A DNA stretch of 41,524 nucleotides, from positions 1-41,524 of the forward strand of contig JAEPQF010000014.1 of the NCBI GenBank assembly GCA_017640685.1, given 5' to 3'. The DNA is from Hyphomicrobiales bacterium (lineage in GTDB: Bacteria > Pseudomonadota > Alphaproteobacteria > Rhizobiales > HXMU1428-3). Under the pieces are notes generated by a model, which saw nothing but the letters and a program-made list of their open reading frames with translations, searched no databases and was not told the DNA's origin. Positions within the stretch are counted from its first letter, which is position 1. Each line of letters opens with the position of its first letter. Shown here piece after piece: positions 1 through 41,524 of this stretch. The position numbers were made by a program, and so were the translations under genes.

Positions 1-124
1 AATAAAATGAGGTTTGGTGACGAATATTTTATATTTGAGCCTTATTTTTTCTCTAGGGTTAGATGTTCAGTATCCAATTTTTCAAATGTCTTAATCGTCT
101 AGTTGCCGGATCGTAAAGTGAGGG

Positions 125-146
125 TGATTATTTTTTCGAATAATCA
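125..146. other. AT-rich inverted repeat upstream of mic60-like gene
   Basis: Eight-base arms TGATTATT and AATAATCA flank a 6-base loop. No T-tract follows on the plus strand, so a terminator role is doubtful. The rest of 1-229 shows no convincing coding sequence; it probably holds the promoter region of the following gene. Confidence 0.35.
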
Positions 147-229
147 TTTTCAGATTAGGGCTTAGGCTTTATATTAAGAGCATTATCATTGGGTTCTTTT
201 CTTTTGTTAATTTTGTTTTGGAGTTAATT

Positions 230-1807
230 ATGGTCAGGCGTGATCGAAATCGGGGTAGAAATCAGACTAAGAAACCAACCGCTACCCTGGATTTAAAAGC
301 TGAAAAAGTCGGTTCTGAAGAGAATGAAGAGCTTTTAAAAGATCAGGAAACTCAAATGGATGCTTCTAAAAAGAGTGCTGATGAAGAGAACAAAGAGGCT
401 TTAGAAGCGAAAGCTTCAGATGGTAAAAGTTCAGAAAAGGCAAAAAAAGAAACGATTTCATCTAAATCTGACGGAAAAGATGATGATAAAGGTGACAAGG
501 ACAGCCCTGATCTTTCTGCTGAGCAGATAACTGAACTTGTTCTCTCACAACAAAAGAAATCTTCAGGTTCATTTTTCAAAACTTTGTTTGCAGCGATCAT
601 TGGTGCGGTTTTGGCCTTGGTTGGTCAGCAATTTATGCCGCAATTGGTGACTTCAGGTGACATTCAGAACAGTGCCACTCTTTCTAACCGTCTTGATGGT
701 TTTGAAAAGCAACTGCAAATAGTCTCTGAAAATAACAAGGCTGAAGATCTTAAAAAACAAATTTCAGATTTATCTACTAAAGTGAATTCTGGTGGGGCGA
801 ATGAAAAACTTTCAGGCCGTGTGCAACAGCTTGAAAGCACTTTAGCTGATTTATCCAAGCTTAGTGCGTCTGAGGGTGGGAATGAAAATCAATTGGCACG
901 CCTTACAACTATTGCAACGAAATTAAACTCTATTGAAGAGCGTGTGAACTCTGAGCTCACATCAATTAAAACTGAATTCAAGCAAAGTTTGCGCCGTGAG
1001 GTTGAGCAAGTTTCTAAAGCGATTGCTGAACAAGAAACGCTTAGTCAAATTGAAGCTGTGAAACTGAAAACGGATACGCTTGGTAAAAAAGTTGCATCAT
1101 TAGATGCTCAGTCATCCAAGTTGGTTTCTGATGTTGGTGGTTTGCAAAAGATTTTATCAGATGTGCAGGGTAATTCTATTTCATCGACAAAATTGGGAAG
1201 TGAGCTTCAACCTTTACGATCAGCTCTTTCAAAAATTGATGAAAAGATTGCACTTTTCTCAAAGCGAGAAGAAGAAGCCTTAGCTAGTGCGCGGCGGAGT
1301 GCTCTTGCTATTGCTTTTGCGAATTTAAAGCGCGGGATGAACCGTGGTGATGGGTTTTCAGCTGAGTTGAAAACCGTGCAGCAATTGGCTGGACCAAATG
1401 TTGATCTTTCTTCTTTTGATGGTTTGCGTGAAACAGGCGTTCCTAATGAGCAGGCCTTGCTAGAGAAATTTCCAGAACTTGCTATTCAAGCATTGGCGAA
1501 GAACGATACCCAAAAAACGGATGGTTTGAGTTGGGATACTCTTGTTGGTAAAGCGCGGACCGCATTTAAATATCGCCGTACGGGTGATGTGAAAGGTGAG
1601 AGTATGGAAGCTGTGTTAGCACGCATGGAGCATAAGTTTAAAGAAGGCCATGTTGAAGATGTTTTGAAAGAAGCTCAAGCGCTTGATGGCCAGGCCAAGC
1701 AAGTGATGACACCGTGGTTAAAGCAGGTTGAAGCACGGTTGTTTGTTGAAGCTGAAATGCAAAAGCTTGAGGATCAGTTGTTAAATTCTTTAAGCCCTAA
1801 ATCTTAA
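230..1807 (+). CDS. Mitofilin/Mic60-like inner-membrane protein (COG4223 type)
   Basis: Start ATG at 230 is chosen because GGAG lies 6 bases upstream; an in-frame TTG at 218 is less likely. The 525-residue product has a long charged, Lys/Glu/Ser-rich cytoplasmic N-terminus, one transmembrane segment at about residues 115-133 (FFKTLFAAIIGAVLALVG), then a long periplasmic coiled coil. The C-terminus carries the mitofilin signature (RRTGDVKGESMEAVLARME followed by PWLKQVEAR). Alphaproteobacterial Mic60 homologues are typically encoded next to heme genes and are linked to shaping of the inner membrane. HemY follows after 91 bases, which fits that context and suggests co-transcription. The hemC/hemD genes often found upstream are not visible in the window. 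Family assignment is firm; the exact role here is inferred. Confidence 0.88.
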   Translation: MVRRDRNRGRNQTKKPTATLDLKAEKVGSEENEELLKDQETQMDASKKSADEENKEALEAKASDGKSSEKAKKETISSKSDGKDDDKGDKDSPDLSAEQITELVLSQQKKSSGSFFKTLFAAIIGAVLALVGQQFMPQLVTSGDIQNSATLSNRLDGFEKQLQIVSENNKAEDLKKQISDLSTKVNSGGANEKLSGRVQQLESTLADLSKLSASEGGNENQLARLTTIATKLNSIEERVNSELTSIKTEFKQSLRREVEQVSKAIAEQETLSQIEAVKLKTDTLGKKVASLDAQSSKLVSDVGGLQKILSDVQGNSISSTKLGSELQPLRSALSKIDEKIALFSKREEEALASARRSALAIAFANLKRGMNRGDGFSAELKTVQQLAGPNVDLSSFDGLRETGVPNEQALLEKFPELAIQALAKNDTQKTDGLSWDTLVGKARTAFKYRRTGDVKGESMEAVLARMEHKFKEGHVEDVLKEAQALDGQAKQVMTPWLKQVEARLFVEAEMQKLEDQLLNSLSPKS

Positions 1808-1898
1808 AAGGATAGATTTTAGGGATTTAGTGAAGAACAGTTTTATCCAAGATCAATTTAAAATTTATTCTTGGAGATAATTAAAAAGTGAGCGGAAG

Positions 1899-3800
1899 AT
1901 GTTTCGTATATTCTTTTACATTTTAATCATTGCTGGCGTTTCCTATGGATTGTCTCTTATTGAAGGGGATATCACCATTCAGTGGGCAGGGGGGGAAATT
2001 CAACCTTCCTTAAGGGCTGTTCTTTTGGCTTTCCTTGGTGTTTTTTTGGTGTTGATGATTGTTTGGACTTTGTTTCGAATGGTGCTTAGTACGCCAGAAG
2101 CTTTTTCTCGCTATCTATCAGTAAAAAAGAAGAAAAAAGGCATTGAAGCACTGAGCAGTGGGTTAATTGCGCTTGGTGCTGGTGATGACATCATGGCACA
2201 GCGTCATGCGATGCAAGCAAAGAAGACTTTACCGAATGACCCAATGACTTTGATGTTACGAGCGCAAGCAGCTGAATTGAAGGGTGATATTCTCCAAGCC
2301 ACCAAATTATATGAAAGCATGTTGGCAGCTTCTGACACAGAGCTGTTTGGATTGCGTGGTCTTTATTTATTGGCTTTGCAGCAAAATGAAATTGAAGCCG
2401 CGGCGCAATATGCGGCACGTGCTGTTCAGAGACGACCGGATTTATCCTGGGCTGTGCTTGGCTTGTTTGATTTGCAATGTAAGAAACATGCTTGGCGTGC
2501 TGCCCTTGAAACGTTAAAAATTGCTTCGACCAAACGGCATGTGAATAACAAAACAGCAAAACGGCAAAGAGCTGTATTGTTAACAGCATTGGCGCAAGAA
2601 CTTGAAGATAGTGATATGGATGAAGCGTTAAAACTAGCCACAGAGGCTAGCCGTTTGGCGCCAGCCCTTATTCCAGCCAGTGTCGTTGCTGGTAGAATTT
2701 ATGCGTCCAAGGGACAAATGTCTCCAGCACTTAAAGTTTTGCGGAAATGTTGGAAGTTAGCTCCTCATCCTGATTTGGCTGTTGTGAGTGCTTTTGCACG
2801 CCCAGGTGATAGTGTGAGAGACCGGCTTGAGCGGATTAAATCTTTAGCTCGTCTTACACCTGGACATAAAGAAGCAGCCCTTGCTGTGGCTACAGCTGCT
2901 ATTGAAGCGCAAGATTGGGCATCTGCTCGTGAAGCTCTTGGCCCACTAACTAGAGGGCGGCCAACACAAAGAGTTTGTACTTTAATGGCGCGCATTGAAG
3001 CAGCTGATGATGGTGATATTGGTTCGGTGCAAGAATGGTTGGCAAGAGGCATTCACGCCATGCCAGACCCACAATGGGTCGCGGATGGTGTGGTTGCTGA
3101 TGAATGGGCGCCTTTGTCTCCTATTAGTCAAAAACTTGATGGTTTTGAATGGAAAGTACCACCTGAAGATGACATCATCAGTGAAGAGACGCATACGCTG
3201 AAAAAATTATTAGCTGGATTGGTAACAGCTGAAGGATTGACAGCTCAGAGAGCTTTGGAAGTTTCTGCTAAGGCTGAAGATGATCAGAGTGATAGCTCTG
3301 ATATGGTGTTGGTGCCGGTTGTTAAAGTGACTAAAACGGATGCTTCTTCAAACACTCATTTAGCTGAAAAAAAAGATGAAAAAACTTCAGATGATTCATT
3401 AGCTAACGTGAAAGAGGATGCTGAGGTCAGTGATGTTGGCACAGTGGCCGTTGCTTCTGATATTAATCAAAAAACTGATATTGAAAGTGAGCCTGAGGTG
3501 GTTGACGCTGAAGAGGTATCTTCGGAAGCAGACAAATCTGAGCTTACTGAAAAAGAAGCCAATAATGAGGTGACAGTTATTTCAGCTTCTGATGGAAAGC
3601 AAACTGAAGACAAAGAGACTGCCGCAGCGAAACAAGCAGTTGAACAAGATGTTTTGGATGAGCCTGCTAAGCCTAAGCCTAAGCGAAGACGACGCAAGAG
3701 AACGAAAATATTTGTAGCGCCACCTGCACCTGATGATCCAGGCACTGAAGAAATAGATGATCTTGAGACGGTGGATCGTGTGCGACCAGTTCGTTTTTAG
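1899..3800 (+). CDS. hemY: HemY-like TPR membrane protein
   Basis: The 633-residue product has two N-terminal transmembrane segments (about residues 1-20 and 38-62) followed by the HemY_N region and TPR-like helical repeats (for example residues 85-330). The motif RYLSVKKKKKGIEALSSGL just after the second membrane segment is typical of the family. From about residue 430 the protein becomes a long, acidic, Ser/Glu/Asp-rich low-complexity tail ending in a basic cluster (KPKPKRRRRKRTK). This tail makes it longer than usual family members. HemY of this type is not the protoporphyrinogen oxidase of Gram-positives; its role in heme synthesis is indirect and poorly defined. It follows the mic60-like gene, as commonly seen in alphaproteobacteria. 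Confidence 0.88.
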   Translation: MFRIFFYILIIAGVSYGLSLIEGDITIQWAGGEIQPSLRAVLLAFLGVFLVLMIVWTLFRMVLSTPEAFSRYLSVKKKKKGIEALSSGLIALGAGDDIMAQRHAMQAKKTLPNDPMTLMLRAQAAELKGDILQATKLYESMLAASDTELFGLRGLYLLALQQNEIEAAAQYAARAVQRRPDLSWAVLGLFDLQCKKHAWRAALETLKIASTKRHVNNKTAKRQRAVLLTALAQELEDSDMDEALKLATEASRLAPALIPASVVAGRIYASKGQMSPALKVLRKCWKLAPHPDLAVVSAFARPGDSVRDRLERIKSLARLTPGHKEAALAVATAAIEAQDWASAREALGPLTRGRPTQRVCTLMARIEAADDGDIGSVQEWLARGIHAMPDPQWVADGVVADEWAPLSPISQKLDGFEWKVPPEDDIISEETHTLKKLLAGLVTAEGLTAQRALEVSAKAEDDQSDSSDMVLVPVVKVTKTDASSNTHLAEKKDEKTSDDSLANVKEDAEVSDVGTVAVASDINQKTDIESEPEVVDAEEVSSEADKSELTEKEANNEVTVISASDGKQTEDKETAAAKQAVEQDVLDEPAKPKPKRRRRKRTKIFVAPPAPDDPGTEEIDDLETVDRVRPVRF

Positions 3801-4137
3801 TCGTGTTTTTTTCTCTTTCACGGCTGTTCCATGAGCGTAAGCTCTGGGTCTACGAGGTGTGGCATTAAATGCCGGACGCTTTTAATTGTGGTTTAGCTTG
3901 TCCTCTCTTTTAGTGCGGCTTCAGTTTCCTTTTTTGTTCTTCAGATGCCCAATAAGCATCCGCAAAAGCAACCGGGGTTTATTTTCTCTCACGTGCTGTA
4001 ACAAAAAAGCTGTCGCACTGCGAGGGCGCAGTGCTTTAGTTTGCCCATTATCAACCGCGCCATCACCTACATTTTTCGCTCTCAGTAGGTTCGTAGTTTT
4101 GGAGGAGCAAGTAGCTTGTTAAGTTATGTCTCCCGGA
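3801..4137. repeat. Palindromic element cluster 1 (hemY/cobL convergent gap)
   Basis: This 337-base gap between convergent genes is filled with short palindromes. At 3805-3848 is a copy of a second repeat (TTCACGGCT.TTCCATGAGC) also found at 12703-12743. GGCAT/ATGCC pair near 3861-3872. At 3913-3977 a nested unit occurs: an outer CTTCAG arm and GCAACCGGGG enclose a complete inner unit with GATGC (3944-3948) and GCATC (3956-3960). GCACTGCG/CGCAGTGC form a perfect hairpin at 4015-4034. A further unit lies at 4031-4060 (GTGC, TTTA, then a TTTGCCC... arm, ending CGCGC). A reading frame across 3886-4122 is an artefact of these repeats. No separate classical terminator with a T-tract was found. Confidence 0.75.
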
Positions 4138-5400
4138 CTAAATTGGGTTAAGTTCCTTTTTGAATACCCATTGGGTGATGGCCATTTGGGGGCGCATGCC
4201 ATTGAAGTGACCAACTGGGTCAGCATTTGAAATGGCGATTTGACTTAAATTACCACCTTTGGATTTATAAGTATCGATTAATTTGGCTGCGCCTTCAATG
4301 GTGACAGTGTTTGCTACAAGACGACCACCTGGTTTGAGGGCGCTTAGTGCTTTTTCTAAAAGGGATGGAGTTGTTATGCCACCGCCAATGAAAATTGCAT
4401 CTGGGGCTGGGGCATTTAAAATCGTTTCTTCTGCGTTTCCTAAGACAAGTTCTAATTGAGGGACGCCGAGGTTTGATGCGTTTTTTTGAGCTCTCTCTAA
4501 ACGGGCTTGATTTTTTTCAAACCCGATTGCTTTGCATGAATTGCCTTTAAATAGTGATCCTGCTCTTAACCATTCAATGCCAATGGAGCCTGAGCCAGAG
4601 CCTATATCCCAAAGTAATTCACCAGGAGCCGGACGTAAGTGAGCCAGGGTGATTGCGCGCATATTTTGTTTTGTCATTTGACCATCATGCTCGAAACTGT
4701 TGTCTGGTAAGCCAGGGTGACAGGAGAGAGATGATGATTTTTGTTTTGCTTTGAGAGAGATGGCGAGAGAGTTTAGTGCGCTAAATGGGCCGATAGTAGA
4801 GATGTTATCTGCAGTGGTGGATTTAATGGTTTCACTTTTACTGCCTAAGTTTTCAAGCACCGTTATTTCCGATTGGCTAAACCCTTTTTCTATTAATAGC
4901 TCAGCAACTTTTACAGGTGTTTCACTTCCGCTTGAGAGTAGAATTAAATTTTGGTTAGTTTGCAGGTACAAGGTGAGTGTTTCAATGGGTTGACTGCAAA
5001 GAGAGAGACTAGCTGTTGTGGCTGTTGGCCAGTTCATGATGTTGGCTATGCGTGAGAGGATGGAAACTGAGGGGAGGCACTCAAATTCTTCTTGCGCTAT
5101 GTGCTCGCTGAAGTGTTGGCCGATCCCCCAACATTGAGGATCACCACTTGCGATGATGACGGTGTTTTTTATTTTTTGTTCTGCGATTTCTTTGATGCGA
5201 GGCATCATAGGACTTGGCCAAATTTCTCTTATTGCTTGTGGGGATTTGTCTTCTGGTATTAGATCGAGTTGACGGCTGCTACCTAAAAGATGTTTCGCGT
5301 TAACAATAGCTGCTTTTGCATGATTGTTTAATGCATCATAGCCTTCAGTGCCGCAGCCTATGATGGTTAGCCATTTATGATTGTTACTTTTGTCAGTCAT
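4138..5400 (-). CDS. cobL: Precorrin-6Y C5,15-methyltransferase (decarboxylating) CobL
   Basis: CobL methylates precorrin-6Y at C5 and C15 and decarboxylates the C12 acetate chain, giving precorrin-8X in the aerobic cobalamin route. The N-terminal half is the CbiE-type tetrapyrrole methylase (WLTIIGCGTEGYDAL near the start; IIASGDPQCWGIG about residue 85). The C-terminal half is the CbiT-type SAM-dependent domain with the glycine-rich motif LLWDIGSGSGSIGIEWLR. I prefer the ATG at 5400 (420 residues). An in-frame TTG at 5460 would extend the protein by 20 residues and overlap cobK by 19 bases. The gene is directly downstream of cobK and likely co-translated with it. Confidence 0.93.
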   Translation of the reverse strand: MTDKSNNHKWLTIIGCGTEGYDALNNHAKAAIVNAKHLLGSSRQLDLIPEDKSPQAIREIWPSPMMPRIKEIAEQKIKNTVIIASGDPQCWGIGQHFSEHIAQEEFECLPSVSILSRIANIMNWPTATTASLSLCSQPIETLTLYLQTNQNLILLSSGSETPVKVAELLIEKGFSQSEITVLENLGSKSETIKSTTADNISTIGPFSALNSLAISLKAKQKSSSLSCHPGLPDNSFEHDGQMTKQNMRAITLAHLRPAPGELLWDIGSGSGSIGIEWLRAGSLFKGNSCKAIGFEKNQARLERAQKNASNLGVPQLELVLGNAEETILNAPAPDAIFIGGGITTPSLLEKALSALKPGGRLVANTVTIEGAAKLIDTYKSKGGNLSQIAISNADPVGHFNGMRPQMAITQWVFKKELNPI

Positions 5401-5441
5401 TCGAATGTGAGCCTTTTTGCAGCGTCTATCAGTTTCTTTGA

Positions 5442-6236
5442 TTAAATTTGTTCCAACCAATTTAAAGCGTCCATTGTTGTTTCGACAAGGTGACCAGTTG
5501 GTAATTTGGGGCGTTTGATCATGACGACAGGAATATTTAAATCTCGTGCTACATCCAATTTAGCTTTGGCTTTTTCCCCGCCGCTATTTTTAGTGACAAT
5601 GCTTTTAATTTTGTGCTCAGTGACGAGTTTATGTTCATCTTCATAATTATAAGGGCCTTTGGCATATAGAAATTTAAAGTTTTTTGGCCAGTCATCTTCA
5701 TTTTTAGGATTACGATTTGATTGTTTAATCGGATCTGTGTTTTTAGGTGGTTCGATAGCTCGGCATAAAAACTGAATGTCTGTTCTGTTGATGAAAGCGC
5801 TAAGCTCAAGACGGCCGATGGTTAAAAGACAAGGGCTTTGTGTTTGGTTTATTGCTTCTGCAGCTTCTCGCATTGTGTCGAATTCCAGCCAATTATCATT
5901 TTTTTGTTTTTGCCATTGAGGCCTGTTTATATGGATGATTGGGCATTTGGCTTGGTTTGCTGCTAGACTTGCATTGTTCGTTATTTTTTCTGCAAAGGGG
6001 TGAGTGGCATCTAGGATTGCATCGATGTTCTCATCTGTTATGTATTTGGCTAAGCCTTCAACACCACCAAAACCGCCTGTTCTGTATGTTCCGGCTGGTT
6101 TTCTTGGGATGGAGGTTCTACCCGCAAGTGAACTGATTGCTTTAAAGTCTGGGTGCTTTTCTAGTTTTTCAGCTAGCGTGAATGCTTCAGAAGAGCCACC
6201 AAGAATGAGAATTTTTTTCGTCATAGAAGCATTCAT
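5442..6236 (-). CDS. cobK: Precorrin-6A reductase CobK
   Basis: CobK uses NADPH to reduce precorrin-6A to precorrin-6Y, the substrate of CobL. The 264-residue protein has the N-terminal ILGGSSEAFTLAEKL nucleotide-binding motif, the DATHPFAEKITNNA motif, and the C-terminal VTKNSGGEKAKAKLDVA segment characteristic of the family. The start is either the ATG at 6236 or the one at 6224 (MTKKILILGG), the latter closer to usual family beginnings. A moderately hydrophilic stretch around residues 165-190 (QSNRNPKNEDDWPKNFK) looks like an insertion relative to typical members. cobK and cobL form a two-gene minus-strand operon, divergent from cobB. Confidence 0.93.
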   Translation of the reverse strand: MNASMTKKILILGGSSEAFTLAEKLEKHPDFKAISSLAGRTSIPRKPAGTYRTGGFGGVEGLAKYITDENIDAILDATHPFAEKITNNASLAANQAKCPIIHINRPQWQKQKNDNWLEFDTMREAAEAINQTQSPCLLTIGRLELSAFINRTDIQFLCRAIEPPKNTDPIKQSNRNPKNEDDWPKNFKFLYAKGPYNYEDEHKLVTEHKIKSIVTKNSGGEKAKAKLDVARDLNIPVVMIKRPKLPTGHLVETTMDALNWLEQI

Positions 6237-6398
6237 AATTCATTTTGGGTGGTTTTCAATGATGACTTAGCTCAAGGAGCATATTTTTTGCGTTTTGAGG
6301 AAGTTTCGGGGATTTTTTGTTTGTTTTTCATCTCGAGAGCTGTAGTTTGAAGGTTTATATATAGGCCTTTATTGGCTTGATTTAATTTGAGATTTTTT

Positions 6399-7724
6399 AT
6401 GACGCTATCAAATAATTCTTCCAATCAATCTTTAACCCCTTCTTTTGCAAAAGGGTTTGTTTTGGCTGCGCCTCACAGTGGCTCTGGAAAAACAACACTT
6501 TCGATTGGTTTGATGCGTGCTTTAAAGCGCCGCGGCTTTGATGTTTCTCCGGCTAAGGTGGGGCCTGATTATATTGACCCGCAATTTCATGAAGTGGCCA
6601 GCGGTGTTCCGTCTTTTAATCTTGATGGCTGGGCCATGGGGGCTGAAACCTTAAGCTCTCTTGGTGAAGTGATGAAAAAAGAGGGCTCTCTTTGTGTTAT
6701 TGAAGGGGTGATGGGACTTTTTGATGGTGCGGTTAAGCCAGGCGTATTAGGGCATGGGGCAACTTGTGAGATTGCTAAATTTTTTAAGCTGCCTGTAATA
6801 CTCGTTGTTGATTGTGCGGGCATGGGGCAATCTGTTGCAGCACTTGTGAAGGGGTTCGCCGAGTTTGATAAAGATGTTCACATTGCGGGTGTTATTTTAA
6901 ATAAACTTGGTTCACTGCGTCATGTTGCTATGATGGAAGATGCGCTAGAGAAAATTGGTATGCCGGTTGTTGGTGCTATTCCTCGTTTTGAAGATATGGT
7001 TTTGCCATCGCGTCATTTAGGGTTGGTGCAAGCAACGGAATCGAGTGAAACAAACACTCAGATTGATCGTATTGCTGATCATGTTGAGGCGCATATTTCT
7101 GTTGACCTTATTGCAGAGCTTGCAAAGCCTTTTGAGATCGAAGCGACATATCCAGCCGGTGGTTTACCGCCTCTTGGGCAGCATATTGCGGTGGCTGACG
7201 ATGATGCGTTTCGTTTCTTTTATCCGCACTTAAAACGTGGCTGGTCTGAAGCGCAAGCAACGCTTTCTTTTTTCTCGCCCTTGAATGATGAGGCTCCAAA
7301 TGAGAGTGCTGATGCGATTTATCTTCCTGGTGGTTATCCTGAATTGCATGCAGGGCGGATTGCTGCTTCTGTAACTTTTATGAAGGGGATACGGTTAGCT
7401 GCTGAGCAAGGCAAAGTGGTTTATGGTGAGTGCGGTGGCTACATGACTTTAGGTGCCGGGCTCATTGATAAAGATGGTGTGCGTCATAAGATGGCAGATC
7501 TCTTGCCTTTAGAGACATCTTTTGAAAAACGTAAACTTCATCTTGGCTATCGGCATGTGAAACGGAGAGATGGAAAGATTTTCCGTGGGCATGAGTTTCA
7601 TTACGCAACGATTGAAAGAGAAGATGGTACGTCTCTTTTTGAAGATGTTGACGGACAGTCTTTCTATGGATTGCAAAGAGAGACTGTCTCTGGATCATTT
7701 GTCCATTTGATTGATGCAGCTTAA
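6399..7724 (+). CDS. cobB: Cobyrinic acid a,c-diamide synthase CobB
   Basis: This glutamine-dependent, ATP-using amidase converts hydrogenobyrinic acid to its a,c-diamide, the substrate for cobalt insertion by CobN. The N-terminal domain has the P-loop APHSGSGKTTLSIGLMRAL and the motifs KVGPDYIDPQFH and EGVMGLFDG. The C-terminal class I glutamine amidotransferase domain shows the nucleophile region VYGECGGYMTLG (near residue 345) and the family motif LPGGYPELHA. The ATG at 6399 is used; an in-frame TTG at 6387 adds four residues. It is transcribed divergently from cobK, about 160 bases away, and converges on the DUF1636 gene with a gap of only 24 bases. At 441 residues its length is normal. 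Confidence 0.94.
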   Translation: MTLSNNSSNQSLTPSFAKGFVLAAPHSGSGKTTLSIGLMRALKRRGFDVSPAKVGPDYIDPQFHEVASGVPSFNLDGWAMGAETLSSLGEVMKKEGSLCVIEGVMGLFDGAVKPGVLGHGATCEIAKFFKLPVILVVDCAGMGQSVAALVKGFAEFDKDVHIAGVILNKLGSLRHVAMMEDALEKIGMPVVGAIPRFEDMVLPSRHLGLVQATESSETNTQIDRIADHVEAHISVDLIAELAKPFEIEATYPAGGLPPLGQHIAVADDDAFRFFYPHLKRGWSEAQATLSFFSPLNDEAPNESADAIYLPGGYPELHAGRIAASVTFMKGIRLAAEQGKVVYGECGGYMTLGAGLIDKDGVRHKMADLLPLETSFEKRKLHLGYRHVKRRDGKIFRGHEFHYATIEREDGTSLFEDVDGQSFYGLQRETVSGSFVHLIDAA

Positions 7725-7748
7725 TTTGGTTTTCAATTGCTTAAGAAG

Positions 7749-8195
7749 TTAGTTTAATTCGGTAATTCTTTGATGGGTTGCGCCGAATGATGGTGTGCGT
7801 GCAACGACACCTTTTTGAAAACTAACTGGGCGATCTTTCCAAGCAGGGATGCCATCTTCTGAAGAGGCGTAAAGCTTGGCGAATGTGATGATGTCTTCTG
7901 TTGCTGTTTTAGGGTCTAGATCACCGACTGTGAAGGTAAACTTACCTGGACTGACGAGCGAGACAGTTGCTGCCCTTGAGCAAACACTCATACATTGCAT
8001 CATTCGAACCCGGAAGCGCTCATTTAGGCTTTGTGAGATTAGAGCATCTTTTAAGTTTTGTGCGAGATCTTTACCAGGACGTTCAGGATTATCTGGACTG
8101 GCATTTTGAGGCCGACACGCGCCGCAGATATAGATTTCAAGTTCTGGTGTGGTCTCTGTTTGTAAAGATGTCATTACTTTAGCTTTGTCATTCAT
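7749..8195 (-). CDS. DUF1636 putative metal-binding protein
   Basis: A 148-residue small protein of the DUF1636 family, often found inside alphaproteobacterial cobalamin clusters. A Cys pair near the N-terminus (ICGACRP) and a second pair (QCMSVCSRA) resemble the cysteine pattern of thioredoxin-like 2Fe-2S ferredoxins, so metal or cluster binding is likely but unproven. The remaining sequence (VSLVSPGKFTFTVGDLDP, ending GVVARTPSF) matches the family as I know it. The start may be the ATG at 8195 or at 8174 (MTSLQ). Its position between cobB and cobC suggests a role in cobalt handling or corrinoid synthesis; no reaction can be assigned from sequence. Confidence 0.8.
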   Translation of the reverse strand: MNDKAKVMTSLQTETTPELEIYICGACRPQNASPDNPERPGKDLAQNLKDALISQSLNERFRVRMMQCMSVCSRAATVSLVSPGKFTFTVGDLDPKTATEDIITFAKLYASSEDGIPAWKDRPVSFQKGVVARTPSFGATHQRITELN

Positions 8196-8420
8196 TTAGA
8201 GTGGGTTAAAATTTTGGCGACAGTGTCGTGAAAATGCTAAAACGTCAAGTCTGCATGTGGTGAAAGTGATAAATTAAGTGTTATGGATAATTACAAAAAT
8301 TATAATTAGTGAGATTTTAGCCTTGTTGATTGCGGAAAATTAAAGGTTGGGGCATAGTTAGTGCTTAGACCTTGAGTGTATTCTTTTTCTATTCGGTCAT
8401 TTTGTTTGGAGTTTTAGATC

Positions 8421-9428
8421 ATGTTGCATGGCGGTGAGCTGCTGAAAGCGGCGAAAGAGTATGGAATTGAGCCATTTAAGTGGTTAGATTTGTCGACTGG
8501 GATTAACCCTAATGGATATTTCATCAAAGATTTACCGCAATCTTGTTTTCATCGTCTGCCAGATCCTTCAGAATTAAGTGATTTGGAAGCAATTGCCCGC
8601 GAAACTTATGCTGTGCCGCAAGGGGTTGGGCTTATTGCTGCTGCTGGTTCTGAGGCGCTTATTCAATCTATACCGCAAATTTTTCCAACTATGAAAGTGG
8701 CCATTCTTAGCCCCACATTCTCCTCTCATGAAGCCGCATGGCGGCGTTATGGCCATGAGGTGACTTTGATTGAAAATTTGAATGACGTTGGGGAGGCGAC
8801 AATTGTTGTTGTGGTTAATCCTAACAACCCGGATGGATCAATTATTCAACCAAAAGTCTTTCGTAAATTAGCTGAAAGTTTGAAGGCCAAGGGGGGGGCT
8901 TTGGTTGTTGATGAGGCTTTTGCTGATTGTAGCCCCAAAATGAGCTATGTGCCTTTGCATGATAATGGCTCTGTGATTGTGCTTCGCTCTATTGGAAAAT
9001 TTTATGGTTTGGCTGGGCTTCGTCTTGGGTTTGCTGTTGGGCCTGAGCGTTATTTAGACCGTTTGAGAGGCTTGATGGGAGATTGGGCGGTTTCTGGGCC
9101 TGCGATTGAGCTTGGGCAAAAGGCATTAAGGGATAAGGAATGGGCAACGAAAACGCATCAATTGCTTGAATTGCAATCAAAGTTGCATAAAGCTGTTTTT
9201 GAACGCCTTTCTATAAAAGTAGTTGGGGGTACTTTGTTGTTTAACTTGATTGAAGTTGAAGATGCCCGCACATTACATCATGAGTTAGCAAAAAGAGCGA
9301 TTTGGACACGGCGGTTTGATTATAATCCGAATTGGTTGCGGATTGGCCTTTGCAAAAGCCAAAGTGATCTAAAGCAATTTGAGGCTTTATTAAAAGATGC
9401 TTTGGAAGCACAAATGGTGGTTGCGTAA
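8421..9428 (+). CDS. cobC: Threonine-phosphate decarboxylase CobC
   Basis: A PLP-dependent class I/II aminotransferase-fold enzyme that decarboxylates L-threonine O-3-phosphate to (R)-1-amino-2-propanol phosphate, the precursor of the nucleotide-loop linker. Seen in the sequence: N-terminal MLHGGELLKAAKEYG and LDLSTGINP typical of CobC/CobD; VVNPNNPDGSII; LVVDEAFAD; and the PLP-lysine site LRSIGKFYGLAGLRLGFAVG. GGAG nine bases before the ATG supports the start. At 335 residues its length is normal. Followed by cbiB in the same direction 92 bases later, so arm synthesis and attachment genes are together. In other naming systems this enzyme is called CobD. Confidence 0.94.
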   Translation: MLHGGELLKAAKEYGIEPFKWLDLSTGINPNGYFIKDLPQSCFHRLPDPSELSDLEAIARETYAVPQGVGLIAAAGSEALIQSIPQIFPTMKVAILSPTFSSHEAAWRRYGHEVTLIENLNDVGEATIVVVVNPNNPDGSIIQPKVFRKLAESLKAKGGALVVDEAFADCSPKMSYVPLHDNGSVIVLRSIGKFYGLAGLRLGFAVGPERYLDRLRGLMGDWAVSGPAIELGQKALRDKEWATKTHQLLELQSKLHKAVFERLSIKVVGGTLLFNLIEVEDARTLHHELAKRAIWTRRFDYNPNWLRIGLCKSQSDLKQFEALLKDALEAQMVVA

Positions 9429-9520
9429 TTTGGTGACTGTATAGCTTGTCGTTTTTGATAACTCTATTTTTATAATCTAAATATTATTCCGTTCTGATTT
9501 TGGTGATTTGAGATTTATTT

Positions 9521-10519
9521 ATGCCTGATATGGATTTGAGGGCACTCCTCCTCATTTTAGCTATTTTGCTTGACTGGTTAATCAGCGACCCGAAACGTCT
9601 TTACAGTCATATTTTACACCCTGTTCAATATATGGGCGAAGTGCTTTCTTGGATTGAAAGACGCTTGAACAAGCAAACCGTTTCATTAACCAAGCAAAAG
9701 CTGCGCGGTGTTTTTGGTTTATTTTTTTATCTATCTATTTGGTTGAGTGTTGGTATTGCAATTTCGTTGATTTGTAATGTGATTGGTATTTGGGGCATGG
9801 CCCTTGAGGTTCTGCTTGCTGCTATTTTACTTTCTGGACGTTCGCTCTATGAACATGTGCGAGATGTAAATGAGGCGCTTAAATTTAAAACCATTGAAGA
9901 AGCGCGGCTCTCAGTTGGGCAAATTGTTGGGCGGGATGTAACGGCGCTTGATGAACGAGGGGTTGCTCGGGCTGCGATTGAGTCAGGTGCTGAGAATCTC
10001 TCTGATGGGTTTATTGCTCCTGTGCTGTTTTATTTCATCGCAGGATTGCCTGGGCTTATTTTTTATAAAGCGGTGAACACGGCGGATAGTATGATTGGTC
10101 ATAAGACGCAGAGATTTCTTGGATTTGGTTGGGCAGCAGCGCGGTTTGATGATTTGTTAAATTGGGTTCCTGCTCGCTTAACAGGTTTTTTGATCATGAT
10201 TATTGCGCAGTTTCGATATCGCAATGGGGGAGAAGTTTTTCGTGTGATGATGAAAGATCATTCCAAACATAGCTCGCCCAATGCTGGGTGGCCGGAATCG
10301 GCAATGGCCGGTGCGCTTGGCATTGCTTTGGCGGGGCCGCGTGTTTATTTTGATGTGATGAAGCAAGATCCCTGGATTAATGCGAAGGGGCGCCTTGATA
10401 CTGATGCAGAAGATATTTGGCAAGCTTTGGCGGTTATGAAGAGAGCTGTGTTTTATATATTGCCAGTGATCGGGTTGATTGGTGCTTCTCAGTTTCTTAT
10501 TAAGACAATGCCTTTTTAA
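9521..10519 (+). CDS. cbiB: Adenosylcobinamide-phosphate synthase CbiB (CobD)
   Basis: This integral membrane enzyme joins adenosylcobyric acid to the aminopropanol (phosphate) arm made by CobC. Family motifs seen: the N-terminal LLDWLISDPKRLYSHILHPV, VGRDVTALDERGVARAAIES, GAENLSDGFIAPVLFY and AVNTADSMIGHKTQRFLGFG. Several hydrophobic segments (about residues 5-20, 60-110, 155-175 and the C-terminus) fit a polytopic protein. Its 332 residues are normal for the family. Its stop codon is 7 bases from that of convergent cobQ. Confidence 0.94.
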   Translation: MPDMDLRALLLILAILLDWLISDPKRLYSHILHPVQYMGEVLSWIERRLNKQTVSLTKQKLRGVFGLFFYLSIWLSVGIAISLICNVIGIWGMALEVLLAAILLSGRSLYEHVRDVNEALKFKTIEEARLSVGQIVGRDVTALDERGVARAAIESGAENLSDGFIAPVLFYFIAGLPGLIFYKAVNTADSMIGHKTQRFLGFGWAAARFDDLLNWVPARLTGFLIMIIAQFRYRNGGEVFRVMMKDHSKHSSPNAGWPESAMAGALGIALAGPRVYFDVMKQDPWINAKGRLDTDAEDIWQALAVMKRAVFYILPVIGLIGASQFLIKTMPF

Positions 10520-10528
10520 AAAAGCATT
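10507..10528. other. Short palindrome across convergent cbiB/cobQ stops
   Basis: AATGC plus TTTTT pairs with AAAAA plus GCATT, covering both stop codons of the convergent genes. It could act as a weak bidirectional 3' end, but the stem is AT-rich and lacks a following T-tract, so terminator function is uncertain. Confidence 0.3.
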
Positions 10529-12029
10529 AAAAGCCACTTATCTTTTCAATTTCTTTGATGTTTAAAGAGTCTGCTATGTGGTTGGCTAGTTCATTTAGAG
10601 TGACTTCGACTTGTAATTTATAGGCCGTTTGGCTTTCAAAATTAGCCGATATTTTTTGAAGAAATTTCTTTCTAAATTCATCTGACTGGAAGAGGCCATG
10701 TAGATAAGTTCCCATGACTTTGCCGGTTGAGTTTTGAGCGCCTTCCAAAATTTTACCTTCATCAGATTTTTTAAAAAGGGGATTGCTTAAATCTGGCCCT
10801 GATGTTTTGCCCATATGCATTTCATAGGCAGTTAGATTAGAATTGGTTTCGATAAATTCAGCGTTGACATCTATTAAGGTTTTTTGCGGCTCAATTGTTG
10901 TTTCGATATTCAATAGATTTAGGCCGTCTATTTCACTTAAAGACCCTTCTAGATATTCAGGGTCTTTGATGGTTTTTCCGAGCATTTGATAGCCACCACA
11001 AAGGCCGAGGACATAGCCACCTTTTCTCACATGTTTAGCAATATCTATGTGCCAACCTTCTTCATAGAGAGTTTTTAAATCTGCAATGGTTGCTTTGGAG
11101 CCGGTGAGGATGATGAGGTCTGTGTCTTCTTCGATGAGTTCGCCCTGTTTGATAAGTTTGAGCTCAACATTCGGCTCTGCTGCGAGTGGGTCTAGGTCAT
11201 CAAAGTTTGCGATACGAGGAAGTACAGGGACTGAGATTTTTATTTGTTTGGTGGAGCTTGGCTCAGTGTTTGAGTTATTTTCTAAATCTTGGCTATCTTC
11301 TGCGGGCAAGAGGTTCGCCTTTGGAAACCAGGGGCACATGCCGATGCTGGTCCAGCTTGTTTTTTCTGTGATGAGACTTTCAGCTGATGTAAAGAGGGCT
11401 GGGTCACCTCTGAATTTGTTGATTATATAACCTTTGATGAGATTGATCTCATTTTTGGGTAAGAGAGCATGAGTGCCGACAATGCTTGCAAGGACGCCGC
11501 CCCTGTCGATGTCAGCTGCTATGATAACCGGAACATTGGCAGCTTCGGCAAAGCCCATATTGGCGATGTCATTTTCGCGTAAGTTCATTTCTGAGGCGGA
11601 ACCGGCGCCTTCGACAATTACGAGATCTGCTTCTTGTTTTAAGAGCTCAAAACTTTCCAACACTTTTGGCATGAGTGTTTTTTTCAAGTCATAGAAATTT
11701 TTAGCTTTATATGAACCAAGTCTTTTGCCTTGTACAATCACTTGTGAACCGCATTCACCTTCTGGTTTTAAGAGAACCGGGTTCATATGTATGGTTGGTT
11801 TTGTTTTGCAGGCTAAAGCCTGGAGTGCTTGAGCTCTGCCTATTTCGCCGCCATCTTCGGTGACAGCGGCGTTGTTTGACATGTTTTGGGGCTTGAATGG
11901 ACGAACTGTGAACCCATGGTTCGTGAAATAACGACATAGTCCTGCAACGAGCATTGATTTGCCCACATTTGAGCCGGTGCCTTGGATCATGAAGGCTTTG
12001 CAAGCTTTTGTTTTGCTGGAATCTGTCAC
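10527..12029 (-). CDS. cobQ: Cobyric acid synthase CobQ
   Basis: CobQ carries out four successive glutamine- and ATP-dependent amidations (b, d, e, g) of adenosylcobyrinic acid a,c-diamide, giving adenosylcobyric acid. The N-terminal domain has the P-loop MIQGTGSNVGKSMLVAGLCR, then FKPQNMSNNAAVT and the EGAGSASEMNLRENDIANMG motif. The C-terminal amidotransferase domain includes the nucleophile YVLGLCGGYQMLG (near residue 345) and the terminal motif VMGTYLHGLFQSDEFR. Its 500 residues match the usual length. A Ser/Asn-rich stretch around residues 230-245 is a likely linker. It is the last gene of the cobN-cobO-cobQ minus-strand series, 36 bases after cobO. Confidence 0.95.
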   Translation of the reverse strand: MTDSSKTKACKAFMIQGTGSNVGKSMLVAGLCRYFTNHGFTVRPFKPQNMSNNAAVTEDGGEIGRAQALQALACKTKPTIHMNPVLLKPEGECGSQVIVQGKRLGSYKAKNFYDLKKTLMPKVLESFELLKQEADLVIVEGAGSASEMNLRENDIANMGFAEAANVPVIIAADIDRGGVLASIVGTHALLPKNEINLIKGYIINKFRGDPALFTSAESLITEKTSWTSIGMCPWFPKANLLPAEDSQDLENNSNTEPSSTKQIKISVPVLPRIANFDDLDPLAAEPNVELKLIKQGELIEEDTDLIILTGSKATIADLKTLYEEGWHIDIAKHVRKGGYVLGLCGGYQMLGKTIKDPEYLEGSLSEIDGLNLLNIETTIEPQKTLIDVNAEFIETNSNLTAYEMHMGKTSGPDLSNPLFKKSDEGKILEGAQNSTGKVMGTYLHGLFQSDEFRKKFLQKISANFESQTAYKLQVEVTLNELANHIADSLNIKEIEKISGF

Positions 12030-12065
12030 TGTAATTTAACTTTGGTTTTGAGACTGATGGAAGCT

Positions 12066-12677
12066 TTAGTATTCAATGCCTTTTTGTGCTTTGATGCCTT
12101 GTTCTTTAAAGGGGTGTTTGATCAATTTCATCTCTGTTACTAGATCTGCGATTTCAATTAATTCCGGTTTGGCATTTCGACCGGTTACTATGATGTGTTT
12201 GTCTTGTGCTCTGTTGGCCAAAGTTTCTAACACTTCGTTCAAGTCTAGATAATCATAACGAAGGGCGATGTTGAGCTCATCTAGTACCACCATCTTGATG
12301 TTTGGATCTTCGATAAATTCTTTTGATTTTTCCCAAGCTTTATTCGTGACTTCGATATCTCTTTCTCTGTCTTGTGTTTCCCAGGTGAAACCTTCGCCCA
12401 TAGCGTGGATTTCAACTTGCTCTGGAAATTTCATGAGGACATCCCGTTCTCCTGATTGCCAATCACCTTTGATAAACTGCACGATGCCAATATTAAAGCC
12501 GTGGGTGATGCCACGCATGACCATACCAAAAGCAGATGATGATTTGCCTTTACCTGTGCCGGTATGAACAATGAGCAGGCCTTTGTCAGCAGTTTTCTCT
12601 GCCATTTTTTTATCATGCAGTTCTTTGCGTTGCACCATTTTTTCATGGTGGCGTTCACTATCAATTGGTTTACTCAT
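12066..12677 (-). CDS. cobO: Cob(I)yrinic acid a,c-diamide adenosyltransferase CobO
   Basis: Transfers the 5'-deoxyadenosyl group of ATP to cob(I)alt, forming the Co-C bond. It belongs to the CobA/CobO/BtuR type, recognised by the P-loop GLLIVHTGTGKGKSSSAFGM, the VQFIKGDWQSGE segment, VVLDELNIALRYDYL, and VTGRNAKPELIEIADLVTEM. It has 203 residues, the normal length. The charged N-terminus (SERHHEKMVQRKELHDKKMAEK) is also usual for CobO. It lies between cobN and cobQ on the minus strand; the 269-base gap to cobN contains palindromic elements, so it may have its own promoter or be read through from cobN. Confidence 0.95.
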   Translation of the reverse strand: MSKPIDSERHHEKMVQRKELHDKKMAEKTADKGLLIVHTGTGKGKSSSAFGMVMRGITHGFNIGIVQFIKGDWQSGERDVLMKFPEQVEIHAMGEGFTWETQDRERDIEVTNKAWEKSKEFIEDPNIKMVVLDELNIALRYDYLDLNEVLETLANRAQDKHIIVTGRNAKPELIEIADLVTEMKLIKHPFKEQGIKAQKGIEY

Positions 12678-12702
12678 TATGTTTGGTCCTTTTTATTGGC
12701 GC

Positions 12703-12890
12703 TTTTTTCTCTCACGGCTATTCCATGAGCTGAAGCTCATGGGCCTGCATTTTTTGGTTGTGCTTTAGGTTGCCCATTTGCAACCGCACTATGCGGGGCT
12801 TGGCCCAGGCTGCGCTGGCGCTTCGCCATGTCCCTTAGCCCTTTTTTGTCGTTGTAGTTGTCCACTAACAACTGGACTAGGGCTGAGCTC
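12703..12890. repeat. Palindromic element cluster 2 (cobN-cobO gap)
   Basis: The second copy of the TTCACGGCT-like repeat, here with a perfect hairpin CCATGAGCT/AGCTCATGG (12723-12742), is followed by a textbook unit at 12760-12789: GTGC, unpaired TTTA, GGTTGC, loop CCATTT, GCAACC, GCAC. After a GGCG/CGCC hairpin (12817-12827) comes a nested structure. AGCCC (12837-12841) and GGGCT (12880-12884) enclose AGTTGT, loop CCACTA, ACAACT (12856-12873). No ORF is credible here. The cluster sits between co-oriented cobN and cobO and would be in any read-through message. Confidence 0.75.
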
Positions 12891-12946
12891 CTTCTTCGTA
12901 TAGTTTGTTATTTGTTTGTATTCAAAGTTAGCGTTGTAATATCAAA

Positions 12947-15900
12947 TTACTCTGCTTTTGAGTATAGTGTTTCTAGATAATGGTAAGCGCTATTGCGTTT
13001 GGGTTTCCAGAGGCCGCGCTCTATAGCTTGGCCAAATTGTTTTGCGATCTCTTCCATAGCGGGTTTATTAGATGTTTGCAAAAACTCTCGCACTTCTTCA
13101 TCAACCAAATAGGCTTCAAACAAGCTTTCAAAGTGGTGTTCTTCAACAGCGTTTGTTAAAGATGCGAAAGCACTGAGGTTGGTGACGGTGGCGAGGATTT
13201 CACTGGCGCCTTTAGAGCCGTGGCGCTGGATGGATTTGATCCATTTAGGATTTGCGGCACGACCGCGGACGATTTTGGCAATCTCTTCGCTTAAGGTTTG
13301 TACCTTTGGATTTTCTGGATTACTGTGATCATTGTGATAAATCTCAGGGGCCTTGCCACTTACGCTTTCAACCGACGCTGAGAGGCCGCCTTCAAATTGA
13401 TAGAAATCTTCACTGTCTAAAATGTCAAATTCTCTGGTGTCTTGGTTATGCACCACTAGGTTGGTTGATTTGAGCAAGGCTTTGAAATGCTCAAGCGCTT
13501 CTTTGCCATCTGTTTCATTTTCTTTTGCCTGGCCATAGGTGTAGCTGCTTGCTTTAATATATTGGTCTGCAAGCTCTTCTCTATCCGTCCATTGGCCTTG
13601 GTGGATCATGTCTTTGAGGCCGGCGCCATAGCTCATGTGAGCGGAACCGAAAATACGTGCTTTGGCTCTCCTATCCGCAACAGGTTCTTCGAGACCTTCT
13701 TTTTGAAGGGTGGCTTTGCGTTTTAAATAGGCTGCGCGCAAAGGGTTGGCGTTTTCATTTTCATCCAATTCAGCAACGGCATTGATAGCGCTTTGCAAGA
13801 GATCGATTTGAGCTGGGAACGCATCTCTGAAAAAGCCAGAAATACGAAGTAAAAGATCAACCCTTGGGCGGTTTAATTCTGACAAGGGAATGATTTCAAA
13901 GCCGGTGACGCGGCGCGAGGCGCTGTCCCAAGTTGGCCGTGTGCCGATGAAGGCAAGGGCTTGGGCGAGATCATCGCCGCCAGTGCGCATGTTGGATGTG
14001 CCCCATGCAGAGAGAGCGATTTGTTTGGGCCATTCGCCATTGGCCTGGGTGTAGGCTTTAATGACCGTTTCTGCTGATTGTTTGCCTAGGCGCCATGCGG
14101 TTTCTGTTGGGATGGTGCGGTTGTCTATGGTGTAGAAGTTGCGCCCTGATGGGAGCACATCTAAGCGGCCACGAGTTGGGGCTCCGGAAGGGCCAGGCTC
14201 AATGAACTTGCCGCCCAAGGCTCTCAAAACGCCATCTAATTCTTTAGAGGCACAGTCTTCTAGGAGTGGGCTTAGATGGGTTTTGATATAATCCAATACG
14301 GGGCTGGTTTCTTTCCAATCTGTATCAGGTTCGTGTGTCCCATTGACGAGTTGCTCGGCAAGAATTTCTAGTCTCTCGACTGTATCACCATTTGTGCGCC
14401 AGGATTGGTCTGTGATTGTTTGCAGAACTTCTGGCTTTGGGCCTTGCCAAGGCGTTGCCATTTCAGTGATTAAAGGATCAAAATTTAAGCACAGATCGTT
14501 TGCAAGGGCGCGCAGAATTGATTGATGCTCAGTTTTTGCTGTGCTGATAATTTCGCCTTCTTCTTTTCTGATTTCTCCGCGGGGGAGCCTTGTTAACGCT
14601 AAGAGCAGATTGGTTTTTTGCTCGTTCTTTGGTGCTTCGCCGAAGATGTGCAAGCCATCTCTGATTTGAAGTTCTTTTAATTCACAGAGGAAATTGTCGA
14701 GCTTTTGTAGTTTGGTGTCATCGCAATCGGTATCTTTAATATCGCAATCTTTTGATAGCCCCATGGATTGAGCGAGGTTGATAATGTCTTCACCCAACAG
14801 TTTCGTGCGTCTTGGGTCTACGCCGGCAGCTTCGTAATATTCATCGACCAGACATTCTAGATCTTTTAACGGGCCGTAGCTCTCTGCTCTCGTTAGCGGC
14901 GGTGTCAGGTGATCAATGATGACGGCATTAGTACGTCGTTTGGCTTGGGCGCCTTCGCCAGGGTCGTTGACAATAAAGGGATAAATATGAGGGGTTGGCC
15001 CAAGGATGGCTTCAGGCGCGCAAGACTTGCTGAGCGCAAGTGCTTTGCCGGGGAGCCATTCTAAGTTGCCATGTTTGCCCATATGGATGATGGCATCCAT
15101 TTTAAACTGGTCTCGCAGCCAAAAGTAAAAAGCGAGATATTCATGAGTTGGTGGGATGGTAGCATCATGGTGTGAGAGCTTGGCATCTAAGCCGCTGCCG
15201 CGCCCAGGTTGCACGCCAACGATTATACCCCCAAGTGAAATGGTGCGGATGAGAAAGCTGTTATCTTCAGTAATAAATGAAGGGTCTTTTTCTGGCAGTC
15301 CCCATCGGTCTACAATCTCATCTTTGAAGGTTTCATCGAGAGTGTTCCAGGCCTTTAAGTAATTAGTTAATGAGTAGTGATGCCATTTCGATTTATCTGC
15401 TGTGGCGTGTTGTAATTTCTTTATGAGCTCATCGCCGGTTTCAGGAATGGAGTTGAGCTCATAACCTTCTTTCTTCATTGCTTCTAAAAGCTTGATGGTG
15501 CCAGCCGGAGTATCTAGCCCGACGCCGTTGGCAATGCGGCCATCATTTGAAGGGTAGTTTGATAAGATAAGAGCGACCTTGCGGTTTTCAATTTTTGTGT
15601 TTTGTAGTTTGGTCCAGCTTGTAGCTAATTGCGCAACGAACTTTGTTCGGCTCGGTTCAGCTTTATGACCAACAAGTGAGGTCTCTACATTTTCATCTCT
15701 GCCGAAATCTGATTTGAATGAGATTGCTCTTGTGGTGATGCGGCCATCGATCTCGGGTAGGGTGACATTCATGGCGATGTCTCTGGAAATGAGCCCTCTT
15801 GGGTTCTCAGCCCATGTGTCTTTATTTGAGCCTGAAAGAATGGCCTGGAATACCGGTGTTTCGGACCTATCAAGGATTGTGCCTTGCCAGTCTGTGCCTG

Positions 15901-16852
15901 GTTTTGAGATTGCAAAGCTGGTGGTGTTGATGATGGTCGCTGGTTTTGCGTCTTTGAAAATGTCAGCGATGATGTCTTTGGCGACCTGATCTTTTAAGCT
16001 GCTTGCGAAAATGGGAAGTGGGTTTAGGCCTTCTTCTTGCAGATCTTTGATGAGTTGATCGATGGGCTCTAGATCACCTGATTGCAGTAAAGCGCGGTAG
16101 AAGGTGATTGAGCAAACTTGTTTGTACTTCAGTTGCCCACCAGCAACCGCACTATTGATTTTTGATAAATCCCAATGCGATTTAATATCATCAATTGATT
16201 TGATTGTGCTCCCTGGCCAATAGATACCGGCTTTAGGCAGTGGCTGAGCAGGGAGTGGTTTGGTGATTTTTTCAGGCTCGATAAGATGTGCGCAGTGGTT
16301 TAGGAAATTGCTGTAGTTCTCTGGGCCGCCTTCAACCAGGTATGACCAGAGCTGGTCTGTTGTTTCCCCGCTTATGGTTGAGTAGGCATCTAAGGTTTCA
16401 TCTTTATATGCGGAGCCAGACATAACCGCGAGCTTGATATTTTCACCTCTGCAAAGACGGGTGAGTTCATCAAGGCCATATTGCCAATAAGACGGGCCAC
16501 CAAGTACACGCACGATGATGAGTTTGGCGTGTTTTAAGGTTTGCTCGATATAAAGATCAACAGAGTAATTGTGATTGAGGTTGAGCAAATTGGCCAGCCT
16601 AAGAGATTCTTTTGGTCCCTTCAGTTGCTCTTTTTTATTGCCTTCAGATGCCGACAATGCATCCGGCTTAGCAACCGGGGCGTGATGACCGTTAGACTGA
16701 GTGCTTTGTCGAATCTGTGAATAGGCTTTTGCAAGGCCGGCAATTTCTGTGTCAGCAGATGTGAGCACGACGATATCGCCCGGCGTTTGGGCCAGGTCAA
16801 TTGGGTCTTTGCCGTCGTCTATACCGCCAGCTTGTGCCGTCAATAAATGCAA
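12947..16852 (-). CDS. cobN: Cobaltochelatase large subunit CobN, with two in-frame repeat insertions
   Basis: Large subunit of the ATP-dependent aerobic cobaltochelatase (with CobS/CobT chelatase subunits elsewhere) that inserts Co2+ into hydrogenobyrinic acid a,c-diamide. Motifs: HMGKHGNLEWLPGK (near residue 595) and GGDDLAQALAFIGTRP to PRVDLLLRISGFFRD (near 950). The start is proposed as TTG at 16852: GGAG lies 6 bases upstream and the protein then begins MHLLTAQ, as usual for CobN. The ATG at 16864 contributes that GGAG and would give 1305 residues. Two palindromic elements lie in frame, at residues 58-79 and 234-243, in segments that look like surface loops between conserved blocks (before SLRLANLLNL, and before ITFYRALLQSGD). 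Protein function is probably retained, because the flanking motifs are intact. cobO and cobQ follow. Confidence 0.94.
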   Translation of the reverse strand: MHLLTAQAGGIDDGKDPIDLAQTPGDIVVLTSADTEIAGLAKAYSQIRQSTQSNGHHAPVAKPDALSASEGNKKEQLKGPKESLRLANLLNLNHNYSVDLYIEQTLKHAKLIIVRVLGGPSYWQYGLDELTRLCRGENIKLAVMSGSAYKDETLDAYSTISGETTDQLWSYLVEGGPENYSNFLNHCAHLIEPEKITKPLPAQPLPKAGIYWPGSTIKSIDDIKSHWDLSKINSAVAGGQLKYKQVCSITFYRALLQSGDLEPIDQLIKDLQEEGLNPLPIFASSLKDQVAKDIIADIFKDAKPATIINTTSFAISKPGTDWQGTILDRSETPVFQAILSGSNKDTWAENPRGLISRDIAMNVTLPEIDGRITTRAISFKSDFGRDENVETSLVGHKAEPSRTKFVAQLATSWTKLQNTKIENRKVALILSNYPSNDGRIANGVGLDTPAGTIKLLEAMKKEGYELNSIPETGDELIKKLQHATADKSKWHHYSLTNYLKAWNTLDETFKDEIVDRWGLPEKDPSFITEDNSFLIRTISLGGIIVGVQPGRGSGLDAKLSHHDATIPPTHEYLAFYFWLRDQFKMDAIIHMGKHGNLEWLPGKALALSKSCAPEAILGPTPHIYPFIVNDPGEGAQAKRRTNAVIIDHLTPPLTRAESYGPLKDLECLVDEYYEAAGVDPRRTKLLGEDIINLAQSMGLSKDCDIKDTDCDDTKLQKLDNFLCELKELQIRDGLHIFGEAPKNEQKTNLLLALTRLPRGEIRKEEGEIISTAKTEHQSILRALANDLCLNFDPLITEMATPWQGPKPEVLQTITDQSWRTNGDTVERLEILAEQLVNGTHEPDTDWKETSPVLDYIKTHLSPLLEDCASKELDGVLRALGGKFIEPGPSGAPTRGRLDVLPSGRNFYTIDNRTIPTETAWRLGKQSAETVIKAYTQANGEWPKQIALSAWGTSNMRTGGDDLAQALAFIGTRPTWDSASRRVTGFEIIPLSELNRPRVDLLLRISGFFRDAFPAQIDLLQSAINAVAELDENENANPLRAAYLKRKATLQKEGLEEPVADRRAKARIFGSAHMSYGAGLKDMIHQGQWTDREELADQYIKASSYTYGQAKENETDGKEALEHFKALLKSTNLVVHNQDTREFDILDSEDFYQFEGGLSASVESVSGKAPEIYHNDHSNPENPKVQTLSEEIAKIVRGRAANPKWIKSIQRHGSKGASEILATVTNLSAFASLTNAVEEHHFESLFEAYLVDEEVREFLQTSNKPAMEEIAKQFGQAIERGLWKPKRNSAYHYLETLYSKAE
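16124..16152. repeat. Palindromic element inside cobN (single)
   Basis: Unit GTAC, unpaired TTCA, GTTGC, loop CCACCA, GCAAC, C, GCAC. On the coding (minus) strand it reads in frame as AVAGGQLKYK, at CobN residues about 234-243. The same frame (GGG CAA CTG AAG) is used by the copy at the C-terminus of the secreted protease (37818-37845), giving the shared peptide GGQLK. Confidence 0.85.
16617..16679. repeat. Nested palindromic element inside cobN
   Basis: The outer unit pairs CCC, GTTGC (16624-16628) with GCAAC (16671-16675), GGG. In its loop lies a T-run and a complete inner unit: GCC, TTCA, GATGC (16647-16651), loop, GCATC (16659-16663), C, GGC. The 63 bases are exactly 21 codons, so the frame of cobN is preserved. 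They encode a hydrophilic loop (for example SASEGNKKEQLKG) between the AGLAKAYSQ and SLRLANLLNL blocks. Confidence 0.85.
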
Positions 16853-16864
16853 AAAAAGCTCCAT

Positions 16865-17171
16865 TTTAGTTGCGCTTCAGATGCCCACAAAGCATCCGCG
16901 CTATTTCGAGTTTGAGGGCGTTAAGGCTGAATTTTTAACCCCTCAAATATGTCTTATATTCCACGGGCCTAAAAATTCACCCTTGCCTACTCACGAACAA
17001 AATCTGAAACTTTTTTGGATCGAGCTTTGAGGCTGGAAAATAGAAAGATTAGGTTTAATTGATAGGTGGAAGTTTGTCTATTGTATAGCATGGATAATTT
17101 TGATTAATCTTGAGGGTAAAGTTTTGCCATTTTAAGGTGATTATATACATGGAAATAAGAAGGGTAATTAA
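16865..17171. other. cobN upstream gap with palindromic element and hairpin
   Basis: A single repeat unit fills 16872-16901 (GCGC, TTCA, GATGC, loop CCACAAA, GCATC, C, GCGC), within 20 bases of the proposed cobN start. A second strong inverted repeat lies at 16912-16946: TTGAGGG, a bulged C, GTTAA, paired with TTAAC and CCCTCAA. Both would be in the 5' leader of cobN if transcription starts upstream of them. I looked for the conserved B12-box (GCCACTG) on both strands here and did not find it. The remainder, to 17171, is AT-rich and must also hold the promoter of the plus-strand gene at 17172. Confidence 0.6.
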
Positions 17172-18023
17172 ATGAGCTTTCGTTACAGTTTCTTTTATTT
17201 CATGTTGTTATTTGTTTTTGCACTGGGGGCACAAGGAGCACTGGCCAGTTCAGCATTTGCCGAAAACAATTCTTCTTTTTTTGAGAAATTTGAAAAATTT
17301 CGAAATACAAATCCTAGCATTCATCAATGGGTTACTTCTGTTGATAGCCCATGGTATGGATATTTAAATCGTTACTTTGATGAAGCTTTATCACCTAAAG
17401 ATAATCATGACTATCTAGCATGGCAAAAGGCAGGTCGATGCTTGGATGTTATTCAGATTGATGTTTTAGGCTTTTTAAATGCCAATCGTGAACTTATTCC
17501 CGTTTTTGAGAAGAATGAGCATATCCGTAAATTTTTTGAAGACAAAATTGCGGTTAGATATTCAAGAGGATTTAGACGCTGTCAGTCTCATAACTTGCTT
17601 ACGTCGTATGGATTTTTTAAAAAACAAGCATCTTCATTTAGCTTTCTTGAGTATGGAGGTTTAGGTGAGAGTGGTAGAGACTATGTATATACTAAAGAGC
17701 AGAAAGTAAGACTTGTTGAGCTTGAAACTATTATGAAGTTGGCTATTTGTGATGATTATCAAGCTGCTCAGACTGACCTTTTAAATTGGCATAATGAACT
17801 ATTCTCAACATTGCTTCCAGATGATATTTATTATTATTTGGCTCAAAGGTTAGAGAGAAAAAAGGTATATAAAATTCAAAATGGACTTAAGCTAAAAAGG
17901 AAAAAACTCAGAAATTGGCGACTGATCAATGAGGCTGCTTTTGAGGGTAATATAGAGAAGTTGCGTTTTGCTTTACCTTATTGGTTTCAAAGTTGTACTA
18001 ACATGAAACCAATAAAGTTATAA
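17172..18023 (+). CDS. Secreted protein of unknown function
   Basis: A 283-residue protein I do not recognise. It begins with a clear signal peptide (hydrophobic FFYFMLLFVFALGAQGALA, likely cleavage after ASSAFA), preceded by a good ribosome binding site (AGAAGGG). The mature part is rich in aromatic and basic residues with scattered cysteines (GRCLDV, RRCQSH, AICDD, SCTNM), which may form disulfides in the periplasm. There are no visible catalytic motifs or repeats; a Lys/Arg-rich stretch (KLKRKKLRNWR) lies near the C-terminus. The gene is visibly more AT-rich than the neighbouring cob genes and runs opposite to cobW and cobN. It separates two genes that are usually adjacent in rhizobia, consistent with a later insertion. 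Confidence 0.7.
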   Translation: MSFRYSFFYFMLLFVFALGAQGALASSAFAENNSSFFEKFEKFRNTNPSIHQWVTSVDSPWYGYLNRYFDEALSPKDNHDYLAWQKAGRCLDVIQIDVLGFLNANRELIPVFEKNEHIRKFFEDKIAVRYSRGFRRCQSHNLLTSYGFFKKQASSFSFLEYGGLGESGRDYVYTKEQKVRLVELETIMKLAICDDYQAAQTDLLNWHNELFSTLLPDDIYYYLAQRLERKKVYKIQNGLKLKRKKLRNWRLINEAAFEGNIEKLRFALPYWFQSCTNMKPIKL

Positions 18024-18035
18024 AATCCAATTAAT

Positions 18036-19106
18036 TTAGAGACCTTGTTGAATGGCGTCTCTATCCATTCCAGCTTGCCCAATCACCACCAAATTAGAAT
18101 TTCGGGTTTCATCGAGGTTCCAGGGTTTGTCGTAGTAGGCGTCTAGTCTTGGGCCGACGGCTTGGATTTGGAGACGCATGTCTTTGTCTTTTACAGATAC
18201 AAACCCCTTAAGTCTTAAGATGTCGTGGGTTTTGATTGTCTCGATCAGTTTTGATTTAAAACTCTCGACATCATCGATTGTTTCAAAACCAATGCTGAAA
18301 CTTTCGAAGTCATCATGATCATGGGTGTGGTGATGATGGTGGTCATGGTCGTGATGGTCATCGTCATGGTGATGAGCCGCGTGATGGCGCTCATGATGTG
18401 ACATGCGGTTGTCATCTTCAGCTTTCATATCAAGCCCTAAGAGCACATTCAATGGTAGTTTACCTTTTTGAGCTTGTACCATTTGTACGCCGTCTCTCAC
18501 CTCTTTAGAAACGACGTTCTTCACGGCTGTGACAGCTTGATCGTCAATGAGATCTGTTTTGGAGAGGACGATAAGGTCAGCGCAATTGACTTGATCTTCA
18601 AATAATTCACCAAGTGGCGTTTCATGATCAAGGGCATCATCTAATTCGCGTTGGCTTTGGACTTGGGCTTCGTTAGAGGCAAAGCGTCCCTCAGAAACGG
18701 CGGGAGCATCGACCAATGTGATAACGCCATCTACGGTCACTTCGGTTTTAATCTCTGGCCAGTTAAAGGCGCGTACTAGTGGTTGCGGCAAAGCCAGGCC
18801 TGATGTTTCAATGATGATATGATCGGGGCGCTCATCTCGGCTGAGTAATTTTTCCATTGTGGGAATAAAATCTTCAGCCACTGTGCAGCAGATACACCCG
18901 TTGGCGAGCTCTACAATGTCTTCTTCTGTGCAATTTTCATCACCGCAAGATTTTAGAACTTCACCATCAACACCAACATCGCCAAACTCGTTGATGATTA
19001 ATGCTAGGCGTTTACCATTAGCACTTTCAATCAAGTTGCGAATGAGGGTTGTTTTACCAGCGCCTAAAAAGCCGGTGATGACTGTGACGGGGATTTTATG
19101 AGGCAT
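18036..19106 (-). CDS. cobW: CobW family GTPase / metallochaperone
   Basis: A COG0523 G3E-family GTPase, thought to deliver cobalt to the CobN chelatase. Motifs: P-loop TGFLGAGKTTLIRNLI, the metal-binding NGCICCTVAED (CxCC), LSKTDLI (NKxD-like), and a long histidine/aspartate-rich tract at about residues 235-262 (HHHDDDHHDHDHHHHHTHDHD), a likely metal reservoir. The CobW_C domain follows (LRLKGFVSVKD). The ATG at 19106 (MPHKIPVTVITGF) has GAGAG upstream; an ATG at 19124 would add six residues. The gene follows cobP/cobU after about 35 bases and is the likely second gene of that operon. Confidence 0.94.
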   Translation of the reverse strand: MPHKIPVTVITGFLGAGKTTLIRNLIESANGKRLALIINEFGDVGVDGEVLKSCGDENCTEEDIVELANGCICCTVAEDFIPTMEKLLSRDERPDHIIIETSGLALPQPLVRAFNWPEIKTEVTVDGVITLVDAPAVSEGRFASNEAQVQSQRELDDALDHETPLGELFEDQVNCADLIVLSKTDLIDDQAVTAVKNVVSKEVRDGVQMVQAQKGKLPLNVLLGLDMKAEDDNRMSHHERHHAAHHHDDDHHDHDHHHHHTHDHDDFESFSIGFETIDDVESFKSKLIETIKTHDILRLKGFVSVKDKDMRLQIQAVGPRLDAYYDKPWNLDETRNSNLVVIGQAGMDRDAIQQGL

Positions 19107-19141
19107 TAAGAACTCTCTTCTCATTAATTTATCAATGATGA

Positions 19142-19648
19142 CTATTTTAAATCTAAGGGTAAACCTGCTGCTATAAAAACTACATTTGTAGCCCCTTTGG
19201 CAAGCCTTTGATTTAATAAACCTTGTTCATCTCGAAATTTCCGCGCCAACGCATTTTCAGGGACGATGGAAAGGCCAACTTCATTCGACACCAGAATTAC
19301 ATCTGCTGAACAGTCTGGTAGTTTTTCTAATAAATGATTAGTGTGCTCTTTTATGTTTAGGTTTCGCTCCATTAGGTTTGAGAGCCAAATTGTCATACAA
19401 TCAATCAGAATTACCGTATTTTGAGGGTATGGTTTATTCAGCTCAGTCGTTAAGTCTAATGGTTGTTCGATAGTTTGCCAGTTTTCATCGCGTTGAGTTT
19501 GATGAGATTTGATGCGCCTCTTCATCTCCTCATCTCTTGCTTCTGCTGTTGCAATGTAGATTTTATGTGAGTAGGGGAGGGCTTGGTTTTCTGCAAAATT
19601 GCTTTTGCCACTTTTTGCTCCGCCTAATATGAGTGAAATTTTATTCAT
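19142..19648 (-). CDS. cobU: Adenosylcobinamide kinase / guanylyltransferase CobP (CobU)
   Basis: A bifunctional enzyme that phosphorylates adenosylcobinamide and transfers GMP to give adenosylcobinamide-GDP, the substrate of CobS. The 168-residue protein shows the P-loop ILGGAKSGKSNFAE, the IYIATAEARDEEMKRRIKSH motif with the His thought to carry GMP, TVILIDCMTIWLSNLM, and VSNEVGLSIVPENALARKFRDEQG near the C-terminus. Length and motif order are normal. It heads the minus-strand pair with cobW and is divergent from cobT, with a 124-base intergenic region that must contain both promoters. Confidence 0.95.
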   Translation of the reverse strand: MNKISLILGGAKSGKSNFAENQALPYSHKIYIATAEARDEEMKRRIKSHQTQRDENWQTIEQPLDLTTELNKPYPQNTVILIDCMTIWLSNLMERNLNIKEHTNHLLEKLPDCSADVILVSNEVGLSIVPENALARKFRDEQGLLNQRLAKGATNVVFIAAGLPLDLK

Positions 19649-19772
19649 ATGTCTTTACGAGATTTCATTATTGTCAAAATGTAATGAATTGGTACAGTGT
19701 CATTAAATATATGTTTTTCTGTGATTTTTTAGGTTATCATGTTGGCAACCTTTTTGGGATACAAATTATTTT

Positions 19773-20810
19773 ATGTTTGACACTGTTGATAGTTTTCTTT
19801 CTTCATTAAATTCTTTGCCAACCGCTGAAACCAAGTTTCAAGAGGCAGCGCAAGCACGGCAAAACCAATTAACAAAGCCACATGGTGCCCTTGGTCGGTT
19901 AGAAGATATTGCTATATGGCTGGCTGGATGGCAAGGCCGAGAATGCCCTAAATTAGATGAGATTTCAGCGTTTGTGTTTGCAGGGAACCATGGTGTTGTA
20001 GAAGAAGGTGTTTCACCTTTTCCCTCGTCTGTCACAGAACAGATGGTGCAAAACTTTGAACAAGGTGGAGCTGCGATTAATGCTTTAACGTCAGTTTTTG
20101 GCCATCAGCTTTCAGTTATTCCGCTTTCATTAGATGAACCAACGAAAAATATTGCTGCTTCTCCAGCGATGACGATGGAAGAAACGCTTGAGGCGATTAA
20201 TGCTGGGGCACAGGCTGTTGAGCAATGCACGGCTGATTTGGTTTATTTTGGAGAGATGGGAATTGGTAATACAACCATTGCTTCGACTTTGGCAGCGGCG
20301 ACTTGTGGTGGCTGTGGTGCTGAATGGGCAGGGCCTGGGACAGGGCTTTCATCTAAGGGTATCTCTTTAAAAGCTGAGGTTATAGATCGGGCTCTTGCTT
20401 TACATAACCTTAAGACTGACAAAGTGAACCGAGAAGGTTTGCAAAACCCTTTTACTATAATGAGATTGGTGGGGGGGAGAGAACATGCAGCTATTATGGG
20501 AGCTGTGGTTGCTGCTCGTTTAAAACATTTACCTGTTTTATTAGATGGCTTTGTGGTGACAGCCGCTGTGGCGCCGTTAAGCTTATTGAAAGTGAATGCG
20601 TTTGATCATTGTTTGGCTGCTCATTGTTCGGCTGAGCCAGGTCATCAGAGATTACTTGATTTTCTCTGGTTAGATCCTTTGTTAAGTTTGGATATGCGGT
20701 TGGGTGAGGGAACAGGTGCTGCACTTGCCGTTGAGATTATAAAAGGGGCGGTTACGACGCACTCTCAAATGGCGACTTTTGCTGAAGCTTCCATTTCTAA
20801 TCGCGATTAA
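19773..20810 (+). CDS. cobT: Nicotinate-nucleotide-dimethylbenzimidazole phosphoribosyltransferase CobT
   Basis: Makes alpha-ribazole phosphate from nicotinate mononucleotide and 5,6-dimethylbenzimidazole, for the lower ligand of B12. Motifs: TKPHGALGRLEDIAIWLAG, FAGNHGVVEEGVSPFPSSVT, YFGEMGIGNTTIASTLAAA, and the C-terminal LLDGFVVTAAVAPL and EPGHQRLLDFL, followed by DMRLGEGTGAALAVEII; the catalytic Glu of the family is within the last motif. 345 residues, normal. No strong ribosome binding site precedes the ATG. cobS follows 32 bases after the stop, in the same direction. In Pseudomonas denitrificans nomenclature this protein is CobU; it is not the chelatase subunit CobT. Confidence 0.95.
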   Translation: MFDTVDSFLSSLNSLPTAETKFQEAAQARQNQLTKPHGALGRLEDIAIWLAGWQGRECPKLDEISAFVFAGNHGVVEEGVSPFPSSVTEQMVQNFEQGGAAINALTSVFGHQLSVIPLSLDEPTKNIAASPAMTMEETLEAINAGAQAVEQCTADLVYFGEMGIGNTTIASTLAAATCGGCGAEWAGPGTGLSSKGISLKAEVIDRALALHNLKTDKVNREGLQNPFTIMRLVGGREHAAIMGAVVAARLKHLPVLLDGFVVTAAVAPLSLLKVNAFDHCLAAHCSAEPGHQRLLDFLWLDPLLSLDMRLGEGTGAALAVEIIKGAVTTHSQMATFAEASISNRD

Positions 20811-20842
20811 GTGATGCCTGACTAAGATTTGTTTTTAAGGAA

Positions 20843-21607
20843 TTGTTTTACTTGGTTGTATTCAAGCAAATTTTTTTGTCTTTCCTATTTTTAACGCGTT
20901 TGCCTTTGCCAAATTTTTCTACTGAGAAAATTTCACTGGCAGCGGCTGCTTGGTGCTTTCCCATTGTTGGCGCTTTTATTGGGTGCTTGTTATGGGCGTT
21001 TCTTCTTGTTTTAGAGGGAATGAGTGTTCCTTTTTATTTGCAATGTGTTGCTGTTCTTGTTTTTGGCATTTGTTTAACAGGTGCGCTGCATGAGGATGGA
21101 TTTGCTGACTTTTTCGATGGTCTTGGTGTTTATGATAGAACGCGTGCCCTTGAAGTGATGCGGGATAGTCAGGTTGGGAGTTTTGGAGCTCTAGCCCTTT
21201 TGGTAAGTTTTTCATTTCGCGGGGTGGCTTTATTTGAACTCGGTTCAGTTTATTTAGCAGGGCTTAGTTTGTTACTTGCTCATATTGGAGCACGCGGTTT
21301 TATGGCAACCATGCTGCTTTTACCAAAGGCGCGATCAGATGGTTTGGCTGTTTCTAGCGGGGCTAGCAATTGGATTTCGGTTTTGGTTGCGCTTATTATT
21401 TGTGCTGTTGTGTTTTTCGCTCTTCTACCTTGGCATGTTGCAGCTTTAGCTTTTTTATTTGCTGGGTGCGGTGCATTGATTGTCGCTTTAATTGCTTTGC
21501 GTCGTTACAAAGGTTTAACAGGTGATGTTTATGGGGCCGTTGAGCAAGTATCAGAGATGTTGATGTTTGCTGTTTTTGCGTCTCTTTTGCCAGGGCTTTT
21601 TTTGTAG
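20843..21607 (+). CDS. cobS: Adenosylcobinamide-GDP ribazoletransferase CobS
   Basis: The final membrane enzyme of the pathway (cobalamin synthase, CobV), joining adenosylcobinamide-GDP to alpha-ribazole or its phosphate. The 254-residue product is polytopic. It carries the family's FLTRLPLPNF near the N-terminus, CLTGALHEDGFADFFDGLGVYDRTRALEVMRDSQVGSFGALAL with its acidic Mg-binding residues, and GLTGDVYGAVEQVSEMLM near the C-terminus. There is no in-frame ATG at the beginning. TTG at 20843 sits only 2 bases after AAGG; TTG at 20852 (LVVFKQIF) has better spacing, so the start is uncertain by three codons. It is probably translated from the cobT message. Confidence 0.93.
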   Translation: MFYLVVFKQIFLSFLFLTRLPLPNFSTEKISLAAAAWCFPIVGAFIGCLLWAFLLVLEGMSVPFYLQCVAVLVFGICLTGALHEDGFADFFDGLGVYDRTRALEVMRDSQVGSFGALALLVSFSFRGVALFELGSVYLAGLSLLLAHIGARGFMATMLLLPKARSDGLAVSSGASNWISVLVALIICAVVFFALLPWHVAALAFLFAGCGALIVALIALRRYKGLTGDVYGAVEQVSEMLMFAVFASLLPGLFL

Positions 21608-21874
21608 GCTTCTTTTAAAAAGGTAAGAAAAAGCGTCTTAAAAATTGTACGCTACATACAGAACCGTCGATTTTTGGATTAACCATTTAAGACTTTGGTG
21701 GCTTTTTATATTTTTGTCTTAAATTTATTGCGCTCTTTATCTCATTGACAGGCTTAACTGCTTCAGTTTAGCTTGGTATCTAATTGAGATGTTTGGGATT
21801 TGATTATTTTTTCTAAATTTCTTTAAAGATTAATTCAATTTTGGGGCCTTGACCCTCATCTATTGGAGGAAAAT

Positions 21875-22981
21875 ATGTTTTTGTTTCCTGCTGCGCTTTC
21901 TAAGCGTAAGCTCAAAGTTTCTCTGTATTCCCTTGCTTTTGCAACTTTTGGCGTCGTTTCACTTTCTTCTTTTTCAAATTCTGGCTTGATTCACTCTGAA
22001 GCACATGCTGCTGAAAAGGGTGTTGTGAACATTTATTCGTATCGTCAACCGTTTTTGATTAACCCACTTTTAGAAGAATTCACCAAACAAACTGGCATTA
22101 AAACCAAAGTTATTTTTGCTAAAAAAGGTTTGATTGAACGGGTTGCGGCTGAGGGAAAATTAAGCCCAGCTGATATTCTTTTAACGGTTGATATTGGGCG
22201 TTTGTCTGCTGCTATTGAAAAGAGTATTTCTCAACCAGTGAACTCTGACGTTATTAATGGAAATATACCGGCTAAATATAGAGGCGCTAAAGGTGACTGG
22301 TTTGGTCTTACCATTCGCTCACGTGTTGTTTATGCCTCTAAAGAGCGGGTTGCTCAAGATGCGATTACTTATGAAGAGCTAGCTGATCCGAAATGGCGCG
22401 GTAAAATTTGTATGCGGTCTGGTCAGCATGTTTATAACGTTGCGATGATTGCGTCTATGATTGCGCATAATGGTGCTGAGAAAACAAGAACCTGGCTGAA
22501 GGGCTTGAAAGCGAATTTAGCGCGCAAACCTTCTGGCAATGATCGCGCGCAAATTAAAGCGGTTTATTCAGGCCTTTGTGACATAGCGATTGGTAACACT
22601 TATTATATGGGCAAGATGGTGACCAATGAGAAAAAGCCAGAACAGAAAAAATGGGCGAGTGCTGTTAAATTATTATTCCCTAATACGAAATCTCGCGGTG
22701 CGCATGTAAATGTTTCAGGCATGGTTTTGGCGAAACATTCACCGAATAAAGCTTCTGCTATTAAGTTGATGGAATTTTTGTCTTCTGAAAAAGCTCAGCA
22801 AATTTATTCAAAAGTGAATTTTGAATATCCGGTGAAAGATGGCGTGGCTTGGTCTGATCTTGTGAAAAGTTGGGGTGAGTTTAAGGCTGATGATTTGGCA
22901 TTAGATAAAATTGCTGAATTACGCAAAGCGGCTTCGCTGCTTGTTGATGAAACTGACCTTAATAATGGACCGAGTAGTTAG
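21875..22981 (+). CDS. Iron(III) ABC transporter substrate-binding protein (FbpA/FutA type)
   Basis: A periplasmic binding protein of the class that captures ferric iron. The ATG at 21875 has an excellent GGAGG site 5 bases upstream; a TTG at 21863 is part of that site. The protein begins with a signal peptide ending near AHA-AEKG, then VNIYSYRQPFLINPLLEEFTKQTGIKTKVIF. It has the ILLTVDIGRL segment, and the tyrosine pair in IAIGNTYYMGKM that coordinates iron in this family. The C-terminal VSGMVLAKHSPNKASAIKLMEFL is also typical. No permease or ATPase gene follows; the next plus-strand signal is a terminator, so it is either an orphan or works with a transporter encoded elsewhere. I found no convincing Fur, Irr or RirA operator by eye. 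Confidence 0.9.
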   Translation: MFLFPAALSKRKLKVSLYSLAFATFGVVSLSSFSNSGLIHSEAHAAEKGVVNIYSYRQPFLINPLLEEFTKQTGIKTKVIFAKKGLIERVAAEGKLSPADILLTVDIGRLSAAIEKSISQPVNSDVINGNIPAKYRGAKGDWFGLTIRSRVVYASKERVAQDAITYEELADPKWRGKICMRSGQHVYNVAMIASMIAHNGAEKTRTWLKGLKANLARKPSGNDRAQIKAVYSGLCDIAIGNTYYMGKMVTNEKKPEQKKWASAVKLLFPNTKSRGAHVNVSGMVLAKHSPNKASAIKLMEFLSSEKAQQIYSKVNFEYPVKDGVAWSDLVKSWGEFKADDLALDKIAELRKAASLLVDETDLNNGPSS

Positions 22982-23013
22982 GGACTAGTCCCTTTTGTAG
23001 GGTGATGTTTGGA

Positions 23014-23051
23014 AGCTCTCTGGACTGGATTGGTTCAGGGGGCTTTTTTTA
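23014..23051 (+). terminator. Rho-independent terminator after the iron-binding protein gene
   Basis: The 12-base arms AGCTCTCTGGAC and GTTCAGGGGGCT pair throughout when G-U pairs are allowed, with a 7-base loop, followed by a run of seven T. A smaller palindrome GGGAC-TA-GTCCC-TTTT directly after the stop (22981-22996) may add to it. Confidence 0.85.
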
Positions 23052-23180
23052 CTGCTAATTGCTCAATTGCAGTAGAAGTTTAATTTAATCTGAAAAGAGA
23101 TTTTGTTAATCTATTGGTTGACTTCTGTTGACCAGATAACCCCGCTGTTTAGGGGGGTCCGGAATGAGATAAATCCGATA

Positions 23181-23639
23181 TCACTCTATATCTTTTCGTG
23201 TTGCTAACTTTTTATCACTAAGCTCAGCGTTTGTATCATCACTAAGTTCTCCTAGGCTTAGTTGATCGATTCCAAGATTTTGGGCTGCAAAGTATGCTGA
23301 ATACTTACCTGGTTCCACTTTTACAGCTATAGGTGGTTCGCTGTCTACAACTGACATAATATAGACATTACCATTTTGAGTTGAGAAGTCGACACAGGTA
23401 ATTCGTTGCCATTCTTCAATATTAGGTGGTGTTTGCGATAAGACAAGCTCAACCCAATGGTCGTTTAAATCCGCTTCAGTGCCGACCATTCTGAATGAGG
23501 GCATTCCAGCAAAGCCACGTGCTACTTTATCATCATTCCAGTTATCATTGTCATTAATAAATTTATTGAGATCATCACAAATGACTAGTTGATAATGGCT
23601 AGCAAATATCCGTGCAGAACCAAGATATGAATAAACCAT
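23181..23639 (-). CDS. ComJ-like small protein (tentative)
   Basis: A 152-residue acidic protein with no signal peptide. The order of motifs recalls the ComJ/Nin family (in Bacillus, an inhibitor of the DNA-entry nuclease): SHYQLVICDD, then NWNDDKVARGFAGMPSFRMV, WVELVLSQ, WQRITCVDFS, NGNVYIMSVVDSEPPIAVKV, and EPGKYSAYFAAQN. I base this on remembered family pattern, not on an alignment. Similar proteins elsewhere are possible immunity proteins, but no toxin or nuclease gene is adjacent here: the flanks are a terminator and trpS. AGGA lies about ten bases before the ATG. An alternative is an unrelated orphan gene. The acidic tail (ELSDDTNAELSDKKLATRKDIE) is unusual. Confidence 0.5.
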   Translation of the reverse strand: MVYSYLGSARIFASHYQLVICDDLNKFINDNDNWNDDKVARGFAGMPSFRMVGTEADLNDHWVELVLSQTPPNIEEWQRITCVDFSTQNGNVYIMSVVDSEPPIAVKVEPGKYSAYFAAQNLGIDQLSLGELSDDTNAELSDKKLATRKDIE

Positions 23640-23787
23640 ATTGTATGATTCCTAAAGAAATATCCTTAACAAAAGAGCTAATTGCTTCAGTGTTGAGTTT
23701 CGCAATTATTATGTCTACCATTTTTTAAGCTACATATTTAAAAAATAGTTCAGCAGAGAATCTTAGTTACATAACCGGAAAATTACC

Positions 23788-24822
23788 TTAGCCAATAAAT
23801 CCAACAATCTCTTTTGTCTTTTTCATGATTGGGTCAGCGATGGTTTGAGCTCGATTAGCGCCGTCTTTTAGGATGGCGTCTAGTTCTGCTGGCTCATTAA
23901 GTAGCTTTTTCATTTCGTCTGCAATGGGGCTTACCTTTTCAACGGCAAGTTCTGCCAGGGCTGGTTTGAAGGCTGAGAACTGAGCGCCGCCGTGATCTTT
24001 TAAGACTTCCTCTTTGCTCACCCCTTTTAGAGCGGCATAAATGCCAACGAGATTGTTTGCTTCAGGGCGATCAGTCAATCCGTCTGTTTCAGATGGCAGG
24101 GCGTCTGGATCCGTTTTGGCTTTGCGGATTTTTTTAGCAATTGTATCTGCGTCATCTGTCATGGTGATGCGTGACATTTCTGATGGGTCTGATTTACTCA
24201 TCTTCTTAGAGCCATCACGTAGAGACATCACTCTGGTGGCAGGGCCTTGAATGAGGGGTTCTGGCTGTGGGAAGAAGATGCCTTCTTCGAAGCCTGCTTC
24301 TTTAATCGTCTCTGCAAAATCAACATTGAATTTTTGCGCGATATCACGGGCAAGTTCCAAATGTTGTTTTTGATCTTCGCCAACAGGCACATGGGTTGCG
24401 TGATAAAGAAGGATGTCAGCCGCCATCAGGTTCGGATAGGTGAAAAGACCAACAGAGGCGTTTTCTTTATGTTTGCCAGCCTTTTCCTTAAACTGCGTCA
24501 TGCGGTTTAACCAGCCCATGCGAGCCACGCAATTTAACACCCAGGCTAACTCAGCATGACCAGATACTTGGGACTGGTTGAAGATGATCTGTTTTTTTGG
24601 GTCAATGCCGGACGCGATAAAGGCGGCTGTGACTTCTCTTATATTTCCGGCGAGTTCTTTTGGGTCTTGCCACACGGTGATGGCGTGTAGATCTACCACG
24701 CAATAAAGACATTCATGGCTTTCTTGCAGGGCGACGAATTTTGTAATCGCGCCCAGGTAATTGCCGAGGTGGAGATTGCCTGTTGGTTGTACGCCAGAGA
24801 ATACACGCTCTTGATGTGTCAT
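23788..24822 (-). CDS. trpS: Tryptophanyl-tRNA synthetase
   Basis: Class I aminoacyl-tRNA synthetase charging tRNA-Trp. The HIGH-equivalent [14 protein letters not shown] is near the N-terminus and the KMSKS motif appears as [16 protein letters not shown]. Other typical segments are [33 protein letters not shown] and [17 protein letters not shown]. 344 residues, normal for bacterial TrpS. It is downstream of murJ by 36 bases on the minus strand, an arrangement common in alphaproteobacteria. Its start has GGGG upstream. Confidence 0.96.
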
Positions 24823-24858
24823 TTATTTGAGCCCCGTAAAGAATTTGTTCTTGATCGT

Positions 24859-26424
24859 TTATTGGCGATTTGGCCGTAAACCTTGTTTTAAAGATTTTAA
24901 GCTTGCCGCGCCTGTTATTTCTGCTGATAAACCATAGGCCAGCACTCCGCAAGCTACTAAAGCAAAAAGTGTGAGAAATCTGATCCAAATGCCATTATCT
25001 AAAGTGAGATAAGGGGTTGCATATTGTGCTGCGAAATAAAGCACGAGCCCCATTATGATGCTTGATAAAATAATGCGTGGCAGTTTTGAGAGCAGCTGTT
25101 TATCTGTGATGAAATGGCCTCTTTTATAAAGAAGGGCGCCAAGAAGAATGGCATTGGCCCAACCGGCGACAGATGTTGCGATGGCGATGCCGACATGTTT
25201 GTAGTGAGTGAAAAGAATAATGCTTAAAGCCACATTTATGACCATTGAAATGCCGGCGAAAATCATAGGTGTTTTGGTGTCTTCTCTCGCAAAGAAGCCT
25301 GGTGAGAAAACTTTAATGAGCACAAAGCTTGGAAGGCCAATGGCGAAAGCTGCGAGAGCTGCTGCTGTTGCCATTGTTGCACTTGCATCAAATGCACCGC
25401 GCTCGAATAATACTTTTATGATCGGTTCTGGAATTGTAAACAGGGCAACGGCTGCTGGCATGGTTAAAAGAGCTGAGAACTCGAGTGATCTGTTTTGAGC
25501 GTTGTGAACGGCTTCCATTTCATTGGCGCGTAATTTTCTTGAGAGTTCCGGTAGTAAAACGACACCAATGGCAATGCCGACAATTCCTAAGGGTAATTGA
25601 TAGAGGCGGTCTGCATAATAAAGGAAAGATACAGCGCTTTCTTGCATAGATGCGATAATGGTGCCGATCATGATGTTTATTTGTGTGATGCCTCCGGCCA
25701 AGATGCCTGGGACGCTAAGCCAGAGAAATTTTTTCACTTGTGGTGTCAGGCGTGGGCGTTTGAGTTTTAAGGCGAAGTCTTGTTTTATCACACAAAAAAG
25801 AAGCAAAAACAGTTGTGCAAAGCCAGCGATTGCGACACCCCAACTTAAGATAATACCCGCGGTTGCCGTTTCATTTAACTCAAAGAAAGCTGCGATGCTC
25901 ATGGCGGCAATGAGAATGATATTGAGTAAAATAGGAACGGCTGCTGCGGCTGCGAATTTGTCCAAGGCATTGAGCATTCCTGAAAGAAGGGCTACTAGTG
26001 ACATGCAGGCGAGATAAGGAAATGTGATCCGTGTGAGGAAAATGGCGAGATCGAGTTTTTCAGGGTTTTCACTAAAACCAGGAGCGATGAAATAGATGAG
26101 CCATGGCATGGTGAGTTCTGCGAGCGCCGTTGTGATTAGTAAGGCAGTAATTAAGACACTGGCGACTTGGTTTGCGAAATCTTTGGCGCTTTTCTTGCCA
26201 TTGCCTTCAAGCTCTTTGGCAAAAAGAGGAATAAACGCCGCGTTAAAGGCGCCTTCACCGAATAATCTTCGAAACAGGTTTGGGAAACGGAAAGCGACAA
26301 AGAAGGCGTCGGCGATGGGGCCAGTTCCTAAAACAAAAGCGACGAGGATGTCTCTTATGAATCCAAGCGCGCGGCTGATTAATGTCATACTGCCAACTGT
26401 TGCAAAGGCTTTATACAGACGCAT
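24859..26424 (-). CDS. murJ: Lipid II flippase MurJ
   Basis: A polytopic membrane protein of the MOP superfamily that moves lipid II across the inner membrane for peptidoglycan synthesis. The N-terminus MRLYKAFATVGSMTLISRALGFIRDILVAFVLG is diagnostic, as are DAFFVAFRFPNLFRRLFGEGAFNAAFIPLF and YYADRLYQLPLGIVGIAIGVVLLPELSR; the Arg residues in the first of these line the transport cavity. About 14 membrane segments can be counted over 521 residues. AGGA 6 bases before the ATG supports the start. It precedes trpS, and palindromic elements begin about 20 bases upstream of it. Confidence 0.96.
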   Translation of the reverse strand: MRLYKAFATVGSMTLISRALGFIRDILVAFVLGTGPIADAFFVAFRFPNLFRRLFGEGAFNAAFIPLFAKELEGNGKKSAKDFANQVASVLITALLITTALAELTMPWLIYFIAPGFSENPEKLDLAIFLTRITFPYLACMSLVALLSGMLNALDKFAAAAAVPILLNIILIAAMSIAAFFELNETATAGIILSWGVAIAGFAQLFLLLFCVIKQDFALKLKRPRLTPQVKKFLWLSVPGILAGGITQINIMIGTIIASMQESAVSFLYYADRLYQLPLGIVGIAIGVVLLPELSRKLRANEMEAVHNAQNRSLEFSALLTMPAAVALFTIPEPIIKVLFERGAFDASATMATAAALAAFAIGLPSFVLIKVFSPGFFAREDTKTPMIFAGISMVINVALSIILFTHYKHVGIAIATSVAGWANAILLGALLYKRGHFITDKQLLSKLPRIILSSIIMGLVLYFAAQYATPYLTLDNGIWIRFLTLFALVACGVLAYGLSAEITGAASLKSLKQGLRPNRQ

Positions 26425-26443
26425 GAGTTCCTCATTTTGGGTT

Positions 26444-26658
26444 GCGCTTTAGATGTCTCTTTTTAGTGCGCCTTTAGGTTGCCCACAAGCAACCGGCGCG
26501 AAGCATCCGCAGATTTTCTTTTGTGCTTCAGATGTCTTTTTTAATACCCCTTCAGATTGCCCATTAGCAACCGGGGCTAAGCATCCGTACATTTTTATTA
26601 GCGCTTTAGACACTTTCTTATCTCCCTTTCGGTTTTCTAATAAAAACCGATCTAAAGC
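26444..26658. repeat. Palindromic element cluster 3, three nested units upstream of murJ
   Basis: This is the main content of the 401-base gap between murJ and oxyR. Unit 1 (26444-26510): outer GCGC, TTTA, GATGTC and GCATC, CGC enclose an inner unit GCGCC, TTTA, GGTTGC, CCACAA, GCAACC, GGCGC. Unit 2 (26523-26589): outer GTGC, TTCA, GATGTC and GCATC enclose CCCC, TTCA, GATTGC, loop, GCAACC, GGGG. Unit 3 (26603-26658): GCTTTAGA/TCTAAAGC enclose CGGTTTT, CTAATA, AAAACCG. An open frame across 26453-26785 is produced by the repeats (it would contain PQATGAKHP and PLATGAKHP) and is not called as a gene. The rest, 26659-26825, shows nothing distinct. Confidence 0.85.
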
Positions 26659-26825
26659 AACTGGATGGCAACCACGATTAAAACAATTTATATGTGTTGC
26701 TAAGCAAAGCTTTGTCTTTATGCAAGGAAAGAGTGGTAATGAGACGAATTTTTGTTGTTGGGGGAGTTTTTTGGTGACGTTTTAAGTTGAATATATCTGT
26801 ACACCAGATTGCTCAGAAGCGACCA

Positions 26826-27716
26826 CTATGTAATTGCATTTGTGATTGTTTTTGCTAACGCGCTGAAATCTTTTATTCGCGGCGATGATTTACGCCAGAC
26901 TAGACCGATGGTTCTAACTGGTTCTGGAGGTTCAAACGGAATGATGCGCAGTGGGCTATCTGTTGGGATTTCAACTTTAGCAGCTAGCTTTGGTACCAAA
27001 GTGATGCCTTGATTGTTTGCTACGAGTTCTATCAAAGTTTTTAAACTTGTTGCGCCAAATTGCGATAGAGCTTGTGGGCTTACATTATCACAAAAAGAAA
27101 TGGCTTGATCTCTCAGGCAATGGCCTTCTTCCAATAGGAGAAGATTGTTTTCTTCTAATAACTGGGTTGGGTTGGTTGTTTGGCTTGAATTTTCACTATT
27201 TATCACCAAGAAGAACGGATCAGAGAATAGTTGTTTCGTCATTAGCTCCGCGTGATGGATCGGAAGAGCTACCAGAATTGCATCTAACTGCCCTTGGATT
27301 AAGGCATCTGAAAGATGAGGAGTTGTTGTCTCTTTTAATTTTAGGTCCAGGTCGGGGAAATCTTGTTGCAATGCTGGGAGTATTTTGGGCAAGATATAAG
27401 GCGCAATAGTTGGGATGATGCCCAATCTAAATGTGCCTGCCAGGATGCCACCTCTGGTTTTTGCATAATCTCCGATGTCTTGAATGTCGGCTAAGATTTT
27501 TTCAGCTCTTAGGGCAATTTCTTCGCCATCAGGTGTTAGAGTGATTTTTGATTTGCCTCGAACCACCAAGCTTAATCCAAGAATATGTTCAAGGTCTTTT
27601 ATTTGCATGCTTAAAGCTGGCTGGGTTACCGCACAATAGTCTGCTGCTTTGCCAAAATGTTTCAGACGAGAGAGTGCGTGAAAGTAGCGCAGTTGTTTTG
27701 TTGAAATTGCTTGCAT
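26826..27716 (-). CDS. oxyR: Hydrogen peroxide-sensing LysR-type regulator OxyR
   Basis: A 296-residue LysR-family activator. The N-terminal winged helix-turn-helix is KQLRYFHALSRLKHFGKAADYCAVTQPALSMQIKDLE. The identity as OxyR rests on the redox pair C200 and C209 in LEEGHCLRDQAISFCDN, with the same spacing and context as the peroxide-reactive cysteines of the family; the C-terminal GLVWRKSSPR is also typical. On oxidation the disulfide switches the protein to activate peroxide-defence genes. No catalase or peroxiredoxin gene is adjacent in the window. The upstream gap contains a strong hairpin (see 27845-27893). Confidence 0.93.
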   Translation of the reverse strand: MQAISTKQLRYFHALSRLKHFGKAADYCAVTQPALSMQIKDLEHILGLSLVVRGKSKITLTPDGEEIALRAEKILADIQDIGDYAKTRGGILAGTFRLGIIPTIAPYILPKILPALQQDFPDLDLKLKETTTPHLSDALIQGQLDAILVALPIHHAELMTKQLFSDPFFLVINSENSSQTTNPTQLLEENNLLLLEEGHCLRDQAISFCDNVSPQALSQFGATSLKTLIELVANNQGITLVPKLAAKVEIPTDSPLRIIPFEPPEPVRTIGLVWRKSSPRIKDFSALAKTITNAIT

Positions 27717-28046
27717 CAGTCTTTCTTATCATAAATGATGAAAAAATCAATTAGACCTTATAATACGATTTGCGCATGATTTCATCATTAATAATTATCA
27801 ATTGGTGATTTCAAATTTTTTATTTGAGAGTGATGAGGTTCTTTAAATATGAAGACACTCCTTTTGAATTCAAAAAGAGTGTCTTCATATTTTTGGTTTC
27901 AATTTGTCCAGGACATTTATTTAAAAAGTCTCGCCCTGTTTGTAGGTGATCATTATTTTGCGTTAATAGAGGTATAATGAGATCAGGGCGAGATCAGGGG
28001 GTAAATCATGGAACTTTAAGCCTTAAAGACTTATTTGTTCTTCTTA
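27717..28046. other. Intergenic region upstream of oxyR with two strong inverted repeats
   Basis: A 330-base gap without a credible ORF. The first part is AT-rich and should contain the oxyR promoter. Two inverted repeats follow: a nearly perfect palindrome at 27845-27893 and 10-base arms TCTCGCCCTG/CAGGGCGAGA at 27929-27938 and 27984-27993. Between the latter arms, GATCATTAT and ATAATGAGATC can pair further with a two-base bulge. It also holds a TATAAT sequence, without a clear -35 box. Both could be parts of small RNAs or 3' ends of the gene at 28047. Confidence 0.5.
27845..27893 (+). terminator. Long hairpin followed by T-run (possible terminator)
   Basis: AATATGAAGACACTC pairs with GAGTGTCTTCATATT, and the loop CTTTTGAATTCAAAAA is itself nearly palindromic, so the whole is a 22-base stem with one mismatch. 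TTTTT follows on the plus strand. There is no annotated plus-strand gene upstream, so if it terminates transcription in that direction the transcript would be a short RNA starting within 27720-27840. On the minus strand the T-run is weaker, but it could also end the transcript from 28047-28793. Confidence 0.55.
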
Positions 28047-28793
28047 TTATATCTCCTTATCAAATATTGCGACTGGAGTAGCTTCTTCATTCGTGGCGAT
28101 GGCATGAGGTAAATTTGCCAATTGTTTTCTCACTTCATTTGCTAGTTTGCTTGCAAGATGTTCTCCAACATCTTTCACTTGTAAAGATGGTTCGCTTTGT
28201 GAGATGGCTTTAATTATTTCGTCCGTTATGATGTTGTGAATTTTAAAATCACTCGGATTATGGCCGATATCAATTGAGGGAACTTGTTCTATTTCCAATG
28301 ATTTTTTTGGTGGCTCATCAAATTTTTTAATCTCCACTGGAGGTTTTTGATTTTCAGCACCATTCGTTTTTTCTTCTGGAAACAAATCAAGTTCTAGCTG
28401 TTCGCCATAAATTTTTGCGTCATCTGTTTTACTAGATGATACGTCTGGTGGTTGACCTTGGTTTAATTTAGTGTTTTCAGGTCCGGGATTTGCTTGTTTT
28501 TTATTTATTTTCAACCCTGCGAAAAGAGTTGCTTCTTCTTTTGGAGCAGATGGAACAGTGGTTTCTAAATAGTTTAAAACTTTATTGAAGCGGCCCAGAC
28601 TTTTTGCCAACACTTTTGAGCTGCTAGAAAATTGCCGATCGATGGTAAATTTGGGGCCATGTTCATTTGATTGGGATTGAGCGCGCTTTGATTTGATTTT
28701 TTCATAGGCGCTCACATTGTCTTTTCTATCAGGGGCAGTTTTGGAAACTGATATCCCTGGTTGTTTGACTGGTTGTAATGCCTGCTCAATCAT
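28047..28793 (-). CDS. Hypothetical hydrophilic protein
   Basis: A 248-residue protein that I do not recognise. There is no signal peptide or membrane segment. The middle (residues about 80-165) is low-complexity, Pro/Lys/Asp/Glu-rich and probably disordered. The C-terminal 60 residues look like an amphipathic helical domain (IITDEIIKAISQSEPSLQVKDVGEHLASKLANEVRKQLANL). GGA lies 8-10 bases before the ATG. Protein-like composition and the length make it a probable real gene, but function is unknown. It is flanked by large non-coding regions on both sides and appears to be transcribed alone. Confidence 0.65.
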   Translation of the reverse strand: MIEQALQPVKQPGISVSKTAPDRKDNVSAYEKIKSKRAQSQSNEHGPKFTIDRQFSSSSKVLAKSLGRFNKVLNYLETTVPSAPKEEATLFAGLKINKKQANPGPENTKLNQGQPPDVSSSKTDDAKIYGEQLELDLFPEEKTNGAENQKPPVEIKKFDEPPKKSLEIEQVPSIDIGHNPSDFKIHNIITDEIIKAISQSEPSLQVKDVGEHLASKLANEVRKQLANLPHAIATNEEATPVAIFDKEI

Positions 28794-29188
28794 TGTTTTA
28801 TTCCATTAGAGCGATGTCACTTTGAATTCAATTTAGGGACATGCTCTCTTTCTTCGTTTTAGTTTGTTATATCTCTTAAAACTGATTTCCACTTTTAAGT
28901 AACAAGCTGAAACATCCACGTTTTACTCGTTGTGGTTATTTCTTGATGTTTTTAGATTAGCAGGAATAAAATAAAAAATGGCGAATAATTGCAGTAAAGT
29001 TCTAATAAATACTTACTCAGTCTTTATTTTTGTTTGAACTTTATTTGAATAATTTTTTTTTAAAATTTTAAATGATTTTGTCATTAATTTTTTAGCATAG
29101 ATGATTTTTATGATGCTTGTAGAGTTTTGAAATCTGGCTATGATTTGGTGCGGTGATTTGATTTATCAGTGAAAGTTTATTTACGGGT
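28794..29188. other. AT-rich intergenic region between divergent genes
   Basis: 395 bases between the minus-strand hypothetical gene and the plus-strand Crp-type gene. It is very AT-rich, with long T and A runs (for example 29041-29075), and presumably contains both promoters. A 19-codon ORF beginning at 28978 is too weak to call. I see no repeat unit of the palindromic family here. Confidence 0.5.
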
Positions 29189-29869
29189 ATGGGTGCTTTG
29201 AACAAGATCTCTTTGTTCACGTCTTTGTCTGAAGGGCAATGTGAGGCTTTAGAGAAAAAAATAGTTACAAGAACTTATAATGAGAATGAATTGATTCTTG
29301 ATTTTGAAGACCAATCTTCGGATGTCTTATTTATTCTTTCTGGAAAGGTGAGGGTTTTGTATCGCTCTGTTTTGGGCAGAGAGGTGATTTTAGCTGACCT
29401 TTCAGAGGGTGATTTTTTTGGTGAGTTATCTGCAATTGATGGTAAGGGGCGGTCAGCAAATGTAACTGCTTTGCAGCGGACTGAGATTGCTCGACTATCT
29501 TCTTCTCATTTTATGGAATTGGCAACAGGTGTCCCTGAAGTTGCATCTGAAATATTAAAAGTTTTGGTCTCAAGGATTCGCTCGTTAGATCTGCGGTTTT
29601 CTGAAATGAGTGTTTTAAAAACCAATGAACGGCTTTATGCAGAGCTGCTTCGTTTGTCTGTACCGCGGCGTATGAATAAAGAGCAGAAAATTATTTCTCC
29701 GCCCCCCTTTCATCATCATTTAGCTGGGCGAATTGGGTGCCGGAGGGAAGTTGTTAGCCGTGAGCTTTCAGCATTGATGAAAGATGGAATTTTAGAAAAA
29801 ACTCGTGGTGGGCTTGTACTATTGGATGTTGCAGAGCTGGAGGAGCGCATTGCTGCGGCTTTGAATTAA
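29189..29869 (+). CDS. Crp/Fnr-family regulator, probably cAMP-responsive
   Basis: A 226-residue regulator. The N-terminal cyclic-nucleotide-binding domain contains GDFFGELSAIDGKGRSANVTA; its Glu and the Arg-Ser pair correspond to the residues that grip the cAMP phosphate and ribose in Crp, and no Fnr-type cysteine cluster is present. The C-terminal helix-turn-helix is HHHLAGRIGCRREVVSRELSALMKDGILEK. The gene for a class III adenylate cyclase begins 3 bases after its stop, supporting cAMP as its ligand. A perfect TGTGA-N6-TCACA site at 32131-32146 may be one of its targets. Assignment to Crp rather than another subfamily is an inference. Confidence 0.88.
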   Translation: MGALNKISLFTSLSEGQCEALEKKIVTRTYNENELILDFEDQSSDVLFILSGKVRVLYRSVLGREVILADLSEGDFFGELSAIDGKGRSANVTALQRTEIARLSSSHFMELATGVPEVASEILKVLVSRIRSLDLRFSEMSVLKTNERLYAELLRLSVPRRMNKEQKIISPPPFHHHLAGRIGCRREVVSRELSALMKDGILEKTRGGLVLLDVAELEERIAAALN

Positions 29870-29872
29870 GTT

Positions 29873-31108
29873 ATGAATAAAGTGAAAGCTTATTTGATCG
29901 ACCTTGGTCATAAAATTCTTAATTTTGGGATTGTTAGTACTGATGAGGCTGTTCGGCGCCGTCATCGCTTTACGAATATGGTGCTTTATGTAACTGCCTT
30001 TAATGCGTTTCATCATTTGATTGTAAATGGTCTTCATGATTTTTGGGCGTTGTTACCAGTTAATATTTATAATTTGGGCATGATCATTTGTGCGCTCTCA
30101 TTAGTTTTTGTTCACCGCTATGGAGAGTTTTTAGCCGCGATATTGCTAGCGTGTTTTATTTTCTTTGGTAACTCATTTGTTGTGATGGCATTTGGCTTGA
30201 ATAGTGATTTACAAATATATTTCACATTGGCTGGTGCTTTCATTTTTATGGTTGGTGTCCAGAATACGTATGTTTATTTACCCCTTCTTGGCTCAGGACT
30301 TATGGCTCTTTTAGGCGTTTATTATTTTGCGAGCGAAGAAGGTTTTTTGATGATCTCTGATCAAGCGTTTCGCCGCGAGCTTGCCATCCAGGCTTATGTG
30401 AATGCGATACTTATTAATTCGCTTTTGATTTTCTATGCGCTTAGTTCGCTTTATAAAGCGGAAAAAGCTTTGGCTTCAGAGTATCAACGATCAGAAAAAT
30501 TGCTAACGACGATTTTGCCTGTGCCTATTGCTGAGCGATTGAAGGCTGCGCCTAAGGAACGTATTGCTGACCGGGTGGAAGATGCGACCATTTTATTTGC
30601 TGATTTGGTTGGTTTTACTAGAGCTTCACATAATGTACCGCCGGAAGATGTGGTTGCTTATTTAGATGATTTGTTCACCACCTTTGATGGGTTATGTGAA
30701 AATTACTCGGTCGATAAAATTAAAACCATTGGTGATGGCTATTTGGCTGTTGGTGGTTTGCATGATGCTGGTGGTGCTCGTGCGATTGGTTTTTTAGCGC
30801 TGGATATGATTGAGCAGATGAACAATCGCTCATTTTTAGGGCTTGATACACTCTCGTTGCGGATTGGTATTCACCGCGGGCCTGTGACAGCTGGGATCAT
30901 TGGTGACCAGAGGATGACCTATGATGTTTGGGGCAGCTCAGTTAATTGTGCAGCTCGCCTAGAAGCACAGAGTTTGCCCTCTCGCATTCATTGTAGTGAG
31001 GCGTTTGTTGTTGCTGTTCAAGACACATTCCAATTTACAAATTTGGACGTGACTGAATTGCGTGGTGTAGGCGTTATTAATGCTGGGTATTTACTTCGCC
31101 AATTATAG
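29873..31108 (+). CDS. Class III adenylate cyclase with membrane domain
   Basis: Makes cAMP from ATP. Residues about 30-205 form six hydrophobic segments (for example IFFGNSFVVMAFGL, INSLLIFYALSSLY). The catalytic domain spans about 225-405: ATILFADLVGFTRAS has the first metal-binding Asp, VDKIKTIGDGYLAVGG the adenine-contacting Lys and second metal Asp, and YDVWGSSVNCAARLEA the remaining Asp, Asn and Arg of the active site. All key residues for adenylate (not guanylate) specificity are present, so it should be active as a dimer. It is tightly coupled to the Crp-type gene, so sensor output and receptor are made from one message. Confidence 0.93.
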   Translation: MNKVKAYLIDLGHKILNFGIVSTDEAVRRRHRFTNMVLYVTAFNAFHHLIVNGLHDFWALLPVNIYNLGMIICALSLVFVHRYGEFLAAILLACFIFFGNSFVVMAFGLNSDLQIYFTLAGAFIFMVGVQNTYVYLPLLGSGLMALLGVYYFASEEGFLMISDQAFRRELAIQAYVNAILINSLLIFYALSSLYKAEKALASEYQRSEKLLTTILPVPIAERLKAAPKERIADRVEDATILFADLVGFTRASHNVPPEDVVAYLDDLFTTFDGLCENYSVDKIKTIGDGYLAVGGLHDAGGARAIGFLALDMIEQMNNRSFLGLDTLSLRIGIHRGPVTAGIIGDQRMTYDVWGSSVNCAARLEAQSLPSRIHCSEAFVVAVQDTFQFTNLDVTELRGVGVINAGYLLRQL

Positions 31109-31150
31109 GTTTTTCATTTTGTCTTTGGGTATTTAATTCTGACCTTGCAT

Positions 31151-31243
31151 TTAATCTTGATCGGTTGGATCTGAAGGTAAATATAATAAAATGAATGCAA
31201 GTGCGATGCTTAGTTTAAAAAGTATGGTCATCCAAAACTCCAT
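31151..31243 (-). CDS. Candidate small membrane protein (30 residues)
   Basis: ORF MEFWMTILFKLSIALAFILL followed by YLPSDPTDQD. It has one predicted transmembrane helix with a Lys at its start and a short acidic tail. AAGG nine bases before the ATG is a reasonable ribosome binding site. It is too short to be certain; its neighbour ORF at 31300-31395 has a similar KLS-plus-hydrophobic pattern. No family recognised. Candidate only. Confidence 0.35.
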   Translation of the reverse strand: MEFWMTILFKLSIALAFILLYLPSDPTDQD

Positions 31244-31299
31244 ATGTTTTTGCCTTGGTTATAGCTGTTATATGCCGAGACGGGTTTTTTGATTGGTTA

Positions 31300-31395
31300 T
31301 TAAATTGTATTGGTTCCTAGCCATGCGATTATCACTGTTAATGTGAAACTTAGTTTCATAAGAATATGTATTTTCTTCTTTGCGATTGGTTGCAT
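31300..31395 (-). CDS. Candidate small membrane protein (31 residues)
   Basis: ORF with a basic N-terminus (MQPIAKKKIHILMKLS) followed by a hydrophobic stretch FTLTVIIAWLGTNTI. An internal ATG (MKLS...) would leave 19 residues. The ribosome binding site is weak. It lies upstream of the other 30-residue ORF on the same strand, and both share the pattern Lys-Leu-Ser then a membrane segment. This may be coincidence in AT-rich DNA. Confidence 0.25.
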   Translation of the reverse strand: MQPIAKKKIHILMKLSFTLTVIIAWLGTNTI

Positions 31396-31511
31396 TGAGC
31401 TGTTCTCTTATTCAATTTAATGTTCCTTATTGTTTTACTTTACAATTTTTAGGTTGTTAGCTCTGTGTGAAAAGTCACAGAGCGAATTTCTTGTTTTGTA
31501 ATTTGCAATAA

Positions 31512-31549
31512 AAAACCGACCTCATTATCTGAGATCGGTTTTATTTTTT
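31512..31549. terminator. Bidirectional rho-independent terminator
   Basis: AAAACCGA and TCGGTTTT pair, extended by CTCA/TGAG with one C-A mismatch, around a short loop; T-runs follow on both strands. It sits 17 bases after the stop of the His/Tyr-rich gene (minus) and can also end plus-strand transcription. Confidence 0.85.
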
Positions 31550-31565
31550 AAGATTGTTCTTCGGC

Positions 31566-31862
31566 TTAGTAGTAGTTGTAATATCTACCGTTACACCATT
31601 TACCGACTTTAACCAGGCGTTTTACTTTGCGACCTTTTCGTGGGCTCCAAACCCAGATTTTACGGTATTTTGGTTTGCAGTAGTAACCATAGCCATAATT
31701 ATATGAATAGTGGTGTGGTTTAAAAAAGCGACCATGGAAATGATGGTGGTGGCGGTGTTTTTTCCAACCTGCACTTGCACCAGTTGATGTTGCGCCAAGA
31801 GCTGCGAAGCTGATTGTTGCAATTGCACAAGCAGTCATTACCGTTTTCTTTAAAGTGTTCAT
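31566..31862 (-). CDS. Small secreted His/Tyr-rich protein
   Basis: A 98-residue exported protein. The start is the ATG at 31862, preceded by GGAG at 6 bases; the ATG at 31874 is part of that ribosome binding site. The signal peptide MNTLKKTVMTACAIATISFA is followed by cleavage near ASA. The mature part has a His cluster (KKHRHHHHFHGRFFKPHH), a Tyr/Gly stretch (YSYNYGYGYYCKPKY) and a basic stretch, ending GKWCNGRYYNYY. Two cysteines may form one disulfide. Similar small His/Tyr-rich exported proteins are common in Rhizobiales, with unknown function; metal binding is possible. The sequence immediately upstream is a palindromic-element cluster. Confidence 0.8.
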   Translation of the reverse strand: MNTLKKTVMTACAIATISFAALGATSTGASAGWKKHRHHHHFHGRFFKPHHYSYNYGYGYYCKPKYRKIWVWSPRKGRKVKRLVKVGKWCNGRYYNYY

Positions 31863-31874
31863 TTTAATCTCCAT

Positions 31875-32110
31875 TTTAGTTTGTGCTTCAGATGCCCACT
31901 AGGCATCCGCACTGTTTGTTTGCGCTTCAGGTTGCCTTTATTTGTTTTAGATGCCCACAAAGCATCCGCAAGTTGCAACCGCGCTGTTTAAGTAATGCTT
32001 CAGATGTCTTCTCTGTGTTTCAAAAGCCCTACTGAGCATACGTGAGAAGCACCTTCGCTGTTTGCTAAATGTTTCAGACGAATTGCTTCGTCTTGATGTG
32101 GTAAATTTAA
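31875..32110. repeat. Palindromic element cluster 4 upstream of the His/Tyr-rich gene
   Basis: A simple unit at 31883-31912 reads GTGC, TTCA, GATGCC, CACTA, GGCATC, C, GCAC. A nested unit follows at 31922-31984: outer GCGC, TTCA, GGTTGC and GCAACC, GCGC enclose TTTTAG-ATGC-CCACAAA-GCATC. Degenerate copies continue to about 32060, and AGACGAA-TTGC-TTCGTCT forms a perfect hairpin at 32076-32093. The remaining gap to the next ORF (32111-32411) is described separately. Confidence 0.8.
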
Positions 32111-32411
32111 CGAATTGAAGATGCTCAGTATGTGATAAAAATCACAACGCTTGTCGATTGAGAGTTTTTCTATTTTTTTAAGTTATTTCGAAAATTCACG
32201 AACCTGTGAGATGATGTCTAGATCTCTCTCATTTTTGCGATTGGCCATCACGTCCTAGTGAAGCATGTTCACAATTTTGTAGTGAATTTACACTGTGCTT
32301 CAAACCAATTCACGGTCATGTGAGAAGGTCTTTTTTTCTTTTCGAAAACACTCCATGTTGCTTTCAACGCAAGGCAATTGTTGCCTTAAATAATTTTTAT
32401 TGGAGAAAAAA
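32111..32411. promoter_or_regulatory. Regulatory region with Crp-like site and repeated GTGA/TCAC palindromes
   Basis: TGTGATAAAAATCACA at 32131-32146 is a perfect TGTGA-N6-TCACA Crp site. Further inverted repeats follow: TTCACGAACCTGTGAG (32195-32210), GTGAAGCATGTTCAC (32258-32272), AGTGAATTTACACT (32281-32294) and TTCACGGTCATGTGAG (32309-32324). The copies at 32195 and 32309 are direct repeats of each other. AAGGCAATTGTTGCCTT (32371-32387) is a hairpin close to the next ORF. Confidence 0.6.
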
Positions 32412-32558
32412 ATGAAACATTTAATCGCATTATCAGTTGTTGTATTTACTCTTTTCGGCAGTGCTATTTCTGCCCAAGCCGGTAACGATGCTTTTGGTAT
32501 TCAGTACCCAACATTAGTTGAGAATTCTAATGACATTAATCCAATTGACTTTCCGTAA
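32412..32558 (+). CDS. Small secreted peptide (48 residues)
   Basis: A short ORF with GGAG 8 bases before the ATG and a typical signal peptide, MKHLIALSVVVFTLFGSAIS, with predicted cleavage after AQA. The mature peptide of about 25 residues (beginning GNDAFGIQYPTLV) is acidic, Asn/Asp-rich, lacks cysteine, and ends IDFP. It has its own regulatory-looking upstream region and a strong terminator 78 bases after the stop, so it is a probable real monocistronic gene. No family recognised; secretion is inferred from the signal peptide. Confidence 0.6.
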   Translation: MKHLIALSVVVFTLFGSAISAQAGNDAFGIQYPTLVENSNDINPIDFP

Positions 32559-32635
32559 GCCAATAGGGTTTTAAAATTTAATTTGCGTGAATTCTCTCTT
32601 TCACATTTTTGAATTTTATACTTTTTCATGTTGGA

Positions 32636-32677
32636 AAGCTTCAGGTCATTTTGTATTAATGACCTGAAGCTTTTTTA
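32636..32677 (+). terminator. Strong rho-independent terminator
   Basis: A perfect 15-base stem (AAGCTTCAGGTCATT with AATGACCTGAAGCTT), a 7-base loop TTGTATT, and a run of six T. It ends the transcript of the small peptide gene and lies in the convergent gap with the acyltransferase fusion gene. The stem contains GCTTCAGGT, the same bases as the 5' arm of the palindromic elements; this may be chance or a derived copy. Confidence 0.9.
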
Positions 32678-32686
32678 TTTTAATAG

Positions 32687-35600
32687 TTAGTTTTGTATGG
32701 TCATTGCTCGCTTTTTTAATGAGACATGATCTAACTTACCGGTCCCGAGCACAGGGATAGTTTCATTGGGATGAACCGTTTTGGGAACAGCAAGTTCGGT
32801 TAACCCATCTTCTTTGGCTTTTGCTATAAGATCGCTGCGGTCAAGTTCATTACGATCTGTCAGGAGGATGATTTGCTCACCTTTTTTAGGGCAAGGTAAT
32901 GCGACAACACCGTGCATATTATCTGGCCAGTGTTTTGAGAGGAATTGTTCTATCATGGTCAGTGATACCATTTCACCAGCGATTTTTGCAAAACGTTTGG
33001 CGCGCCCTTTAATAGAGATGTAGCCTTCTTCATCTAGCTCGACAATGTCGCCTGTGTCATACCATCCGTTTTCTGGTGCTTGGATGACGCCTGGATTATC
33101 ATGGAACATATAACCTTTCATAATGTTAGGTCCAGAGACAAGGAGGCGTCCTCCCTCTTCAATGCCAGGGATGGATTCTATTTTATATTTTACACCTGGC
33201 ATGAAGCGGCCAACTGTTCCCGGTTTACATTCCATGGCCGTGTTGAAGGAAAGTACAGGCGAAGTTTCCGTTGCGCCATAGCCTTCGAAAATTCTTATGC
33301 CGAATTTATCTGACCAGAGGTTTCTTGTCTCAGCAGAGAGTTTTTCAGCACCTGCAAAGACATATCTAATGGAATAGAAATCATAAGGATGTGCTTTGCC
33401 TGCATAACCTTTTAAGAATGTGTCTGTACCAAACATGATGGTGGCATTTGTATCGTAGATCATTTCAGGCACGATGCGGTAATGCAGTGGCGAAGGGTAG
33501 AGGAATGTTTTTACGCCAGAGAGAAGTGGAAGCAAGGTGCCGTCCGAAAGACCAAAGGCATGAAAAATTGGCAATGCATTAAAGACAGTGTCTGATGGGC
33601 TGAAGTCTACCTTAGCGCTGATTTGGTGAATGTTAGAGAGCAAATTTTTATGACTTAAGGCAACGCCTTTTGGCGTTCCTTCAGAGCCGGAGGTAAAGAG
33701 GATGGCTGCGGTATCCTCAGGGGAACTATTATATTTCTTTGGGTTATAGATTTGCGAGATCAATTTGGTTTTTAAGAGACCTAAGAATTTATCCGTTGTT
33801 GAGACATTGTCTTTGATGTCTTCAAGATAAATAATCTTCGCGATTTTATTTAGCTCAATTTCAGCGTGCTCAAGGCGACCTAGTTCAATGAAACGTCTTG
33901 AGGTGATAATGGTTTTAATGGCGGCCGTTTGAGTGGCAGCAACCATACTTGTTGGACCAGCTGAGAAGTTAAGCATTGCTGGGACGCGACCAATTGATTG
34001 AAGCCCCATGAAGGTCGCGACTGTGCCATTTGTATTTGGCAGGAGAACGCCTACGGCTTCACCAGGTTTTGAAAATTTTTCAAACTTTTTCCCTAAGATG
34101 AGGCTACCTAGAATGAGGCGTTTATAACTCATGGGGTTGCGTTCAACATCTTCTAAGATCGGGAGAGATTTGCCATGAATTTTTGCGGCATCGATTAGCC
34201 CTTGGAAAAGGGTGCGATCTGTATCGCTTGTCTCAAACACCATATTCGTCATAACATCATGAAGGTCACGGCCAATTTTTGCTCTTTTTTGACGACCGGT
34301 TAGATTTTCAGGTGCCTCAATTTTTTGAGGAGGCAAGATTGTAATTGTGATTTTCGGGAAGAGCTTTAAACGCATTTTTCCTTTAAGTCTTGAGAAGAGA
34401 CTATATTGAGCGCCGTCAATTCTAATAGGTAGTATTTCAGCGCCAGCATTTGCTGCGATCATGCCAGGGCCTTCATAAACTTTCATCAAAGCGCCGGTGA
34501 TGGTAATGCGCCCTTCAGGGAAGATAACGCATTTTTTCCCGTTGGCGACTTCTTTGATTAAACCTTTCAATGCCATAGGGCTTGTTGGATCAAGAGGGAA
34601 AAGATCGAATAAGGCAAAAGCAGGTTTCACCCACCATTTCTCAGCGATATGAGTATTAATGCCGAAAAGCGGTGTATCGGGTAAAAAACTTCCTAAAATA
34701 GGTGCGTCTAGAAATGAGGTGTGGTTTGCAATGATAACGGCTTTGTCACCGATTTTTTCGTAATTTTCCATGCCCTTTACTTCGACGCGATAAAGTGTGC
34801 GGAAGATGAAACGGCCGATGGATTTTACAAGCTCTTGTGGTAGCAATTTGCAGATGTAAAGTGCCACAAAGGCGTTCATAATGGCAACAGTTGTGAATAT
34901 GGTTAGTACGCCATAGCCGCTTTTGATGATGATAACAGCTAATAAGGAGGCACTTACCATAAAGGCAGCGTTGATGATATTATTGCCAGCAATTGTGCGC
35001 GATAATTCTTTTGGCTCACTATAGTGTTGAACCATGGCAAAGAGGGGGACAGCATAAATGCCGCCAAAGGCTGCAATCACTAAAAGTGAGATGATCACGA
35101 AAGTAGAACCACTAAGTTCAAAAAATTGAGGGATGTTATATAGTGTTTCATCTGTTGGTTTTTGAATGTTGAGTGATGCAGTAAATGCGACCAATGCTAG
35201 ACTAAAGATAGTGATGGCAATAGCAGCTAGAGGCACATATTTCGGTGTGATTTTTCCTTTCAAAATTTTGTTGCACATTAGTGAGCCGACCATAATTCCA
35301 ACAGTGAACGTACCGATGAATAGATTGGTTACATTTTCATTTGCGAAAAAAGTTTCTTTTGCGAAGGTTGGAAATTGTGTGAGAAAAATAGTCCCCACAA
35401 ACCAGAACCAAGAAATGCCTAAAACAGATAAAAAGACAGTTCTATCTTTACTGGCCATTTTCATAATATTGACAGTTTCAGCGAGAAAATTTGGGTTGAT
35501 TTTCAAGTCTGGTGAGGGGGCTTCAGCTTTTGGGATGTAGAGACTTGCGATAAAGCCAGCAATCGAAAGCGAGAGAAGAGCAATTGAAACATAGGTTAAG

Positions 35601-36139
35601 CCATTATCCATTGTAATGAGAACACCGCCGAATAAGGTGCCAAGGAGAATGGAGAGAAAAGTACCAGTTTCAATGAGGCCATTACCACCGATGAGTTCAT
35701 CATCAGTTAGATGTTGGGGTAAGATGCCGTATTTTAAGGGCCCAAAAAAGGTTGATTGAGTGCCGAGCAGGAAAAGAATGGTGAGCCCAAACATGGCAGA
35801 TTCAAAATAGAAACTAGCAATGGCTAGAATCATAAGAATGATTTCGGCAAATTTGATTTTTCTTATGAGATTGGTTTTTTCATATTTGTCGGCAAGTTGG
35901 CCCGCTGTGGCTGAGAAAAGAAAAAAGGGAAGAATAAATATGGCAGCCGCTATGGTGATGAATAGAGGACCGTTTAAGCCTTGGGCTTCTGCCAATTTAT
36001 AGGTGACTAGGATAACAAGGGCGTTTTTGAAGCCATTGTCGTTAAAGGCGCCTAGGGCTTGTGTAATGAAGAGAGGCAGAAACCTTTTTGTTTTCAAAAG
36101 TTCAAACTGAGAATGGGCCACTTTATCTTTACTTTCCAT
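32687..36139 (-). CDS. LplT-PlsC-acyl-ACP synthetase fusion (Aas-type phospholipid remodelling protein)
   Basis: An 1150-residue three-domain protein. Residues about 1-430 form an MFS lysophospholipid transporter-like domain (LFITQALGAFNDNGFKNALV at the start). Residues about 450-640 form a PlsC-type acyltransferase, with the catalytic HX4D in IIANHTSFLDAP (near 471) and FPEGRITITG. Residues about 660-1150 form an AMP-dependent acyl-activating domain with ILFTSGSEGTPKGVALSH (near 816), GYGATETSPV and WYDTGDIVELDEEG. The logic is that lysophospholipid is moved into the inner leaflet and re-acylated by activated fatty acid. In E. coli, LplT and Aas are separate proteins; the fused form is known in alphaproteobacteria. 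All catalytic motifs are intact. Transcribed alone on the minus strand. Confidence 0.93.
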   Translation of the reverse strand: MESKDKVAHSQFELLKTKRFLPLFITQALGAFNDNGFKNALVILVTYKLAEAQGLNGPLFITIAAAIFILPFFLFSATAGQLADKYEKTNLIRKIKFAEIILMILAIASFYFESAMFGLTILFLLGTQSTFFGPLKYGILPQHLTDDELIGGNGLIETGTFLSILLGTLFGGVLITMDNGLTYVSIALLSLSIAGFIASLYIPKAEAPSPDLKINPNFLAETVNIMKMASKDRTVFLSVLGISWFWFVGTIFLTQFPTFAKETFFANENVTNLFIGTFTVGIMVGSLMCNKILKGKITPKYVPLAAIAITIFSLALVAFTASLNIQKPTDETLYNIPQFFELSGSTFVIISLLVIAAFGGIYAVPLFAMVQHYSEPKELSRTIAGNNIINAAFMVSASLLAVIIIKSGYGVLTIFTTVAIMNAFVALYICKLLPQELVKSIGRFIFRTLYRVEVKGMENYEKIGDKAVIIANHTSFLDAPILGSFLPDTPLFGINTHIAEKWWVKPAFALFDLFPLDPTSPMALKGLIKEVANGKKCVIFPEGRITITGALMKVYEGPGMIAANAGAEILPIRIDGAQYSLFSRLKGKMRLKLFPKITITILPPQKIEAPENLTGRQKRAKIGRDLHDVMTNMVFETSDTDRTLFQGLIDAAKIHGKSLPILEDVERNPMSYKRLILGSLILGKKFEKFSKPGEAVGVLLPNTNGTVATFMGLQSIGRVPAMLNFSAGPTSMVAATQTAAIKTIITSRRFIELGRLEHAEIELNKIAKIIYLEDIKDNVSTTDKFLGLLKTKLISQIYNPKKYNSSPEDTAAILFTSGSEGTPKGVALSHKNLLSNIHQISAKVDFSPSDTVFNALPIFHAFGLSDGTLLPLLSGVKTFLYPSPLHYRIVPEMIYDTNATIMFGTDTFLKGYAGKAHPYDFYSIRYVFAGAEKLSAETRNLWSDKFGIRIFEGYGATETSPVLSFNTAMECKPGTVGRFMPGVKYKIESIPGIEEGGRLLVSGPNIMKGYMFHDNPGVIQAPENGWYDTGDIVELDEEGYISIKGRAKRFAKIAGEMVSLTMIEQFLSKHWPDNMHGVVALPCPKKGEQIILLTDRNELDRSDLIAKAKEDGLTELAVPKTVHPNETIPVLGTGKLDHVSLKKRAMTIQN

Positions 36140-36356
36140 TGATGTTGCTCTGATCTGTCATGTTTTATCGTGTCTTTACTGAATATTGTTTAAAATAACA
36201 GCATTTTTGGGATATAAACTGAACAATGTTTAATTTCAAGAGTAGAGACGATATTATTTTAATAGTTTTGAATTTTTTGGATGAGTTAAGGTTAATAGAT
36301 ATGCAATGAGAATTGATGAAATTAACCGATAGATTGAGGAGCGTGGTTTTGTCACT

Positions 36357-36380
36357 TGTCAGCTGAGATATGAGCTGACA
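36357..36380. promoter_or_regulatory. Perfect inverted repeat just upstream of ilvA
   Basis: TGTCAGCT, an 8-base spacer GAGATATG, then AGCTGACA. It ends 10 bases before the ilvA ATG, where it would lie in the leader and could be an operator or leader hairpin overlapping the translation start region. The arms are perfect. Confidence 0.5.
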
Positions 36381-36390
36381 TATATGAAAT

Positions 36391-37656
36391 ATGTCTAAAA
36401 ACCAAAAATCACAATTTATCGAAAATGTTGAGCTTGCCGCTAAACTGCATAAATCGGTTATTGCGCCAACGCCTTTGCAGCGTAATGCTTTTCTCTCTAA
36501 ACGCTATAGTGCTGATATTTATCTCAAGCGAGAAGATTTAACGCCAGTTCGAAGTTATAAAATTCGAGGTGCGTTTAATTTTTTCAGGAAAGCTATCTTG
36601 GAAAATGGCAAGAACCAACAATTTGTTTGCGCGTCGGCTGGTAACCATGCGCAAGGTTTTGCTTTTGCTTGTCAGCATTTTGGTGTGAAGGGCGTTATTT
36701 TCATGCCAGTGACAACGCCGCAGCAAAAACAAGAAAAAACAATGGTTTTTGGTGGTGAGCAAGTTGAGATTAAAATTTTTGGTGACTTTTTTGACCAATG
36801 TTACAAAGCGGCTATCTCTTATGCGACTGAGACAGGGGCAGTTATGGTGCCACCATTTGATCATGAAGATATCATTGAAGGGCAAGCTAGTGTGGGGTTA
36901 GAGATTGTTTCGCAAATTGATAAAGCTATTGATCTTCTTATATTGCCTGTTGGTGGCGGTGGATTGGCCGCTGGTGTAGCTGAAGTGATGAAGGTTTGTT
37001 CTCCCAAAACTGAGATGATTTTTGTTCAACCAGCTGGTGCACCAAGCTTTAAAGAAAGCCTTATACAAGGAGAGCGGGTTTTATTAGACCGTGTTGATAA
37101 TTTCGTTGATGGCGCTGCTGTTGGGCAAATGGGGCAATTAAATTTTGATCTGTTAAAAGACACTGACCCGAATTCAGTGATGCTTATTCCTGAAGATCAT
37201 TTATGTGAGACCATTATTGAGATGCTCAATGTTGAAGGGATTGTTTTAGAGCCAGCTGGAGCTTTAGAAGTTGATGCCCTTCGCTGGATACCTAAAGAGA
37301 AATTAAAGGGCAAGACAGTTGTTTGCATAGCTTCTGGTGGGAATTTTGATTTTGAGCGTTTGCCTGAAGTGAAAGAGCGGGCTTTGAAAGCTGCTGGTTT
37401 AAAAAAATATTATCTTATTCGTATGCCGCAGCGCCCGGGAGCATTGCGTGAGCTTTTAGATCTGCTTGGGCCAGATGATGATATTGCCCGTTTTGAGTAT
37501 TTGAAAAAATCAGCTCGAAATTTTGGTACTATTCTCATGGGTGTTGAGACAAAACAAGCAGAGAATTTTATCACTCTTGAAGGACAGCTTGATAAAACAG
37601 GCTATCATATTGAAGACATCACCAATGATGATGTGCTTTCGAGTTTTATTGTTTAG
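36391..37656 (+). CDS. ilvA: Threonine ammonia-lyase (threonine dehydratase) IlvA
   Basis: Deaminates threonine to 2-oxobutanoate in isoleucine synthesis. The PLP-binding Lys is in DLTPVRSYKIRGAFNF, the substrate-binding motif in CASAGNHAQGFAFAC, and the phosphate-binding glycine loop in LLILPVGGGGLAAGV. After about residue 330 comes a C-terminal ACT-like regulatory domain (YYLIRMPQRPGALRELLDLLG). At 421 residues this is the shorter biosynthetic form (one ACT-like module). No obvious ribosome binding site precedes the ATG, and an inverted repeat covers that area. The gene is followed by a palindromic-element cluster shared with the convergent protease gene. Confidence 0.95.
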   Translation: MSKNQKSQFIENVELAAKLHKSVIAPTPLQRNAFLSKRYSADIYLKREDLTPVRSYKIRGAFNFFRKAILENGKNQQFVCASAGNHAQGFAFACQHFGVKGVIFMPVTTPQQKQEKTMVFGGEQVEIKIFGDFFDQCYKAAISYATETGAVMVPPFDHEDIIEGQASVGLEIVSQIDKAIDLLILPVGGGGLAAGVAEVMKVCSPKTEMIFVQPAGAPSFKESLIQGERVLLDRVDNFVDGAAVGQMGQLNFDLLKDTDPNSVMLIPEDHLCETIIEMLNVEGIVLEPAGALEVDALRWIPKEKLKGKTVVCIASGGNFDFERLPEVKERALKAAGLKKYYLIRMPQRPGALRELLDLLGPDDDIARFEYLKKSARNFGTILMGVETKQAENFITLEGQLDKTGYHIEDITNDDVLSSFIV

Positions 37657-37669
37657 CGAGTTGTTCACC

Positions 37670-37845
37670 AGTTACCACTTTTTTTGACGTTCCTTTAGGT
37701 TACTCACCGGTAACCGTTACGCCAAGCACGCTTTTAATTGTTCTTCAGTTGCTGGTTTTTTTAGTTGTTCCTTTAGGTTACCCACCAGTAACCGTCACTA
37801 AAACCGTGCTCCTAATTGTGCTTCAGTTGCCCACCAACAACCGCA
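37670..37845. repeat. Palindromic element cluster 5 (ilvA/protease convergent gap)
   Basis: Three clear units. At 37698-37715: GGTTAC, TCACCG, GTAACC. At 37776-37793: GGTTAC, CCACCA, GTAACC, itself inside a larger structure where GGTTTT (37754-37759) pairs with AAAACC (37800-37805) and AGCACG (37725-37730) with CGTGCT (37805-37810). At 37818-37845: GTGC, TTCA, GTTG, loop, CAAC, CGCA. The last lies in the coding sequence of the protease. TTTA or TTCA precedes each inner stem on the plus strand, as in all other clusters. Confidence 0.85.
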
Positions 37846-39044
37846 TTATTCAATTTGTCGAGTAGTTCTTTTGTTGGTAGGCCGATGGGTGTTAGGTTCA
37901 TTTTTTTCTCAAAGGCATAGATGGCTCTTTTGGTTTGCTTACCAAACTGACCGTCGATCTTACCTCTGTAAAGTTTCAGGGATTTTAGGCGTTCTTGAAC
38001 TTGCTTAAATTGATGAATATTTGTTAGGAGAGTTTCTTTTTGAAATCTCTCTAGGCCTTTTAGGAAAATTTTTGGCTGGACGGCAATGTTTGTTTCTTTG
38101 CCTGTTTTTAGTTTTTTGCGGCTGATGATTTTTCCTGTGAACCGATTGCGCCTGATGCGGAAATGCTCATATTTTAATGAGCCTAGATTAATACCAACGA
38201 CTTTATAATCCGCGCCTTTTTTAACAATAATTGGAGAACCAGATGAGCCTTTGAATGCGTCGCATGTGTGAGGCAAGAGCACGGCTTCTCTTATCATTTT
38301 TCTGCGCTGTTTTTTCATGAAAAAGGTTTTGTTATTGCGCGAGCGAATGCGGCACTTTTTTGAGTAGAGCCGCTCTGACATGTCTTTGTCGCCATGGTAA
38401 CCAATCATGAAGACATCATTCTTCTTTGCGGCTTTTTGTATCTCTCTTATTTTGGAGTTGCTGAATTTAAGTGTTCGTCCTTTGCAGACAGAATGGATTA
38501 ATTTCGTGAAAGCCCAATCTTGTTTTTGTGAATTGAGATTTCGTGCTGCAGCATAATTTCCTGAATAGATAGAGAGGCCCGGCATTTTTTGATGGACATA
38601 TTCCGGATAAGAAATGCGAGGTTTGTATTTGTGATTAAGAGGTGATTTTGTAAGTGCAGGGAGGACAAACATTGTCTTTGCTAAATTGAGGCGTTTGCCA
38701 ACTGTGGGGTTTCGTACAATACAGTGAGCGTTAGTTGCAACTATATTTGGTGCCACACAAAAGGCGGTGCAACGCCATCCTCTTTTACCTGGTTGGCCGA
38801 TCACTCCAACACCAGCGCCGAGCTGGTGGAATTTTTCAGGTAAGCTGGTGCGGTTATCTTTTCCAAGAACCGCTATTTTTTTCACGTGGTCTTGAGATAA
38901 TCCGTTCGGTGTTTTGATAGAGATATTTGAGCTGAGGGATTTTGCGTGGGATGAATTTGAGGAGGAGTTAACTGTTAAAAGACCAAAAAATAAAAGAAAA
39001 AAGGCAAGGCTGATTTTGCTTGTCTTAGATGTTTTATTTTTCAT
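37812..39044 (-). CDS. Secreted trypsin-like serine protease with peptidoglycan-binding domain
   Basis: A 410-residue exported protease. Signal peptide: basic KNKTSKTSK then ISLAFFLLFFGLLTV, with cleavage likely near AKS. The chymotrypsin-fold catalytic triad is visible: His in VAPNIVATNAHCIV (about residue 104), Asp in QKQDWAFTKL (about 175) and Ser in CDAFKGSSGSPIIV (about 267). A C-terminal PG_binding_1-like domain follows (VQERLKSLKLYRGKIDGQFGKQTKRAIY). The last 11 residues (NAVVGGQLKHN) come from a palindromic element, and the stop is at the edge of that element, so the native C-terminus may have been replaced. GGAG lies 8 bases before the ATG. It probably acts in the periplasm or at the cell wall; substrate unknown. 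Confidence 0.88.
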   Translation of the reverse strand: MKNKTSKTSKISLAFFLLFFGLLTVNSSSNSSHAKSLSSNISIKTPNGLSQDHVKKIAVLGKDNRTSLPEKFHQLGAGVGVIGQPGKRGWRCTAFCVAPNIVATNAHCIVRNPTVGKRLNLAKTMFVLPALTKSPLNHKYKPRISYPEYVHQKMPGLSIYSGNYAAARNLNSQKQDWAFTKLIHSVCKGRTLKFSNSKIREIQKAAKKNDVFMIGYHGDKDMSERLYSKKCRIRSRNNKTFFMKKQRRKMIREAVLLPHTCDAFKGSSGSPIIVKKGADYKVVGINLGSLKYEHFRIRRNRFTGKIISRKKLKTGKETNIAVQPKIFLKGLERFQKETLLTNIHQFKQVQERLKSLKLYRGKIDGQFGKQTKRAIYAFEKKMNLTPIGLPTKELLDKLNNAVVGGQLKHN

Positions 39045-39142
39045 CTTATATCTCCAACTTATACAGATACATTCATTGAATTATACTATCATGAAAATAT
39101 TGAATTGCTCAGTTACAAATATCCTAAATTGTTAATCACAGG

Positions 39143-39742
39143 TTATTTCGGGCAATAACCTGTGAGAAAATTGTTTATAAGCTGATCGATCATTTCTTGA
39201 GGTGAAATGCCATCTGCCATGAAGAGTTTATCGGTAATTGCTAAAATGGTTATACCGTGAACACCGCTCCATAAAGCAAGGGAGGCTGCGTGAATTTCAG
39301 CTTTGTCTTTTTTCACATTTAGTGATTGGATTTCAGATTCAACCAAATCAAATAGTGTTTGAATGCGTTCTCCTAGATCTGGATTGATGTCACCGCCGCC
39401 AGCAACATGGTGCTCAAAAATCAAACTCCATAGGTGCGGGTTTTTTTGAGCGAAATCGTAATAAGCTCTGCCAAACTGAACCAGATTTTCTTTTTGATTG
39501 TTTTTGCTTTGGTGAACGCTGACTTCTTTAAATAGCGTTTCTAGAGTGCGGGCGTTGACCTGCATAATGAGGTCATCAAGATTTTTAAAAACCAGATAAA
39601 TGGTGCCAACGGTATAACCAATGGCGCTTGCAACTTTTCTGGCGCTTAGGGCTTGGAAACCCGCCTCAGCTACAATCTCTTCTGTAGCATTTAAGGCGAG
39701 TTCCTTTATTTCCTCTCGGCTATGATCACTTCGTCTTGCCAT
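39143..39742 (-). CDS. TetR/AcrR-family transcriptional regulator
   Basis: A 199-residue regulator. The N-terminal helix-turn-helix is typical: EEIKELALNATEEIVAEAGF, then QALSARKVASAIGYTVGTIYLVFKNLDDLI. The C-terminal ligand-binding domain (LWSLIFEHHV, LALWSGVHGITILAI) fits the TetR_C_33-like group, ligand unknown. It begins 3 bases after the leuC stop, so translation is probably coupled and it is expressed with leuC. Whether it controls leuC or a distant gene cannot be told. The sequence 39045-39142, between it and the protease gene, shows nothing of note. Confidence 0.9.
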   Translation of the reverse strand: MARRSDHSREEIKELALNATEEIVAEAGFQALSARKVASAIGYTVGTIYLVFKNLDDLIMQVNARTLETLFKEVSVHQSKNNQKENLVQFGRAYYDFAQKNPHLWSLIFEHHVAGGGDINPDLGERIQTLFDLVESEIQSLNVKKDKAEIHAASLALWSGVHGITILAITDKLFMADGISPQEMIDQLINNFLTGYCPK

Positions 39743-39745
39743 AAA

Positions 39746-41146
39746 TTAGTTAAAGTCTCTTACATCTACAAAATGGCCAGCAATCGCTGCTGCTGCGGCC
39801 ATGATTGGTGAGACAAGATGTGTGCGACCCTGACGGCCTTGGCGTCCTTCAAAGTTTCTGTTTGAAGTCGACGCACATCTCTCACCTGGTTCCAATTTAT
39901 CAGCATTCATAGCAAGGCACATTGAACAGCCTGGTTCACGCCAATCAAATCCTGCTTTTTTGAAGATTTGATCTAGCCCCTCGCTTTCAGCTTGTTCTTT
40001 CACTAAGCCTGAGCCAGGTACAATCATGGCGTTTACATTTTCATTTACGTTTTTGCCGTCAACCAGTTGGGCAACAGCACGTAAATCTTCAATGCGGCCA
40101 TTTGTGCAAGAGCCGATGAATACACGATCGAGTTTAATGTCTGTAATTTTTGTTCCAGCCGTCAAACCCATGTAATCTAACGCTCTGATCATGGCATCTT
40201 TTTGGCCAGGCTCTTCAACATCATCAGGGTTTGGTACATTACCTGTGATTGAGACCACGTTATCTGGGCTTGTGCCCCAGGTTACGATTGGAGGAAGATC
40301 TGAAGCGTTTAATGTGATTTCTTTATCAAATGTTGCGCCTTCTTCGGTATATAGAGTTTTCCAATAAGCTAGTGCCATGTCCCAGGCAGCGCCTTTTGGC
40401 GCACGTGGACGGCCTTGGATATATTCAAAAGTTGTTTCATCTGGGGCGATGAGACCAGCTCTTGCACCACCTTCAATCGACATATTACACACGGTCATGC
40501 GCCCTTCCATTGAAAGGTTACGAATGGCTTCACCGGCATATTCCATGACGTGACCTGTGCCGCCAGCTGTGCCAATTTCACCAATGATGGCAAGAATGAT
40601 GTCTTTTGCTGTCACGTGATCTGGTATTTCACCGTTCACAGTGATGCGCATATTTTTAGCTTTTTTCTGGATGAGTGTTTGGGTGGCTAGCACATGTTCA
40701 ACTTCAGATGTGCCGATGCCATGAGCAAGAGCGCCAAATGCACCGTGAGTTGAGGTGTGGCTGTCACCGCAAACGATTGTCATGCCTGGTAGTGTGAAGC
40801 CTTGTTCTGGACCTACAATGTGCACGATGCCTTGGCGTTTATCTGCCATGTCGTAAAAATCGATACCGAAATCTTTGGCATTTTGCTCTAAAGTTTCTAC
40901 TTGCAGTTTTGATTCAGGATCACTGATGCCTTGGGCGCGCCCCTCTGTTGGGACGTTATGATCTGGAACAGCTAATGTTTTTTCTGGAGCACGTACCCCG
41001 CGGTCTGACATGCGCAAACCTTCAAAAGCTTGAGGGCTTGTTACTTCATGAACAAGATGGCGATCAATATAGAGTAGAGATGTGCCGTCCTCGCTGGTTT
41101 CAACAACGTGATCGTCCCAAATTTTATCGTATAATGTCTTGCTCAT
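39746..41146 (-). CDS. leuC: 3-isopropylmalate dehydratase large subunit LeuC
   Basis: Isomerises 2-isopropylmalate to 3-isopropylmalate in leucine synthesis, together with LeuD (not in the window). Aconitase-family motifs: [34 protein letters not shown], the Fe-S ligand Cys in [14 protein letters not shown] and the two others in [11 protein letters not shown], and [21 protein letters not shown]. The ATG at 41146 is chosen because ATGGAG (41158-41153) provides its ribosome binding site 6 bases upstream. 466 residues, normal length. The TetR gene follows immediately. Confidence 0.95.
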
Positions 41147-41207
41147 TTTTGTCTCCATAAATGATAGCTATATTTTTTAATTTTTATAATCTTCGAATTA
41201 AGTAATT

Positions 41208-41524
41208 TTATTTTGTTCGTTTCATGATGAGCGTTGGTATTTCATCATGAGGGTCTTCGCTGCAGCTGCCTGGTCCTTGAATTTCAAAACCAAATTTTGA
41301 GTAAAATTTGATAGCGCTGGTGTTTTGTGGCTCAACAGTTAAAGAAATGCAAGTCTCTTTGCTTATAGAGGCGAAAATCTTTTCCATAAGGTCTGCACCT
41401 ATGCCTTTATTTTGATGCGAGGGATGAATGTACATCCGACTTAAAATCGCGTCTTTTTCCTGTTTGTTTAAAAAGCTGGTTGCGATGATTTCGCGTTGTT
41501 TTGTACAAACGAGGAATTGGCAGT
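41208..41524 (-). CDS. GNAT-family N-acetyltransferase (5' part cut by window edge)
   Basis: The reading frame is open to the right edge of the window (about 105 codons visible). The preserved part has the acetyl-CoA-binding motif A in MYIHPSHQNKGIGADLMEKI and motif B in VEPQNTSAIKFYSKFGFEIQ. Upstream of the internal ATG at 41435 the frame continues with protein-like sequence (CQFLVCTKQREIIATSFLN), so that ATG is not the true start. Substrate unknown. It ends 62 bases upstream of the leuC start. Confidence 0.85.
   Translation of the reverse strand, partial: CQFLVCTKQREIIATSFLNKQEKDAILSRMYIHPSHQNKGIGADLMEKIFASISKETCISLTVEPQNTSAIKFYSKFGFEIQGPGSCSEDPHDEIPTLIMKRTK

Follow-up and report, generated by a model that had tools for sequence, protein, structure and literature searches.

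A REP-like family of hairpins probably inserted in frame in the cobN gene of a Hyphomicrobiales bacterium

A segment of the cobN gene in the window (the whole stretch of 41,524 nucleotides that was analysed) is very probably an in-frame insertion of a genus-specific, REP-like family of mobile hairpins, one that probably spreads via single-stranded DNA at replication forks. The element is best explained as a non-autonomous, REP-like hairpin; like the first-pass annotation of this DNA, which called it selfish or structural, we infer a nature of one or the other kind. The gene and the parts of the inserted copy are as follows.

12947-16864, minus strand: cobN, cobaltochelatase subunit CobN, 1305 aa (ORF; Pfam CobN-Mg_chel at residues 173-1291; PDB CobN 9uk9)
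16617-16679, plus strand: element of nested hairpins covering cobN codons 62-83 (sequence; partly identical genomic copies; congeners without it)
16680-16712, minus strand: rest of the net in-frame insert, or expanded linker, not attributable to the element (alignment with L062 and L097)
16607-16616, plus strand: T-rich 5' tag TTCTTTTGGT, an imperfect likeness of the family TTTTAGT tag (consensus of 127 sampled hairpins; this copy by eye)
16620-16628, plus strand: left arm of the outer unit, TTCA-GTTGC (sequence)
16671-16675, plus strand: right arm of the outer unit, GCAAC (sequence)
16640-16667, plus strand: inner unit GCC-TTCA-GATGC-CGACAAT-GCATC-C-GGC, within the loop of the outer unit (sequence and pattern match)

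As the first-pass annotation stated, a nested palindrome of 63 nt (21 codons' worth) lies within the cobN ORF at 16617-16679. The codons covered are 62-83, which replaces the range of residues 58-79 given there. The layout is CCC-TTCA-GTTGC-TCTTTTTTATT-GCC-TTCA-GATGC-CGACAAT-GCATC-C-GGC-TTA-GCAAC-C-GGG. The outermost pairing is between CCC (16617-16619) and GGG (16677-16679), the outer stem is formed by GTTGC (16624-16628) and GCAAC (16671-16675), and the inner hairpin, with a stem of GATGC (16647-16651) and GCATC (16659-16663), sits in the loop of the outer one. The coding-strand RNA of this copy has an unusually stable hairpin fold (z -2.4). The 101-nt plus-strand RNA was no more stable than its shuffles (z 0.07), and the plus strand as single-stranded DNA was unremarkable in stability. 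No Rfam family exceeded its gathering score in the window, so that neither a known RNA family nor a riboswitch was recognized there.

That a DNA element lies inside the gene, as had been proposed, is supported by its occurrence as a dispersed repeat throughout the genome. The 101-bp cobN region has about 50 matching places, many of them partly identical, and the pattern TTCNGATGC-(4-10)-GCATC occurs 127 times, as against 0 for the reversed pattern. This control indicates that the palindrome is not due to chance, and together with the dispersed copies it rules out a chance palindrome. A broader core pattern has 225 matches in this genome and 320, 247, 169, 88 and 26 in five further genomes of the genus; there are one or two matches in each of the two remaining genus genomes, and no more than five in any one of the 289 other genomes that represent the order. 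The hairpin family is genus-specific, being abundant in six of the eight genus genomes and near absent from the 289 others. The named relatives are metagenome-assembled genomes (Methyloligella sp. DHS20C07, and Hyphomicrobiaceae and Hyphomicrobiales bacteria of the OFTM series). No prior description of the family was found in the literature searched, which comprised open-licence papers. Further copies are present in the window.

3906-3977, plus strand: another nested copy (sequence matches)
26551-26573, plus strand: single hairpin unit with an ATTGC stem (pattern match)
31887-31986, plus strand: one unit on its own, then a nested copy in which the loop of a GGTTGC unit holds a GATGC unit, between two ORFs (pattern matches)

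Frequencies derive from a sample of 759 kb, which covers 22% of the genome. In this sample, hairpins lie mostly outside ORFs, though ORFs make up approximately 84% of the sequence; such scarcity would follow from the loss of most insertions into genes. Hairpins are also depleted between divergent genes (p = 0.002). Several other hairpins assigned to ORFs, located at the start of an ORF or within a short one, are probably non-coding.

The 127 sampled hairpins reveal a unit of about 35 bp, consisting of a T-rich 5' tag, a 4-bp outer stem, TTCA, an inner stem, a CCACnn loop, the returning inner stem, a C and the returning outer stem. The 5' tag is TTTTAGT-like or TT[AT][GT]T-like, and there is no conserved 3' flank or tag. 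TTCA is constant and lies opposite the single C, and the inner stem, of 5-6 bp, is GATGC, GGTTGC, GTTGC, GTTTC or one of several rarer forms. The outer stems are diverse (GCGC/GCGC, GTGC/GCAC, CGGC/GCCG, TGCC/GGCA, CAGC/GCTG, CGCC/GGCG and others), yet 33 of 82 are perfect 4-bp stems, compared with about 5 when partners are shuffled. As the outer stems vary and remain complementary, it is the fold and the unpaired letters that appear to be conserved, rather than the letters of the stems.

Units occur alone, in head-to-tail series, or one within the loop of another. Strict loop nesting was found 17 times. Seven stem combinations are represented, among them GATGC in GTTGC as well as the converse; nesting has therefore arisen more than once. 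The inner unit has the orientation of the outer in all 17 nests, and adjacent units share their orientation in 62 cases to 1. Within contigs, orientation is near uniform (127:6); on one contig of 1.16 Mb (G002:C1) it is 73:5, while gene direction varies. In G000, raw GC skew showed no association with hairpin orientation (64:61) until it was corrected for gene direction. With gene-corrected GC3 skew, the hairpin reads on the G-rich strand by 173:15 (173 of 188) over four genomes, a strand assigned from skew without an experimentally known origin as anchor, and with many unscorable stretches left out. By the usual convention, the G-rich strand corresponds in sense to the template of the lagging strand. 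Some cause besides transposition, for example selection, could underlie both orientation and GC skew. In 20-kb stretches of G000, G002 and G004, the gene-corrected GC3 skew falls into two classes, with absolute values of approximately 0.35 and 0.1, perhaps corresponding to two replicons or chromosome regions.

Alignment with congeners gives a net first insertion in cobN of 93 nt, or 31 residues, of which the 63-nt unit covers about two-thirds, with some 30 nt beyond it. The alignment with homologues suggested in the first-pass annotation supports an insertion: the segment is absent from about 30 homologues. The gap is one of 31 aa and extends past the unit. At this site, congeners of about 90% identity have AKAYSGFQNTSSLRLANLL and the window has AKAYSQIRQSTQSNGHHAPVAKPDALSASEGNKKEQLKGPKESLRLANLL. 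The sole exception among approximately 30 distinct aligned CobN homologues is L099 (G003:C339), a contig-end fragment of the congener G003 with 87% DNA identity, which carries the insertion. The insertion is therefore not unique to one strain, and either predates the split between the window and L099 or was exchanged. In the solved CobN chain 9uk9_A, only a short linker joins the flanking conserved segments, and the second insert described below is absent as well. The segment is accordingly atypical of CobN, as had been stated of the family, being missing from both the close congeners and the solved chain. Since CobN homologues other than one congener allele lack about 31 residues here, the segment is read as an in-frame insertion. 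No target-site duplication was recognized in the alignment of cobN with its relatives. The G003 bin holds two distinct cobN alleles on separate contigs (C284, with L096/L064, and C339, with L099), one of them with the insert, which suggests mixed strains.

The same gene is host to two in-frame hairpin insertions, and a further unit precedes it.

16128-16149, plus strand: second in-frame cobN hairpin, encoding the peptide AVAGGQLK at codons 239-246, with a net insertion of about 12 aa (relatives' alignment; array at the matching site in L064)
16876-16898, plus strand: unit of the family in the 5' leader of cobN, ending some 12 nt before the ATG (pattern match; relatives' alignment)

The second insertion, of 12 residues, is missing from L062, L063, L065, L066, L067 and L097. 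The corresponding site of the congener L064 is occupied by a longer stretch, NAVARRQSKAPLKSAVAATVAGGQPKEHLERGQSEAP, in which several hairpin-encoded repeats lie in frame. The CobN reading frame is uninterrupted: at 93 and 36 nt, both inserts span a whole number of codons, and neither contains a stop.

The enzyme had been thought unbroken by the element; in agreement with this, the ORF is intact and purifying selection acts on the codons to either side (dN 0.03, dS 0.78). An AlphaFold2 model of CobN residues 1-420, built with 25 sequences, has a mean pLDDT of 85.7, and values below 50 are restricted to residues 1-16, 64-77 and 237-239, that is, the terminus and both inserts. In the model, each insert lies in a loop that connects a helix with a strand. 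The loop encoded by the first is hydrophilic, as previously described, and was modelled at pLDDT <50. Between the window and L099, amino acids differ at 7 of 37 positions in the insert and linker and at 3 of 102 in the flanks (Fisher p = 0.004), with a dN/dS of about 0.4 in the insert and about 0.04 in the flanks. Given the low-pLDDT loop and an amino-acid change faster than that of the flanks, the first insert has the look of a linker that is tolerated and under weak constraint. Both inserts are probably translated, as flexible linkers. In the comparison of 16600-16720 with L099, the insert has fewer synonymous differences (5 at 24.8 sites) than the flanks (35.7 at 73.5 sites); this could result from exchange or from a pairing constraint.

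It is extremely improbable that the segment is an ordinary variable CobN linker, palindromic by coincidence, with no mobile element involved. The linker of relatives is indeed short and somewhat variable in length at this site, but the same DNA is present at dozens of other genomic loci, the same hairpin recurs at the second cobN site and in hisH and an smr gene (see below), and congeners of about 90% identity have no such segment. The dispersed copies already refute this reading, and the homologue alignments and the short linker of 9uk9_A rule out a normal CobN loop. Stability of the coding-strand RNA hairpin (z -2.4) would suit an insert that is never translated, being bypassed by the ribosome or removed by splicing; two stop-free inserts of 93 and 36 nt, both multiples of three, together with limited amino-acid change (dN/dS of about 0.4), make this highly improbable. 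It is improbable that the hairpins are retained because they serve the host, in mRNA stability, termination, regulation or control through the cobN leader, with the coding insert as a by-product. The depletion between divergent genes (p = 0.002) and the stable RNA hairpin speak for such a function, as does the leader hairpin of cobN, which has an aligned counterpart in L097 and variants with a changed, GTTGC stem in L067, L092 and L093. However, that hairpin is missing in L062, L063, L091 and L099, two genus members are practically without the family, and orientation tracks replication while gene direction varies along G002:C1.

The remaining explanations concern the means of spread. A classical GTAG-type REP, moved by a RAYT (Y1 HUH) transposase since lost or missed, is somewhat unlikely. 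Size, hairpin form, high copy number and mostly extragenic location agree with it, and a hairpin strand on the presumed lagging-strand template suits the single-strand chemistry of HUH enzymes, familiar from IS200/IS605. Against it, the unit end lacks GTAG, the units are arranged head to tail rather than as the predominantly head-to-head dimers of published REPs, and Y1_Tnp is absent from seven of the eight genus genomes, G000 among them; in the eighth, G004, neither of two Y1_Tnp copies is adjoined by hairpins of the family. A RAYT-driven GTAG REP was not favoured, as Y1_Tnp is not common to the carriers and the tag is missing. Nor was a reverse transcriptase, whether of a group II intron, a retron or another kind, favoured as the mobilizer: RVT_1 has one match each in G000 and G005 only (two of eight genomes), with no link to hairpin number. 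Neither the transposase nor the reverse transcriptase searched for (Y1_Tnp and RVT_1) is common to the carriers, whose genomes are drafts. Spread without an enzyme, in which template switching on the lagging strand and slippage at hairpins, combined with gene conversion, would generate tandem and nested series, is unlikely as a general account. It accommodates the strict head-to-tail series, the replication-strand orientation and the variable stems, and for series and nests template switching is a serious rival; it explains poorly how units with a conserved tag came to lie at hundreds of unlinked sites, and how complete units came to lie within loops.

We favour single-strand mobility at forks, which fits the lagging-strand-template orientation, the conservation of shape and the entry into like loops. 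Such mobility is known for IS200/IS605 and proposed for REPs (PMC6006769; PMC8266576). The hairpin strand, read from GC skew as the lagging-strand template, would undergo copying or movement at the fork in its single-stranded state, and the protein responsible would recognize the hairpin together with its constant loops. Existing copies would provide, in their loops, one favoured target, and in-frame inserts in tolerant loops would survive. The mobilizing enzyme, not found among those searched, may have been lost or may be of another kind. A fuller version is put forward tentatively, as possible rather than probable: a family recognized by its shape (constant internal and apical loops, with interchangeable stems) would owe its movement on single-stranded DNA at the replication fork to an enzyme distinct from the known REP transposases, and would prefer its own loops, so generating nests and repeatedly adding in-frame peptides to conserved genes.

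Palindromic repeats in genes are already known as a kind, from Rickettsia palindromic elements (RPEs) and intragenic GTAG/CGTC REPs. As in such repeats, the present copies are many and dispersed, and lie in frame in conserved genes (cobN twice, smr and hisH) while absent from some orthologues; as in single-strand mobile elements, they are oriented with the replication strand (173:15, based on skew, with no known origin). RPEs are described as in-frame palindromes in genes, of approximately 150 bp as first reported (Ogata et al. 2000/2002; PMC10969869). They resemble this family as dispersed palindromes of an alphaproteobacterial genome, in frame in unrelated metabolic genes whose proteins are apparently functional. 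Compared by description, the family differs from RPEs: it has units of about 35 bp or a nested pair of 63 bp in place of approximately 150 bp, occurs outside the Rickettsiales, and shows nested units and replication-strand orientation. RPE-like protein-coding palindromes are thereby placed in a marine, probably free-living alphaproteobacterium.

Intragenic GTAG/CGTC REPs occur in several bacteria, where groups or clusters encode 20-82 residues, and CGTC REPs are common in Alphaproteobacteria without a known transposase (PMC3733652). They are, like this family, short high-copy hairpins, mostly intergenic with some in ORFs. The family has neither end tag, bears a TTCA/C internal loop and a CCACnn loop, and is arranged head to tail and nested in loops, unlike GTAG/CGTC REPs, which form mainly head-to-head dimers. 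Its consensus shows no unpaired GTAG at the hairpin end, nor does it agree with the definition of CGTC REPs, namely a CGTC end tag, an 8-9 bp stem starting with AT, a 4-5 nt loop and a CCA tail (PMC3733652). REPIN/RAYT and IS200/IS605 systems (PMC3116915; PMC2817692; PMC6006769) likewise involve non-autonomous hairpins with single-stranded lagging-strand DNA as the presumed substrate, but in seven of the eight genomes here there is no associated Y1 transposase gene. Less usual in this family are outer stems that vary in a compensating manner while the TTCA/C and CCAC loops stay constant, nesting in one orientation, and the replication-strand orientation. These features offer testable clues to the spread of REP-like elements without a known transposase, such as CGTC-type REPs and RPEs. 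The cobN-leader hairpin of the stretch 16858-16902, stem-swapped or absent in relatives, makes a role in cobN expression testable.

Hairpin inserts are also present in other genes, and sister genomes without individual inserts allow the states before and after a protein insertion to be compared directly. An Smr-domain gene (L148:1473-2399) contains three in-frame units (AVAGGQSK, AVASGQLK and ADALWASE), which are confined to this genome and absent from all aligned congeners. In hisH (L148:9667-10386), there is one hairpin-encoded insert, PFSCPPATGA, shared by five congeners including this genome; four outgroups do not have it. A possibly rhodanese-like protein (L154:18677-19558, with L213-L215) has the hairpin-encoded peptides ALQLPTSNR and SVAHQQP in its N-terminal region in four congeners. 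It was not counted as a further coding insert, as the start codon of this 120-aa N-terminal region is uncertain.

Follow-up and report, generated by a model that had tools for sequence, protein, structure and literature searches.

The window analysed here, a stretch of 41,524 nucleotides, contains a cobN gene in which a short palindrome is read in frame, and the locus raises the question of how a hairpin became part of a conserved enzyme and whether, as an earlier note on this DNA proposed by analogy with Rickettsia palindromic elements, such insertions are tolerated in genes in only one frame and one direction. The core of the element, CTTCAGTTGCCCACCAGCAACCG (16127-16149, + strand), forms the hairpin CTTCA-GTTGC-CCACCA-GCAAC-CG and lies antisense in cobN, where the codons GCG GTT GCT GGT GGG CAA CTG AAG give AVAGGQLK. 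The site and the reading AVAGGQLKYK given in the earlier note stood; the residue numbers (234-243) were off by five, since counting from the ATG at 16864 places the peptide at residues 239-248. With the spacer and hairpin (Table 1), cobN has about 39 nt more than relatives with an empty site, and the resulting 13-residue insert (39 nt against G002 and G004; the eight genus members are referred to as G000 to G007) is missing in G001, G002, G004, G005 and G007. The note had named conservation of this segment in CobN of distant taxa as a finding that would speak against insertion; neither the solved CobN 9uk9 nor the CobN of five genus members has it, so it is not conserved there. The segment is a palindrome of a dispersed family that entered a tolerant linker recently and in frame. 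The CobN of G003 carries, at the same position, a longer insert built from copies of this element nested in one another, and the two inserts may have one shared origin. A BLAST search with 89 bases around the cobN element gave matches at 45 genomic positions (E<1e-3).

Table 1. Copies of the hairpin element and associated features in the window
Feature	Position	Strand	Remarks
Element in cobN, spacer and hairpin	16115..16153	+	core 16127-16149; codes for CobN residues ~239-248 (AVAGGQLKYK) on the minus strand
cobN (cobaltochelatase large subunit)	12947..16864	-	PF02514, 1211.6 bits; orthologues in 7 relatives; hosts two insertions
Second cobN insertion, outer unit CTTCAGTTGCT...AGCAACCGGGG with inner unit nested in its loop	16620..16680 (about)	+	inner core 16642-16665; 31 residues
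Copy just upstream of the cobN start	16875..16898	+	same site occupied in G001, G005, G007; missing in G004
Copy coding for the C-terminus of the trypsin-like protease (ORF 37812-39044, minus)	37821..37843	+	protein ends in NNAVVGGQLKHN, then stop
Intergenic cluster	37693..37794	+	copies 37693-37716 and 37771-37794, half copy from 37743
Nested copy	3918..3977	+	core 3939-3962 within a degenerate outer unit
Degenerate copy CTTTAGTTTGCCCATTATCAACCG	4034..4057	+	
6-bp-stem type copy CTTTAGGTTGCCCATTTGCAACCG, between genes	12763..12786	+	
Outer unit with inner copy in its loop	26447..26509	+	inner copy 26472-26495, common to G002 and G004
Outer unit with inner copy in its loop	26526..26587	+	inner copy 26550-26573
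Copy common to G002 and G004	31886..31909	+	same orientation in both
Outer unit CTTCAGGTTGC...GTTGCAACCG with inner copy in its loop	31925..31981	+	inner copy 31945-31968

The second cobN insertion, of 31 residues relative to G004, is missing in G002 and G004 and also in G001, G005 and G007, and was seen only in the genome under study; its outer unit is read as ..KKEQLKG and so, as the earlier note had it, also gives QLK. The copy upstream of cobN has orthologous sites on L043, L046 and L049, and its absence from G004 suggests loss or near-precise excision. The protease copy, which the note placed at 37818-37845, indeed shares strand and frame with the cobN element; it is not internal but supplies the last residues (NNAVVGGQLKHN) of a protein with trypsin and PG_binding_1 domains, the G004 orthologue of which ends in NIEIHKQKIFKQ. 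All well-supported copies in the window are on the + strand, and the genes run in both directions.

To what family do these copies belong? The pattern CTTYAGNTKCCCANNNNGCAWCCG, with up to 2 mismatches, gave 322 matches in the 3.5 Mb genome and 0 when the pattern was reversed as a control; the genome of this marine host bacterium thus holds at least 322 hairpin copies, far above chance. A first loose hairpin scan, whose control matched nearly as often as the real sequence, was dropped for a calibrated, structure-aware score, which, applied to 2.69 Mb drawn from stretches of the same genome and of relatives, returned 652 copies, compared to 36 for the control. The unit is about 35-45 nt long and consists of a T-rich tract, an outer stem (GCG/CGC, GTG/CAC, CCC/GGG and other variants), an internal loop with conserved TTYA/C and an inner stem, of the variants GATGC/GCATC or G(G)TTGC/GCAAC(C), whose loop starts with CCAC; a T-run stands just upstream in 64% of copies, compared to 20% of the intergenic background, and an A-run in 0.4%. 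In 233 copies picked by CTTYAG, CCA and CCG alone, so that the stems were left free, we found strong compensatory changes, both within the inner stem and at three pairs of the outer one. The outer pair -2/+25 was T-A in 106, C-G in 53 and G-C in 36 of these copies, and was paired in 197, compared to a mean of 85 and a maximum of 103 after shuffling; the inner A-T/T-A pair gave 225 against 172. Since both stems covary, the hairpin itself is the conserved feature. Folding energies of single copies were unexceptional, so that the structure rests on this covariation, and an Rfam search of the window matched no family.

By name, the carrier loci are from Hyphomicrobiales MAGs. High copy numbers occurred only within the genus, in G000, G002, G003, G004 and G007, with fewer in G005 and one or no copy at this stringency in G001 and G006; lower numbers were found in Filomicrobium, Hyphomicrobium and another Rhizobiales genome, and only three of 241 other genomes of the order had a match, a single one each. 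Some syntenic sites (31886 and 26472, both with G002 and G004) carry copies in common and others carry private ones.

The orientation of the copies follows replication rather than transcription. In the sampled contigs of G000, G002-G005 and G007, 217 of 221 strict copies matched the sign of the local T/A skew and 4 opposed it, whatever the gene direction and equally for intergenic copies. Neighbouring copies more than 2 kb apart had the same orientation in 72 cases and opposite orientations in 4, compared to 389:292 for genes. T/A skew was a good predictor, whereas G/C skew alone predicted orientation poorly (156:65), probably because gene direction disturbs it. On contig 1 of G005 all copies are minus from 45 kb to 1.18 Mb, where the skews are mostly negative, and on contig 2 all are plus and the skews positive; among the copies listed for contig 1 of G002, all are minus from 128 to 982 kb. 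The element strand carries the 16S rRNA and rplB of G002 and the rplB of both G004 and G061, which fits the CTTCAG strand being the leading strand, the rplB of G005, opposite to the elements on its contig, being an exception. The CTTCAG strand would then be the leading-strand sequence, that is, the sequence exposed as lagging-strand template. On the Filomicrobium chromosome CP051234 the copies stand 31:0 on one strand; we considered whether this was an independent phenomenon and rejected it, as skew is mostly positive all around and orientation tracks skew. As a separate observation on this record (CP051234.1, Filomicrobium sp. ih4, L139-L158; a 4.47 Mb MAG), T/A skew is positive in 19 and G/C skew in 17 of 20 stretches around the circle, unlike a two-replichore chromosome, and the deposited assembly may be mis-oriented.

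Near-perfect orientation at about one strict copy per 10 kb is what would be expected of a functional polar chromosome motif such as KOPS, Chi or AIMS, whose orientation is held by selection and not by the insertion mechanism. However, copies are nearly missing in G001 and G006 of the same genus and are often species-specific at syntenic sites, and a T-run with covarying stems is unexpected for a short protein-binding motif; we therefore regard this explanation as very improbable. The fixed orientation also bears on the earlier note, which had taken the shared strand of the cobN and protease copies as a sign of what genes tolerate: since the strand bias is tied to replication and is equal in intergenic copies, two window copies on the same strand are uninformative in this respect.

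We then asked what the genic copies themselves reveal. Only about 3% of well-scored copies lie inside genes, compared to 72% coding sequence, and the intergenic copies avoid divergent, promoter-bearing gaps (36 observed against 84 expected by length) and favour convergent ones. Strand and frame were tabulated for internal or C-terminal copies in Pfam-supported genes of several genomes, with two CobN-A sites that may be dependent; N-terminal matches (in LpxK, MoaE, an O-methyltransferase, Ffh, a sigma factor and others) were omitted because they are possibly untranslated leaders. The frame giving AVAGGQLK/ADALWASEA was used at 9 of 14 gene sites and at 9 of the 10 antisense sites, namely CobN twice, the CobN of G003, an Smr-domain protein, methylmalonyl-CoA mutase, the window protease, MscS, a LuxR-type regulator and a Cys/Met-metabolism enzyme; the remaining antisense site, in the G002 orthologue of the window protease, uses another frame. 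In intergenic copies the three antisense frames lack stops in 55%, 16% and 62% of cases, and against these frequencies 9 of 10 in the favoured frame has P=0.006. The four sense copies occupy all three frames, UvrB and an FHA-like adhesin sharing one, a glutamine amidotransferase using the second and a hydrolase C-terminus the third. The excess of antisense over sense sites (10:4) is not significant (P=0.12). A frame bias thus exists, is not exclusive and is partly a stop-codon effect.

These counts weigh directly on the explanation from which the question started, that the element is a Rickettsia-like protein-coding palindrome inserted into genes in one frame and direction, its peptide tolerated, which would also explain the shared strand of the window copies. 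The frame preference (9/14 overall; 9/10 antisense) and the recurrence of AVAGGQLK/ADALWASEA in CobN, the Smr-domain protein, methylmalonyl-CoA mutase, MscS and the LuxR-type regulator are in its favour, and in both systems a palindrome lies in frame in conserved genes (here CobN, the Smr protein, methylmalonyl-CoA mutase and UvrB). On the other hand, sense copies in three frames, the other antisense frame of the G002 protease and the equally fixed orientation of intergenic copies are not what it predicts. Rickettsia palindromic elements are 100-150 bp long (PMC2229807, PMC3767692), whereas this element adds 35-39 nt at clean sites, is genic in only ~3% of cases and has its direction set by replication; this distinction is drawn from published descriptions. 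We consider this explanation rather unlikely: of the earlier suggestion of 'only one frame and direction', the frame preference held, whereas exclusivity and a single direction in genes were not supported, and our results do not place the element among the Rickettsia elements. The genic copies show that a small hairpin can persist within a conserved enzyme in bacteria other than Rickettsia, and they allow the dominance of one frame to be tested quantitatively.

Evidence of insertion came from empty sites and from nesting. At the cleanest empty site, G002 L041:13451 compared with G004 (flanks 96% and 92% identical), the extra segment of 35 nt starts with its own T-run and occupies the loop of an inverted repeat that resembles a terminator. 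Between matching half-sites we counted 39 copies, compared to 17.6 (maximum 28) by shuffling, and several window copies lie in the loop of an older copy. No target-site duplication or clean target signature was recognisable at the empty sites compared, because the nearest relatives are only ~80% identical at the DNA level.

Size, structure and distribution recall REP elements, imperfect hairpins of 20-45 nt that are present in hundreds of mostly intergenic copies, rarely near promoters, with stem-defined subfamilies and clusters; REP/BIME families carry GTAG or CGTC tags and are associated with the RAYT transposase TnpA-REP (PMC3733652, PMC2817692), and REPs also occur in frame within tnpA-REP genes (PMC6006769). 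Mobilisation as a classical REP by a resident RAYT would account for the bulged hairpin, the copy number, the intergenic preference and the avoidance of divergent gaps, and IS200/REP enzymes work on the lagging-strand template (PMC6006769). However, neither a GTAG/GTGG nor a CGTC (TGTC/CCTC) tag is conserved at the foot of the hairpin, where the position profile is T-run + N(G/C)N + CTTYAG, and no inverted pairs (BIME/REPIN) were found, neighbouring copies having the same orientation and clusters being head-to-tail. The Y1/HUH transposase domain PF01797, for which E. coli as positive control gave matches, was not found in G000, G001, G002, G003, G005, G006 and G007 (seven of the eight genus members) or in the Filomicrobium and Hyphomicrobium/Rhizobiales carriers G061-G063; among the carriers checked only G004 and G064 had it. 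Within the genus, just two Y1_Tnp genes were found, at about 11499-15370 of G004 C1 (L159); they lie 3-7 kb from a wrongly oriented copy in an FHA-like adhesin gene (8183-8206), and no further hairpin copy was found in this stretch of 20 kb. Mobilisation by a resident RAYT, already weakened by these results, is improbable. The element also differs from REPs in its TTYA/C internal loop, its upstream T-run and its replication-oriented copies, and because it lacks the tag and the inverted pairs and, in most carriers, a Y1 gene, we file it as a variant of REP-like elements. Two other candidate sources were rejected: retron or group II reverse transcriptases, as RVT_1 occurs only in G000 and G005 and is mismatched with element abundance, and an autonomous parent gene between copies, as 31 genes flanked on both sides include no recurrent family other than one similar G000/G004 gene pair.

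A closer mechanistic parallel is offered by the ends of IS200/IS605 elements (IS608, ISDra2) and their non-autonomous derivatives, which have strand-specific hairpins, insert into the lagging-strand template and are oriented to the replication fork (PMC6006769). Our copies show the same strand specificity and orientation bias, though without paired left and right ends, without cargo and, in most carriers, without TnpA. The strand-specific hairpin, fork orientation, T-rich junction and loop nesting together resemble IS200/REP single-strand transposition, and the element may be described as a REP-like variant that would work in this manner. The cobN segment is thus probably one copy of a REP-like mobile hairpin that uses the single-stranded DNA of the replication fork to spread. 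A putative enzyme would recognise the folded single strand and insert the element into the lagging-strand template, with T-rich DNA or hairpin loops as preferred targets. The cobN insertion would have been tolerated owing to its linker site, a length that is a multiple of three, a stop-free antisense frame and a small Ala/Gly/Gln/Lys peptide, and purifying selection would have purged nearly all other genic insertions.

The main alternative to single-strand transposition is enzyme-free spread by replication errors, either by template switching at the fork or by hairpin-bearing Okazaki fragments annealing into T-rich gaps. Such errors would also keep the orientation to the fork and could yield T-rich junctions and tandem or nested arrays, and most carriers have no Y1 gene and no reverse transcriptase is consistently present. 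However, insertion occurred at sites without evident homology, and the lack of amplification in two close relatives suggests that a trans factor was lost; on balance we think this alternative unlikely, on a par with a resident RAYT. Within the preferred reading of single-strand transposition, a broader proposal is that these hairpins form a RAYT-independent class of the Hyphomicrobiales, inserted nearly exclusively into the lagging-strand template, preferably at T-rich DNA or loops, by a putative unrecognised transposase, and adding a standard peptide (ADALWASEA/AVAGGQLK) to proteins; this we put forward tentatively and with some doubt. How REP-like hairpins spread is still unsettled, and the only enzyme proposed for REPs is mostly missing in these carriers; the family allows a direct test of replication-coupled insertion and points to a further mobilising factor.

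Three minor observations concern neighbouring repeats and an outlying contig. Positions 12700-12880 of the window belong to a different dispersed repeat (CTCTCACGG...CATGTCC region), which is found again elsewhere in the genome, in some occurrences with a hairpin copy inserted. L137, a contig from IMG/VR with 70% GC that is classed as viral, bears seven members of the hairpin family, pointing both ways, and may be a bacterial fragment or a place where orientation is relaxed. Finally, positions 27845-27892 of the window form a near-perfect palindrome of 48 nt outside the element family, with two 24-nt arms that are 96% complementary and have no spacer.

Follow-up and report, generated by a model that had tools for sequence, protein, structure and literature searches.

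The window analysed here, a stretch of 41,524 nt from a Hyphomicrobiales bacterium, carries 13 copies of a ~45-nt hairpin repeat, every one assigned to the + strand by a covariance model and several seated in the loop of another hairpin. The hairpin is mobile, or at least quickly gained and lost, keeps to a single strand, follows a run of T residues, and is found in hairpin loops and at T-tracts. We favor, with a probability of roughly 0.6, the reading that such units are small mobile hairpin repeats that insert at T-tracts and in the loops of hairpins on the lagging-strand template, the loop often being lost or replaced on the way; that the template is single-stranded and folded at the time of entry is what we infer.

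Read 5′ to 3′, a unit consists of a T-run (mostly 3–7 T), AGT(T/G), stem X, a TTCA/TTTA(G) tag, the inner stem Y (GATGC or GTTGC), a CCACNNN loop, Y′, one bulged C, and X′. The consensus was drawn from 39 diverse copies, whose alignment also served for the covariance model (R1). Within these 39 copies 91.5% of cells pair, double-sided changes in the stems number 75 (24 in shuffles), and the covariation score is 0.473 vs. 0.142 in shuffles, with both the X and the Y stems covarying. T accounts for 73–88% of letters at positions –12 to –9 ahead of the tag, and the longest T-run preceding a unit has a median length of 5, compared to 2 in control DNA. At two mismatches or fewer, TTYAGATGCCCACNNNGCATCCG matched 173 times in the host genome (3.50 Mb) and the reversed pattern not once. 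The covariance model assigned at least 157 copies to the host genome. Six congeners have from 39 to at least 159 each, and G001 has two; as ~150 candidates were scored per genome, the upper counts are floors. Outside the genus, just three of 150 genomes sampled across the order gave model matches (1–3 each), and an exact-pattern scan additionally placed the repeat in Filomicrobium and in a handful of further Hyphomicrobiales. Relatives of the host in named collections are the Hyphomicrobiales MAGs Methyloligella sp. DHS20C07, OFTM213, OFTM288, and DHS20C08. Most units are intergenic, while now and then one lies in frame within a gene; they occur singly, as tandem arrays with a period of 34–50 nt, in loops of sister units, and in loops of other hairpin repeats. 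An Rfam search of the repeat yielded no match.

The initial annotation had listed eight places in the window where one complete unit would occupy the loop of another. Four are clear unit-in-unit nests, all on the + strand, whose outer and inner arms match (two with one G–T pair) and whose inner unit is led by a T-run, as had been proposed. The nests at 26444–26510 (R1; DNA fold z –2.6) and 26523–26589 (R1 and arm matching) share the outer arms GATGT/GCATC and enclose a GCGCC, GGTTGC unit (26457–26502) and a CCCC/GGGG unit (26535–26580), respectively. The nest at 31922–31984 (R1 and arm matching) has outer arms GCGC..GGTTGC/GCAACC..GCGC around an ATGC unit (31930–31975) and is the tandem neighbor of a simple unit (31871–31916, +, R1 55 bits), and the fourth, at 16617–16679, is supported by nested arms, R1, and protein alignment (see below). 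Two further nests on the same strand are decayed, with mispaired outer arms, yet recognizable: 3913–3977 (outer arms GTTTC/GCAAC; inner unit 3924–3969, R1 41.3 bits, E 1e-9) and 37725–37810 (outer arms GTTGC/AAAAC; inner unit 37756–37801, R1 43 bits), the latter preceded by a simple GGTTAC/GTAACC unit (37678–37723, +, 35.7 bits) and followed by another simple unit (37806–37850, +, 40.7 bits). At 12837–12884 (+), a diverged unit (GTTGT/ACAAC) does lie in a loop, albeit that of the third hairpin of a larger repeat and not that of a sister unit. The eighth place, 26603–26658 (+), is a doubtful member: a hairpin in a hairpin, with an 8-bp GCTTTAGA/TCTAAAGC stem enclosing CGGTTTT/AAAACCG, that lacks the TTCA..C signature, a T-run at the junction, and any R1 match. 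Elsewhere in the window, 27845–27892 forms a near-perfect 48-nt palindrome with 24-nt arms and no spacer that is devoid of the repeat-unit signature.

Two energy-style unit parsers proved either too loose or too strict, giving high mirror controls or overlooking known units. Nests and units were therefore scored with a token test, a test for enclosing arms in which flanks were swapped, and the covariance model. As the token test is biased at loci picked by the nested pattern (L140–L180), unbiased counts were taken from two congeneric genomes, G002 and G004, and the window only. There, 18 of 190 units possessed enclosing arms scoring at least 7, compared to 5.2 (maximum 10) when right flanks were swapped between units, and 9 of 190 scored at least 8 (1.5 after swapping, maximum 4). 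The token scan counted 14 nests in G002 and G004. A strict nested pattern was present in five of seven congeners (nine in G004, six in G002, four in G003, three in G007, and one in G005) and 19 times in the host genome, with none in the backward control; G003 also harbors a three-level nest (L148:1563–1661). By a rough estimate that leaves aside the copying of whole nests, about one unit would land by chance in the ~190 loops, each 6 nt long, that the ~197 kb of non-coding DNA contain. The folding energy of single nests is only modest; the case for nesting is built on arm matching and covariation.

Comparison of relatives, proposed at the outset as the way to check for insertion, was possible between G002 and G004, which are colinear over ~400 kb at ~90% identity. 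At one orthologous site both states were found: outer-only in G004 (L226:10179–10223; TTGCGTTTTAGGTTG-CCCACCAG-CAACCGCAC) and nested in G002 (L217:18364–18442; TTGCGCTTTAGGTTG-GCTTTTCTTTGCTTCAAATGCCCACAAGGCATCCGCAATGAG-CAACCGCGC), a difference that may be a gain or a loss. In G004, a simple copy adjoins a nested copy of one and the same unit (L236, from 5955). The hairpin of another repeat has a unit in its loop in G002 and the loop AAAAC at the orthologous site in G004 (L123:16540–16595 vs. L126:17210–17230). In all three cases the loop letters were replaced. Most nests lack the outer CCAC, which a minority retain ahead of the inner T-run; plain insertion would not leave CCAC missing, and the event thus entails either replacement or partial deletion of the loop. 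In the cleanest filled/empty pair, G004 has a 34-nt unit of which G002 shows no trace (CCCT[TTTATGCTTCAGGTTGCCCACTAGCAACCGCATT]CTCAC vs. CCCTCTCAC). Target-site duplications, which had also been called for, were not seen in this pair, nor does its unfilled site contain a T-run; some other unfilled sites do have pre-existing T-runs, including that of a terminator (g4c4 78345; also L180).

Turnover between the two species is high, with 35 units shared and 30 unshared in G002 and 35 and 24 in G004, i.e. ~45% unshared in either. Plain tandem duplications also differ between them, some nests are present or absent as whole blocks (g4c4 78352, 123647), and some identical nests are shared by descent, so that certain composites may have been copied whole. 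The counterpart of the 37725 nest is one simple unit in G002 and no unit in G004; that of the 31922 nest is a simple unit in G002 and, in G004, a simple unit plus a different nest. Because an outer-only state exists and the inner sequences of nests vary (ATGC, TTGC, and TTTC types), nests do not behave as units that always arrive with a fixed interior, and insertion is well supported by the sequence comparisons. The suggestion that loops are preferred targets is supported by the outer-only/nested ortholog pair, the side-by-side copies, the varied inner sequences, and the filled loops of unrelated repeats; the choice is, however, wider than the sister-unit loop first envisaged, as units also land in T-tracts, in the T-runs of terminators, and in the loops of different repeats.

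Units are oriented almost uniformly. Among 144 model matches in 823 kb of G002, 140 lay on one strand and four on the other, the majority strand being the G-rich one, and in G004 unit orientation tracks the GC skew of each contig where that skew is clear. Long contigs were used for strand assignment, as the GC skew of 3–8-kb loci is too noisy; within 8-kb loci, 184 units shared one orientation and four opposed it. The bias persists irrespective of how the flanking genes are directed (++, 37:2; --, 78:1; +-, 33:3; -+, 18:2), arguing that it is not a transcript-level feature. Judged from the usual sign of bacterial GC skew, with the polarity itself read from skew, the G-rich strand would correspond to the lagging-strand template.

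Other hairpin repeats take part in this traffic. The larger repeat mentioned above (repeat B, TCTCTCACGGCTATTCC...CTCCTTCTTCG) comprises at least three hairpins, has units in several of its loops, and is found at 12708–12900 in the window as well as at many places in G002 (C1/C2); its strand polarity is that of the unit (28 vs. 2 pattern matches in the G002 stretches). In the window copy (about 12708–12900), one loop contains a simple unit (12748–12793, +, R1 51.2 bits), and repeat B copies without it exist; the loop of hairpin 3 (TTAGCCC/GGGCTGA; CAGCCCGAAGTGGGCTG in uninterrupted copies) contains the diverged unit at 12837–12884. The equivalent position is likewise filled in G002 (g2c1 289065). 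At oriented position 64256 of G002 C2, the unit in the hairpin 3 loop is inverted, against the general polarity, as inversion of the loop would give. A third repeat, a T-run followed by GATCAGCTTATCCGTACTCG...GGGCTGATC (GATCAGC...GCTGATC), sits in the loop of repeat B hairpin 2 (g2c2 9260, 41461; g2c1 29925, 90108 in G002). A further intergenic repeat, TAGAGCAT...CCTAAAACCGGTATCCACTTTTAGGTGACACGCTCTA (G004 C4, oriented 88311 and 102850), varies in presence from species to species, and small units lie in one of its internal loops.

Three places in the window tie the unit to cobN, the cobaltochelatase gene encoded on the – strand. Two are in-frame inserts on the + strand that would be translated: a simple unit at 16112–16156 (R1 44.5 bits; protein alignment), adding INSAVAGGQLKY, and the nest at 16617–16679, adding about 31 residues. 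The former site is unit-free in G002 and G004 and has a larger in-frame insert in G003; the nest is common to the host and G003, with no unit there in G002, G004, G007, G001, or G006. Such hairpins can thus turn into protein sequence. The third place, where the gene begins on its 5′ side, carries a simple unit (16860–16905, +, R1 57.7 bits; alignment). G001, G005, and G007 have a related unit with different inner-stem letters at the orthologous position, G001 despite almost no other units in that genome. Strong conservation at 16734–16860 had raised the suspicion of a conserved RNA upstream of cobN, but the stretch turned out to be the 5′ coding end of the gene itself.

According to the favored reading, a new unit would enter the lagging-strand template during its single-stranded, folded state, with a preference for T-tracts and for hairpin loops, which are unpaired; the target loop would often be lost or replaced on entry; nesting would then be a by-product of target choice and not itself selected. 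The agent might be a single-strand transposase, lost or unrecognized, or else replication and repair might work on a hairpin, either an oligonucleotide or an RNA, whose A-tail lets it prime on T-tracts. In its fully enzyme-free form the latter idea is tentative and, in our judgment, unlikely: A-tailed hairpin fragments of DNA or RNA would anneal to T-tracts and loops of the lagging-strand template and be taken up as fork primers or patches. If true, it would explain why several unrelated hairpin repeats of one genome yield same-strand, T-run-led, self-nesting copies. A transposase of the RAYT type (IS200/IS605) that moved a REP-like element and has since been lost from most genomes of the genus is similarly doubtful, even though polarity, hairpin, and T-run all fit IS200/IS605 behavior (PMC6006769). 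The corresponding domain (PF01797, Y1_Tnp) was found in G004 alone of eight genomes and not in G000, G001, G002 (99% complete), G003, G005, G006, or G007, and no unit was found on the two G004 loci examined for it; moreover, the unit tag differs from GTAG and units do not form head-to-head pairs. Other candidates are equally patchy, with RVT_1 (PF00078) found in G000 and G005 only and IS110 (PF01548) in G002 only, so that none of the three is common to the unit-rich genomes, namely G000, G002, G003, G004, and G007; in G002, unit-rich and the most studied, no Y1/RAYT transposase and no reverse transcriptase was found.

Local slippage or template switching at hairpins, whereby the fork duplicates arms and whole units into tandems, half-units, and nests without any transposition, would account for the tandem arrays, the tandem duplications that differ between G002 and G004, and a fork-related polarity. 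It could likewise produce the relics at L016, L037, L046, and L049, where a 5′ half-unit precedes a complete, same-type unit, as though either the outer 3′ arm had been lost or the 5′ half duplicated. Yet the 34-nt case and other lone units at sites unrelated to one another, the in-frame cobN units, and the units in loops of other repeats go unexplained by slippage, which we regard as an improbable cause. Still less probable is that the two-storey form is the element being copied and simple units its decay products. Many nests do follow a common layout (GTTGC-T-run-(G)TGC-TTCAGATGCC...GCATCCGCA-A-GCAACC) and some differ between species as whole blocks. However, nests are far rarer than simple units where the DNA was sampled without bias, they vary in X stem, in linker, and in the types of their inner and outer members, and reversed nests occur, with ATGC outside TTGC. 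That the two-storey form is itself a functional unit, the other option raised by the initial annotation, also found no support, as inner and outer members differ among nests and several nests are lineage-specific. A regulatory RNA or terminator selected at gene ends is already disfavored and very improbable: the mostly intergenic location, the strong compensatory pairing, and the one unit position that the genus conserves, at the 5′ end of cobN, would suit it, whereas orientation ignores gene direction, ~45% of units are unshared between close species, and Rfam offers no match. Intrinsic terminators, in addition, have their T-run after a hairpin facing the gene end, while here it lies 5′ of the hairpin.

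For the reading that we prefer, IS200/IS605-type single-strand transposition is the nearest enzymatic model, and uptake of A-tailed hairpin primers the nearest enzyme-free one. Insertion of IS200/IS605 members is directed to the lagging-strand template and makes use of hairpins together with a fixed tetranucleotide on the 5′ side (PMC6006769). The likeness lies in the orientation bias of the unit to the lagging-strand template, with the strand assigned from GC skew; as to targets, the clean 34-nt case has no duplication, a T-run is usual but not constant in unfilled sites, and the Y1 HUH transposase is found in only one of the eight genomes (G004). GTAG REPs and REPINs with their RAYTs (PMC2817692, PMC3116915, PMC6006769) are likewise small hairpins with a 5′ tag, many copies, and a proposed single-strand mobility. 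Their GTAG/GTGG tag is replaced by TTCA/TTTA in the unit, inverted pairs are missing (140:4 in one orientation), no RAYT is found in the richest genomes, and the polarity of the unit is near-absolute. DDE-type MITEs differ in having terminal inverted repeats and target-site duplications; the 5′ end of the unit is a T-run, with no duplication in the clean case.

Rickettsia palindromic elements are short palindromes able to sit in frame within genes. The two in-frame cobN inserts resemble them in this respect; these elements are longer than the unit and are not known to nest in themselves with fork polarity.

In host group and in the absence of a found transposase, the nearest known system is that of the CGTC REPs, short, high-copy alphaproteobacterial hairpins that are mainly intergenic, with some intragenic copies and some dimers inside other palindromes (Di Nocera 2013, PMC3733652). 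They carry their CGTC tag on an uninterrupted 8–9 bp stem and form head-to-head dimers, whereas in the unit TTCA(G) and a bulged C divide the pairing into two stems of 5 bp, and its copies show same-orientation tandems, nests, and replication-strand polarity; some unit copies end in CCGTCGC, on the 3′ side only. Mitochondrial GC clusters and double-hairpin elements are likewise small, GC-rich hairpins for whose spread no enzyme is known; different strains can carry them alone or merged at homologous sites (PMC4478555, PMC2800124), and in this respect the yeast clusters (PMC4478555) come closest. They are flanked by short duplications (AG/ACT), while the bacterial unit shows none and adds a T-run and strand polarity. 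Literature searches on strand-biased palindromic repeats and on short-patch illegitimate recombination returned no such repeat and no usable paper, respectively, and the spread of transposase-less REP-like hairpins among alphaproteobacteria still awaits an explanation (PMC3733652). Near-absolute polarity, the T-run, filled and unfilled sites, and loop-in-loop targeting render the mechanism of the present unit testable and point to the single-stranded lagging-strand template as substrate. Well over 100 hairpin copies in this bacterium and its close relatives, almost all facing one way relative to chromosome copying and often nested in loops, suggest an unrecognized route by which short DNA multiplies, and since CGTC REPs and yeast GC clusters differ from it in tag, pairing style, and orientation, the unit stands apart among small palindromic mobile repeats.

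Follow-up and report, generated by a model that had tools for sequence, protein, structure and literature searches.

How does a protease gene come to take its last codons and its stop from a palindromic repeat? The question is raised by a 410-residue protein encoded in a 41,524-nucleotide stretch from a Hyphomicrobiales bacterium (hereafter the window; Table 1), which has a signal-like N-terminal stretch, judged from sequence reading only, and a C-terminus reading ...TKELLDKLNNAVVGGQLKHN. An earlier note on this DNA had claimed that the final NAVVGGQLKHN and the TAG stop are supplied by a palindromic element, with the stop using the element's leader, and had expected the peptidoglycan-binding domain to end near ELLDKL. 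These proposals were borne out. All residues past ELLDKL (NNAVVGGQLKHN; NAVVGGQLKHN) and the TAG lie within the palindromic repeat, whose minus-strand reading codes approximately for NAVVGGQLKHN plus a stop, and the TAG is located in the leader (CTAATTGTGC on the plus strand). The PG_binding_1 match reaches residue 398, which is the final L of ELLDKL, and the profile is full to position 57 of 57.

The copy at the protease end is degenerate and the lowest-scoring among the 13 clear copies in the window. A covariance model matched its core on the plus strand with 24.8 bits (E 2e-4 over the window), but its own fold is of low stability (-2.6 kcal/mol, z -0.67), no better than that of shuffled sequences. 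Its identity as an element therefore rests on the family and not on its own fold; that is, on its sequence and orientation, on the two better copies with which it is clustered, and on the corresponding loci of congeners. A low score, a poor fold and the fact that protease tails vary among orthologues anyway would also be expected if the protein end resembled the repeat by chance and were not a true copy. However, the E value over the window, the 88% identity over 41 nt with a copy in the cobN-like gene, the strand shared with the 12 other copies, the clustering with two of them, and the clear elements at the same place in the congeneric genomes G002 and G003 speak against chance. The congener loci already contradict it, and we consider this explanation highly improbable.

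The element is about 36-39 nt long and consists of a T-rich leader and a bulged hairpin, with the consensus TTTTAGTTGTGC-TTCA(G)-GNTGC-CCACNA-GCANC-C-GCAC. In a structural alignment of the 13 window copies, the outer stem occurred as GTGC/GCAC, GCGC/GCGC, CCCC/GGGG and other variants, and the inner stem as GTTGC/GCAAC, GATGC/GCATC and GTTAC/GTAAC; the stems were separated by TTCA or TTTA with an optional G, and the loop started with CCAC. Among 54 distinct copies from G002, 91.8% of the pair cells held standard pairs compared with 76% in shuffles, and 71 cells were double-changed compared with 20 in shuffles. In this set and in the window set, pairing exceeded that of shuffles and of slid controls. 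It should be noted that both sets lean towards structure, since Ns were entered into some of the gaps ahead of the window alignment to hold the stems in register, and since the G002 set was found with a model built from that alignment. The reality of the element rests on the repeat family, namely on its shared structure, pairing and double changes.

The protease orthologues of the congeners show both filled and empty sites. In G004 (83% identical) the element is missing here; the protease ends in NIEIHKQKIFKQ, and its stop overlaps the end of the convergent ilvA-like gene. The G002 and G003 proteases (79%) carry the element at the same place and end in NAVKQRLLVGNLKQQ (VGNLKQQ) and SVVQRQLLVGNLKEH (VGNLKEH), respectively. 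Those of G001, G005, G006 and G007 lack the palindrome and have tails of other kinds. Past the same ELL.. motif, element-free orthologues end differently, for example as ..LAEKAKQ in G007 and ..NNKTKQ in G001, their stops falling at that of the convergent ilvA; the ilvA stop region overlaps the protease stop in congeners without elements. In agreement with what the earlier note had predicted for this comparison, the NAVVGGQLKHN tail was found without the palindrome in none of the seven congeners' orthologues. Just downstream of the protease stop in G006, there is a long inverted repeat (TTCCATGGTGAGATTTTTGCATTTTAAATTCACCTGTCAAGG.. and its near reverse complement), which is unlike the element.

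The further claim, that insertion replaced the original protein end and created a new stop, was supported, with two reservations. The element-free G004 protease does end otherwise. However, in a small protein tree G004 grouped with G002 and G003, at a support of 97, with the window species outside, suggesting that G004 lost an older insertion or that insertions took place more than once, which leaves replacement in one simple step unproven. Furthermore, the tail past ELLDKL is unconserved even among element-free orthologues, and thus no functional protease end was demonstrably destroyed; for the same reason the new tail is likely to be neutral. As read from the alignment, the 3' end of the element appears to abut the same codons in all three species that carry one, which favours an old insertion followed by turnover.

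All 13 clear copies in the window lie on the plus strand, where G and T exceed their complements (Table 1). The copy lying immediately upstream of the cobN-like gene has a leader that provides the ATG at the called start of that ORF. The whole window gave no Rfam match at the gathering score, and positions 37500-38000 gave none up to E 1. A 24-bp inverted repeat at 27845-27892, 96% complementary and with no spacer, is possibly a terminator or another hairpin.

Table 1. Positions of genes and repeats in the window.
Feature	Position	Strand	Remarks
Protease ORF	37812-39044	minus	410 aa; Trypsin/Trypsin_2 and PG_binding_1; 3' end within palindromic element
Palindromic element at protease 3' end	37806-37849 (outer limits approximate)	plus	Leader (TAG 37812-37814) and core 37818-37846
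Second copy in protease cluster	37768-37797	plus	GTTAC/GTAAC stem type
Third copy in protease cluster	37690-37719	plus	Between protease and ilvA-like gene
ilvA-like (threonine dehydratase-type) gene	36391-37656	plus	Convergent to protease; function named from sequence
cobN-like gene	12947-16864	minus	CobN name from sequence reading
Copy in cobN-like gene	16124-16152	plus	In-frame 39-nt insertion (13 residues) coding NSAVAGGQLKY; absent from four congeners
Nested pair in cobN-like gene	16617-16680 (inner core 16639-16668)	plus	Part of an in-frame insertion of ~31 residues; absent from four congeners
Copy just upstream of cobN-like gene	16872-16901	plus	Copies at matching place in G007 and G005
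Two copies	3936-4060 (3936-3965, 4031-4060)	plus	Between convergent genes
Copy	12760-12789	plus	Between two codirectional minus-strand genes
Two copies	26444-26578 (26469-26498, 26547-26576)	plus	Each nested within half-sites of another copy
Copy and nested pair	31883-31984 (copy 31883-31912; inner core 31942-31971)	plus	Model matches
Second (multi-hairpin) repeat	3809-3880, 12703-12830		Many more sites in L065-L084, L105-L164

The element was frequent in seven of the eight congeneric genomes and was found in none of 113 genomes of the order outside the genus. Covariance-model matches numbered at least 150 each in G000, G002, G003 and G004, 139 in G007 and about 40 each in G005 and G006, and G001 was nearly copy-free with three weak matches. 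G002 alone held 239 copies at E <0.05 in 1.59 Mb. When genes were called by a simple codon-based method, 255 of 277 copies (~92%) fell between them, though called genes make up ~80% of the sequence. Convergent gaps were the richest, with 1.46 copies per kb, followed by codirectional gaps with 0.83 and divergent gaps with 0.15. Several intergenic sites are common to congeners, suggesting that many copies are old. Nine copies lay within called ORFs, most clearly the two within the window species' CobN, and nine genes were called as ending in an element; five of these overlapped it by 1-3 nt, one by 13 nt, and three spanned the whole core. These three are all the protease, in G000, G002 and G003. 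A protein end written by a full element is thus rare, and the protease is the only locus at which one was observed.

Of the 267 copies examined on five contigs or stretches, 255 (~95%) lay on the G/T-rich strand, and by clusters 137 agreed, 7 disagreed and 2 were mixed; on one contig (G002:C3), where GC skew is near zero, the strand was assigned from TA skew. In both G002 and G004, rpoB and rpsL share a strand with the elements of the contig that they lie on. We presume that the G/T-rich strand is the leading strand, based on skew and these two highly expressed genes and not on a mapped origin. Leading-oriented copies in codirectional gaps ran along transcription in 60 cases and against it in 91, and therefore transcription does not explain the orientation. 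The REP papers retrieved in a search on replication did not contain the term 'leading strand', nor did PMC3733652 contain 'replichore'; most subscription papers were outside this search, which leaves priority for the orientation lock uncertain.

Copies were also found within one another. Nesting between the complementary half-sites of another copy occurred in 17 of 209 cases, compared with 2.0 expected and a maximum of 7 in 500 shuffles, in a test that leaves out complete upstream copies; a looser first test gave 7 versus 3.1, which was not clearly significant. In one nested copy (G002:C1 near 114591, minus strand), both arms have become parts of a single long and nearly perfect hairpin (GTTGCTACTTGCGGATGC..GCATCCGCAAGTAGCAAC), as though one had been templated on the other. 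A second repeat family, about 130 nt long, has multiple variable hairpins between the constant blocks TCTCTCACGG, CTATT, CCTCCGAGGGGCGG, GCCGGGC, GCCATGTCC and ACTCC, and had no Rfam match in the window. It was likewise strand-locked on three G002 contigs (30:1, 27:1 and 24:0). Of the 51 copies of the second repeat in which both anchors are present, 11 held the small element in their first hairpin, in one orientation throughout, and there the gap grew from ~27 to ~63 nt, a net insertion of ~36 nt (the CobN insertion is 39 nt).

A search for a mobilising enzyme in the eight genomes, six of which are at least 94% complete, found no Y1_Tnp (PF01797) in the window's genome and six others, with control genomes positive. 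The only Y1_Tnp proteins of the genus were two in G004:C1, ~3.5 kb apart (L063 1465-2130 and L064 1453-2127), and a RAYT was rejected as the mover because Y1_Tnp was not found in seven of the eight genomes. Reverse transcriptase, present in two genomes only, was also rejected. One Y2_Tnp fragment occurred in G004, and this carries little weight since no control genome gave a match for Y2_Tnp.

We think it probable that the element is a genus-specific REP-like miniature repeat spread by single-stranded hairpin insertion, and that the protease end is a by-product. The hairpin in single-stranded form would insert where the lagging-strand template, which carries the same sequence as the leading strand, is exposed as a single strand, and this would explain both the fixed orientation and the nesting in hairpins. 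The copies that remain are mostly between genes and fewest in divergent gaps, where promoters lie. Where a copy falls across the end of an opposite-strand gene, the frame may stay open through the core, so that the protein gains about 10 residues and takes a TAG or TAA from the leader, as is the case for the protease. Filled and empty sites, in-frame CobN insertions, shared structure, restriction to the genus, copy number, orientation, and nesting in one another and in the second repeat support spread of this kind; against it stand the lack of a Y1 transposase in seven of eight genomes, the fact that movement was never observed, the age of many copies, the assignment of the leading strand from skew and two genes, and the degenerate state of the protease copy.

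Other explanations differ in what they make of orientation and placement. If the repeats were functional polar chromosome signals, KOPS-like or other replication-skewed motifs, selection and not the mode of insertion would hold them in place, consistent with the tracking of replication in ~95% of copies and with paired stems maintained through double changes. However, such signals would hardly be nearly missing from G001, reduced to about 40 copies in G005 and G006, and absent from relatives outside the genus, and the nesting in each other and in the second repeat, like the interruption of CobN, looks like insertion; moreover, a second, different repeat shows the same strand lock. We therefore regard this explanation as unlikely. 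Only slightly less unlikely is a role in RNA, in which the repeats would serve at the ends of genes as terminators or to stabilise mRNA, and the protease would merely end in one. Like published REPs (PMC3733652), the copies are enriched in convergent and depleted in divergent gaps, but this bias is equally expected if insertions near promoters are purged, while the independence of orientation from transcription (60 with versus 91 against), the absence of a terminator-like site in a search of 37600-37900, and the lack of an Rfam match argue against it.

The elements could also be ordinary RAYT-mobilised REPs whose transposase gene was lost or falls in an assembly gap. Their size, copy number and placement are REP-like, loss of RAYT is documented (PMC3733652), and G004 has two Y1 proteins. 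However, Y1_Tnp is lacking in seven of eight genomes despite a completeness of 94% or more in six of the eight, neither a GTAG nor a CGTC tag occurs in a fixed position, and copies stand head-to-tail or nested and not in inverted pairs, which makes this account possible but doubtful. Beyond the single-stranded spread that we favour, a more specific version can be offered only tentatively: a REP-like family apart from GTAG and CGTC REPs would insert in fork orientation, often into hairpins, by means of a mover other than a recognisable Y1 transposase, a route that the second multi-hairpin repeat seems to share.

The protease is a further example of a repeat-written protein end, here with filled and empty congeners, and the family lends itself to testing whether tiny elements spread in a fork-dependent manner, for which eight congeneric genomes, one almost without copies, offer a natural comparison. 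Published GTAG and CGTC REPs occur inside ORFs and at ORF ends and give neighbouring ORFs TAG stops (PMC3733652), so the protease event is of a known type. Like GTAG REPs, the element is a hairpin of 20-40 nt with hundreds of copies, mostly intergenic and in convergent or codirectional gaps, with subfamilies of alternative complementary stems. It differs from them in lacking a fixed-place GTAG/GTRG foot (GTAG occurred within 90 nt in 29 of 267 copies at no fixed position, and GTGG at the foot in at most about 23) and a RAYT with its Y1_Tnp domain in seven of eight genomes, in forming direct or nested arrays and not inverted pairs, and in its ~95% replication orientation.

CGTC REPs, including the Rickettsia palindromic elements, are likewise palindromic, common in Alphaproteobacteria and found in-frame in protein genes, as are the two CobN insertions here, with no dedicated transposase known (PMC3733652). 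The present element lacks their constant CGTC end (CGTC occurred within 90 nt in 48 of 267 copies, mostly as a stem variant, 19 in one), has only ~8% of copies in or at genes, and has another consensus. Lacking the tags and a RAYT, the family is not assigned to GTAG or CGTC REPs, though it is REP-like in behaviour. Compared with IS200/IS605 elements, it is far shorter, no transposase and no IS was found for it, an HUH Y1 transposase being absent from seven of the eight genomes, and the mechanism is one that we infer. What is unusual is replication-locked orientation combined with hairpin nesting without a visible transposase. The hairpin ends of IS608 are recognised as single-stranded DNA and insert into the lagging-strand template, as was likewise proposed for REPs (PMC6006769); given the presumed direction of replication, insertion of this kind would give the element the orientation that it has.
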